From a virus, in the IMG/VR virus record IMGVR_UViG_3300046515_000173, positions 1-40,252 of that record: a stretch of DNA of 40,252 nucleotides. One strand, given 5' to 3'. Positions 1 to 40,252 of this stretch are shown here, piece by piece. The translations under genes and the position numbers were made by a program. Each line of letters opens with the position of its first letter. Positions within the stretch are counted from its first letter, which is position 1. Under the pieces are notes generated by a model. That model did not search any database, had not been told where the DNA came from, and was given only the letters and a program-made list of their open reading frames with translations.

Positions 1-86
1 CCTTCCCCTTCATCTGCCCGGCCGCGCACCAATACCAGGCGCACCCCCGGTCGATCTTCCAGACCCGGCGCGCCGGCCTCGCCTGA
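1..86 (+). CDS. 3' end of small membrane protein (partial copy across contig junction)
   Basis: Duplicate of the last 86 bases of the gene at 40017-40211, ending at the TGA at 84-86. It exists only because the circular genome was cut inside the gene and the overlap was kept. It is not a separate gene. Confidence 0.8.
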   Translation, partial: FPFICPAAHQYQAHPRSIFQTRRAGLA

Positions 87-127
87 GGCCGCCGCCAACG
101 TAACGCCCCACGGCGCTCGGGGGGCGG
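1..127. repeat. Terminal direct repeat, left copy
   Basis: These 127 bases are identical to 40126-40252. The copy includes the last 86 bases of the small gene that starts at 40017. An exact 127-base end overlap is what a de Bruijn assembler run at k=127 leaves on a circular contig, so the likeliest reading is a circular molecule of 40125 bp and not a biological terminal repeat. Confidence 0.95.
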
Positions 128-205
128 ACGGTCTGAACGACAACCGCTTGCGGCTTGCCGGCCAGCCCGTCCCCACCCCCCGACAACCGCTCCGAAGGAT
201 CGCGC

Positions 206-700
206 ATGACCGGCCTCGTCCCCTACCCCGCCCCTGGCACCGATACGGCCAATGCGCAGGTCGTGGCCGATGGCTGGTTCCCGCCGGTGACGCTCGCCGC
301 CGCGCGCGAAATCCCGCGCCTGGGCGAAGGCACGGTGCCTACCGCACGCCTGACCGCCGCGATCGAAGGCGCGATGCTTACCGCGTTCCGTCTGCTCGCC
401 GTCTGGCGCAGCACGCACGCGGCGGCCGGCGTGGCGTCCCTCGCCGGGGTCACCGATTTGACGCTCAATGCCCGCAACCGTGCAGTGGTGCTGTGGGAAC
501 GCATCGTCATCTATTCCGCCGCCGCTGAGCTGCAGGGCCAATACCGCGACATCTCGGCGACCGACGACGGCCTCGACCGCGCGGCGGAAAAGGTGCTGAC
601 CGCCGACGATTCGCGCCGCATTGCGCACGCCGCCGTCGCCGATCTCCTGAGCATCGGCCCTGAAAAGCCAGTGCTTCGTAACGCCGTGGAGCTGATCTGA
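206..700 (+). CDS. L: Head completion/stabilisation protein, P2 gpL-like
   Basis: The 164-residue product resembles P2 gpL (169 residues), which binds the portal vertex after packaging and completes the head for tail joining. The segment from VADGWFPPV through NLN-type helices and the closing AVELI is typical of the family. I chose ATG 206 because GAAGGA lies just upstream and the product then begins MTGLVPYPAPG; an open frame extends up to 155 but without family-like sequence. On the circular map it follows terminase M and one small gene, the P2 order M-L. Family assignment is by recognition. Confidence 0.85.
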   Translation: MTGLVPYPAPGTDTANAQVVADGWFPPVTLAAAREIPRLGEGTVPTARLTAAIEGAMLTAFRLLAVWRSTHAAAGVASLAGVTDLTLNARNRAVVLWERIVIYSAAAELQGQYRDISATDDGLDRAAEKVLTADDSRRIAHAAVADLLSIGPEKPVLRNAVELI

Positions 701-936
701 TGAGGACCCATTCGATGAACATCTTCCGCGTGGGCAATAAAGCCATCGTCCTCGAAGAGCTTTCGCATTGGTGGGTGAACGCGAACGGCGCTGATAGTTC
801 GTTCGCTGAACTGGTGGTTACGATGCGCAGCGGCCGGCAAGTGACGTTCCTTCGTCATGACGCGCCCAACGGGGACGACGCATATGCGATCGAGACCGGG
901 TTGATGAACGCGCTCATGAATTGCGCCTCCCGATGA
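700..936 (+). CDS. Hypothetical protein between L and X
   Basis: A 78-residue product with no family I recognise. The start ATG overlaps the stop of L (TGATG) and the end overlaps the start of X (ATGA), so translation is probably coupled to both. A second in-frame ATG at 715 would give a product beginning MNIFRVGNK. It has no evident membrane segment. P2 has no gene here; position suggests a virion or assembly accessory role, but nothing in the sequence shows it. Confidence 0.6.
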   Translation: MRTHSMNIFRVGNKAIVLEELSHWWVNANGADSSFAELVVTMRSGRQVTFLRHDAPNGDDAYAIETGLMNALMNCASR

Positions 937-1145
937 CCACAGCCACCGCCCTCGATGGCGACACCGTCGACGCGATCTGCTGGCGCGAGCTGGGCCGTAC
1001 GCGCGCCGTGACCGAGCAGGTCCTCGCGCTCAACCCCGGTATCGCCACGCTCGGCACGCGCCTGCCCGCCGGCACCGTCGTTACCCTGCCCGAACTGGCC
1101 AAGGCCGCGCCCGCCGTCCTCGAAACCGTGAAGCTGTGGGACTGA
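933..1145 (+). CDS. X: Tail protein X, P2 gpX-like (LysM-type)
   Basis: A 70-residue product, close to P2 gpX (67 residues). gpX is a small tail protein with a LysM-like fold: here DTVDAICWRELGR, then a central ALNPG and the closing pattern LPAGTVVTLPE. I chose ATG 933 because it overlaps the upstream stop (ATGA); a TTG at 921 would add four residues. It lies between L and R, as in P2, although the P2 lysis genes normally found between X and R have moved downstream. Confidence 0.88.
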   Translation: MTTATALDGDTVDAICWRELGRTRAVTEQVLALNPGIATLGTRLPAGTVVTLPELAKAAPAVLETVKLWD

Positions 1146-1148
1146 CCG

Positions 1149-1637
1149 ATGCGCAAGATCGACACCCTGCGGGCCGCGATCTTTGCCGTCCTGCCCGAGC
1201 TGGGCAACGAGCCAGATCGCCTGCGGATCTGGATCGAGCGGGGCACCGCCCGCTCGACGCAAACCGAGGGGCGCGGCTTCGCCGTCGCGTTCCAGCTCAA
1301 CGTCCTGGTCGTGGAAATGGCGACCGACATCGCCGTGTTGTTCCTCGCGGTCTTCGAATGGCTGCGCGTCAACCAGCCCGACCTCATGGTACCGGGCAAG
1401 GATGCGATCGGCTTCGACGCCGACATCCTCGATAACGCGTCCGCCGACGTGCTGCTGCAGCTCCAGCTCGACCAGGCGATCAGCGCCGCGCCGAAAGGCG
1501 ACGGCCGCTATGATCTGGAATACCACGGTGAACCGGACCCGCTGTTCGTGGACGGAATGAGCATTATCGCACCGGCCGCTGCGCCACCATTGCTCGGCTT
1601 CGACGTGATCGAAGATGTGCCGCCTTGGGAGCTTTGA
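1149..1637 (+). CDS. R: Tail completion protein, P2 gpR-like
   Basis: The 162-residue product (P2 gpR 155) begins with a helix of the family type, MRKIDTLRAAIFAVLP, and a central VAFQLNVLVVE strand. P2 gpR and gpS finish the tail at its head-proximal end and are needed for head-tail joining. It starts 3 bases after the stop of X and is followed after 3 bases by S, so X-R-S are translated as a tight unit. Assignment rests on sequence pattern and order. Confidence 0.85.
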   Translation: MRKIDTLRAAIFAVLPELGNEPDRLRIWIERGTARSTQTEGRGFAVAFQLNVLVVEMATDIAVLFLAVFEWLRVNQPDLMVPGKDAIGFDADILDNASADVLLQLQLDQAISAAPKGDGRYDLEYHGEPDPLFVDGMSIIAPAAAPPLLGFDVIEDVPPWEL

Positions 1638-1640
1638 CGT

Positions 1641-2117
1641 ATGGCCGAAGACCTGAGCGAATTCGAGCGGTGGTTCGCCACGATCCTCAACGCGGTGGAG
1701 CCCGATAAGCGCAAGGCCGCCGTGATGAAGCTCGGCCAGGCGATCCGCCGCGCCAACATGCAGCGCATCGCGCAGAACGTCGACCCGCAGGGCCGGCCCA
1801 TGGAGGCGCGCAAGCCGCGCCTGGATGGCCGGGGCAAGCTGCGCCGCCAGACCGGCAAAATGTTCAAGGGCCTGCGCAAGCTGCGCAATTGGAAGATCGT
1901 CGCCGATGCCGATGGCGTGGAGATCCGGCCCGCCTCGGGCGCCGTTGATCGCGTCGCCGCAGTCAGCCAGTTCGGCGAGGTCGACGTGGTCGGCCGCCTG
2001 CGCAGCGGCCGCGAAATCCGATACCGCTATCCGGTGCGCGGCATCCTGGGCATCGGCGCCGAAGATGAGCGGCTTGCCATGGAGATCGCGGAATCGCTGA
2101 TCCGACCCGACGACTGA
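1641..2117 (+). CDS. S: Tail completion/virion morphogenesis protein, P2 gpS-like
   Basis: 158 residues (P2 gpS 150). Recognisable elements are the basic segment RRANMQRIAQNVDPQG followed by RKPR, a GKLRRQTGKMFKGLRKL stretch and the C-terminal RYPVRGILGI pattern, all usual in the phage virion morphogenesis family. It acts with gpR in tail completion. About 58 bases of spacer follow before J; in P2 the next genes would be V and W, which here lie 8 kb downstream. Confidence 0.88.
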   Translation: MAEDLSEFERWFATILNAVEPDKRKAAVMKLGQAIRRANMQRIAQNVDPQGRPMEARKPRLDGRGKLRRQTGKMFKGLRKLRNWKIVADADGVEIRPASGAVDRVAAVSQFGEVDVVGRLRSGREIRYRYPVRGILGIGAEDERLAMEIAESLIRPDD

Positions 2118-2175
2118 CGCGGTAACGGGCACCTCTACCCCGCCGCCCCCTACCGCGCGCGCACGAAGCTGGCCC

Positions 2176-3078
2176 ATGCCTCAATGCATGGTCGGTTCAA
2201 TTGCCTCCTCCCCTGCCGTCGATCTCTCCGGAGTTCCAGCGCCTGCGCTCGTCCCGCAGCCGGACTTCGAAACGCGCCTTGCGGCCAAGATCGCGCGCCT
2301 CGTTGCCCAAATGCCCGCGTTCTCCGCCTTGGTGGAGAGCGACCCGGCGATCCTTCTGCTCGAGGCGGATAGCTACGACGAACTGGTGCTCGCGCAGGCA
2401 TTCAACGACACCGCCAAAGGGCTGCTGCTAGCCTACGCCACCGATGCCAACCTCGACCAGCTCGGCGTCCTGATGGACGTACCTCGCCTGGTGGTCGCAC
2501 CGGCGACGGCGACGGCCGCCGCCGTGATGGAATTGGACAGCGCTTATCGCCAGCGCATCCAGCTTGCACCCCATAGCTTCTCGGTCGCGGGACCCGAACT
2601 TGCCTACGTCTTTCACGCCCGCTCAGCCCATGGCGACGTCGCGGATGCCACTGCGGTATCTCCGACGCCCGGCGTCGTGGTCGTGACGGTGCTGGCCAAA
2701 AGCGGCAACGGCGTCCCTTCGGAAGCCGTGCTGCAGGCGGTCCGCGACCGCCTCGCCGACGTGCGGCCGTTGACCGATCAGGTCATCGTCCAGGCGGTCG
2801 AGCTTATCGACTACGCCATCGCGGCGCAGCTCTTCGTCTACTCCGGCCCCGATGCGACGCTGATCGAAAACACGGCCGAAGACAGCCTGACGGCCTTCTT
2901 GGCCGCCTCGCGCAAGATCGGCCGCGACGTCGCCCGCTCGGCCCATATCGCCGCCCTGCATGTAAGCAACGTCCAGCGCGTCGCGCTGCCCTCGCCGGCA
3001 GCTGACATCGCGATTTCGATGTCGCAGATCGCCAACCCGGTCTCGGTCGAGATCACGATCGCGGGGACCGAGTGGTGA
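2176..3078 (+). CDS. J: Baseplate assembly protein J
   Basis: The 300-residue product matches the length of P2 gpJ (302), the baseplate wedge protein. Family features are VDLSGVPAPALV near the N-terminus, DFETRLAAKIA, the LLEADSYDELVLAQAFND region, the ANLDQLGVLMDVPR segment and the late PLTDQVIV. I chose ATG 2176, with GAAG eight bases upstream; ATG 2188 is the alternative and family members usually start near the DLS motif. It overlaps gene I by four bases (GTGA). It follows S directly, unlike P2 where V and W intervene. Confidence 0.93.
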   Translation: MPQCMVGSIASSPAVDLSGVPAPALVPQPDFETRLAAKIARLVAQMPAFSALVESDPAILLLEADSYDELVLAQAFNDTAKGLLLAYATDANLDQLGVLMDVPRLVVAPATATAAAVMELDSAYRQRIQLAPHSFSVAGPELAYVFHARSAHGDVADATAVSPTPGVVVVTVLAKSGNGVPSEAVLQAVRDRLADVRPLTDQVIVQAVELIDYAIAAQLFVYSGPDATLIENTAEDSLTAFLAASRKIGRDVARSAHIAALHVSNVQRVALPSPAADIAISMSQIANPVSVEITIAGTEW

Positions 3079-3704
3079 GCCTGCTCCCTCCCAACGCTAC
3101 CCCCGGCGAGCGCGCGCTCGAGGATGCCATGCTCGCGCGCATCGATCTGTCGGCGGTGGGCAACCTGTGGAACCCGGCGACGTGCCCGGCCGAGGTATTG
3201 CCCTTCCTCGCTTGGGGTCTGGCGATCAGCCATTGGGACACGACGTGGACGGTCGAAGAAAAGCGCGCGGCGGTGGCCGGCGCGATCCCGTTCCACAAGA
3301 TCAAGGGCACCCGCGCCGCCGTCGTCGAGGTCCTGGCACGGTTCCACCCGCTGCTGACCGTCACCGAGTGGTGGGAAACAGATCCGCCGCGCGCGCCGCA
3401 CACCTTCGAGGTGCGCGCACCCGCGAACGAAATGGGCCCGGATTTCCTGACCGCCGAGACGGCCGAGGCAATTATCCGCGACGTCGCGGCGGCCAAGCCG
3501 CTGCGCGCCCACTTCGATTTCGTGCAGGTGCTTGAGGCGCAGGCCACCCTCTATCTCGCTGGGGCAGGCGTCGCCGGGAGCTTCTATCGGGCGGACTACG
3601 TGACCCAGCACGACACCAGCATGGACTGGTCAATAATTTGGCAGACCGCCGATGGCGAGCCGCTGCGCACCGAGGATGGCCTCGAATACTGGGAGCACGA
3701 ATAA
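3075..3704 (+). CDS. I: Tail protein I (baseplate/tail formation)
   Basis: About 209 residues (P2 gpI 176). The N-terminal region SLLPPNATPGERALEDA, the pattern NPATCPAEVLPFLAWGLAIS with WDTTWTVEEKRA, and the FHKIKGTRAAVVEVL segment are diagnostic of phage tail protein I. This is a baseplate component connecting wedges to tail fibres. GTG 3075 overlaps the stop of J; the adjacent GTG 3072 is an alternative. The C-terminus is about 30 residues longer than in P2 and runs directly into the fibre gene (TAATG). Confidence 0.92.
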   Translation: MSLLPPNATPGERALEDAMLARIDLSAVGNLWNPATCPAEVLPFLAWGLAISHWDTTWTVEEKRAAVAGAIPFHKIKGTRAAVVEVLARFHPLLTVTEWWETDPPRAPHTFEVRAPANEMGPDFLTAETAEAIIRDVAAAKPLRAHFDFVQVLEAQATLYLAGAGVAGSFYRADYVTQHDTSMDWSIIWQTADGEPLRTEDGLEYWEHE

Positions 3705-4747
3705 TGGCCGCGCTGGTCCTAAAACTGACCGATGCGGGGCTCGCCGCTGTGCAGGCCGCATCAGGCTCCGATCCTACCTCGATAACCCATCTGGGCCTTA
3801 CTGCCTCGGCGTTCGATTTCGCGCCCACGCTGACGGCCCTTCCGGGGCAGTTTAAGCTTCTCGATGTTGCGTCGGGCGTATCGCCCGCCGACAATGTGAC
3901 GCACCTGACGTCATACGACACCAGCGCGGAAGTATGGACCGCCACGGGGCTCGGGCTTTACCTCGAGGACGGCACGCTGTTTGCTGTCAGCTCGGCCGAC
4001 CAACCGCTGCTCACAAAAGCGGCTCCTGCCTTCGCGCTATTCGTGTTCGATATCTCGTTCGAGGCGGACCTCGCCACGAACATCGTCTATGGCAATGCCG
4101 TCTTCGCCTACCCGCCTGCGACCGAGACCTATCGCGGCGTGGCTCGGCTTGCGCAGCAGGCGCGGGTCAATGCGACTGAGGATGGCGAGGATGATGCCGA
4201 AACCATCGTCACGCCAAAAACCCTGCGCGGCCGGCTCGCGGGATTCACCACCACCGTCAACAACAGCATCGCTGCGATCGGCGAAAGCGTCACCAATGGC
4301 CTGGCAGCGCTCTCGGCGCGCAAGATCACGGGCGACGGCCTGGTGACCGGCGGCGGGACGCTTGAAGACGACCGCACCCTGACCGTCACTGAAGCGAGCC
4401 CCGCCGACATCACTGCCGGCACCGAAGCTGGAAAGGTGGTCACGCCGCGCCGCCTCGGGCCGATCACGATGCTGCTCGAGCAGAACGGTTACATCCGGTT
4501 CTTCGGCTTCCAGATCGCCTGGGGCCGGTTCAGCGCTGCTGCCAACGCATCCACGGCGGTTGTATTCGCTCAACCCTTCAACACCGCCTGTTTCTCGGCG
4601 GTGGTCAGCGGTGTGACCAGCTTGGGCACCGGGTCGCAGGAGAACACCCCCGCCGTCGTCGTGTCCACGATCACCAAGACCGGCTTCTCGGCCTTCAACG
4701 CCGACGATGAAGCCGACGTCACCTGTTACATCGCTGTGGGGACCTGA
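3704..4747 (+). CDS. H: Tail fibre protein (gpH-like N-terminus, gp53-like C-terminal domain)
   Basis: 347 residues. The N-terminus, ALVLKLTDAGLAAVQAA, resembles the conserved virion-attachment domain of P2-type tail fibres. A middle part with TPKTLRGRLAGF resembles short fibre repeats. The end, from GYIRFFGFQIAWGRF to the terminal CYIAVGT, looks like the gp53-like fibre C-terminal receptor-binding domain. It is much shorter than P2 gpH (669), and a second, far larger fibre gene follows. ATG 3704 overlaps the stop of I (TAATG). Confidence 0.82.
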   Translation: MAALVLKLTDAGLAAVQAASGSDPTSITHLGLTASAFDFAPTLTALPGQFKLLDVASGVSPADNVTHLTSYDTSAEVWTATGLGLYLEDGTLFAVSSADQPLLTKAAPAFALFVFDISFEADLATNIVYGNAVFAYPPATETYRGVARLAQQARVNATEDGEDDAETIVTPKTLRGRLAGFTTTVNNSIAAIGESVTNGLAALSARKITGDGLVTGGGTLEDDRTLTVTEASPADITAGTEAGKVVTPRRLGPITMLLEQNGYIRFFGFQIAWGRFSAAANASTAVVFAQPFNTACFSAVVSGVTSLGTGSQENTPAVVVSTITKTGFSAFNADDEADVTCYIAVGT

Positions 4748-4750
4748 TCG

Positions 4751-7700
4751 ATGGCCAAGCTAAGCGACGAGCCTAACATTGCTCGGCTGTTCGACCTAGA
4801 CGGCCGCAAGGTCGATGCCGTTCTCAAGCGCGCGCGCATCTCGGTCGATACCATCGCAGAACGCGAAGCGATCCCGATCACGTCGCGGACCAATTATCTG
4901 CAGGTCTACGTCGGCGACCAGAAGCGTACCTTCGTATGGGTGAACGCCGGGAGCGTCCGGCCCGACAATGGCGCTGTGATGACCGCTACCAACTGGGTCG
5001 GCCTCTACACGCAGGAAGAGAGCAAGAACCTCGGCATCGGCTTCACCGGGTCGCTGCCCTACACCAACGTCGCAGGCCTGACCGAAGGGTACATCGCGAC
5101 TGATGCCATCGCCGCGATCAAGATTGCCGACTTTCGCGCTCTCGCCCAGTCCAGCGATACCAACCCCAAGGTGGAATTGTCGTGGGGCGGCAGCGGCGTG
5201 CAGCCCGCCTCGCAGCTTGTGTCGTGGGGCGGCTTCAGCGTCCCGCTTAGTGGTAGCGCCCGCAGCTTCACGCCGAAGGACTGGACGGCGCTCAAACAGC
5301 AGTTCTTCGTCGGAAACAGCCTGACTGATCCGACCGGCCGCACCGATGGGTGGGCGCAGCTTTATTCGGCCGCGCTTGGTGTCGGCGCCGTCTACACGGC
5401 CAAGTGGTCCTCGGACGCACGCCAGGTCTACCGGACGGGCGCAACGCCGCTCTACCTGACGCTGCAGGGCAACCTCTTGCCTGCCGGTGGGACCGCCCGC
5501 TCGATCACCGCCATCAACGGTAGCGCACCGAACGCGGATGCTACCGTCAGTCCGCAGTCCTGGCTGAACGAAGCACCCGGCTCGACCGGCACCGGCAATG
5601 TCTCGCAGGCGGGAACGATCGTCGATGGCGCGGTGACGCGCCACGGCATTGCAGCTGTCCCGAATGGCGGCAGCACGGCATACACCTTCACGCAGGATGC
5701 CGGCGGCGCGGCGCTCGCTCTGAGCGGTCCGGTCCTGTTCATCCCCGACGTGGCGCAGGAGCTTGTCCGCTCCGATCTCAACTTCTGGCCGGGCAACAAC
5801 TACTTTTTCAGCGGCGTTCCAAATACCTACGGTGACTACACTAACCCACAGATGTGGGTGGATATGGCCGCCATCATCGCGAAGGCAGCGGGCAACCGCG
5901 TCCTCATCCTGCCGGTCCTGCCCAGCGCCGATTTCGTCGATCGCGGGGTCGGCACGGCCTACAACGCCTATCTCGCCGCCAATGCGCGTACCAGGGCGCT
6001 GTATCCGACACTATGGGCGCTCGACACCGCTGGCCGTGATCTCATCCAACGACTGCAGGCGTCGGGCGACGGATCGGCAAACGATAACGCCGACATCGCC
6101 AACGGCTTCATTCCGCGCAGTCTGCGCGCCGATGCGCTGCACCTCAACACGGCCGGCTACGCGATCGTCGCGGCTTTCATGATCGAAGCTCGGGCGCGGC
6201 AGACCCTGCCGCCTTCTATCACGCAGGCGACGACATTTACCCTGGCCGCAGCTGGCATCAATCCGCGCACCGGTTCTGCGGTAAGCGATCTGGCCGTTGC
6301 GGCGGTTAAGGCGGCGACGGTGGCGGCCAGCACGTTCGGAAGCATCCTGGCCGAATCTGGCGTGATCGGCAGCGACATGGGCGTGGCGGCCTCGTTCGCC
6401 CGCGCATCCTCCGCCTACTCGACAGCGGAGGACGGCTCTCTGTATCTGGTGGGGCAAAACCAGCCCCGCTTCGTCTACGACGCGGCCAAGTCCAAGCGCG
6501 GCTTGAAGGTCGAGGCGGCTTATGCCCAGGAAGTCCGCAACGTTGATTTTGCGAACGAGGGCACGCCCGGCGTCATTGGTTCGGGCGGCGTTTTCCCAGC
6601 CTACGTGACGCAGACCAACACGGCGACGGGCGGGCTGGTGCGTGAGTACCTCGGCATTCAGGTCGTGGGCGGCATTCGCGCGATGGCCGTGCGCATCTCG
6701 GGTACCGCCGCCACCGCCGCTGCGCTCTATTTCAATTTCGATGACCTGTCGGCAGGCACTGGCAGCATGGCCGGTGTGGCCGGTGATACCCGCATGGCTG
6801 TCGGTCAGGTGGGCGTTGCGTCGGGCAGCGTCGCGGATGTGGCCAAAGTGGGTTTCGGCATCATCGAGCGCACGAAGTTTGGAAACTACGTCATCGGTGC
6901 CAACGATACGGTCAGCATTTCCCGCACCCTGCTCGGCCAGACGGGCATACTCTTCCCGGTCAACGCGCCGCGCAAGCTCACCGGCGCAACGACCGTCAAT
7001 GTCGCCCCGGCCATCGTCGTCGAAGTCGCAGCGGGCAAGACGATCGACTTCGTCCTGCTGATCGGCATGCGCAATTGCTACACCGGCCGCCTCCCGCACA
7101 GCCTGACCACCACGACCGGAGCCATCCCCGCAGAAATCCTCGGCGGCACGATCCGCACAAGTTCCGCGCCAGGCGCTCTGGTGATGTCTGGATGGGCACC
7201 GAGCGGCGATTCGGACACGGTAGCTGCGCAGGCGTTCGTGGCGGCTGCAGACACCAGCGTCACGCTGCGGCGGCAGGGTGGCAAATGCTACGGGACTGTC
7301 CGCATCGCCGGAGCCGTGGTCTTCGACCAGGTGCTCGGTGAGTGGATCGAGGACACGTTCAGCGCGGCGATCGTGCAGTGGGATGCCACGACCATCCGAG
7401 CATGCTTGGCGGGCGGTCCCGTCAAAAGCGCAACCGTTGCCGGCCTGGCCGCCCTCGCAGCGCTGGATAGCTGGCGCGGTGGCTCCGATCGCGCGGGGGC
7501 GAATGTCTGGGGCGGGAGTCTGGTCCGCTGTCAGGTCCTGCGCGTGATGTACGATGCGCGCTCGGAAAGCGCGCTGCCGACGCGGATGATCGCGGACGAC
7601 TTTGCGCGGCCTGACGGCGTGATCGGCAAAACCCCCGACGGCAAGCGCACCTGGGGCGGCATTCCACAGGGCGTGTCCACTTCCGCTGTCCGCACTGCCG

Positions 7701-8443
7701 TCATCAAAGACGGCGCGATCGTGGCCCCTTCGGCCGCATTCGAGAGCACCAGCGGCGTTACCGCTGCTTATCCCGGATTGGACCTGGGGGCTGGCAAGAC
7801 GGTGCGGCGTCATATGGTCCGTCTTCGCTGGCGGCCCGCCATCGCCTTCACCGGCTCGATCACCGGCAACGTCCTCTCGGTGTCGGCCGTGGCGGCAACG
7901 CCGGTGGGAAAGCTCGATGTAGGGTCCGTACTTAGCAACGGCCGCACCGTCACCGCCCTTGGCACGGGCACGGGCGGCGTGGGCACCTATACGGTTTCAG
8001 CCGGCGCCGACGTCGCAAGCACGGCGCTGACGGCCTACAAGCCTAACCTGGGCAATGCGACGGTCATCAGCCAGGCGAACGGGCTGACGGATGTCAAGGA
8101 CGTGACCGGGACCGATCGCGCCACGGGCTCGCTGCACTTCACCTTCACCGACCAGGTCGTGCAGCTCTACTACTTCCTCTCGGGCGGCGCGCCGGCGACC
8201 GGAACGCAAATCTCCTACTCCGCGCCGTGCGTGGTGGACGGCGTCACCGAATACACCTGCGGGTATGCCTATCTGGGCGATGGGTTCTTCGAGGCCACGA
8301 TGCCTGACGGTGGCCGCGTGCAGATCTATTCGCCGATCACCGCTGCCCAGATGGGGCGCTACCTCATCAACGAGCCGTATTTCAGCGCCTCCGCTGCCCA
8401 AGCCGAAATTCTGGCTGTGGCAATCGAAACGATGGACCTTTGA
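4751..8443 (+). CDS. Large tail fibre/tailspike with SGNH-hydrolase domain
   Basis: 1230 residues, the longest gene here. Residues about 185-480 look like an SGNH/GDSL esterase: FFVGNSLTD puts the nucleophile at Ser190 (GNS in place of GDS), ILPVLPSADF is a middle block, and DALHLN gives the Asp461/His464 pair. Such domains in tail proteins usually deacetylate host surface polysaccharide. The C-terminal half is rich in beta-type repeats, including a GTGTGGVGTYTVS stretch frequent in fibres, and may hold lectin-like folds. It starts three bases after the shorter fibre gene. It has no P2 counterpart and replaces the P2 gpG position. Enzymatic activity is inferred from motifs only. Confidence 0.8.
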   Translation: MAKLSDEPNIARLFDLDGRKVDAVLKRARISVDTIAEREAIPITSRTNYLQVYVGDQKRTFVWVNAGSVRPDNGAVMTATNWVGLYTQEESKNLGIGFTGSLPYTNVAGLTEGYIATDAIAAIKIADFRALAQSSDTNPKVELSWGGSGVQPASQLVSWGGFSVPLSGSARSFTPKDWTALKQQFFVGNSLTDPTGRTDGWAQLYSAALGVGAVYTAKWSSDARQVYRTGATPLYLTLQGNLLPAGGTARSITAINGSAPNADATVSPQSWLNEAPGSTGTGNVSQAGTIVDGAVTRHGIAAVPNGGSTAYTFTQDAGGAALALSGPVLFIPDVAQELVRSDLNFWPGNNYFFSGVPNTYGDYTNPQMWVDMAAIIAKAAGNRVLILPVLPSADFVDRGVGTAYNAYLAANARTRALYPTLWALDTAGRDLIQRLQASGDGSANDNADIANGFIPRSLRADALHLNTAGYAIVAAFMIEARARQTLPPSITQATTFTLAAAGINPRTGSAVSDLAVAAVKAATVAASTFGSILAESGVIGSDMGVAASFARASSAYSTAEDGSLYLVGQNQPRFVYDAAKSKRGLKVEAAYAQEVRNVDFANEGTPGVIGSGGVFPAYVTQTNTATGGLVREYLGIQVVGGIRAMAVRISGTAATAAALYFNFDDLSAGTGSMAGVAGDTRMAVGQVGVASGSVADVAKVGFGIIERTKFGNYVIGANDTVSISRTLLGQTGILFPVNAPRKLTGATTVNVAPAIVVEVAAGKTIDFVLLIGMRNCYTGRLPHSLTTTTGAIPAEILGGTIRTSSAPGALVMSGWAPSGDSDTVAAQAFVAAADTSVTLRRQGGKCYGTVRIAGAVVFDQVLGEWIEDTFSAAIVQWDATTIRACLAGGPVKSATVAGLAALAALDSWRGGSDRAGANVWGGSLVRCQVLRVMYDARSESALPTRMIADDFARPDGVIGKTPDGKRTWGGIPQGVSTSAVRTAVIKDGAIVAPSAAFESTSGVTAAYPGLDLGAGKTVRRHMVRLRWRPAIAFTGSITGNVLSVSAVAATPVGKLDVGSVLSNGRTVTALGTGTGGVGTYTVSAGADVASTALTAYKPNLGNATVISQANGLTDVKDVTGTDRATGSLHFTFTDQVVQLYYFLSGGAPATGTQISYSAPCVVDGVTEYTCGYAYLGDGFFEATMPDGGRVQIYSPITAAQMGRYLINEPYFSASAAQAEILAVAIETMDL

Positions 8444-8445
8444 AC

Positions 8446-8751
8446 ATGGCGACCACCGCAAACCCTATCATCACCATGGTAGTCGGCACTGCATCAGGAG
8501 CCGGCGATCTGCTTCCCCAGTTGGCGGCTCACTACGGCGCCACCCGTACGCATGGCAGCTGGCCTGGTGTCGACCAGCTGGAGCTGGGCGATCTCTTCCT
8601 CGTCGACGAAGTCGCCGAGGAGATCTCCTCCCGCCTCATAGCGGTCAACGTGATCCTGCTGCCCGATAACCAGGGAGTCCTGTTTCAGGAAATTCCATTG
8701 GCCGAAGCCCTGGCCGAACTCGCTCTGCCCAATAAGGAACCTTCGCCGTGA
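8446..8751 (+). CDS. Hypothetical protein after tail fibre
   Basis: 101 residues from ATG 8446; a TTG at 8440 would add two residues. No family is recognised. The sequence is mixed, with VELGD-like and AEALAELALP helices and no membrane segment. Its place directly behind the fibre gene is where P2-like phages put the fibre assembly chaperone (gpG), but I see no specific similarity. It overlaps the holin gene by four bases (GTGA), so it is co-translated with the lysis cassette. Confidence 0.6.
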   Translation: MATTANPIITMVVGTASGAGDLLPQLAAHYGATRTHGSWPGVDQLELGDLFLVDEVAEEISSRLIAVNVILLPDNQGVLFQEIPLAEALAELALPNKEPSP

Positions 8752-8945
8752 AGCACCTGCTCGAGCATGTCCCTGACGGCATCAAGTTCGGTCTCGACGC
8801 CCTCTCATTCACTGCCCTCTTGGGGAGCCTCATCAGCGTGTTGCCCGCCGTCGCGTCCCTGCTGACCATCATGTGGACCGCGATCCGCATCTACGAAACC
8901 GAGACCGTCCAGCGTCTTATCAAGCGAAGGGAACCGGGCGCATGA
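8748..8945 (+). CDS. Putative holin (single membrane segment)
   Basis: 65 residues with one strong hydrophobic stretch at about 19-47, a short amphipathic N-terminus (LLEHVPDGIKFGLDAL) and a basic end (RLIKRREPGA). Small size, topology and position just before a second membrane protein, endolysin and spanins point to a holin, which times lysis by permeabilising the inner membrane. The TVQRLI tail occurs in proteobacterial phage holin-like proteins. Start GTG 8748 overlaps the preceding stop and the end overlaps the next ATG (ATGA). Confidence 0.65.
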   Translation: MKHLLEHVPDGIKFGLDALSFTALLGSLISVLPAVASLLTIMWTAIRIYETETVQRLIKRREPGA

Positions 8946-9172
8946 TCGACCGCATCAAAGCCCGCCTGGTTCCCGGTGCCCGTCACTGGTGGAAGTGGTC
9001 CAGCGTGCAATTCGCTGTCCTGGGCGGGGTGCTCACCAGCTGGGCCGCGACCGACCCGAACGGTTTCGCGCACATCGTCGCCCTGCTTCCGAGCTGGGCC
9101 CAACCCTTCGTGGGGGTTGCCCTCGCCGTGGTCGCAATCGCGCTGCGGATTACACAGCGCAAGGAAGGCTGA
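8942..9172 (+). CDS. Holin-like membrane protein
   Basis: 76 residues from ATG 8942, with two hydrophobic stretches (about 20-35 and 46-69) separated by a short polar turn, and a charged C-terminus (RITQRKEG). The pattern HWWKWSSVQFAVLGG is familiar from small phage membrane proteins next to lysozymes in alphaproteobacterial phages. It may be the main holin, an antiholin or a partner of the preceding gene. It sits two bases before the endolysin. Confidence 0.62.
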   Translation: MIDRIKARLVPGARHWWKWSSVQFAVLGGVLTSWAATDPNGFAHIVALLPSWAQPFVGVALAVVAIALRITQRKEG

Positions 9173-9174
9173 CC

Positions 9175-9759
9175 ATGTCCCAAGAACCCAAGCTTTCAAC
9201 AACGGCGAAGGGCGGCACCCTCGCCGCGATCATCGGGCTGCTGTCCGCCGGCATGCTTCTGGAGGAAACGCCGAAGGAAGAAAGCGGCCGCACCGTGCGC
9301 GCCGAAGTCGCTGCCGATGGCACTGCCAGGGTCACGCACATCGCGGGCCCGCAATATTTGACGCCGTATCTCGACATCGCGAAAGTGCCCACCGCGTGCG
9401 ATGGCATCACCAAGGGCGTGAAGATGGGCCAGCGCTACACCGAGGCACAGTGTGCTGCGCTGCTCGAGCACGAGCTGGTGGTCCATGCTCAAGGTGTAAT
9501 GCGCTGCACCCCGACGTTGGCTGGCGATGGTCGCGATCATCAGCGGGTCGCCGCCGTGCTGCTCGCCTACAATATCGGGGTCGGCGCTTACTGCGGCTCG
9601 ACCGTCGCAAAACGGTTCAATGCCGGGCAGTGGCGTGCTGGGTGTGACGCGTTCGCCATGTGGAACAAAGCGCGCGTCAACGGCACACTACGCCCGGTGG
9701 CGGGGCTGACGGCGCGCCGGGGCCGGGAGCGGGCGATCTGCCTCAAAGGTGCCGCATGA
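9175..9759 (+). CDS. Endolysin, GH24 lysozyme-like with N-terminal signal anchor
   Basis: 194 residues. Residues about 13-29 are hydrophobic (GTLAAIIGLLSAGMLL), consistent with a signal-anchor-release or membrane-tethered export signal. The muramidase core has TPYLDIAKVPTACDG, a QCAALLEHELVVH helix, LLAYNIGVGAYCGSTV and CDAFAMWNKA, all typical of phage lysozymes; AYN-G is the usual substrate-cleft block. The canonical catalytic Glu nine residues before the Asp of YLD appears to be Gly, as discussed in the findings. It cleaves peptidoglycan after release by the holin. Confidence 0.85.
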   Translation: MSQEPKLSTTAKGGTLAAIIGLLSAGMLLEETPKEESGRTVRAEVAADGTARVTHIAGPQYLTPYLDIAKVPTACDGITKGVKMGQRYTEAQCAALLEHELVVHAQGVMRCTPTLAGDGRDHQRVAAVLLAYNIGVGAYCGSTVAKRFNAGQWRAGCDAFAMWNKARVNGTLRPVAGLTARRGRERAICLKGAA

Positions 9760-10322
9760 AACTCCTGCTCTCGCTCCTGGGCGGACTTCGCGCGCTTGCC
9801 TCGGGCCTCGCGGGTTGGGCCATTCGCCATCCGTGGCCATGTGCCTGCGCGGTGCTGCTGGCGATCGCCTGGTGGCAGTGGAGCGGGAAGCAGGATGCAC
9901 TCGGCGAACGCGACAAAGCGCACGTGGCGCTCGCCGCCGAAAAGAATGGCCGCAAGGCCGACCGTGCGGACTGGCTGCGCCAAGTGGCTGCAGCGAAGGC
10001 CGCAACAGCTGCAGCCGAGCACAAGTCAAAGGAGATCGCTTTCAATGCACAATCCACTCGCGACGCGCTTGCCGAGGACAATGCTGGCCTGCGCGCTTAC
10101 ATCGCTGCTCGCCGCGTGCGGTCCAGCGTCGGTGGCATCGCTTCCGCCCCAACCACCGATGATCTCGGTGCCCCGGTTTCTGCAGACGCGGCCGAGCCCG
10201 CCCTCGTGGCGGCGGACGAAGCCGACCTTGTCGCCTGCGACCGATACTACGTCGACCTCACCACCGCATACGAGTGGGCCCAGGGGTTGATACGCGCCGG
10301 TCTCGCAAAGCCGATGCCGTGA
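9756..10322 (+). CDS. i-spanin (Rz-like) inner-membrane subunit
   Basis: 188 residues. An N-terminal membrane segment (about 27-43, CACAVLLAIAWWQW) is followed by a long Ala/Lys/Glu-rich coiled coil (about 50-125), the layout of Rz-type inner-membrane spanins that join an outer-membrane lipoprotein to disrupt the outer membrane. The decisive context is a lipoprotein gene embedded in the +1 frame (10045-10290). The C-terminal 60 residues past the coiled coil are unusually long for Rz. ATG 9756 overlaps the endolysin stop. Confidence 0.82.
   Translation: MKLLLSLLGGLRALASGLAGWAIRHPWPCACAVLLAIAWWQWSGKQDALGERDKAHVALAAEKNGRKADRADWLRQVAAAKAATAAAEHKSKEIAFNAQSTRDALAEDNAGLRAYIAARRVRSSVGGIASAPTTDDLGAPVSADAAEPALVAADEADLVACDRYYVDLTTAYEWAQGLIRAGLAKPMP
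10045..10290 (+). CDS. o-spanin (Rz1-like) lipoprotein nested in the i-spanin gene
   Basis: An 81-residue frame lying wholly inside the i-spanin gene in another reading frame. A strong ribosome site AAAGGAG at 10028-10034 sits ten bases before ATG 10045. The product has a short basic start, a hydrophobic segment and a lipobox, LLAAC-G with Cys at about residue 25, followed by a Pro/Ser/Thr-rich mature part. This is the known Rz/Rz1 arrangement. The lipoprotein should be anchored in the outer membrane and pair with the i-spanin. Confidence 0.82.
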   Translation: MHNPLATRLPRTMLACALTSLLAACGPASVASLPPQPPMISVPRFLQTRPSPPSWRRTKPTLSPATDTTSTSPPHTSGPRG

Positions 10323-10873
10323 GAGACCAAGAAGATATCCCGGCTGACCTGTCGGAGCTGATCCGCCTCGGTACGATCGCGTCTGTCGATCTCGCAGCAA
10401 AGCGGTGCACGGTGCTCTACGGCGACGAGGACGACGAGGACGGTGGAGCCACTACCCCGCCGATCCGTTGGCTCGCGCCCCGGTGCGGCAAGACGAAGGT
10501 ATGGAGCCCTCCCAGCGAAGGCGAACAGGTGGTGCTGTTGTGCCCCGATGGCCAACTCGCCGCCGCGATCGCGCTGGTTGGCATCGACCAGGACGAATTC
10601 CCGCTACCGGCTTGGGGCCTGACTGAGGGCGTGGAGTTCGAAGACGGGGCGCAGATCCGCTACGACCCCGAAGGCCATAAGCTTACGGCTGTCCTGCCCG
10701 CCGGTGGAACGGCGCTGATCGAAGCGCCCGGCGGCTTGACGATCCGGGGGGACGTGACTGTGGAGGGTAAGCTCACCGCCCGAGACGATGTCGTCGGTGG
10801 CGGTGTTAGCCTCAAGAACCACAAGCATGGCGGCGTACAAGCCGGTGCGGCTCAGACGGGCGCGCCAGCTTAG
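10319..10873 (+). CDS. V: Baseplate spike protein V
   Basis: 184 residues (P2 gpV 211). An N-terminal OB-fold-like region (LIRLGTIASVDLAAKRCTV) and a SEGEQVVLLCPDG strand pair lead to a beta-helical C-terminal part with the sequence LKNHKHGG. The HxH (His168/His170) is the iron-binding tip motif of the P2/phi92-type membrane-piercing spike. I chose GTG 10319, which overlaps the spanin stop (GTGA). It directly follows the lysis cassette, so it is separated from J and I, unlike P2. Confidence 0.9.
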   Translation: MRDQEDIPADLSELIRLGTIASVDLAAKRCTVLYGDEDDEDGGATTPPIRWLAPRCGKTKVWSPPSEGEQVVLLCPDGQLAAAIALVGIDQDEFPLPAWGLTEGVEFEDGAQIRYDPEGHKLTAVLPAGGTALIEAPGGLTIRGDVTVEGKLTARDDVVGGGVSLKNHKHGGVQAGAAQTGAPA

Positions 10874-10881
10874 AACGGCCG

Positions 10882-11037
10882 TTACGGCCGTCGATCGCGA
10901 GATTTAAGCCCGTCTTTCCAACCTCGAACCCAAGCTAGCGCCACCGGCCCCTGCTTGTAAGGATTCGAGGAGAGCGGCGCGTTCTCTGCGCCAGCACGAA
11001 ATCCTAGCCGCAGGGCCTTATCAATGCTGTTGATCAT
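10882..11037 (-). CDS. Rmf/CrpP-like small protein (ribosome modulation factor fold), antisense
   Basis: A 51-residue leftward gene in the 290-base gap between V and W, against the direction of the late operon. The pattern GFRAGAENA, then NPY, then AW-x2-GW-x2-G matches the ribosome modulation factor layout (G-x2-AG-x-PY-x-W-x2-GW). RMF-type proteins bind ribosomes; phage members of the fold have unknown roles. There is no clear ribosome site before ATG 11037, and a short open frame (11047-11160) ends just upstream on the same strand. It looks like a moron insertion. Confidence 0.65.
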   Translation of the reverse strand: MINSIDKALRLGFRAGAENAPLSSNPYKQGPVALAWVRGWKDGLKSRDRRP

Positions 11038-11046
11038 AATGGTATG

Positions 11047-11160
11047 TTAGGCGCGTCCGCCGCCTAGAAGCAACGGCGGGTACGGCACGCGCAGCGCGGT
11101 AGCGCCTGCCATTACCCCGCCTTCCCCTAGATAAAACGCGAGCGATAGCGCTCTGGTCAT
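11047..11160 (-). CDS. Possible 37-residue leftward peptide upstream of the Rmf-like gene
   Basis: A short frame, ATG at 11160 and TAA at 11047-11049, encoding a mildly hydrophobic peptide (starts MTRALSLAFYLG, ends PPLLLGGGRA). An ATG at 11166 would add two residues and overlap the start of W on the other strand. No family is recognised and there is no clear ribosome site. It is listed because it fills the space before the Rmf-like gene and could be co-transcribed with it. It may be chance. Confidence 0.3.
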   Translation of the reverse strand: MTRALSLAFYLGEGGVMAGATALRVPYPPLLLGGGRA

Positions 11161-11164
11161 CCCC

Positions 11165-11515
11165 ATGATCGGGATGAACGCCACCACCGGAAAGCAACTC
11201 GAGGGCACAGCGCACCTCGCGCAGTCGATCGGCAAGATCCTGTGCACGCCGCTGGGCACGCGCATCATGCGCCGCGACTTCGGCTCGCTGCTGTTCGACC
11301 TGATCGACCGCCCCATCAACGCCGCCACCGTCATGCTCCTGCGCGCGGCGACCGCTGTCGCAATCCGCCAGTGGGAGCCTCGCATCGCGATCGCCAAGAT
11401 CGACGTTTCGGGCAGCTTCGCGGCGGGCAATCTCGCGATCGCGATCTCGGGCAAGCGCACCGACGTCGCCGCGCCCAACGCGCAAGTCACCCTTTCCATC
11501 CCCATCGCCAGCTGA
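11165..11515 (+). CDS. W: Baseplate protein W (GPW/gp25 family)
   Basis: 116 residues (P2 gpW 115). The motif ILCTPLGTRIMRRDFGSLLFDLID is the signature of the gp25/gpW lysozyme-like baseplate wedge family, followed by the LLRAATAVAIRQWEPRI helix. It is a wedge component around the spike V. ATG 11165 is taken as start; ATG 11174 is the alternative. The gene lies 290 bases after V because of the antisense insertion, and 10 bases before the sheath gene. Confidence 0.92.
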   Translation: MIGMNATTGKQLEGTAHLAQSIGKILCTPLGTRIMRRDFGSLLFDLIDRPINAATVMLLRAATAVAIRQWEPRIAIAKIDVSGSFAAGNLAIAISGKRTDVAAPNAQVTLSIPIAS

Positions 11516-11525
11516 GGCACGTCCC

Positions 11526-12680
11526 ATGACCCACGGCCTGACCCTTACCGAATCGTCCGACAGCACCGTCACTGTTTCGCTAGCCAGCATGGCGAAGATC
11601 GGCCTGATTGCCACCAGCAAGGCAGGTCCCGACGACGTTGCCGCAGAAATCGACGCCGCCTTCCCGCTCAACACCCCGGTGCTGGTGACCGACGTCGACG
11701 CCGCCGCAGGCAAAGCGGGAAGCCTGGGCACCCTCAAGAAGGCGCTCGAGGCGATCGGCGACCAGGCCAGCCCTATCGTCGTGGTCGTGCGCGTGGCGGA
11801 AGGCGCAACGTCGGCGGAAACTGACGCCAATGTGATCGGCGCCACGGACGGGAACACTTACACCGGCCTGCAGGCGCTACTGGCGGCCGAGAGCCTCGTC
11901 GGGGTCCGCCCGCGCATCATTGGTGCCCCTGGCCTCGATACGTTGGCTGTGACCACCGAGCTGGTCATCACCGCCAAAAAGCTGCGCGCCATGTCCTATG
12001 CCCGCGCGATCGGCGCCGACGTCGCTGCGGCCGTCCTCTACCGCGACAATTTTGCAGCGCGGGAACTGATGCTGATCTGGCCCGACACCAACGCCTGGGC
12101 CGGCGATGCCGTCGCCCGCGCGCTTGGCCTGCGCGCCCGCATCGACGAGGAGATCGGATGGCACAAGACGCTATCGAACGTGGCGATGGACGGCGTTCTG
12201 TCGATCACGAAGGACGTCCACTTCGACCTGCTGGACGCTTCCACCGATGCCGGCGTTCTCAACGATGCGCCCGTCACCACGATCATTCGCACCGATGGCC
12301 ACCGCTTCTGGGGCAACCGGACCACCGCCGGCCCCGAACAGCCCGACTTCGTGTTCGAAAGCGCCGTGCGCACGAGCTTCGCGCTGCAGGACGTCATCGC
12401 CACCACCATGCAGCCCTTCATCGATCAGCCCATCACCGTGGGCCAGATCAAGAACCTGCTGGAAAAGATGAACGCTGCAGCGCGCGCGCTGGTCACGGCC
12501 GGCAAGATCGTCGGCGCGAAGTTCTTCTTCGACGCTGCCGCCAACACCTCCGACCAGCTCGCGGTGGGCAAGCCGACCTTCCGGTTCCAGTTCACGCCGT
12601 GCGCGCCGATGGAAAACCCGACCGTCGTCCTGGTCATCACCGATTTCTACTACTCGGACTTCGCAGACCAGCTGGTCTGA
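11526..12680 (+). CDS. FI: Tail sheath protein FI
   Basis: 384 residues (P2 gpFI 396). The N-terminus has the sheath pattern ASMAKIGLIATSKAG, then NTPVLVTDVDAAA, VVVVRVAEG, and the C-terminal block with FQFTPCAPMENPTVVLVITDFYYSDF typical of P2-type sheaths. It polymerises around the tube and contracts at infection. It is followed after 36 bases by the tube gene, the usual sheath-tube pair. Confidence 0.95.
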   Translation: MTHGLTLTESSDSTVTVSLASMAKIGLIATSKAGPDDVAAEIDAAFPLNTPVLVTDVDAAAGKAGSLGTLKKALEAIGDQASPIVVVVRVAEGATSAETDANVIGATDGNTYTGLQALLAAESLVGVRPRIIGAPGLDTLAVTTELVITAKKLRAMSYARAIGADVAAAVLYRDNFAARELMLIWPDTNAWAGDAVARALGLRARIDEEIGWHKTLSNVAMDGVLSITKDVHFDLLDASTDAGVLNDAPVTTIIRTDGHRFWGNRTTAGPEQPDFVFESAVRTSFALQDVIATTMQPFIDQPITVGQIKNLLEKMNAAARALVTAGKIVGAKFFFDAAANTSDQLAVGKPTFRFQFTPCAPMENPTVVLVITDFYYSDFADQLV

Positions 12681-12716
12681 GCCGAGCCCTCTCTCCACCG
12701 CTGAAAGGATCCGGCC

Positions 12717-13226
12717 ATGGGCCTGCCGCGCAAGCTCGTAAACATCAACGCCTACGCCGATGGCCTGAGCTTCCTCGGCCAGATCGCCGAGTTCGAGGAG
12801 CCCAAGCTCGCCATCGCCACCGACGATTGGCGCGGCGGCGGCATGCTCGGCCCGGTCAAGATGGACATGGGCCTCGAAGCGCAGGAAGCCACCCTGACGA
12901 TGGGCGGCCACACCGCGTCGCTGATCCGCAGGTTCGGCACCACGGCGGTCGACGGCGTCCAGTTGCGCCTGGTCGCCGCGTACCGCGCCGACGACGGCAC
13001 CGCCGCGCAGGCGGTCGAGATCTACCTCGGCGGCCGCTTCTCGGAAATCGACCTCGGCAAGGGCAAGGCGGGCGAAGGCACCGAGCACAAGTACACCGTG
13101 CCGGTCGCCTATTATCGTCGCGTCGTCGATGGCGTGGTCGAGGTCGAGATCGACATGGTCAACGGCGTGTTCCTGGTCGACGGCATTGATCGCTACGCCG
13201 AAATCATGGCGATCCTGCTCGGCTGA
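12717..13226 (+). CDS. FII: Major tail tube protein FII
   Basis: 169 residues (P2 gpFII 172). MGLPRKLVNINAYADGLSFLGQIAEFEEPKL is the near-invariant opening of P2-type tube proteins. Other family elements are KMDMGLEAQEATLTMGGH and EIDMVNGVFLVDG. It forms the inner tail tube through which DNA passes. AAGGAT lies before ATG 12717. A 129-base spacer with a strong hairpin follows before E. Confidence 0.95.
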   Translation: MGLPRKLVNINAYADGLSFLGQIAEFEEPKLAIATDDWRGGGMLGPVKMDMGLEAQEATLTMGGHTASLIRRFGTTAVDGVQLRLVAAYRADDGTAAQAVEIYLGGRFSEIDLGKGKAGEGTEHKYTVPVAYYRRVVDGVVEVEIDMVNGVFLVDGIDRYAEIMAILLG

Positions 13227-13248
13227 CGCTCCCGCCATCACGATATCT

Positions 13249-13281
13249 ACCAGGCGGTCCATTTGCGGGGCGCCGCCTGGT
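13249..13281. other. Inverted repeat between tube and chaperone genes
   Basis: Nine-base arms ACCAGGCGG (13249-13257) and CCGCCTGGT (13273-13281) pair perfectly around a 15-base loop. There is no U-run after it, so it is not a standard intrinsic terminator. Its position right after the tube gene would suit a partial terminator, RNA-processing or stability element that keeps tube and sheath above downstream tail proteins. Confidence 0.5.
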
Positions 13282-13355
13282 GGTGGGCCGGGGAGGATCG
13301 GTAGCCTTTCCCCCCTCCTCGGCCCTGTTCGCCCCGCTGCACTGGAGCCCCGCAC

Positions 13356-13715
13356 ATGGCCGAACAGACCGATGTCACCGCCGTCACTCAGACCGACAAC
13401 CGTTTCAAAACCGTCACGCTGTCGACGCCCATCATTCGCGGCACAACCAGCATCACCAAGCTCAACATCCGCAAACCCAAGGCCGGCCAGCTTCGCGGGG
13501 GCATTACCCTCCAGGATATCCTCACCACGGACGTCACCGCGATGCTCAACCTCATCCCGCGCGTTACGGACCCGCCTCTGATCGACGACGAAGCCGACAA
13601 CCTCGAGCCCGATGATTTCTCCGAGATCTGCGGAACAATCCGGGGTTTTTTTATGACGAAGGCGGAGCACGCGGCGATCGATGCACTGATGGCGCAACAT
13701 CGACCGAAGACCTGA
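13356..13715 (+). CDS. E: Tail assembly chaperone E (unshifted product)
   Basis: 119 residues (P2 gpE 91). TDNRFKTVTLSTPIIRG and ITKLNIRKPKAGQLRG are the typical start of the P2 E/Mu gp41 tail assembly chaperone family. A programmed -1 slip at 13646-13652 yields the longer E+E' product. The C-terminal 20 residues after the slip site differ between the two forms. It acts with E' in loading the tape measure for tube assembly and is not in the virion. Confidence 0.88.
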   Translation: MAEQTDVTAVTQTDNRFKTVTLSTPIIRGTTSITKLNIRKPKAGQLRGGITLQDILTTDVTAMLNLIPRVTDPPLIDDEADNLEPDDFSEICGTIRGFFMTKAEHAAIDALMAQHRPKT

Positions 13716-13852
13716 TCACCGAAATCGCGGCGATCTTCCATTGGCCCCTAAGCGAGCTGGTGGCGCTGCCCGTCGACGAACTGCTTGCATGGCGTGAACG
13801 CGCCGTCGGCATCTGGAACCGGATGAATCCGCCAGCCAAGGAAGGCACCTAG
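13356..13852 (+). CDS. E': Tail assembly chaperone E+E' (frameshift fusion, 13356-13652 joined to 13652-13852)
   Basis: Reading 13356-13652, then -1 into 13652-13852, gives about 165 residues (P2 E+E' 142). The E' part contains AAIFHWPLSELVALPVDELL and LLAWRERAVGIWNRMN, a typical GpE tail-chaperone domain. No separate start with ribosome site was found for E', supporting production by frameshift only. The E+E' stop overlaps the start of the tape measure gene (TAGTG). Confidence 0.85.
13646..13652 (+). promoter_or_regulatory. Programmed -1 ribosomal frameshift site T TTT TTT
   Basis: Seven T bases, in register GGT TTT TTT ATG of gene E. Slipping back one base continues as TTT TAT GAC GAA and stays open to the TAG at 13850-13852. 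P2 itself uses a T-rich slippery heptamer (T TTT TTG) at the same point to make gpE+E'. No obvious pseudoknot was worked out downstream. Confidence 0.85.
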
Positions 13853-16098
13853 TGAGCAACCGGCTTTCCCTGATCGTGAACTTCCTTGGCGTCGACAAGA
13901 TGTCGGGCGCGCTGCGCAACATCGTGGGCCTCGGACGTCGGGGCTCGACCTCGCTTCGCTCCCTGACCGGCGAAGCGCGTAAGCTCGACCGAGAACTGGC
14001 GGGCGTCCGGCGCGAGATTCAGGCGGGTTCGGGTAACATGACCGAGCTGATCAACCGCGAGCGGGCGCTTGAACGTTCGCTCGCGGGTGCCAACCAGCAG
14101 CTCCAGCGCCAACGCCGGCTTTTGGCCATCAATGCCGACCGAGAGGCGATGCTAGCGCGGGGCAGAGACTTACGCGCCAAGGGTGCAGAGGGCGTGATGG
14201 CGGGGGCAGCAATGTCTTTGCCGCTGATTGCCGCGACACGCCAGGCCATGACGTTCGAAAGCGCCATGGCCGACGTGCGCAAGGTCGTGAATTTCCCTTC
14301 ACCCAAGGTGTTCGCGCAGATGTCTGACGATGTCCTCGCGCTCAGCACGCGCATTCCGATGGCGGCAGAGGGTATCGCGGCGATCGTCGCCGCCGCCGGC
14401 CGAGCGAACATTCCTCGCGAGGAGCTACTGGGCTTTGCTCAAGACGCGGCCAAGATGGGCGTGGCCTTCGACATCTCTGGCGACGAAGCCGGCGGCATGA
14501 TGGCCAAATGGCGCACCGCGTTCGCGATGAATCAGAAGGGCGTGAATACCCTTTCCAATCAGATCAACGCCCTGACGAACGCCTATGGCGGCACCGCAGT
14601 GGAAGTATCCGGCATCGTCACTCGCATCGGTGCGCTGGGCAAGGTTGCCGGCGTCACTGCGCCGCAAGTTGCCGCCATGGCGCAGCTACTCAATAGCGTC
14701 GGTGTCGAGGAGGAAGTCGCGGCCACCGGCATCAAGAACATGATGCTGGCGCTTACGAAGGGGGATGCGGCAACCAAAAGCCAGGCGGCGTCGCTTGAAA
14801 GGCTAGGCCTCAGCGCTACCGGCCTTGCCGAGCGAATGCAAAAGGATGCCGGCGGGGCGATCACGGATGTTCTGACGCGCCTCAACAAAATCCCGAAAGC
14901 GCAGCAGGCAGGGATTCTGACCAATTTGTTCGGATCGGAATCGGTGGCAGCGATCGCGCCGATGCTCACCAACCTCGACAAGCTGCAAAACAACCTCGCG
15001 CTGGTGGGCGATAAGGCGCAGTACGCGGGATCGATGGAAAAGGAGTATCTCTCCGCCATCGCCACCAGCGAGGGTGCCACGGGCCTTGCGATGAACGCCT
15101 TGAAGGCACTTAACATCACGCTTGGGCAGGCCCTGCTCCCCACGGTGATGACGGCGTCGCAAAAGATCGTGTCGATCGCGAATTCCATGCGGGCATGGGC
15201 AAAACAGAACCCGCAGCTTTCGTCCGGCTTGGTCAAGCTGCTGACTGGCCTCGTTGCCTTGCGAATTGGTCTCGGCGCGGCGAAGTTTGCTTTCGGGGGG
15301 TTGCTTGGTCCCCTGGCCAAGATCATTCCCTATTTTCGGAAGGTCGAAGGCATCTCCGCCTTCGGGCGGCACCTCGGCATGTTCGGCAAGGTCGCTGTCC
15401 AGGCTGGGGGTTTGGCAGTCCGCGGCTTTGGGCTGATCAGGCTAGCTGCGATGTTCCTTGCCCGAGGCATTATGCAGGCTGGGATTATGATGATGGCGAA
15501 CCCGATCGTCCTAGTCATCACCCTGATCGTCGCCGCACTCGCTGGCGCCGCGTACCTGGTCTATACCCATTGGGACAAGATCAGCGCCGCATTCACCAGT
15601 GGTGTCGCATGGGTGAAGTCGTCGCTGCAGGCGCTGCCGGCGTGGCTCAAGACCATCGGGGCGATGATGATGCAGGGGCTCCTCATGGCCATCAACCCGA
15701 TGGCGCTGGCGTGGAAGCTTGTGCAGCTCGCGAAGAACGGCGTCACCGCGTTCAAGCAGTATTTCGGTATCAAGTCGCCTTCGCGCCTGTTCATGGCCAT
15801 GGGCGGGCATCTGACCGGGGGTCTTGAGCGCGGCATCGACAGGTCACGTCATGGCCCGGTGCGTGCGATAAGCCGCATGGCTACCGGCGTTGCAGCTGCC
15901 GGGGCGATATCGCTCACGCCTATGGCGGCCGCCGCGCGCTCGCCCGGCAAGGGATCTGCAGCCTCAGCGTCGGCGCCAATCGAGATCCATGTGCACGGCA
16001 CACCGGGGATGAACGTCCAGGATCTCGCCCGCGAGGTACGCCGCGAACTTGAGCGCCTGCAGGCCCGCAGCGCTCTCAGCAGCTATGAGGATCGCTAA
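13852..16098 (+). CDS. T: Tail tape measure protein T
   Basis: 748 residues (P2 gpT 815), determining tail length. The N-terminus has NFLGVDKMSGALRNIVGLG followed by a heptad-rich coiled coil (about 40-105). The central core has TFESAMADVRKVV, the typical phage tape-measure domain start, with AAAGRANIPREELLGFAQDAAKMG. A long hydrophobic stretch lies at about 540-570 (MMMANPIVLVITLIVAALAG). The end has YFGIKSPSRLFMAMGGHLTGGLERGI, the conserved tape-measure C-terminal motif. Start GTG 13852 overlaps the E' stop. Confidence 0.95.
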   Translation: MSNRLSLIVNFLGVDKMSGALRNIVGLGRRGSTSLRSLTGEARKLDRELAGVRREIQAGSGNMTELINRERALERSLAGANQQLQRQRRLLAINADREAMLARGRDLRAKGAEGVMAGAAMSLPLIAATRQAMTFESAMADVRKVVNFPSPKVFAQMSDDVLALSTRIPMAAEGIAAIVAAAGRANIPREELLGFAQDAAKMGVAFDISGDEAGGMMAKWRTAFAMNQKGVNTLSNQINALTNAYGGTAVEVSGIVTRIGALGKVAGVTAPQVAAMAQLLNSVGVEEEVAATGIKNMMLALTKGDAATKSQAASLERLGLSATGLAERMQKDAGGAITDVLTRLNKIPKAQQAGILTNLFGSESVAAIAPMLTNLDKLQNNLALVGDKAQYAGSMEKEYLSAIATSEGATGLAMNALKALNITLGQALLPTVMTASQKIVSIANSMRAWAKQNPQLSSGLVKLLTGLVALRIGLGAAKFAFGGLLGPLAKIIPYFRKVEGISAFGRHLGMFGKVAVQAGGLAVRGFGLIRLAAMFLARGIMQAGIMMMANPIVLVITLIVAALAGAAYLVYTHWDKISAAFTSGVAWVKSSLQALPAWLKTIGAMMMQGLLMAINPMALAWKLVQLAKNGVTAFKQYFGIKSPSRLFMAMGGHLTGGLERGIDRSRHGPVRAISRMATGVAAAGAISLTPMAAAARSPGKGSAASASAPIEIHVHGTPGMNVQDLAREVRRELERLQARSALSSYEDR

Positions 16099-16502
16099 TG
16101 GCTTCCGCTCCGCTGATGTCGCCCTCCCAGCTTCTGACGCTAGGCATGTTCCTGTTCGGCATGGACACGATCCCCTATTCCGATTTTCAACGTAGCCAAG
16201 GGTGGCGGCATGAGGGGACCGAGCGTCATATGGCGCGCCCCGCTACGCAGTTCGTCGGGCCTGGCGAGGATTCGATCACTCTTGCCGGGTTGCTCGTTCC
16301 CGAGATCGCTGGCAGCTACGGCGCGCTCGACCGCCTGGTCGAGATGGCGGACACTGGCGACAACTGGCCGCTCGTCGACGGCAGCGGTCGAGTGCTCGGG
16401 CACTTCCGAATCGATCAGCTCGATACGGCGCACCATACTGTCCTGGCAGGCGGCATCCCGCGCGCCATCGATTTCCAGCTCAGGCTCACGCGGGTAGACT
16501 GA
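16098..16502 (+). CDS. U: Tail protein U
   Basis: 134 residues (P2 gpU 159). LLTLGMFLFGMDTIPYSDFQR with WRH and VGPGEDSITLAGLL-P is the diagnostic pattern of the P2 gpU family. It works with T and D in tail assembly, probably at the tail hub. The start ATG overlaps the tape measure stop (TAATG) and its TGA overlaps the ATG of D. Confidence 0.93.
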   Translation: MASAPLMSPSQLLTLGMFLFGMDTIPYSDFQRSQGWRHEGTERHMARPATQFVGPGEDSITLAGLLVPEIAGSYGALDRLVEMADTGDNWPLVDGSGRVLGHFRIDQLDTAHHTVLAGGIPRAIDFQLRLTRVD

Positions 16503-17497
16503 TGTCAGGTGCGAATATCGCCGGCTTGCGCCTCACGCTCGACGGCGTTGATCTTGCTGACAAGATCAACCCACGTTTCGTGGACCTGACTTTGTCGGAA
16601 AAGCGCGGGGGCGCAGCGGATGAGCTATCACTCACGCTGCAAAACGCGGACGGCAAACTCGAAATTCCCGAGCCGGGAAAGGTCATAGCGCTCGCGCTGG
16701 GCTGGACATCGGGCCCAGACGTCCCGGTCGGCCTCGTCGACAAGGGCCGTTTTACTGTTGATGAAGCGGAGCCTACCGGGCCTCCTGATCAGATACGCAT
16801 CACAGCCCGCTCAGCCGACCTCAACGGAAATTATCGCAAGCGCCGCACACAGGTGTGGAAGGACACGACGGTGGGCGCCGTGCTCGAGCAGATCGCGGCG
16901 CGCAACGACGTGACCGCCCAGGTCCATCCGGACCTCGCCGGCAAGGCTATCACTGCAATCGACCAGCATGGCAAAAGCGATATGCTTTTCGTGAAGCACC
17001 TCGGGAGCCGGTACGACGCTGTTGCGACGTGGAAGGATCGCAGGATCGTTTTCATGCCAATTGGGAGCACCACGACAGCTGGCGGCAAAAGCCTGCCTTC
17101 CGTCACGCTGGTCAAGCGGGACGGCTGGACTTGGCGCTTCAACCGCGCCCAGCGTGAGGAATATGATGGCGCGGAAGCATCCTGGCACGACCAGGGCAGC
17201 GGCAAGAAGAAGAAATTTTCGACCGGCGGCAACAAGACGAAGCGGCTGAAGCGCACCTATGCGAGCGAGGCAGATGCCAAGCAAGCTGCCGAGGCAGAGG
17301 CATCGAAGCGCCAGCGTGGCAGCTTTACGTTCACATATGACTTGGCGATTGCAGACACCAGACTGCAGCCTAACGTGCGGGTGACGCTCTCCGGATGGAA
17401 TAACAAGATCGACGCCATCCAGTGGCTGGTGGCGTCGATCGAAACAGCGATGGGCAAGTCCGGCATCAAGCAGGCAATCTCTCTAGAGAGTGCATGA
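16502..17497 (+). CDS. D: Late control/tail hub protein D
   Basis: 331 residues (P2 gpD 387). VDLADKINPRFVDLTLSEKRGGAADELSLTL is the typical start; RSADLNGNYRKRRTQVW with EQIAARNDVTA follows. It is a tail hub protein (VgrG/gp27-like) that joins tube and spike V, despite its historical name 'late control'. It is the last gene of the rightward tail operon and ends five bases before the converging lysogeny operon. Confidence 0.94.
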   Translation: MSGANIAGLRLTLDGVDLADKINPRFVDLTLSEKRGGAADELSLTLQNADGKLEIPEPGKVIALALGWTSGPDVPVGLVDKGRFTVDEAEPTGPPDQIRITARSADLNGNYRKRRTQVWKDTTVGAVLEQIAARNDVTAQVHPDLAGKAITAIDQHGKSDMLFVKHLGSRYDAVATWKDRRIVFMPIGSTTTAGGKSLPSVTLVKRDGWTWRFNRAQREEYDGAEASWHDQGSGKKKKFSTGGNKTKRLKRTYASEADAKQAAEAEASKRQRGSFTFTYDLAIADTRLQPNVRVTLSGWNNKIDAIQWLVASIETAMGKSGIKQAISLESA

Positions 17498-17502
17498 TGC
17501 GC

Positions 17503-18051
17503 TCAGCAAGCACCCGCCTGCTGTGCGCCGTAAGCCGCCTGTGCTTTCGTGTACTGGTTCCCCGCGTCGGATGACAACTGCTCGATCAGGCCCTTGCAGG
17601 AGAAGCCGGACATATCGAGGTACTGCTTTGCTGACCGAGCTGCCTGCTCATTCCAATCGACATTTAGGCTGTCCACGGCCGCCGTCGCGTCGGCCTTTTC
17701 GTAACCGTTGCCGGCATCAGACGACAGTTGGTCTATCAGACCCAAACGCGAAAAGCCCGACATGTCGAGATACTGTTGGGCCGACCTTGCCGCGTTGGCC
17801 TGCGGCCCCGTCAAGCTGCTCTCAGGCTCCTCGGCCGGCGCCGGGGCCGGATCGGCTTCAGGTTGCGCAGCATCATCCTTTTGCGCCAGCACAGGGCTAT
17901 CACTCGACGCTGCCGTCGAAGTTGATTTCCCGCTGTTCTTGTCGCCGACGATCGCCCCCAGCACCGTCAATGCGACGAGAACGCCGATAACCACCAGGCA
18001 CCCCATGCCCAGCTTCTTACCCAGTCCCGCCTTTTTCTGTTCTTCGCTCAC
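17503..18051 (-). CDS. Ltp-family membrane protein, candidate superinfection exclusion factor
   Basis: 182 residues. A basic start, one membrane segment (about 16-36), a low-complexity Ala/Pro/Glu linker (40-83) and two tandem Ltp repeats of about 47 residues at 84-130 and 134-178. Both contain AARSA-x-QYLDMSGFS, GLI-QLSSDAGN and a final aromatic. Ltp repeats are those of the TP-J34 lipoprotein that blocks DNA injection by superinfecting phages. No lipobox Cys follows the membrane segment, so it is probably anchored by that segment with repeats in the periplasm. Last gene of the repressor operon. Confidence 0.82.
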   Translation of the reverse strand: MSEEQKKAGLGKKLGMGCLVVIGVLVALTVLGAIVGDKNSGKSTSTAASSDSPVLAQKDDAAQPEADPAPAPAEEPESSLTGPQANAARSAQQYLDMSGFSRLGLIDQLSSDAGNGYEKADATAAVDSLNVDWNEQAARSAKQYLDMSGFSCKGLIEQLSSDAGNQYTKAQAAYGAQQAGAC

Positions 18052-18080
18052 TTCGTAACCCCCGTTTTATGGTCGCCCTG

Positions 18081-18530
18081 CTAGTCGTCTGGCCAAATAT
18101 CGTCTGGATAAAAATCGGGCGCATCCGAGCTGATCTGGCTTGTTATGTCGCCATCGCCGACAGCACCTTCCTCTGCCGCTTGGATCATCGCGGGAGTAAG
18201 GACTGGTGCCTCGCCGTCGAATGCCACGCGGATCCATGCTCCGAACTTTGTCTTGCGCTGCAAGAGGGCTTGCACCCGGCGACCGTCCCGGAGAACCGCG
18301 CTGATGCGGACCGCGCGAACCGAGGTGATGTAGCCCAGCTGCATCCCGCCGGCATTGTAGACGGCGACTGCGTTCTCGTCGGCCGGATTGTCGGGCTCAA
18401 GCCGCAGCTCCACCGCGTCACCCACCTCACACAACGCCAGTGCGAAGCGCCTGTTCGACCCGTCGCGGTTGTCGAACTCGATCCCTACGACCGCAAGCGA
18501 CATGGCTGGTAGTGGCGTGTCGAACGGCAT
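18081..18530 (-). CDS. HIRAN-domain protein in the lysogeny operon
   Basis: 149 residues. Residues about 10-75 fit a HIRAN domain: VVGIEFDNRDGSNRR, VELRLEPDNPADENAVAVY, then G-x-QLGYI. HIRAN domains recognise DNA ends (3' ends in HLTF) and occur alone or fused to helicases or nucleases. Here it stands alone, with an acidic C-terminus (ending DFYPDDIWPDD). The start ATG overlaps the repressor stop (TGATG); ATG 18503 (MSLAVVG) is an alternative. Co-transcription with the repressor suggests expression in the lysogen. The target is unknown. Confidence 0.75.
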   Translation of the reverse strand: MPFDTPLPAMSLAVVGIEFDNRDGSNRRFALALCEVGDAVELRLEPDNPADENAVAVYNAGGMQLGYITSVRAVRISAVLRDGRRVQALLQRKTKFGAWIRVAFDGEAPVLTPAMIQAAEEGAVGDGDITSQISSDAPDFYPDDIWPDD

Positions 18531-19213
18531 CAGCCACCGATCTTGCGAATGATGGCAACCACCTTTCCAATCGGATGCAGTTCGCCGTCATAGGCGATTT
18601 CCGATTCTACGTTGGGATTGTCCGACATGATCTTGATGCCACCGCTGGGGAGCGGCCGCAGGCGCTTTATCAAACCGAAGTTGCCATACGAGACCGCCCA
18701 TATCTGGTCGCCAAGGCCGACGAGGTTCTGCGCCGTGTCAATGATCACCACATCGTCATTCTGGATCGTCGGCGCCATCGAATCACCGATGCCGCGAGCA
18801 ATGAATATCCGGGTAGCAGGCGAGGATGAGTACAGCCGGAGCCAGTCCCTTGCGATCTTCCGGCCCTTTTCCTTAACCGGAAGGTCCAGGTAGCTTCCGC
18901 CGCCCATGCCAAAACCGAGGTCCAGTTCCATGATTTCGACTATTTCGCCATCATCGAAGTCAGGCTGAGGCGGCGGGCCATCAGGTGCACCCGTTGCGTC
19001 GCCAAGATCCTCACTATCGCCGGATAGATACTCTGGCGACACGTTCAACGCTTTCGCGATGGCATAGATATGGGCGCTATCGCGCGCTTCTCCCCGCGCA
19101 AGCTTATTGATCATCGTTGAACTGAGGCCAACCGCGCGGGCTAGCGCCGCTTGGCTCATGTCGCGTGCTTTCAAGGCCGCTACCAGGCGTTCCGGTAAAA
19201 TCACAGGCGACAC
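18530..19213 (-). CDS. CI-type lysogeny repressor (HTH + S24 peptidase)
   Basis: 227 residues. An HTH at about 8-62 (MSQAALARAVGLSSTMINKLARG) is joined by a Pro/Asp-rich linker to an S24 LexA/CI-like domain. The catalytic Ser is in GIGDSMAPTI (Ser145) and the general-base Lys in GLIKRLRPL (Lys183). It should self-cleave when RecA is activated, making the prophage SOS-inducible, unlike P2's non-inducible C. The GTG at 19213 has no clear ribosome site and lies four bases from operator 19217-19228. Confidence 0.92.
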   Translation of the reverse strand: MSPVILPERLVAALKARDMSQAALARAVGLSSTMINKLARGEARDSAHIYAIAKALNVSPEYLSGDSEDLGDATGAPDGPPPQPDFDDGEIVEIMELDLGFGMGGGSYLDLPVKEKGRKIARDWLRLYSSSPATRIFIARGIGDSMAPTIQNDDVVIIDTAQNLVGLGDQIWAVSYGNFGLIKRLRPLPSGGIKIMSDNPNVESEIAYDGELHPIGKVVAIIRKIGG

Positions 19214-19216
19214 CTA

Positions 19217-19228
19217 CAACCACGGTTG
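19217..19228. promoter_or_regulatory. Repressor operator, repressor-proximal
   Basis: CAACCACGGTTG is an inverted repeat (CAACC-N2-GGTTG). Read on the minus strand with flanks it is TGCAACCGTGGTTGTA, matching the second site at 19285-19296 at nearly every position. The spacing of 68 bases between the two starts brackets the divergent promoters. Confidence 0.75.
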
Positions 19229-19253
19229 CAAGCGCGCGCTGTGAATTTGGTTG

Positions 19254-19282
19254 TTGACGGCAACTTAAGTGTACGCCATAGC
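19254..19282 (+). promoter_or_regulatory. Putative rightward early promoter
   Basis: A -35 match TTGACG at 19254-19259 and, 17 bases on, CATAGC at 19277-19282 as a weak -10. Initiation would fall near 19289-19290, on the presumed ATG of the Cro-like gene, implying a leaderless message. The downstream operator (19285-19296) would overlap the start point, so repressor binding should block it. Confidence 0.45.
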
Positions 19283-19284
19283 TG

Positions 19285-19296
19285 CAACCATGGTTG
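19285..19296. promoter_or_regulatory. Repressor operator, Cro-proximal
   Basis: CAACCATGGTTG is a perfect palindrome with flanks TG and AA, the same consensus TGCAACC-R-TGGTTG-W-A as the site at 19217-19228. The central ATG is also a possible start codon of the Cro-like gene. Confidence 0.75.
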
Positions 19297-19634
19297 AAGA
19301 CATGACGCCTTATGAAGCCCTGATGGCAGCGGTCGAGATAGCAGGCTCGCAGTCCGCGCTCGCGCGGATCGCCAACGTTTCGTCCACGGCCGTGTGGAAA
19401 TGGGTGCAAAGCTCAAAGCGAGTTCCGCCGCAATTTGTGATACTTGTCGAGGCCGGAACCGGCATCTCTCGTCATGTTCTTCGCCCCGATATCTACCCTG
19501 CCGAAATGCCCGAGGCGCCCTCTCGCTGGTCCGGCGTCGATCATCGCGCCGGTGTCCGCAGCGCCGGGGTAGATGCCCGCTCACGCCGCGTCTCTTGCAA
19601 TAGTGCAACGGGAATGAAGGGCGCCTCATTGTGA
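19290..19634 (+). CDS. Cro/YdaS-like regulator
   Basis: About 114 residues from ATG 19290 (ATG 19302 is four codons later; 19269 would precede the likely start of transcription). AVEIAGSQSALARIANVSSTAVWKWV, then RVPPQFVILVEAGTGISRHVLRPDIYP, is the YdaS/Cro-like pattern: an HTH followed by the conserved GISRH-LRPDIYP. It is the first gene of the early operon opposite CI and should turn down the repressor operon. The last 40 residues are basic and not conserved. Its TGA overlaps the GTG of the next gene. Confidence 0.85.
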   Translation: MVEDMTPYEALMAAVEIAGSQSALARIANVSSTAVWKWVQSSKRVPPQFVILVEAGTGISRHVLRPDIYPAEMPEAPSRWSGVDHRAGVRSAGVDARSRRVSCNSATGMKGASL

Positions 19635-20089
19635 CGAAGCGCCGCGAACCCCTCACATATCAAGCCACGCTCACCGAAATCGCCGCGCGGATCGGATGGG
19701 ATCGCTGCGCCGCCATCTGCGGCGTCACCGAGCGCGCGGTGCGTTACTGGTCTGATCCCGACTGTGAGACCGAAATCCGCCTGATCGACGCCGAGCGGCT
19801 CGATCGCGCCTTCATGGAGTACGGCGGCGATCATGCACCGTTCCATCGCCTCCATGGCCTGCGCATTGATTTGGCCATCCGCGAAGCACGCGACCAATCG
19901 CTGGCAGACCTGGCTGGCAAAGCGGCCAAGGAAACGGGGGAGGCGGTCGCCGCGCTCATCACCGCCAGCGGCTCACGCGACCCTCGCGCCCGGCGTCGTG
20001 CCCGGCAGGAAGTTCACGAAGCCATCGAAAGCCTGACCGACGGTCTGGCCACGCTGGACCAGCAGGAAGCGGAGGATCGACGAGAATGA
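19631..20089 (+). CDS. CII-like phage regulatory protein (CP76 family)
   Basis: 152 residues. LTEIAARIGWDRCAAICGVTERAVRYWSDPD is an HTH like that of the CII/CP76 family of P2-like and D3-like phages. A helical C-terminal part (AREARDQSLADLAGKAAKETG) probably mediates oligomerisation. Role inferred: transcription regulation in the lysis-lysogeny decision or early gene control. GTG 19631 overlaps the Cro stop (GTGA), and the end overlaps the Ogr start (ATGA). Confidence 0.8.
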   Translation: MTKRREPLTYQATLTEIAARIGWDRCAAICGVTERAVRYWSDPDCETEIRLIDAERLDRAFMEYGGDHAPFHRLHGLRIDLAIREARDQSLADLAGKAAKETGEAVAALITASGSRDPRARRRARQEVHEAIESLTDGLATLDQQEAEDRRE

Positions 20090-20457
20090 GTGGCGAGGGG
20101 ATACTGCGGGGGGGCCCGTTAATCCATGCACCGCTTGAATTCCGGCTTCGATCAGGAGGAGCGCTCTCGAAGGACAGCGCGCTTATCACCTGCCCGAAGT
20201 GCGAAGCACCGGCCTTCATCCGGCGCTCCACACGGGTCACGGCGACGGTCAAGCACCTCCATGCGCACTGCACCAACACCGGCTGCGGACACACCTTCAT
20301 GTCCGAAATCGTGTTCGTGCATAGCTTCAATCCGGGGCTCATCAGCCGTCCGGACCTGAACCTGCCGCAATGCCCAGCGGACCAGATCCCGCACGTCCTG
20401 CCGCCTAGCCGCGACGGGCCGGGCGATGACCAGATGAGCATGTTCGCCTCGGCCTGA
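20086..20457 (+). CDS. ogr: Ogr/Delta-type late transcription activator
   Basis: 123 residues. The zinc finger C36-x2-C39-x22-C62-x4-C67 (CPKC...CTNTGCGHTF) is exactly the Ogr/Delta spacing, with the conserved RRSTRVT and MSEIVFVHS segments. Ogr recruits RNA polymerase alpha to late promoters. P2 Ogr is 72 residues; here there is an extra N-terminal part of about 30 residues and a longer tail. P2 has ogr after D, whereas here it is in the early operon right after CII, so late activation follows early transcription directly. Confidence 0.9.
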   Translation: MSGEGILRGGPLIHAPLEFRLRSGGALSKDSALITCPKCEAPAFIRRSTRVTATVKHLHAHCTNTGCGHTFMSEIVFVHSFNPGLISRPDLNLPQCPADQIPHVLPPSRDGPGDDQMSMFASA

Positions 20458-20496
20458 CGGCCACCGAACCACCCGTAACACCGATGATTTTTTGAA

Positions 20497-20513
20497 CGGC
20501 CGCGCTGCGGCCG
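20497..20513. other. Perfect inverted repeat in leader of the small gene
   Basis: CGGCCGC (20497-20503) and GCGGCCG (20507-20513) flank GCT. A stable short hairpin lies immediately before the GGGGGA ribosome site (20515-20520). No T-run follows, so it is unlikely to be a terminator. It may affect translation of the following gene or mark the end of the regulator segment. Confidence 0.45.
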
Positions 20514-20524
20514 AGGGGGAAGTT

Positions 20525-20743
20525 TTGCCTATTTTTCGTCAACGCAAGCGCGACAGACGCCGCATCGCCGCCCTGGAAGAAGCACTCGGCAAGCACCTGG
20601 CTGCGGGCGGCTCGCTGTGCGGGACCATCGCCGAATTGAGAGCACAAGGCAGGCTGCGACCGGAGGATGCGCGCCTGCTCATCAAGATTTTGTTCGATGC
20701 CGGGGAAGGCCTGGGCGATCTGCTTGAGGACGTCGCCCGGTGA
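20525..20743 (+). CDS. Small basic helical protein before primase, unknown
   Basis: 72 residues from TTG 20525, chosen because GGGGGA lies at 20515-20520; TTG 20492 would add 11 residues but precedes the hairpin. The N-terminus is very basic (FRQRKRDRRRIAALEEAL), and the rest alternates helices (CGTIAELRAQGRLRPEDARLLIKILFD). No family is recognised. It overlaps the primase start by four bases (GTGA), so it is probably a replication accessory or regulatory protein. Confidence 0.55.
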   Translation: MPIFRQRKRDRRRIAALEEALGKHLAAGGSLCGTIAELRAQGRLRPEDARLLIKILFDAGEGLGDLLEDVAR

Positions 20744-23385
20744 ACCTGCAGGACGAAATCATTAAGGGCCTCACGGCCCGCTTCAGGTTCAAGAAAACCG
20801 CTGGCGAGTGGCTGCAAGAGGGCACGTGCCCGAATTGCAGCAAGCCCTCGCTGTTCTGCGCCGCCAAAGAACCCAAGATTGTCCGGTGCGGCAAGGGCAA
20901 GTGCCAGTGGGAAGATAGCGTCCGCAACCTGTTGCCCGACCTGTTCGAGGATTGGTCGAAGCGCCACCCGCGCACCCACGAAGACCCCCACGCCTCGGCC
21001 GACGCTTACCTCTTGCACGAACGCGGCCTCGATCTCGCCTTGCTGCGTGGCTGCTACACCCAGGAGGTCTACCAGGACCCCAAGACGCGCGAGACCAGCG
21101 CCACCGTGCGCTTCCCCGTGGGCGATACCTACTGGGAACGCATCATCGACAAGCCAGGGCGGTTCCCAAAAAAGGCGCACTTCGCGGCGGGCGGGAAGCC
21201 GGGCGGACATTGCTGGATCCCGCCCAAGATCACGCTCGAGGATCTCGCGCGCGCCGACGACATCTGGATCACCGAAGGCATCTTCAACGCGGCCGCGCTC
21301 CACCAGGGCGCGCACCTCACCGCGGTATCGGCGATGTCGTGCAATTTCTGGCCCAAGCACTTCCTCGCGATGCTGCAAAGCGCCCTGCAGCAAATCAAGC
21401 GCGCCACCCGGCCGCGCCTCGTCTTCGCATTCGATCCCGGCGAAGCAGGCGTGAGCTGGTCCCGACGGTTCGTGAGGCAGGCCAAGGCCGAAGGCTGGGA
21501 TGCAACCGCCGCGCAGGTCGCCCCGGACGGCGAAGGCACGTCGAAAGACTGGAACGACCTCCTCCACGATCACCGGGAATGGCGCGGTGACGCCGATCGT
21601 GCGCCGCTCGGGCCCGACGCCGTCGCAACCTACCTGTGGAACGGCCGTGTCACCATAGCCACGTCGCCGCGCGAAAAGGCAAAGATGCTGCACGAGCGCC
21701 GCAAGCTGGCCTCGTTCGATTTCCGCCACAACAACACCCTGTGGTGGTGCAAGGTCACTTACGACGATGATGACAAGCGCAACCTCATGCTTGAGGAGAT
21801 CGCCAATTGCGCGTTCCGTCTCCTCTATCGCGAGCGCGACGAGATCGCGGACGAGACCAACTACTTCCTGCAGGTTGACTTCCCCGGCGCCGAACCCACC
21901 GTAAAAGCTCGCTTCTCGTCTTCGGCCTGCGCCAATTCGGCTGAGTTCAAAAAACGCCTCATGGCCTTCGCCGGTACGTGGACCGGGACCGGCGAGCAGC
22001 TCGACCGCCTGATCCGCAACCAGACGCGCGGCCTCAAGGTGGTCGAACCGATCCCCTTCACTGGATATTCGGCAGCGCACCGCGCGTGGCTGCTGGGTGA
22101 CATAGCCGTGCGCGAGGGCCGCCTGGTCGACCTCAACCAGGAGAAGTACTTCGATTTCGGCAAGCAGGCCGTGAAGCTGCGCAGCGCCGAGCGCCTGCTC
22201 GACATCCAGTACGACCCCGACAAGATCGTCTTCGAATGGGTCTCGGTGCTGTGGACTGCGTACGGCCCCAAGGGGCTGGTCGCCCTCGCTTTCTTCACGA
22301 TGTCGTTCTTCTCGGTGCAGATCCGCGACAAGCTCAAGACGATCGGCTTCCTCGAGATCACCGGCCTGCCGGGATCCGGCAAGTCTACTCTGGTCGAGTT
22401 CCTGTGGAAGCTGGCTGGCCGTGCCGGTTACGAAGGCTTCGACCCGAACAAGGGCACCGTCGCCTTCCTGGCGCGCAACCTGATGAAGGTGGCGAACCTG
22501 CCGGTCGGCCTCATCGAGGGCGGCCGCGACGACGACAAGCGGGGTGGGTTCAAGCAGTTCGACTACAACGAACTGCTGGTCCTATACAACGGCCGCTCCC
22601 CGCGCGGCACCGGCCAGAAGAGCGGCGGCTACGAGACGCACGAACAGCCGTTCCTCGGCTCCATCTACCTCATGCAGAACGAGCGGATCGACGCGATCCC
22701 CGCCGTGCTCGAGCGCCTCATGTCGATGGATATCGACAAGTCCCGCTGGTCGCCCGCGACAAAGGCGGCAGCGGTCAAGCTGGAAGGCTGGCCGATCGAG
22801 GAACTGTCGGGGACCATCGTTCACGTGATCCGCACCGAGGCAAAATACCTCGCGTCGTATTTTGACCGCTACGACTACCACGACGCGAACATGCCCAAGC
22901 GGGTAGACGGGCTGCACAACTCCCGCCCGATCAAGTGCCACAGCCAGCTCGCGGCCGGTGTCGAAGCGCTGGAGGCCCTGTTCCCGACCATCCGGCCCGA
23001 GTGGATCGAGGAAACGCTGCAGCTGGTCGATGCGATGGCGCTCGATCGCCAGAACTCTTGCGGCGGTGACCACCCCGTCGTCTCCGACTTTTGGGACAAG
23101 GTCCAGTACCTGGTCGAGCGGGAAAAGAACGAGGACCACGCCGAGGGCAAATCGGTCAACCAGCACCGCGACCGCGACACCACGATCGCCGTCAATCTGG
23201 TCGATTTCGAAGCCCGTTGCCGCAACGCCGGCATCGCCCCGCCTAACATGGACCAGCTCAAGAAGCTGCTGCGCAATTCGAAGTCCCGCAAATGGGTGGC
23301 GACGAAGAACGTCAACAACCCCGCCGGGCGCGTCATGTCTTGCTGGGTCTTCGACCAGCCCAAGAAAGCGGAGCGGATCATATGA
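20740..23385 (+). CDS. Primase-helicase (zinc finger, TOPRIM-like, AAA/RecA ATPase)
   Basis: 881 residues. An N-terminal zinc finger, CPNC...RCGKGKCQW (about 28-57), of the DnaG/gp4 type; a TOPRIM-like region with DDIWITEGIFNAAA (about 175) and RLVFAFDPGEAG (about 228); and an ATPase with Walker A GLPGSGKSTL (542-551), followed by LLVLYNGRSPRG and SIYLMQNERIDAIPAVLERL. It should prime and unwind phage DNA. It replaces the rolling-circle nickase gpA of P2, of which there is no trace. Start GTG 20740 overlaps the preceding stop. Confidence 0.85.
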   Translation: MNLQDEIIKGLTARFRFKKTAGEWLQEGTCPNCSKPSLFCAAKEPKIVRCGKGKCQWEDSVRNLLPDLFEDWSKRHPRTHEDPHASADAYLLHERGLDLALLRGCYTQEVYQDPKTRETSATVRFPVGDTYWERIIDKPGRFPKKAHFAAGGKPGGHCWIPPKITLEDLARADDIWITEGIFNAAALHQGAHLTAVSAMSCNFWPKHFLAMLQSALQQIKRATRPRLVFAFDPGEAGVSWSRRFVRQAKAEGWDATAAQVAPDGEGTSKDWNDLLHDHREWRGDADRAPLGPDAVATYLWNGRVTIATSPREKAKMLHERRKLASFDFRHNNTLWWCKVTYDDDDKRNLMLEEIANCAFRLLYRERDEIADETNYFLQVDFPGAEPTVKARFSSSACANSAEFKKRLMAFAGTWTGTGEQLDRLIRNQTRGLKVVEPIPFTGYSAAHRAWLLGDIAVREGRLVDLNQEKYFDFGKQAVKLRSAERLLDIQYDPDKIVFEWVSVLWTAYGPKGLVALAFFTMSFFSVQIRDKLKTIGFLEITGLPGSGKSTLVEFLWKLAGRAGYEGFDPNKGTVAFLARNLMKVANLPVGLIEGGRDDDKRGGFKQFDYNELLVLYNGRSPRGTGQKSGGYETHEQPFLGSIYLMQNERIDAIPAVLERLMSMDIDKSRWSPATKAAAVKLEGWPIEELSGTIVHVIRTEAKYLASYFDRYDYHDANMPKRVDGLHNSRPIKCHSQLAAGVEALEALFPTIRPEWIEETLQLVDAMALDRQNSCGGDHPVVSDFWDKVQYLVEREKNEDHAEGKSVNQHRDRDTTIAVNLVDFEARCRNAGIAPPNMDQLKKLLRNSKSRKWVATKNVNNPAGRVMSCWVFDQPKKAERII

Positions 23386-23900
23386 GCCGCCTGCGCACCT
23401 TCATGGACCGTTTCACGGTCGGCATCTGGCGCGAACTGACGATCGAGAGCCCCCCCTGGGCGGCAGGCGACTACCCCGATTTGCTCGCCATGGCTGAAAG
23501 CATGCTGGCCGCACGCCAGAAGCGCTTCCCCGATCTCGTCCGTGCCGGGAAGATGGACCAGCCCACGGCTGACGCCGAACTGGCGGTCTACGCCGCGATC
23601 GTCGCCGACTGGCGCTGGATCGTCACTGGCGAGGGCGAGCGGGCTTGCCTGTCCTCCCGCGCCGCACGTCAGGCCGCGCTCGACGCCAGTCTCGACACCA
23701 TCGGCGAGATCGCCAGCGAGCAGCGCGGTTTCACCCGCCAACTGGCCCTGCAGGCCCAGCACGTCCTCGCGATGCGCTGGCACCTCGAGCCCGAGCGCGA
23801 AACCCACTTCTACGCCGCCGTCACCCACCAGATCCGCGCCGACCTAGCGCGCAAGAACGCCGTGGCCGCTGCCCCGGCCGAACTCAGGAGCGCTGCCTGA
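23382..23900 (+). CDS. Hypothetical early protein, 172 residues
   Basis: No family is recognised. It is mostly helical, with LLAMAESMLAARQKRFPDLVRAG, AVYAAIVADWRWIVTGEG and a C-terminal HVLAMRWHLEPERETHFYAAV. The pattern FPDLVRAGKM-x-A-D-AEL-VYAAIVADW occurs in small phage proteins next to replication genes in alphaproteobacterial phages, as far as I recall. It overlaps the primase stop (ATGA) and the next gene start (TGATG), so it is likely a replication partner. Confidence 0.65.
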   Translation: MSRLRTFMDRFTVGIWRELTIESPPWAAGDYPDLLAMAESMLAARQKRFPDLVRAGKMDQPTADAELAVYAAIVADWRWIVTGEGERACLSSRAARQAALDASLDTIGEIASEQRGFTRQLALQAQHVLAMRWHLEPERETHFYAAVTHQIRADLARKNAVAAAPAELRSAA

Positions 23901-24091
23901 TGCCCAAGCCTCATATTCACGCCGCTTACTGCCGGTGCGCCGGCTGCGCACCGCGCCACCCCTCGGCCGCCGACATATCGCCGGTGCTGCGCATCGTCTT
24001 CCTCGCCGCCGCGATCGGCGCCGGGCTCGCCCTGCTGGGCTGGGCCGGCGCCGAGGTGGCGGCCGCCCTGTCGTCCTGGTCCTCGATCTGA
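23900..24091 (+). CDS. Small membrane protein with Cys-rich N-terminus
   Basis: 63 residues. AAYCRCAGCAPRHPS could bind a metal, and one hydrophobic segment follows (about 29-56, VLRIVFLAAAIGAGLALLGW). No family is known to me. The start overlaps the preceding stop (TGATG). Membrane location is predicted from the segment only. Confidence 0.6.
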   Translation: MPKPHIHAAYCRCAGCAPRHPSAADISPVLRIVFLAAAIGAGLALLGWAGAEVAAALSSWSSI

Positions 24092-24105
24092 TCCCGGAGC
24101 CCATC

Positions 24106-24309
24106 ATGCGCATCCAGACCCGCCCCGCGACCTCGCGTCCGCCGGCACGCAAGCCCGTTCCTTTCACTTTCCAGTGCACCGGCTGCGAAGCCGTCGAGCA
24201 TCGTCCCCACCCCACCTTGCCGCTGGGCTGGGTAACGGTGGAGATTTGTGCGGACCTGCAGGCGTTCTGCGCCGAATGCGCGCCCGCCCCGCAGGAGCCC
24301 CTGCAGTGA
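24106..24309 (+). CDS. Small zinc-ribbon-like protein
   Basis: 67 residues. Two cysteine pairs, CTGCE (24) and CAEC (55), are spaced as in a zinc ribbon, with a basic Pro-rich start (RPATSRPPARKPVP). A GGAG sits upstream of ATG 24106. Function is unknown; small zinc-binding proteins in early operons often bind nucleic acid or host proteins. TGATG overlap with the next gene. Confidence 0.6.
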   Translation: MRIQTRPATSRPPARKPVPFTFQCTGCEAVEHRPHPTLPLGWVTVEICADLQAFCAECAPAPQEPLQ

Positions 24310-24512
24310 TGGCCGCCGCCGACATCCGGCCCGAGGCCATCACCACGACCGTAGTCGCACTGGTCGACCCGGAGGTTGCAGAACTGCAGCGCCGCGTCGC
24401 GCTGCTCGCGTCCCTCTACGAACGCAAGGTCCTGCCCACGCTGATCGCCGCCGCGTCGATCCTTGGCGCGGTCGTGATCGTCGCCCAGCTCGCGAAGTGG
24501 ATCGCCCGATGA
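24309..24512 (+). CDS. Small membrane protein
   Basis: 67 residues. A helical N-terminal part with heptad-like spacing (VALVDPEVAELQRRVALLASLYERKV) precedes a membrane segment at about 44-62 (LIAAASILGAVVIVAQLA). No family is recognised. Overlaps on both sides (TGATG before, ATGA after) make it part of a translationally coupled series. Confidence 0.6.
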   Translation: MAAADIRPEAITTTVVALVDPEVAELQRRVALLASLYERKVLPTLIAAASILGAVVIVAQLAKWIAR

Positions 24513-24688
24513 GGGTCGCCTCCCGCGTACAGCGCGAAGCGCGTGAAGCCGTAATCGCAGCCCGCTTCAAGGGTGGCCCGGTGCCGACCAACCCGTACCG
24601 CCGCGAAAGCCAGTCGTACCTCTGGTGGAATATGGGCCTGCGCAAGGCAGAGATCGCCGCCGCCGAGCTGCTCCGGGTGGGATCGTGA
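24509..24688 (+). CDS. Second Rmf-like small protein
   Basis: 59 residues. The sequence ARFKGGPVPTNPYRRES followed by YLWWNMGLRKAE has the NPY-x-WW-x2-G layout of Rmf/CrpP-fold phage proteins, with a basic N-terminal helix (VQREAREAVIAA). It is not close to the antisense gene at 10882-11037 beyond this pattern. Possible roles are ribosome or nucleic-acid binding. The start ATG overlaps the preceding stop (ATGA). Confidence 0.55.
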   Translation: MRVASRVQREAREAVIAARFKGGPVPTNPYRRESQSYLWWNMGLRKAEIAAAELLRVGS

Positions 24689-24690
24689 CC

Positions 24691-24969
24691 ATGGCACCCA
24701 CCGAACGCCAGTTTGCGCTCTTGCGCTACGTCTGCGGCTTCCAGATGGCCCATGCCGGCGCGTCGCCAGCATACAGCCAGTGCGCGCAAGCGCTTGGGAT
24801 CGCCTCGAAATCCAACGTGCATCGGCTGCTGCATGGCATGCAGGACCGCGGAATTGTTCGGCTTCACGCCGGAACCCCGGCTGTGATCGAGGTGCTCAGC
24901 CCGCCCGCCGTTCCATCGATTGACGGCGCGCCGCTTTATGCGGTGCCGCTGCGCGCCGGAAGGGGCTGA
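24691..24969 (+). CDS. LexA-type winged-helix DNA-binding protein (no peptidase domain)
   Basis: 92 residues. TERQFALLRYVCGFQMAHAGASPAYSQCAQALGIASKSNVHRLLHGMQDRGIV matches the LexA N-terminal winged helix (usual form ...PT-x-EIA-ALG-SKS-V-R-L--L--RG-I). No S24 domain follows, so it is a stand-alone DNA-binding protein, perhaps binding SOS-box-like sites. ATG 24691 is favoured because GGTGGGA is eight bases upstream; GTG 24685 would overlap the previous stop. Confidence 0.75.
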   Translation: MAPTERQFALLRYVCGFQMAHAGASPAYSQCAQALGIASKSNVHRLLHGMQDRGIVRLHAGTPAVIEVLSPPAVPSIDGAPLYAVPLRAGRG

Positions 24970-24971
24970 CC

Positions 24972-25283
24972 GTGGTACCTGTCATCGTGACTACCCATGC
25001 GGTGGCCCGGTACGTCGAACATGTCGGTGGATCGCATGAAGCGGCGGTCGCTGCGCTGTCCAGCGCCGGGATCCAGACCGCCGCCACCTTCGGGGCCCGC
25101 GTCGTGCGCCTCAACGGCGTGCGGGTCCTGATGCGATTTTGCGAAGGCCGCGCCTTCGTCACCACCGTCGTGCCGCAGTCCCACATGCCCCAGCAGCTGA
25201 TGCCGCACGCGTCGGGCGGGCCGCCGCCCTCGATCGACGAACTTTCCCCGTTCCACCCACCGTTGGAGACTGCCCATGGCTAA
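24972..25283 (+). CDS. Hypothetical protein, 103 residues
   Basis: Starts GTG 24972, two bases after the previous stop. The opening VTTHAVARYVEHVG resembles the 'HAV-RY-ERV' helix of small phage proteins with a possible RNase-like fold, but no catalytic set can be named. VRVLMRFCEGRAFVTTVVP is a likely beta hairpin, and the C-terminus is Pro-rich. It overlaps the next gene by eight bases. Confidence 0.55.
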   Translation: MVPVIVTTHAVARYVEHVGGSHEAAVAALSSAGIQTAATFGARVVRLNGVRVLMRFCEGRAFVTTVVPQSHMPQQLMPHASGGPPPSIDELSPFHPPLETAHG

Positions 25284-25548
25284 GGCCCACCACTGCGACG
25301 TGCCCGGCTGCACCCGCCTCCGCAAACGCTGGCAGCGCTTGTGCGAGACGTGCTTCGCCGCGCTCCCTGGCGACATCCGCACCGCGATCATCGGTGCGCA
25401 TCAGGCGGGCCGCAAGGCAGACCACCGCCGCGAGCGCCGCCGCGCCGCCGAGCACCTCGCCGCCGTCGCCGCGCGCCCCAACCCCGCCGCCAGGACCACG
25501 CCCGAGCGCGCCTTCGAACTCAACCAGCGCCTGCTCGGCGAGCGCTGA
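25276..25548 (+). CDS. Small basic zinc-finger-like protein
   Basis: 90 residues. CDVPGCTRLRKRWQRLCETCF has two Cys pairs with basic spacing, a plausible zinc finger. A highly basic helix (AGRKADHRRERRRAAEHL) follows. This points to nucleic acid binding but no family is recognised. It overlaps the previous gene by eight bases. Confidence 0.6.
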   Translation: MAKAHHCDVPGCTRLRKRWQRLCETCFAALPGDIRTAIIGAHQAGRKADHRRERRRAAEHLAAVAARPNPAARTTPERAFELNQRLLGER

Positions 25549-25574
25549 CCCTTTCCACCAGGAGTGCCCCGCAA

Positions 25575-26294
25575 ATGACCGACCTGCCCTGCAACTGCCT
25601 GAGCGACTTCAACAAGAAGCTCGAGGACCACAACACAGAGATCGACGTCACATTCTGTTTCCATCGTGACGGCCGCCCCATGACTGCACGCCCCAAGATT
25701 TCCACCAGCAAACTCGAAAGTCGCAAGCGTGTTGGCCCTGTTATCGCCGCGCCGACGTTCTGCCCCTTTTGCGGCAAGGCATACGAACCGCAGCCGGACG
25801 TCGCCGGACCGCCTTCGATCCGCTCGCGCATGGTCGACGCCAGCGTCCGCATCGAAGGGATATGGCCGTTTCCCGTCTGGCCCGCCCCGGCCGCGCTCGG
25901 CAGCGTCTTCGAATTTGCCGACGAGGACGACATGCCGGCGGTGCTGCGCGACCTCCTCACGGCGCTCCCCGACCATGAACGCGACGCACTTTACGACGGC
26001 GATCATTCCGACTTCCAAGAAGCCTTCGAAGCCATGTGCGTCCGCGCGGCCGAGCAGGGCCTGCAGGGTTTCGTCGGCATCGCCGCCAACCCCCGCCCCC
26101 GGCCGTTCGGCGGCGGCGGTGTCGATTTTTCTTGGGGCCTCTACGACACGAAGGTGATCTTCGGCGCTACCGCCGACGCATTCCTCGAGACCGCCACGGA
26201 ATGGGGCGAGAAGCGCTTCCACGCCGCGCAGGCGGCGGCTGAAAAGCTCGATCCTCGTCCTGCGACCTCCGACGCGGAAGGCGGTGTCGCATGA
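25575..26294 (+). CDS. Zinc-ribbon-containing hypothetical protein, 239 residues
   Basis: The N-terminal 70 residues form a unit with CNCLSDFNKKLEDHNTEID and a closing CPFCGKAYE zinc ribbon, a module found in several tailed-phage early proteins. The remaining 165 residues are unrelated, with DHERDALYDGDHSDFQEAFEAM and a Gly-rich loop (PRPFGGGGVDF). AGGAG at 25560-25564 supports ATG 25575. The two halves may be a fusion. Function is unknown. Confidence 0.65.
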   Translation: MTDLPCNCLSDFNKKLEDHNTEIDVTFCFHRDGRPMTARPKISTSKLESRKRVGPVIAAPTFCPFCGKAYEPQPDVAGPPSIRSRMVDASVRIEGIWPFPVWPAPAALGSVFEFADEDDMPAVLRDLLTALPDHERDALYDGDHSDFQEAFEAMCVRAAEQGLQGFVGIAANPRPRPFGGGGVDFSWGLYDTKVIFGATADAFLETATEWGEKRFHAAQAAAEKLDPRPATSDAEGGVA

Positions 26295-26887
26295 CCTACG
26301 GACAGAACAGCACCGTCGGTGAAATTATGGCTCGGCGACATTATGATGCAGGCCGTGCCTGGCAGAACCTCGTTTCGCTCGGCTTTGCCGATGATCCTGA
26401 TCTGAGGTGCTACTTCGTCGCCGGATACTGCTTGAGCGCAGCCTCCCCGTCGTCTGCGCAGGATCAGGAGCGCGTGCCGCTCGCCACGATCGAGGCAATG
26501 GCGCGGCTCGTTTGTGAATGGAACGATCAGGATCCCGACGCATCGCTCGGCGGTGATGGCCAGAATTACCTTTGGCACGAAGCGGCTGAAACGCTCGTAA
26601 AGCCCATGCTCATCTTGCTTGGGCGCACCACACCGGCAGGCGCTCTAGAGCGGCTGAAAGACGCCCTGCGCCGCGCCACAGAAAACTGTGGCAGTTGGAT
26701 GCGGGAGGCCCGTAGTCGCCGGGAGCAGGCTGCCAGCTTGCTTGAGGCTATCGAAGCCATCCTTCCGTCTACCCTCTGTGGTGAACGCTGGAACCTCGCC
26801 GACGAAGAGACCGTCAGCATCACCGTGACATTCGGGAAGTTGCGAGCGGCGCGAACGGCCGTCCTGAACGCGCGAGGTGCGGCATGA
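26291..26887 (+). CDS. Hypothetical protein, 198 residues
   Basis: No family is recognised. It is helical, with an acidic middle (CEWNDQDPDASLGGDG) and a longer C-terminal helix (MREARSRREQAASLLEAIEAIL). Its base composition looks slightly less GC-rich than neighbours. It overlaps both neighbours by four bases (ATGA), so it belongs to the early operon. No membrane segment. Confidence 0.6.
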   Translation: MTYGQNSTVGEIMARRHYDAGRAWQNLVSLGFADDPDLRCYFVAGYCLSAASPSSAQDQERVPLATIEAMARLVCEWNDQDPDASLGGDGQNYLWHEAAETLVKPMLILLGRTTPAGALERLKDALRRATENCGSWMREARSRREQAASLLEAIEAILPSTLCGERWNLADEETVSITVTFGKLRAARTAVLNARGAA

Positions 26888-27405
26888 AAGCGCTCACCAT
26901 CTGGCAGCCGTGGGCCTCGCTCATCGTCGCGGGCGCCAAGCCCTACGAGTTCCGGGGCTGGCGCGCGCCGCGCTCACTGATCGGCCAGCGCATCGTCATC
27001 CATGCCGGCGCGGCGAAAGTGCCGGCGGCGGAAGTGGTGGAGCTGTTCGTCGCTCTGCGCGATCGGGATCTCGGCGGGCCGCATCGCATCGCTGCTGCCA
27101 TGACGTGCCTCGCCCCGGAGAAGGCCCTACCGATCCTCGCCCGCGCCTGGACGCCCGGCGAAGAAGGTCCGCTTCCGATGTCGGCCGGCCTGGGCACCGC
27201 CATTCTCGGCGAGCCCCGCGACGGCTTCGAGATCGCGGAAGAGTTTGGCGTGCCCCGCGCCAACGACAGCGATCGCGACGAACACGTGAACTGGGGCTGG
27301 CCCATGCTCGAGGTCGAGCGCTGGGATTTCCCCGTCCCCATGCGCGGCAAGCAGGGCTTCTGGAACTGGCCCACCCCCGACGATCTGCTCGGAGGCGCCC
27401 TGTGA
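26884..27405 (+). CDS. ASCH-domain protein
   Basis: 173 residues. MKALTIWQPWASLIVAGAKPYEFRGW is the ASCH start (WQPWASLI--G-K--E-R-W), followed by GQRIVIHAG and AILG. ASCH domains share the PUA-like beta barrel, bind RNA or modified nucleotides, and some hydrolyse N4-acetylcytidine. Phages often carry them beside DNA modification genes, as here. The ending VNWGWPMLEVERWDFPVPMRGKQGFW fits the family. It starts in overlap with the preceding gene. Confidence 0.88.
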   Translation: MKALTIWQPWASLIVAGAKPYEFRGWRAPRSLIGQRIVIHAGAAKVPAAEVVELFVALRDRDLGGPHRIAAAMTCLAPEKALPILARAWTPGEEGPLPMSAGLGTAILGEPRDGFEIAEEFGVPRANDSDRDEHVNWGWPMLEVERWDFPVPMRGKQGFWNWPTPDDLLGGAL

Positions 27406-27680
27406 TCGAACCAATCACCCCGGCCGACGAAGCCGTGGCCGAATTCCTAGCCAGCCTCGATGCCGTGCGGGCCCGCCGCGCACGGGGCGAAGCCCGCCTC
27501 CCGGCGCGGGCCTTCGACCCCGCCCGCCTGGCGAACGCCTTCCACGCGAAGCGCCGCGCGAACTTCTCGGCCGTCCCGACCCGCCGCGCCCAAAGCCCCG
27601 CCCCCTGCCCTCACTGCGCTGCGCGCGGCGACGTCGGCTGCAGGCACTTCCTTCCTTTCCTAGGAGCGCCGCAATCATGA
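27402..27680 (+). CDS. Small Arg-rich protein with zinc-knuckle-like end
   Basis: 92 residues from GTG 27402, overlapping the ASCH stop (GTGA). An acidic start (PADEAVAEFLASLDAV), a long Arg/Ala-rich centre and a Cys/His end, CPHCAARGDVGCRHFLPFLG. Likely binds nucleic acid via the basic part; no family is recognised. Confidence 0.55.
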   Translation: MIEPITPADEAVAEFLASLDAVRARRARGEARLPARAFDPARLANAFHAKRRANFSAVPTRRAQSPAPCPHCAARGDVGCRHFLPFLGAPQS

Positions 27681-27904
27681 CGCTTGAACACCTGACCGCC
27701 GGAAGCTTAGTCGAACTCGCGCGCTCGGCACGCATGGTCACGATCACTTCAGAGGACCGCATCGAGTTCGGCCGTGCCCTCGTTCTGCAAGGCTACGCAC
27801 CCGCGCGTGCCGCTCGCATGGCGGCAGGGGAAATCCTCGACAACGATGGTGCCCTGCAGATGCTCGCCCGCCACCGCCTTCGCTTCAGCGCGGGGCCATA
27901 CTGA
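27677..27904 (+). CDS. Hypothetical protein, 75 residues
   Basis: Helical and slightly basic: FGRALVLQGYAPARAARMAAGEIL could be an HTH-like helical pair, but it has no clear family. Overlaps on both sides (ATGA with the previous gene and TGATG with the next) place it firmly in the operon just before the DNA methyltransferase group. Confidence 0.55.
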   Translation: MTLEHLTAGSLVELARSARMVTITSEDRIEFGRALVLQGYAPARAARMAAGEILDNDGALQMLARHRLRFSAGPY

Positions 27905-28611
27905 TGGGCCGCGTTCTGATTGCGTGCGAGCGCTCCGGCGTCGTTCGACGCGCCTTCATAGCCGCCGGCCACGATGCCTGGTCGTGCGACCTCGAGCCCG
28001 CAGACGACGGCAGCAATCGTCACATCCGAGGCGACGTGCGCGACCATCTCGACGACGGGTGGGACCTGCTCGCCGTCATGCATCCCCCGTGCCCGCTGCT
28101 GTGCAATTCCGGCGTGCGATGGCTCTACCTCGACGGCCGACAGGAGAACGGGCCCGATCCGCAGCGCTGGGCCGAAATGGAGGAGGCGGCGGCTTTCTAC
28201 CGCACACTTCGCAACGCGAAGCAGATCAAACGCCGAGCGATCGAAAACCCGATCATGCACAAGCACGCCATCCGCCTCACGCAGCGCGGGCGAGTGCAGT
28301 TCATCCAGCCTTGGTGGTTCGGCGATCCGTTCTTCAAGGCCACCGGGCTGGAACTGATCAGCCTACCGCTGCTGCGCGCCACCGATCGGCTGACGCCGCC
28401 AAAGCCCGGCAGCGCGGAGCACAAGGCATGGAGCGCCGTCCACCGCTATTCTGGCTGGGGCAAGCACGCCGCCGATCGCGCCCGCGCGCGCAGTCAGACC
28501 TTTCCTGGCCCTGCCCTCGCTATGGCCTCCCAATGGGGCGCGCTTCTTCCCGGTCACGTCGAGCCAGAACAGTTGAACCTCTTTCCCGCGCAGGAGGCGC
28601 TCGCCGCATGA
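27904..28611 (+). CDS. DNA cytosine-C5 methyltransferase-like protein
   Basis: 235 residues. The nucleotide-binding start VLIACERSGVVRRAFIAAGHDAWSCD resembles motif I. PPCP at residues 61-64 supplies the motif IV nucleophile Cys63, and ENP at 114-116 corresponds to motif VI. The rest lacks the usual motif IX-X region, and the length is below a full C5 methyltransferase (over 300). It is a recurrent phage family annotated as DNA cytosine methyltransferase-like; activity is not assured. It is the first of three modification genes in a row. Confidence 0.75.
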   Translation: MGRVLIACERSGVVRRAFIAAGHDAWSCDLEPADDGSNRHIRGDVRDHLDDGWDLLAVMHPPCPLLCNSGVRWLYLDGRQENGPDPQRWAEMEEAAAFYRTLRNAKQIKRRAIENPIMHKHAIRLTQRGRVQFIQPWWFGDPFFKATGLELISLPLLRATDRLTPPKPGSAEHKAWSAVHRYSGWGKHAADRARARSQTFPGPALAMASQWGALLPGHVEPEQLNLFPAQEALAA

Positions 28612-29462
28612 CCACACCAACACGTCCAATCCTCCGCTGGCATGGCGGAAAGTGGCTGCTCGCTCCATGGATCATCGCACAATTCCCGGCCCACCGCATT
28701 TATGTCGAACCCTTCGGTGGGGCGTGGTCTGTTGGCTTTCGCAAGCCTCGCGCAACTGCCGAGGTATGGAATGACCTTGACGGTGAGCTGGTCAACCTAT
28801 TTGCCGTGATGCGAGATACGGCAGGAGCGTCGCTTCTCATCGATCATTTGCGCCTGACCCCCTTCGCGCGCGATGAATTCCATGCGGCCTATGAAGCCTC
28901 GAATTGCCCCGTTGAACGCGCACGCCGACTGATCGTCCGCGCATTCATGGGTCACGGCAGCGACGGCGCATCGGGCATGTACCGGACCGGGTTTCGCGCA
29001 AACTCCAACAGGTCTGGATCGCCGCCTGCAATGGACTGGACGAACCTGCCCGACAGCCTCAAACAAGCGGTGGAACGGCTGCGCGGCGTCGTTATCGAGA
29101 ACCGGCCTGCGCTGCAGGTGATGACAACCCACGACGGTCCAGCGACACTTCACTACGTCGACCCCCCCTATCTTCATGAGACGCGGTCCCGCGCCAACCG
29201 GCGGACGGATAATGGTGGCGTCTATCGCCACGAGTTGACCGACCAGGACCACGCCGAACTGCTTCAAGCTCTCTGCAGTTTACGAGGTATGGTGGTGCTC
29301 TCGGGATACCCGAGCCAGATCTACGATGACGCGTTGCGAGGTTGGACCCGCATCGACCGGGCGGCGATGGCCGATGGCGCTCTCCCTCGCACCGAATGCC
29401 TTTGGCTCAACCCTGCTTGCGCGGTCCGGCGCCCAGCTCCTGATCTGTTAGAAACCGCATGA
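28608..29462 (+). CDS. DNA adenine-N6 methyltransferase (Dam/D12 class)
   Basis: 284 residues. LRWHGGKWLLAPWI at 9-22 is the motif I-like opening of the D12 class (usual K-x-AGGK), EPFGG at 34-38 fits the SAM pocket, and DPPY at 185-188 is the catalytic motif IV. The motif X to IV order makes it alpha-class. The target sequence is unknown. It probably protects phage DNA from restriction or marks replication. Overlaps neighbours on both sides (ATGA). Confidence 0.88.
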   Translation: MTTPTRPILRWHGGKWLLAPWIIAQFPAHRIYVEPFGGAWSVGFRKPRATAEVWNDLDGELVNLFAVMRDTAGASLLIDHLRLTPFARDEFHAAYEASNCPVERARRLIVRAFMGHGSDGASGMYRTGFRANSNRSGSPPAMDWTNLPDSLKQAVERLRGVVIENRPALQVMTTHDGPATLHYVDPPYLHETRSRANRRTDNGGVYRHELTDQDHAELLQALCSLRGMVVLSGYPSQIYDDALRGWTRIDRAAMADGALPRTECLWLNPACAVRRPAPDLLETA

Positions 29463-29644
29463 CACGCACCGCACAAACCCGCCGGTTCGACCGATCCTGC
29501 ACGATCACGATTCGCTGGTCGGAAGAGGATGCCGTCTGGCTCGCCTCGTGCCCCGAACTGGCCCCCTGCACAGCCCACGGCCCGACGGTCCTGAGCGCTT
29601 TGCGCATGCTCGACGCGATGATCGACCTCATGGAGGACGAATGA
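29459..29644 (+). CDS. Orphan HicB-like antitoxin-fold protein
   Basis: 61 residues. TITIRWSEEDAVWLASCPELAPCTAHGPTVLSALRML matches the partly degraded RNase H fold of HicB antitoxins (SEEDG-w-A--PEL-g--a-G-T--EA). There is no HTH or RHH C-terminal domain and no HicA toxin beside it. It may be an antitoxin mimic or a regulator. Overlaps both neighbours by four bases. Confidence 0.75.
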   Translation: MTRTAQTRRFDRSCTITIRWSEEDAVWLASCPELAPCTAHGPTVLSALRMLDAMIDLMEDE

Positions 29645-30459
29645 TGCAGTTGCTCTGCACAAAATGCGCCGGCACCGGCTACAAGGATTTCGCGGGCTTT
29701 CGCATGGATCTCTGCGATTGCCGCGCCGCGCAGTCCGCGACGATCGGCTACGACCCCGGCGCGCCCGGAGGCGACGTCGGCGTCGTCAAGATCGGCCCCC
29801 ACACCCTCTATCATGCCGATGCATACCATCTGCGTCCCAAGCTGGGCTTCTTCGACGCCGAGTTCATGGACCCGCCGTATCGCTTCGATAATCGGGGCGG
29901 CGGCGCGTTCCGCAAGAGCCGCACCGGCGCGGACATGATCGTCGCAGAAGAGCTGGACCAGGGCTTCGACATGTCGATCGTCAATCCGCTGCGCGCCGGC
30001 GCAGTCGTGGTTTTCTGCCACAATGACCAGCTCCCCCAGCTGCTCGACCATGTCGGCCGGCGCTACCAGCGCTTCTGCCTGCTGGGCTGGATCAAGAAGA
30101 ACCCCAGTCCCATGCGCAACAAGCACTACCTCGCCGACGTCGAGCCCTTCGTCCACGCCTGGAACCACGGCTACCACCCCATCGGCGAGCACCACGACAT
30201 GCACCGCTGGATCGTCGCCGGGACAATGCCGGCCAAGGTCTTCGGCCACCCGACCGTGAAGCCCCTCGACGTCATGGACAAGATCATGCGCAACCTGTCC
30301 GGCCGCACGATCATAGACCCGTTCATGGGCACCGGCAGCACCGGGGTCGCCGCGCTCCGGCGGGGCAAGGTGTTCACCGGCATCGAAAAGAACCCGAAGC
30401 ACTTTGCCACGGCAGTCGAGCGAATCACCGCCGCGTGGGCGCAGCAGGAGGCCGCGTGA
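29641..30459 (+). CDS. DNA methyltransferase, beta-class (N4/N6)
   Basis: 272 residues. A short CTKCAGTGYKDF...CDC region (6-27) looks like a zinc-binding addition. DPPY at 77-80 (motif IV) precedes IIDPFMGTGSTGVAALRRG (about 227-245, the SAM-binding motif I), the beta-class order of N4-cytosine or N6-adenine enzymes. HPTVKPLDVM also is typical of phage and cell-cycle type methyltransferases (motif X). ATG 29641 overlaps the HicB-like stop; ATG 29644 is equivalent. The next gene starts in overlap (GTGA). Confidence 0.88.
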   Translation: MMQLLCTKCAGTGYKDFAGFRMDLCDCRAAQSATIGYDPGAPGGDVGVVKIGPHTLYHADAYHLRPKLGFFDAEFMDPPYRFDNRGGGAFRKSRTGADMIVAEELDQGFDMSIVNPLRAGAVVVFCHNDQLPQLLDHVGRRYQRFCLLGWIKKNPSPMRNKHYLADVEPFVHAWNHGYHPIGEHHDMHRWIVAGTMPAKVFGHPTVKPLDVMDKIMRNLSGRTIIDPFMGTGSTGVAALRRGKVFTGIEKNPKHFATAVERITAAWAQQEAA

Positions 30460-30731
30460 GCGAGCAGCTTCTTTTCACCGAAAACGAGGCGGCGGAGCGG
30501 CTGCGGGTCTGTACGCGCACCCTGCGCAAGGCGCGGCACGCGGGCCTTCTGCACTATGTGTTGATCGGCCGCGCGATCCGCTACACCCTCCCCGATCTCG
30601 AATCGTACGTAGATCGTCTTCGTCAGGTACAGCCAGCTTGTCTGCCCAAGGAACCCACGCGCCGGATCTCGCACCCTTCTCGCAAGGGGGGCGAGATCGT
30701 GCCCTTCACGGAGCGCAATCGGCGCCAGTGA
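30456..30731 (+). CDS. Excisionase/AlpA-like HTH protein
   Basis: 91 residues from GTG 30456. LFTENEAAERLRVCTRTLRKARHAGLLHYVLIGRAIRYTLPDLESYVDRLRQ is the winged-helix (MerR-like) layout of HTH_17 proteins: phage excisionases or AlpA-type activators. Position five bases before the integrase suggests Xis. A positively charged tail follows. The GTGA overlap with the methyltransferase keeps it in the early operon, so excision functions rise with induction. Confidence 0.8.
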   Translation: MSEQLLFTENEAAERLRVCTRTLRKARHAGLLHYVLIGRAIRYTLPDLESYVDRLRQVQPACLPKEPTRRISHPSRKGGEIVPFTERNRRQ

Positions 30732-30735
30732 TCGC

Positions 30736-31812
30736 GTGACCGTCTACAAGCCCAAGGGCAAGCCGCACTACCTCTACGATTTCCAGTTCCGCGGTCGCCG
30801 GTTTCATGGGTCGACCGGTTGCGACACCAAGCGCGCGGCCGAGGCGGTCGAACGCCGGGAGCGCCACCGCGCCGCGTTGCCTGACCTGCAGCGTCCGCCC
30901 ATCACGCTAGATAAGGCATGCAGCCTCTACCAAGATCACGCCGAGCTGCTGCCCAGCTGGCCCACCATCAAGTATTTGCTGGCCGCGCTGATCGATGGCC
31001 TGGGCGGCGGCAAGCTCCTGTCGCAGATAACGCAGCGCGAATTGCAGATCTACTTCGCGAAGCGGCGCGATGGGCGATCCAGTGCTTCAGTCAACCGCGA
31101 GATTGAAAACGCGCGATCGGTATGGCGGCGGGCGTTGGGCACGAAGTACGACATCGGCGAAATGCCCGATTGGAAGCAGCTTCGCCTCAAGGTTCCCGAT
31201 CGGCCTCCGCGCGAGCTGGAGCTGCTCGAGGAAGACAAGCTGCTTTTGGCCATGCGCAACGACGTGGCGGACGCGGTCGACTTCCTTCTCAAGTCTGGAT
31301 GGCGGCGCGGCGAAGTGCTCGGCTTGTGCTGGGGCGACGTCAGCATCCCGCGTAAGGTGGCAACCACGCGGATCAAAGGGGGTGACGTCGTCACGCGGCC
31401 GCTCACCACCGCCCTGGTGGAAATCATTGCTCGCCAACCGCAGTGCAAAGACGAGGAGGGACAGCTCATCCCCTTCGTCTTTACATATGTCTGTCAAAAA
31501 AGCCGGGGCTCACGTCGCAAGGGCAAGCGCTACCCGCTCACCCCCACCGCCCTGCGCAATCCGTTCCGTAAAGCGCGGACGGCCGCCGGGGTCGAGAACT
31601 TCCGCATCCACGATCTGCGCCACACGCGGGGCACCCGCATCGTTCGCGCCACCGGTTCGCTGGCCGCCGCGAAAGAGGCTCTGAAGCACAAGCGCATCGA
31701 GACCACTCTGCGCTATGCCCACGTCCTAGATGACGACGTTCGCAACGCGCTAGAAGCGAGCGAGTCCCGACATAGTCCCGACCAGAAGAAAAAGGGTAAG
31801 CGAAAAGCCTAG
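30736..31812 (+). CDS. int: Tyrosine integrase
   Basis: 358 residues. An N-terminal arm-binding region (about 1-50, YLYDFQFRGRRFHGSTGC), a SAM-like core-binding domain (55-150) and a catalytic domain. Catalytic residues visible are R190 (GWRRGEV), K214, H292/R295 in HDLRHTRGT, H318 and Y327 (TLRYAHV). It integrates the circular genome at attB in a tRNA-Val gene, as attP lies directly downstream (31848-31885). Its last codons (SRHSPDQ) lie within an arm-type repeat. Start GTG 30736. Sequence pattern is clear; target is inferred. Confidence 0.95.
   Translation: MTVYKPKGKPHYLYDFQFRGRRFHGSTGCDTKRAAEAVERRERHRAALPDLQRPPITLDKACSLYQDHAELLPSWPTIKYLLAALIDGLGGGKLLSQITQRELQIYFAKRRDGRSSASVNREIENARSVWRRALGTKYDIGEMPDWKQLRLKVPDRPPRELELLEEDKLLLAMRNDVADAVDFLLKSGWRRGEVLGLCWGDVSIPRKVATTRIKGGDVVTRPLTTALVEIIARQPQCKDEEGQLIPFVFTYVCQKSRGSRRKGKRYPLTPTALRNPFRKARTAAGVENFRIHDLRHTRGTRIVRATGSLAAAKEALKHKRIETTLRYAHVLDDDVRNALEASESRHSPDQKKKGKRKA
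31762..31784 (+). repeat. Arm-type integrase site, copy 1 (inside int 3' end)
   Basis: A 23-base sequence, identical to 31983-32005, made of two AGTCCCGAC units 11 bases apart (31763-31771 and 31774-31782). It lies about 64 bases before the attP core. Flanking repeats on both sides of the core suggest integrase arm-binding sites. Confidence 0.7.
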
Positions 31813-31818
31813 CTTTTC
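31802..31818. other. Inverted repeat over int stop codon
   Basis: GAAAAGC-CTA-GCTTTTC, a perfect seven-base-arm hairpin overlapping the int stop at 31810-31812. It could be a weak terminator for the early operon (T-rich after the stem) or an accessory protein site in attP. Confidence 0.5.
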
Positions 31819-31847
31819 TGCGCTTTTCAGCGGCTTTGGTACTCGCC

Positions 31848-31885
31848 GTGTAAACGAGATGCTCTACCAACTGAGCTAATCGCCC
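31848..31885 (-). tRNA. 5' half of tRNA-Val(TAC) in attP core (partial, not a functional tRNA)
   Basis: On the minus strand 31885-31848 reads as the 5' half of a tRNA-Val(TAC): GGGCGAT acceptor strand, the TAGCTCAGTTGGTAGAGCA D arm, and TCTCG-TTTACAC, ending at the anticodon loop with TAC. After this the sequence departs from a tRNA (GGCGAGTACC). This is attP: the anticodon loop, flanked by CTCG and CGAG arms, is the likely crossover. It is unusual that the phage carries the 5' half and not the 3' half. The host tRNA would be rebuilt from this half on integration. Confidence 0.85.
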
Positions 31886-31903
31886 GGCATGCCGGAAACC
31901 GTG

Positions 31904-31931
31904 CCAATAAGCCCTTTTCCAGGCGCGTCAA
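31904..31931 (-). promoter_or_regulatory. tRNA-type promoter driving the attP tRNA half
   Basis: On the minus strand, TTGACG at 31931-31926, a 16-base spacer and TATTGG at 31909-31904. Initiation would fall about 12 bases before the tRNA 5' end at 31885. It is of the form seen at tRNA genes of alphaproteobacteria. The phage appears to supply a promoter to the tRNA it interrupts. Confidence 0.6.
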
Positions 31932-31982
31932 CCAGGTCTTTTGCGGAACAAAGCGGGCCCGAGCGGAACGAAGCGGGACCAA

Positions 31983-32005
31983 GAGTCCCGACATAGTCCC
32001 GACCA
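31983..32005 (+). repeat. Arm-type integrase site, copy 2
   Basis: Exact second copy of 31762-31784 with the same two AGTCCCGAC units (31984-31992 and 31995-32003). It is about 98 bases beyond the attP core. A pair of 15-base GCGGAAC-R-AAGCGGG repeats just upstream (about 31940-31975) adds further structure in this arm. Confidence 0.7.
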
Positions 32006-32042
32006 AATTTGCGCAGGTCATCCGCTTTGCTATGGGCCACCT

Positions 32043-32288
32043 ATGTTGCCCTCGTCGTACTTCTATCTGATCGATATTGAGACCGATCAGCCGCTCGCGA
32101 TCTTCTCGGCAGCGGGGTGCCGCAGCTATTCCGAGCTGCACGCGCTCGAGGCGAGGATCCGTGCCAATCACGATGTCGACGACGTCAACAGCGGCCTCGC
32201 CCTTAGGGACAGCGGCAGCAGGCCTCTGCCGGCAGTCCAGGTGCGCCACGTCCTCCGGCAGCAAGCTCGGCGGTTCCGCAACCTCTAA
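32043..32288 (+). CDS. Hypothetical protein beside attP
   Basis: 81 residues from ATG 32043 (the open frame extends up to 31941 through arm-site DNA, which is not expected to be coding). MLPSSYFYLIDIETDQPLAIFSAAG and a following YSELHALEARIRA have protein-like composition; the C-terminus is basic (RHVLRQQARRFRNL). No family is recognised and no ribosome site is seen, so it may be leaderless. In a prophage it would lie at the end of the element and could be expressed separately. Confidence 0.45.
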   Translation: MLPSSYFYLIDIETDQPLAIFSAAGCRSYSELHALEARIRANHDVDDVNSGLALRDSGSRPLPAVQVRHVLRQQARRFRNL

Positions 32289-32439
32289 TCCCCTCCGCGC
32301 AGCGTTGCGCACAGATCTGCACAACCCTCCCGACCGCCAGCAAGCCGTTTAGTCCGACCGCGACGCTGCGCTGAAAGCCGCAGCCCGCCGTCGCTGGTCT
32401 GATAGTGGCGGGTAGACGCCGCAACCACCTAACATCCCT

Positions 32440-32600
32440 AACAACCTCTATTTTTCAATCGGTTACGCCATAATATATTACTAATGTTGATATAATGAGA
32501 TTATATAGATTGAAGGTAATATTTCGTCGGATAAAATTCGTTGTATTTCAACGATATAAGGTTGGCGGCGCTAGAATATTATGTCTGATTAGAGCGGCGA
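32440..32600. other. AT-rich island, candidate replication origin or regulatory segment
   Basis: A sharply AT-rich stretch in an otherwise very GC-rich genome. It has an inverted pair TTCAATC (32454-32460) and GATTGAA (32508-32514), and an extended -10 element TGATATAAT (32488-32496), but no gene. DNA of this kind melts easily and would suit an origin or a strong promoter region. A further inverted pair, CGAAAACG/CGTTTTCG, lies at 32609-32616 and 32642-32649. Confidence 0.5.
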
Positions 32601-32748
32601 CCTAACCTCGAAAACGGCTGATTTCCGCCATTTTTCCGCGTCGTTTTCGGGCAGATTATGGATATTAGGCGTTTGCGAGGTATGGGGGTGCCTGCCGCCT
32701 GCACGTCCGCCCCTCCCAAATGCACAATTCTCGATGAAGAAGGAGCGA

Positions 32749-32767
32749 GCGAGGCGTGGGGGTGAGC
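32749..32767. other. Candidate cos region (tentative)
   Basis: By P2 synteny cos lies downstream of the leftward Q gene, i.e. in the non-coding 32289-32970. GCGAGGCG followed by GGGGG here resembles, from memory, the GGCGAGGCGGGG start of P2 cos. The match is short and rests only on position and this similarity. Confidence 0.3.
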
Positions 32768-32808
32768 GCGTTGAAGGAGGTCAGAGAGGATAAGCGTTGC
32801 GCCTCGAC

Positions 32809-32895
32809 GTAATTTTGTTGCGTTGAAAAATGCGATGGGCGATTTGTAATTTTATTGCGTGATCGCGGAATAAAACACTGTGCAATTATGTTGCG
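32809..32895 (+). repeat. Three iteron-like 14-bp direct repeats
   Basis: GTAATTTTGTTGCG (32809-32822), GTAATTTTATTGCG (32846-32859) and GCAATTATGTTGCG (32882-32895) start 37 and 36 bases apart, about three and a half helical turns. Regular spacing suggests a protein-binding array, such as terminase cosB sites, initiator iterons or late-activator sites. Confidence 0.65.
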
Positions 32896-32916
32896 CGGCA
32901 CGGCAATCGCGCACGC

Positions 32917-32948
32917 AAAAGGGGCCGAGGATCGCTCCCCAGCCCCTT
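32917..32948 (-). terminator. Intrinsic terminator of the leftward late operon
   Basis: On the minus strand, AAGGGGC and GCCCCTT pair around a 16-base interior that itself has partial GGGGAGC pairing, and the stem is followed by a short T-run (TTTTGCG). It comes about 22 bases after the end of the methyltransferase gene and should end transcription from P-Q. Confidence 0.75.
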
Positions 32949-32970
32949 CGCATCGCCGGTGCGGCGGCAC

Positions 32971-33785
32971 CTAGTTCGTGATGATCACCTCGCCCACGGC
33001 CTTCGCGTTGCCGTTGCCGCCAACGCTGTACGACAGCCGCTCCTCGCGAAAGTCGAAGCCGGCGAATATCCGCCGCACCTCAGGGTGATCATTGAGCGAA
33101 AGCACGAACCGGCCCTGGATCCCGCGCAACAGCTCGGCCATGAGTTCGAACTGGCCCCGGTCGAACATATTGCGCCCATAGTCGATCTCGCTGCCGTAGT
33201 AAGGCGGATCGAGATAGAACAGCGTGCCAGGCCGATCATAGCGCTGGATGAAGTCTGCCCAAGGCAGGCGCTCGATCACGACACCCGTCAGGCGCTCATG
33301 CACAGCCTCGATCATCGGCCCGAGCTTGGTCACGTCGAACCGCGCGGGGGCTTCGACCACCACGCCGAACGTCTTCCCTCTGACCTTCCCCCCAAACGCC
33401 AGGCGCTGCAGATACAAAAACCGGGCCGAACGATGCAGATCGGTGAGTGAGCTCGGCTCTTGGGCAAGTAGCTTCTCGAACCCGGCGCGGCTGCTGATCT
33501 GGAAACGCAGCATGTCGAGGAAGGCGACATAATGGTGCTGGACCACCCGGAAGAACGTCGCAACGTCCTCTGACCAATCGTGATGATCTCGGCTTTGGGG
33601 CGCTGATCGCGGCGCAGGAACACGCCGCCCATCCCCACGAAAACCTCGGCATAGGTGCGATGCTCGATCGTGTTGATGAGCGCCACCAGTCGCTTGGATA
33701 GCTGCCGCTTGCCGCCAATGTACGGCGCAAGTGGTTTGACCGGATCGACCGGCGTGAAAAGGCAATCGGGATTGGACACTGACAT
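32971..33785 (-). pseudogene. Dam-class DNA adenine methyltransferase, disrupted by one-base frameshift
   Basis: The N-terminal part starts at ATG 33785 (VKPLAPYIGGKRQLSKRL, VFVGMGGVFLRR) and the C-terminal part lies in another frame (DWSEDVATFFRVVQHHY to YLDPPYYGSEIDYG and the end EVIITN). The shift is near 33581: adding one base restores a continuous protein of about 270 residues with the two D12 motifs, GGK and DPPY. No slippery sequence is seen. It is either a recent mutation or a sequencing error. It is placed downstream of portal Q, where P2 has only small unassigned genes. Confidence 0.8.
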
Positions 33786-33902
33786 GATCGTTCTCTATTT
33801 GTTCCAGCGCCGAGTCGGCAGGCGGGATGGCCCCGGTGAGGGCCCTGTCGGGATCATGACGAGCGCTGTTCGTCGGACTTGGGGCGTTGGCGCGCCCCGG
33901 TC

Positions 33903-33920
33903 CCCCGCCTTTCGGCGGGG
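33903..33920. other. Strong GNRA-loop hairpin after portal gene
   Basis: On the minus strand, CCCCGCC-GAAA-GGCGGGG, a seven-pair stem with a GAAA tetraloop, six bases after the portal stop. No T-run follows, so it is likely an RNA stability or attenuation element between Q and the methyltransferase gene. The 33786-33926 gap holds no gene. Confidence 0.55.
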
Positions 33921-33926
33921 CGGGGG

Positions 33927-35009
33927 TCAGCGGGTGCCGGCCGGCAGCTTTTGGAAGCCGTTGCCGACTTGGCGGATGATGGTGCCGTCGGTGCAAATGT
34001 AGTCGGCGAAGGCGAGCAAGGGGGCGCGGAACCAATCGTTCATCCGCAGCATGCGGCGTGCGATCGGCATGATCTCGATCTCGTAATAGCCATCGCGCGT
34101 CTCGCTCAGCTTGCCAAAGCCACCATTGTTCTGCGGGATGACGCCGATCAGCTGCGGCGGCGTGCGGTGCGCGGCGAGCATGTCGTCACGGCTGATCGTC
34201 TTCACGCTCGTGAATTCGTCCTTCGCGGTGACGTCAGCGATCGGCATGATCTGGATGCCATCCTTCTTGCCGTTCGGGATATGCACGAACAGGTTCTTGA
34301 AGTTGCCGACACCTTTGGCCTGACCGAGTTTCGACGTGATCGCGTCGGCCGTCTCCTGGTCGGCCAGCGCTTCGCTCAGGTAAAACACGAAGCCGGCATG
34401 CGCGCCGTTGAGGTAGTAGCGGCGGCGGAACAGGGTCGCGTTCTCGGACAGCAAGCCCGACTGCAGCGCCGATAGCCATTCGGGTAGGCCATAGACCTCC
34501 TGAGCGACATCGGGCTGTTGCAGATGGAAAATCCGGCCAACGTCGAATTCGTGGATGTCTCCTACCGGCCCGTTCACGAACCAATATTTGCCTGCTTGCA
34601 ATCCGGCCCGCATGTGCAGCGCCGGGGCGTGGTCAGCGCGTGCTAGGCGCCCAGCGCCGTTCGGGATCCACTCAAGATAGGAATTGCCCATCTGCATGAA
34701 GTCGAGCGCGAATCGCTCGAAAGCCTCTGACCCCAGCCATTGCGACGGCACCTGCTGCGCGACCAACATGTTGACCTTCAGGGCTACGGCGCTCCGATGA
34801 TATGGGCTCATGTTGAAGGTCTGGGCGAGCCGACCCATGGGCAGGGGCGGTTCGTACCAGCGGCCATTGTGCCACATCTCGAAATACTGCCCCAGCTCGC
34901 GCCGATCGAGCACGCCCTCCGGATCTCCGAAACTGAATGCGGCAGCCGTGACACCGGCAGGAGCTGCAGGCGAATTTCCCGCGACGGGAACGATGTCGGT
35001 TTGGGTCAT
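33927..35009 (-). CDS. Q: Portal protein Q (PBSX/P2 family)
   Basis: 360 residues (P2 gpQ 344). FSFGDPEGVLDRRELGQYFE and WYEPPLPMGRLAQTFNMSPYHRSA are typical of the P2/PBSX-type portal, with the later SPYHRSAV-KVNML, FMQMGNSYLEWIPN and RTPPQLIGVIPQNNGGFG. It forms the portal ring at a capsid vertex. ATG 35009 follows AGGA. P ends 11 bases upstream on the same strand, so P and Q are transcribed together leftward as in P2. Confidence 0.95.
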   Translation of the reverse strand: MTQTDIVPVAGNSPAAPAGVTAAAFSFGDPEGVLDRRELGQYFEMWHNGRWYEPPLPMGRLAQTFNMSPYHRSAVALKVNMLVAQQVPSQWLGSEAFERFALDFMQMGNSYLEWIPNGAGRLARADHAPALHMRAGLQAGKYWFVNGPVGDIHEFDVGRIFHLQQPDVAQEVYGLPEWLSALQSGLLSENATLFRRRYYLNGAHAGFVFYLSEALADQETADAITSKLGQAKGVGNFKNLFVHIPNGKKDGIQIMPIADVTAKDEFTSVKTISRDDMLAAHRTPPQLIGVIPQNNGGFGKLSETRDGYYEIEIMPIARRMLRMNDWFRAPLLAFADYICTDGTIIRQVGNGFQKLPAGTR

Positions 35010-35020
35010 AAAGGGTCCTG

Positions 35021-36925
35021 TCAGTCGAAAAATACGACGCGGCCGCCGACGGCCTGGCTTGAGCTGCCGGCGGCTAGTGGTTCGTTGGAAAGGGCGTGGA
35101 GGAGCGCGAAGGCCAAATCGGCATGCCCGACCTCGCCGTTGCGCTTGGCGATGTAGGTGACGCCCTTCTTGCTCCCGGTCAGCGCCGGGCGAATCGCCAT
35201 CAGCGCCGCCATGAGGTCCGACCAGCCCGCGTCGAACTCGATGCGGTGGTTGCGGAAGACGTTCTGCGCCTTCACCACCATGGCGGTCTTGCTGGCCACC
35301 GAATATTCGATCTTGCGCGCCGTGGGGAACCAGTTCTTCACCAACTCCCACACCGCCAAGCCATGGCCCGTCGTGTCGATCGCGATGTCGGTCACCCGGT
35401 ATCGCGCCGCAACCTGCTTGATGAAGTCCGCCTGGGCAGCAAAATCGCGCCCGTTGAGCCGCCACTTTTCGAGCACCCGGAACTTGCCCACTCCGGCCTG
35501 ATCGGGCGGGGCAACGACAACGAGGGCGGCATCGTCGCGGCCCTGCTTGTTAGGGTCGTAACCGATCCAGACCGGCCGATCCCCGAACGGCCGCCCGCCC
35601 GCGAGCTCTATCAGCGCTGGCTTAAAGTCGCGCCAGACGTGGAAGCTGTTGACCCTGGCCGACGAGACCAGGGAGTAGGGGAAGCTGCTCTCGGAATCGT
35701 CGACGTCCTCGCATTCGAAAAGGTTGCGGAACGCGTCGGCCGCGTAGTCGAGCATCAGCTGTGCGACGTTGACCAGCTTGCGTAGGCCCATCTCGACGGC
35801 GTCGTGGATGGTGAGCACGTGCTGCCAACTGCCGTCGGGCATGATCGCGCCGCGCCGCAGGTTCTTCAGGCTGATGTCGAACGGCTTTTGCTCGCCCTTC
35901 GGCCGTCCGAGGTTCCACGCCTCGCCCGCCCACCATGCGTAGCTCTCGTGCGTCTTGGTCGATGGCGTCGAGAAATACGTCTTCTTGTAGATCTCGTGCG
36001 TGGCCATGCCGCTGGCCACTCGGTTGAGTTCCTCGAACCCGTGCACCCACGCGTATTCGTCGAAATAGAAATCGCCGCTCTCGCCCTGGGCGGTCGCGCT
36101 ATTGGTCGACAGGAAGTAAAAACCCACCGTGTCGAGCGAAATGGGCTTATTCTCGCTCTCCTCGTCCACCGGATACTGCCCGGTGAAGTCCAATTCGATG
36201 ATCTTGCCCTTGAGTTCGACGCCGGTGACGCGGCGCACCCAATTGACGATCTCGCGGCGGAACTTGAGCGCCTGGCGCTCGGAGGCTGACAGGAAGATCT
36301 GGTTGCGCGGCTGTTCGCCGTTGAGCACGGCCTCGGCGATCTTCGCCAGCGCCTCGCGGGCGAAATACCACGTCGCGCCCACCTGACGGCTTTTGCGGAT
36401 CTTGCGGGTGCGCTGCTCGCGCTGTTCCCACCACAGTTCCTGGTATTCGAAATTGCGGGCATGGAAGTCGTCGAGCAGGTCCTGCCACTGTTCGAGCGTG
36501 ATGTGGTTCTTGCGCTTATCGGCCCGCTTGGCCTTGGCCTCGTCGTTGTTCCGGTTCTCGATTCTCGGGTTGAGATCGCCCTCACGACCGCTCTTGTCGT
36601 ACTTGCGGATCCGCGCGGTGCGCTCGAGCTGGCGGGTCAGGAAGTCGACCCGCTTCATATCGCCTTCGGTGAAGGGTTCCTTGTCGAGCAGGTTGGCGAT
36701 CTTCACCTCGAGGCGATCCTCGATCACCGCAACAGCGGGATCCGTCTCCCACCCATCCCGGCGCGACCAGCTGGCCACCGTGTTGTATTTGATCCCGATC
36801 TCTTTCGCGATCTCGGTAAGCGGCCACCCGCGCCAGAACAGCGACCGCGCCTCGCGCCGCAACGCGCGGCCCACCTGCCGGCTGATCGCGGCTTCGTCTT
36901 CTGGTGTGGTGGTGGCGGTGGGCAT
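35021..36925 (-). CDS. P: Large terminase subunit P (ATPase/nuclease)
   Basis: 634 residues from ATG 36925 (P2 gpP 590); an open frame runs further up to 37060, but that part overlaps the promoter region. An HTH lies at the N-terminus (WPLTEIAKEIGIKYNTVASWSRRDGW). The packaging ATPase shows a Walker A variant in KSRQVGATWYFAREAL and a Walker B in DFYFDEYAW; the SAT motif NSATAQG follows. The C-terminal nuclease shows WIGYDPNKQGRDDAA and AIDTTGHG. It packages DNA from cos with small subunit M. Confidence 0.95.
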   Translation of the reverse strand: MPTATTTPEDEAAISRQVGRALRREARSLFWRGWPLTEIAKEIGIKYNTVASWSRRDGWETDPAVAVIEDRLEVKIANLLDKEPFTEGDMKRVDFLTRQLERTARIRKYDKSGREGDLNPRIENRNNDEAKAKRADKRKNHITLEQWQDLLDDFHARNFEYQELWWEQREQRTRKIRKSRQVGATWYFAREALAKIAEAVLNGEQPRNQIFLSASERQALKFRREIVNWVRRVTGVELKGKIIELDFTGQYPVDEESENKPISLDTVGFYFLSTNSATAQGESGDFYFDEYAWVHGFEELNRVASGMATHEIYKKTYFSTPSTKTHESYAWWAGEAWNLGRPKGEQKPFDISLKNLRRGAIMPDGSWQHVLTIHDAVEMGLRKLVNVAQLMLDYAADAFRNLFECEDVDDSESSFPYSLVSSARVNSFHVWRDFKPALIELAGGRPFGDRPVWIGYDPNKQGRDDAALVVVAPPDQAGVGKFRVLEKWRLNGRDFAAQADFIKQVAARYRVTDIAIDTTGHGLAVWELVKNWFPTARKIEYSVASKTAMVVKAQNVFRNHRIEFDAGWSDLMAALMAIRPALTGSKKGVTYIAKRNGEVGHADLAFALLHALSNEPLAAGSSSQAVGGRVVFFD

Positions 36926-37107
36926 GGCCCAGCCATGCACCGCGATAGCCCCCCTCTGGCGATGGCCTGCGCTGGTGAACGCCAGCGTTACCGCGCCCGC
37001 GCGTTGCAAGATGGACCGCGCTCGGGCCTGAAGACGCCATGAGACACCGGGCGTTCGCAACCGCCCCTCTTGCCTAACGCACCAGGACCGAAAGCGGAGC
37101 CCAACCC
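36926..37107. promoter_or_regulatory. Divergent late promoter region between P and O
   Basis: 182 bases with no gene separate leftward P-Q and rightward O-N-M. Two hairpins are visible, CGCTGG/CCAGCG (36970-36987) and GGGCG/CGCCC (37049-37066). The P2 Ogr site consensus TGT-N12-ACA does not occur (no TGT at all), so this activator must read a different sequence. GAAAGCGGAG precedes the O start. Confidence 0.6.
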
Positions 37108-37950
37108 ATGAAGACCAAGCCCTTCCTCCTCGCCACCGCAGGCTCGACGGTCGACGGCCGCGACATCGACGACAAGTTCCTCAAGGAAATGGCCAGCAGC
37201 TACAATCCGAAGACTTATGGTGCCCGCCTCAACATCGAACACATTCGCGGGGCCACCGGGCAGGCACCGTTTCGGGCCTTCGGCGATGTACTCGAGCTGT
37301 CGACCGCCGAGGTCGACGTGGACTTCAACGGCAAGACGGAAAAGCGCCTCGGCCTGTTCGGAACCTTCGACATCACGGAGGAGGCCAAGTCGCTCAACGA
37401 CGCCAGCCAGAAGGTCTACCCGTCAATCGAGATCGAACCCAACTTCGGCGGCAAGGGCTTCGCTTACCTCATGGGCTGCGCGCTCACCGACAGCCCCGCT
37501 TCGATCGCCACTGAGCGCCTGCAGTTCAATCGGCAGATGCCAGGCACCATCAACCTCTCGCGCGACGAATCGGCGGCGCTCGAATTCGCGGAAGCCGGCG
37601 GCGGTGACGCTGGCGACAACTTCCTGACGAAGCTTGGTGCGATGATCGATGGTGCTTTCGCGAAGTTCACTGGCGCGAAGACGGAAGAAAAGCCGGCTGC
37701 AAAGGAGGATCCCAAGGACCCGCCGGCGCAGGGCTTCGACTTCAACGCCCTCAAAGAACTGTTCACCACGCATGGCACGACGATCGCGAACGAGATCGGC
37801 GCTATGCGAACCGAGTTCCGTGGCGAGATCGACGGCCTCGGCGTGAAGTTCGCCAAGCTGGAAAAGGAGCAGGAGAAAACGCCTGCCGATCACTTCCAGA
37901 AGCGCCCTGCCTCGGACGGCGGTGCCGGCAACTACGCCGGTATTTTCTAA
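37108..37950 (+). CDS. O: Capsid scaffold/maturation protease O
   Basis: 280 residues (P2 gpO 284). LLATAGSTVDGRDIDDKFL, YNPKTYGARLNIEHIRG and QKVYPSIEIEPNF carry the P2 gpO protease triad (an Asp, the His of EHIRG and the Ser of VYPS). The C-terminal part is a helical scaffold. It scaffolds the procapsid and cleaves N, O and L, and itself. First gene of the rightward head operon. Confidence 0.95.
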   Translation: MKTKPFLLATAGSTVDGRDIDDKFLKEMASSYNPKTYGARLNIEHIRGATGQAPFRAFGDVLELSTAEVDVDFNGKTEKRLGLFGTFDITEEAKSLNDASQKVYPSIEIEPNFGGKGFAYLMGCALTDSPASIATERLQFNRQMPGTINLSRDESAALEFAEAGGGDAGDNFLTKLGAMIDGAFAKFTGAKTEEKPAAKEDPKDPPAQGFDFNALKELFTTHGTTIANEIGAMRTEFRGEIDGLGVKFAKLEKEQEKTPADHFQKRPASDGGAGNYAGIF

Positions 37951-38001
37951 GCCCTTCCCTTCTACCCGCCGCCCCGCACCACTCATCACAGGACCATCAT
38001 C

Positions 38002-39099
38002 ATGGGTTACAATCTTTCCGATCGCGGCCGCCGGGCACTGGACGGTCTCTTCACGGCCATCGGCCAGGCCAACGGCGCGCGCGACGTAAGTCGCGACTTC
38101 GCCCTGGCTCCCAACAGCGAGCAGCGCCTCGAGGATCTGCAGCGCGAACAGGTCGGCTTCCTCGAGCGCATCAACGTCATCGGCGTGCGCGATCTGATTG
38201 GTCAGGTTATCGGCATGGGCGCCAACAACATGATTGCGAGCCGCCGTTCGCGCGTCAACATGCCGCGCCGCCCGCAGTATGTCGGCCGCCTGCAGGACCG
38301 CCAGTTCCAGCTCTACAGCACGCTGTTCGACAGCTGGTTGCCGTGGGAACTGGTCGACGCCTGGTCGAAGTTCCCGGACTTCGCACAGCGCTACGCCAAG
38401 CATGTCGCCACCTCGGTTGCACTCAGCCGCATCATGGTGGGCTGGCACGGCACGACCGCCGCTGCCGACACCGATCCCACGGCCCATCCGCAGGGCGAGG
38501 ACGTCAACATCGGTTGGTTGCAGAAGCTGCGCCTCGAGAAGGCAGACCACGTCATGGGCCGCGCCACCGTCACTGCCGGCGGCGTCACCACGGCGACCGG
38601 CGCGGCCGCGCCGATCTACATTGGCGCCGGGTCGGACCACGAGGACGGCGACTACAAGAACATCGACGCGCTCGCCTACGACCTGATCGCCGGCATGCCC
38701 AGCTGGGCCCGCAGTTCGACCGATCACGTCGTTGTCGTCAGCCAGGACCTAGTCGACGAGAAGTACTTCCCGATGGTCAACCGTCCGCTCGCGGACACGA
38801 TCGACGGAGGCAGGTCGACCAGCGACGATACGGTGTCGGACATCGTCATGTCGGCGCGTCAGATTGGCGGACGTCCGGCGGCCATCGTGCCCTTCTTCCC
38901 GGAAGGCACCATGCTGGTTACCCCTCTCAAGAACCTGTCGATCTACTACCAGGAAAGCTCGCGCCGCCGGTACATCAAGGATGAGCCGGAAAACATGGCC
39001 AGCCTCGTCGACTACAACTCAGTCAACGAAGGCTACGTGTTCGAGGACACCGATTTCGCGGTGATGGCCGAGAACATCACCTTCGGCGCGCGCCCGTAA
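38002..39099 (+). CDS. N: Major capsid protein N
   Basis: 365 residues (P2 gpN 357). QRLEDLQREQVGFLERINVIGVRDLIGQVIGMG and RRPQYVGRLQDRQFQLYSTLFDSWLPWELVDAW, with FAQRYAKHVATSVALSRIMVGWHG, are typical of the P2 capsid family (HK97 fold). The N-terminal 30 residues (LTAIGQAN region) are probably removed by gpO. Gene lies 51 bases after O, with AGGA before ATG. Confidence 0.95.
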   Translation: MGYNLSDRGRRALDGLFTAIGQANGARDVSRDFALAPNSEQRLEDLQREQVGFLERINVIGVRDLIGQVIGMGANNMIASRRSRVNMPRRPQYVGRLQDRQFQLYSTLFDSWLPWELVDAWSKFPDFAQRYAKHVATSVALSRIMVGWHGTTAAADTDPTAHPQGEDVNIGWLQKLRLEKADHVMGRATVTAGGVTTATGAAAPIYIGAGSDHEDGDYKNIDALAYDLIAGMPSWARSSTDHVVVVSQDLVDEKYFPMVNRPLADTIDGGRSTSDDTVSDIVMSARQIGGRPAAIVPFFPEGTMLVTPLKNLSIYYQESSRRRYIKDEPENMASLVDYNSVNEGYVFEDTDFAVMAENITFGARP

Positions 39100-39159
39100 T
39101 ACCGAGGGCGTTGAGGGCGGCCCCTGGCATCCGGGCCGGGCCGTCCGAGCCAATAGAGA

Positions 39160-39182
39160 GGGGGTTGCGTTGACGCTCCCCC
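39160..39182. other. Hairpin between capsid and terminase small subunit
   Basis: GGGGG (39160-39164) and CCCCC (39178-39182), with inner GCG/CGC and a TTGA loop, form a stable stem in the 129-base N-M gap. There is no T-run. As with the hairpin after FII, it follows a highly expressed structural gene, which suggests a partial terminator or mRNA 3'-end stabiliser. Confidence 0.55.
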
Positions 39183-39228
39183 GCCCGCCGCCGGATCGAG
39201 CGGGCACCCACTCATAGGAGAGCCCCGC

Positions 39229-40017
39229 ATGGTCAGCCCCTTTCGACGTCACCAGCAGATGGTTCGCGGCCTCAAGAGCGCCGGTCCCAACCACATCAGC
39301 CACCGCAACGCGGCAGTTGCGCCCGAACCTGAAACGACCACCGCCACCGGGCAGGAATACGCTGCCCTGCGAGTGCTCTTGCACGACAACCTGCGCGTCC
39401 TCACAGACACGGCGTCAATCGAGGCGCGCAACCCGATGAAGGCCGAATTCGCCCAGGCGTTCTCGCCCTGGCTCGAAGGTGTGCTGCAGGCCGGCGAGCT
39501 GGGCAACGCGGTGCAGGACGAAATCCTCGTGACCAACATGGTCTGGGCGCTCGACTATGGCGATTTCGATTACGCGCTACGCCTCGGGGCCCACGCGCTG
39601 AAATTCAATCTCGTCCTGCCGGAGCGTTACAACCGAACCGTGGCCTGCTTCCTTGCCGAAGACATGGCCACCGTATCGCTCGCTCAGCAGGACAAGGTGA
39701 CGCTCGAGCAGCTCCTGCAGGTGCTCGCCCTGGTCGAGGGCGCGGACATGCCCGACCCGGCCAAGGCCAAGGTGCATAAGGCGATCGGCCGCGCCTACCG
39801 CCGCAAGGCCGATGCGTTCGACGCTTCAGCCGACAACGCCCCGGCCGGCGGCAAGGCGGCGTTCGCCACCGAAGCGCTGACCCACCTGCAACGCGCGCGC
39901 CAGCTCGACAACAACAGCGGCGTGAAGACGGACATTAAGAACTTGGAGGCGCTGCTGAAAAAGCTCTCCGAAACCGAGCCCAACGGCGACCAGTCCCAAC
40001 CCAGCGGAGATCCGTAA
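39229..40017 (+). CDS. M: Terminase small subunit M
   Basis: 262 residues (P2 gpM 247). MVSPFRRHQQMVRG and the PFRRH start are typical of P2 gpM; MVWALDYGDFDYALRLGAHALKF and LPERYNRTVACFLAEDMA also fit. It recognises cos and works with gpP. AGGAGAG precedes ATG 39229. Its stop overlaps the ATG of the next gene (TAATG). Confidence 0.94.
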   Translation: MVSPFRRHQQMVRGLKSAGPNHISHRNAAVAPEPETTTATGQEYAALRVLLHDNLRVLTDTASIEARNPMKAEFAQAFSPWLEGVLQAGELGNAVQDEILVTNMVWALDYGDFDYALRLGAHALKFNLVLPERYNRTVACFLAEDMATVSLAQQDKVTLEQLLQVLALVEGADMPDPAKAKVHKAIGRAYRRKADAFDASADNAPAGGKAAFATEALTHLQRARQLDNNSGVKTDIKNLEALLKKLSETEPNGDQSQPSGDP

Positions 40018-40211
40018 TGTCCCGACGAAACTACCCATTCGGCTTTGTCCGCGCCCTGCTCGGGGCCCTGACCTGTCTCGCCATGCCGGCGCTCGCGCTC
40101 GCCATCGTCGTCATGGAAACTATCGCCTTCCCCTTCATCTGCCCGGCCGCGCACCAATACCAGGCGCACCCCCGGTCGATCTTCCAGACCCGGCGCGCCG
40201 GCCTCGCCTGA
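40017..40211 (+). CDS. Small membrane protein between M and L, crosses the contig junction
   Basis: 64 residues. One hydrophobic stretch (about 13-37, RALLGALTCLAMPALALAIVVMETIAFPF) and a polar C-terminus. No family is recognised. On the circle it lies between M and L (which starts at 206, equal to 40331). The stop at 40209-40211 corresponds to 84-86 in the left copy. It has no P2 counterpart in this position. Start ATG overlaps the M stop. Confidence 0.6.
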   Translation: MSRRNYPFGFVRALLGALTCLAMPALALAIVVMETIAFPFICPAAHQYQAHPRSIFQTRRAGLA

Positions 40212-40252
40212 GGCCGCCGCCAACGTAACGCCCCACGGCGCTCGGGGGGCGG
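40126..40252. repeat. Terminal direct repeat, right copy
   Basis: Exact second copy of bases 1-127. Joining the two copies makes the late operon O-N-M-orf-L continuous, with the gene at 40017-40211 followed by gene L, which supports circular closure. Confidence 0.95.

Follow-up and report, generated by a model that had tools for sequence, protein, structure and literature searches.

We analysed a 40,252-base IMG/VR virus record, the whole of which is called the window below. It belongs to a P2-like temperate phage, in which genes for a baseplate, a sheath, gpD, a primase and an integrase were recognised. The nearest relatives of this phage are found in sphingomonads. Two adjoining DNA methyltransferase-like genes (27774-29462 and 29548-30459) are located directly ahead of the integrase gene.

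Three genes on the minus strand comprise the operon studied here. The first encodes a CI-type repressor with HTH_3 and S24 peptidase domains (18530..19213), assigned by Pfam and PHROG matches. The second encodes a stand-alone HIRAN protein of 149 amino acids (18081..18530), assigned from PF08797, an AF2 model and conservation of its tail, and the third encodes an Ltp-like protein with two repeats (17503..18051), assigned from PF07553, comparison of its model with 4eqq, and alignment. The stop codon of CI and the start codon of HIRAN share one base (TGATG), the gap between HIRAN and Ltp is 29 bp, and the operon is convergent with the tail gene gpD. On the plus strand, a Cro-like regulator of the YdaS/Cro fold (19269..19634; PF15943, E 5e-17; phrog_35) diverges from cI and is followed by a CII-like activator (19631..20089; phrog_38866 and phrog_101). 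The layout given in the earlier note, a repressor with an overlapping HIRAN gene and a closely spaced two-repeat Ltp gene, was thus confirmed. The lysogeny operon is real, and CI, HIRAN and Ltp are expected to be made in the lysogen. A sigma-70 promoter scan around the operon found no site, such a scan being uninformative for the host of this phage.

In Pfam, CI matched HTH_3 (E 6e-9) and Peptidase_S24 (E 1e-11). Going by its homologues, the true start is likely the GTG at 19204. CI shows the hallmarks of an S24 phage repressor, an HTH together with an S24 domain whose Ser-Lys dyad (Ser145/Lys183 in ORF numbering) is in place, and both dyad residues are invariant in the 42 HIRAN-linked relatives. 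Only two matches to CAACCNNGGTTG occur in the window, both at the cI-cro intergenic region and of the form CAACC(A)(C/T)GGTTG. These sites, CAACCACGGTTG (19217..19228) and CAACCATGGTTG (19285..19296), are putative CI/Cro operators.

The scissile bond of LexA and lambda CI is Ala-Gly. In the window CI, Met-Gly stands instead at the likely scissile site, as placed by alignment only. Nearly the whole CI family has Met/Leu-Gly at this alignment-assigned site, with the dyad intact. We considered Met/Leu-Gly as a HIRAN-specific trait and ruled this out, as it is no rarer among CI proteins that lack HIRAN. The site bears on one reading of HIRAN, as an induction promoter, that is, an antirepressor-like DNA-damage sensor in the position of the ImmA-like metalloproteinase of TP-J34. 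The same place in the TP-J34 operon (CI, putative metalloproteinase, ltp; PMC3952083) speaks for it, as does the replacement of Ala-Gly, with which unaided cleavage of CI is possibly poor. It is nevertheless unlikely, given that HIRAN has no protease fold, that the S24 catalytic dyad is intact, and that the replacement is just as frequent where HIRAN is absent.

The HIRAN gene matched PF08797 (E 2.4e-9) and phrog_27141 (E 8e-30). Its AF2 model (pLDDT 85.7) matched the HIRAN domain of HLTF (4s0n/4xzf) in Foldseek with E ~1e-6, and the OB-like fold was confirmed by the profile matches and the model together. R71, N91, Y93, D94, H110 and K113 are residues of the pocket with which HLTF holds the 3'-OH DNA end. 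The equivalents of N91 and D94 of HLTF are kept in all 29 HIRAN sequences compared; in the same set, H110 is replaced by Tyr, K113 mostly by Ala, and Y93 is variable. In HLTF, the mutation R71E abolishes 3'-OH end binding (PMC11366124). The R71-equivalent position, aligned by the VVG motif, varies among the HIRAN relatives; the window protein has Glu there. The pocket is preserved only in part, and recognition of incoming DNA ends, as proposed in the earlier note, is at most a candidate function of this HIRAN. An acidic C-terminal tail, F-Y-P-D-x-x-W-x-D, is conserved (residues 137-149); it is predicted to be disordered, Phe140 and Trp146 are invariant, and it is likely a partner-binding motif.

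The Ltp gene matched PF07553 twice (E 1.8e-27) and phrog_15667/4980, which are annotated 'superinfection exclusion'. The protein has a TM anchor (residues ~17-34), a disordered linker (35-80) and two repeats of three helices each (~residues 83-128 and 133-178). Its model superposed on the crystal structure of TP-J34 Ltp (4eqq) in Foldseek with TMt 0.86-0.88 and rmsd 1.2-1.3 Å. Cys152 and Cys182 in the repeat region are invariant across 13 aligned relatives. By inspection, no lipobox pattern was found in the window Ltp, which has an N-terminal TM helix instead; therefore, we prefer 'Ltp-like membrane-anchored protein' to lipoprotein. Exclusion proteins with a TM-helix anchor are known, and for this reason the name 'Ltp-like' was retained. 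The earlier note's assignment of this protein to Ltp was supported, in that its structure is homologous to that of a protein with a proven role in superinfection exclusion.

Published work (PMC3952083) shows Ltp repeats interacting with the tape measure protein (TMP) of a superinfecting phage. By analogy with TP-J34, the TMP (13852..16098, plus strand in the window) is the expected target of the window Ltp. The membrane-anchored Ltp would display its repeats in the periplasm and would stop DNA injection by phages whose TMP they recognise, and close relatives of the window phage would be among them. On the analogy with TP-J34, we regard this as probable. The TMPs of the window phage and its sister phage are 98% identical and their Ltp repeats nearly identical; that the repeats were kept together with TMP fits a TMP target and is no proof of it. 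Co-divergence of Ltp and TMP across phages was not significant (0.21, p 0.16, n = 10). Relatives of Ltp are also located in the late head-tail block, outside the lysogeny operon, in Psychrobacter phage Psymv2 and Acinetobacter phage AbIPP1 (L014 and L015).

To compare gene order, viral contigs and genomes were scanned for HIRAN, giving 47 unique loci in 31 clusters at 80% identity. In the viral-contig scan, the full-length HIRAN query gave no match, whereas the 100-residue core and alignment queries did. CI was located upstream of HIRAN on the same strand at all 46 loci with DNA there, and was directly adjacent in 38. The order thus recurs without exception and is not due to chance. No description of a CI-HIRAN linkage was found in the published literature (open-licence papers), an absence that is not proof. 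PF08797 was found in 60 of 398 sphingomonad genomes, and in these the linkage to CI became looser with distance from the window-type HIRAN. Among the 30 best CI relatives in sphingomonad genomes, five had HIRAN and 25 had none; therefore, HIRAN is not an obligatory partner of CI.

The earlier note had combined HIRAN and Ltp in a single two-layer superinfection-exclusion module, to be looked for in other prophages. The two genes are adjacent in the operon here and at six further loci, and Ltp is of a proven exclusion family. The search for the pair nevertheless found Ltp downstream of HIRAN at only 7/47 loci (6/31 clusters), so that most HIRAN genes stand without it. Nearly identical CI-HIRAN cassettes exist with Ltp (L068) and without it (L063/L065). 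Ltp in turn was rare, with 4 of the 398 genomes of Sphingomonadales carrying it, and occurs without HIRAN at L004, L181 and L006-L015. On the HIRAN tree, the presence of Ltp required 6 changes compared with 6.7 after shuffling (121-148 of 500 shuffles as low), which is random. We rejected HIRAN-Ltp as a conserved pair on these counts.

The slot behind HIRAN was occupied elsewhere by a HipA-like kinase with DUF3037, PDC-M41A, a Gp49/HigB-like toxin, DUF4747, DUF2939, an OB-fold protein or membrane-anchored unknowns. Among these are candidates for defence in PADLOC: PDC-M66A/B (the HipA-like kinase and DUF3037; L067:6985-8690, beside Ltp) and PDC-M41A (L035:5523-6500). A TM-like stretch was observed in 19 of 32 listed slot proteins. 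Proteins whose genes follow CI or HIRAN appear to be modular, with a common membrane anchor (an Ltp-like TM, or a zinc ribbon and TM) and a swappable C-terminal domain, which is Ltp repeats, a tRNA_anti-like OB fold or an unassigned domain (L072:6493-7017, L005:4815-5510, L057:2306-3028, L045 and L181:2920-3618).

These occupants bear on a further reading, in which HIRAN serves lysogenic conversion or defence independently of CI. Its place behind cI would then simply ensure expression in the lysogen, and its link to the S24 domain would be a physical one. It would act, for example, on the ends or replication intermediates of incoming phage DNA. Besides the PADLOC candidates in the slot, a match of the window HIRAN to the HIRAN part of PADLOC PDC-M03B (E 3e-8) agrees with this, as do the scarcity of HIRAN among CI relatives and the presence of other single genes directly behind cI in these relatives. 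Accessory genes of cI operons often exclude phages (rexAB, hex and the 933W kinase; PMC3564112). On the other side, HIRAN is nearly always coupled directly to cI, outside the variable slot, and the trees described below argue for a tie to CI.

HIRAN relatives outside phages and in lytic phages were also inspected. A relative on the Sphingobium plasmid pTK4 (L199) adjoins genes annotated as SOS response-associated peptidase-type, and the relatives at L135 and L155 (cluster 11, identified by eye) have neighbours of this type. These neighbours are a weak hint of a role in DNA damage. In the lytic Bradleyvirinae phages, HIRAN genes lie among nucleotide-metabolism genes, in accordance with a function in replication or repair during lytic growth. 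For the window HIRAN this role is very improbable; the gene is on the strand opposite to the replication genes and coupled to cI, and its divergence was uncorrelated with that of the primase (0.08). As the neighbours were mixed, the Bradleyvirinae and plasmid HIRANs were set aside as a guide to function.

Natural exchange between phages separated the parts of the operon. In blastn, positions 17836..19307 did not align with the sister phage (the L005/L070 contig), and the flanks were 91-96% identical. This region covers the N-terminus of Ltp, HIRAN, CI, the putative operators and the start of cro. The CI of the sister phage is 37% identical to that of the window. The alignment indicates that one block, comprising the operators, CI, HIRAN and the anchor of Ltp, was swapped, and that the Ltp repeats stayed put with the unchanged tail genes. 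The breakpoint lies inside Ltp and splits HIRAN from the repeats, against what a single two-layer module predicts. A second comparison gave a block of 75% identity common to the window and L076 (18179..18956; blastn), consisting of HIRAN and the C-terminal domain of CI; the N-terminal part of CI and the Ltp position were outside it. Both patterns therefore place HIRAN within the immunity block and the working part of Ltp outside it.

The same division was found in the distances among 42 phages. HIRAN distance correlated with that of the C-terminal (S24) domain of CI, with rho 0.51 and a Mantel p of 5e-4. The correlation was 0.47 given the CI N-domain, and that of HIRAN with the N-domain was 0.04 given the S24 domain. 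HIRAN was uncorrelated with Cro (-0.04), CII (0.06), primase (0.08) and TMP (0.01); the value for Ltp was 0.18, and that for gpD was weak (0.16). The presence of HIRAN required 9 changes on the CI S24-domain tree (mean of 17.9 after shuffling, with 0/500 shuffles as low) and 16 on the N-domain tree (mean of 18.1, with 111/500 as low), for HIRAN-positive and HIRAN-negative CI sets that came partly from different databases. HIRAN is thus co-inherited with the S24 domain. Physical linkage to this neighbouring domain alone could explain the co-inheritance; Ltp, adjacent just as HIRAN is, does not stay. The clustering of HIRAN on the CI C-domain tree, set beside the random placement of Ltp on the HIRAN tree, counts against HIRAN as an independent gene. 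It also leaves the single two-layer module, the claim with which this analysis began, distinctly improbable.

The operon consists of CI, a translationally overlapping HIRAN gene and then a slot for interchangeable genes, here Ltp. It is also carried by a Novosphingobium, strain HII-3 (locus L043). HIRAN and Ltp recur independently of each other, and therefore look like two separate lysogeny functions. Our main reading, to which we give a probability of roughly 0.45, is that this lysogeny operon carries two accessory genes with separate functions rather than one two-layer system. As to what HIRAN does, we tentatively favour, by analogy with 434 Hex, an accessory that acts with CI in the lysogen. 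It would bind damaged or single-stranded DNA, the CI S24 domain, or both, and would thereby tune the RecA-stimulated inactivation of CI, stabilising the prophage or gating its induction. The partial preservation of the HIRAN pocket, the lack of HIRAN beside most CI relatives and the possibility of plain linkage to the S24 domain count against this role. The independent gene with an exclusion function is rated nearly equal in likelihood to this modulation of CI. More doubtful is a form in which HIRAN is a sensor of DNA ends or single-stranded DNA coupled to the S24 domain, serving as a second induction gate besides RecA next to an interchangeable injection blocker.

What the window adds to familiar kinds of gene is a HIRAN-fold accessory in a cI operon and, in a P2-like phage of a Gram-negative host, an Ltp with a TM anchor. 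If HIRAN modulates CI, a widespread orphan bacterial domain would gain a function, and the controls already known for prophage induction would be joined by a DNA-end sensor. The exchange of CI-HIRAN between nearly identical phages makes this modulation directly testable. With this Ltp, an exclusion family of Gram-positive hosts is extended to the P2-like phages of sphingomonads. New exclusion genes may be sought in the slot that follows HIRAN.

The closest precedent in gene arrangement is 434 Hex (PMC3564112). Its gene overlaps cI and is expressed from PRM, and its product both excludes P22 and prevents cleavage of the repressor mediated by RecA. In both phages, a small ORF overlaps the end of cI on the repressor transcript, predicted here from the TGATG overlap, and the repressor is of the RecA-cleavable S24 type (PMC3564112). 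The window protein differs in having a HIRAN fold, and the likeness drawn here is one of gene arrangement. Lambda rexAB and similar genes of cI operons likewise have exclusion functions co-transcribed with cI in the lysogen, from unrelated proteins. The third place of Ltp is familiar because the lysogeny operon of TP-J34 runs CI, putative metalloproteinase, ltp (PMC3952083), with ltp likewise behind CI and one small gene, and the repeats superpose on 4eqq. The middle gene is HIRAN in the window and a putative metalloproteinase in TP-J34; the window Ltp differs further in its TM anchor in place of a lipobox, its Gram-negative host and its two conserved Cys residues. Sensing of phage DNA ends by a bacterial HIRAN was published earlier as speculation for the HipL/HipN kinases (PMC8262856). 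There, HIRAN occurs with a HipS-like fusion and Hip kinases, whereas the window HIRAN stands alone and is tied to an S24 repressor. Compared with the HIRAN domains of HLTF/Rad5, the window protein has the same fold and the invariant N91 and D94 equivalents, but H110, K113 and Y93 are replaced and the R71 position is variable. It also has no helicase partner and carries an additional conserved acidic C-terminal tail.
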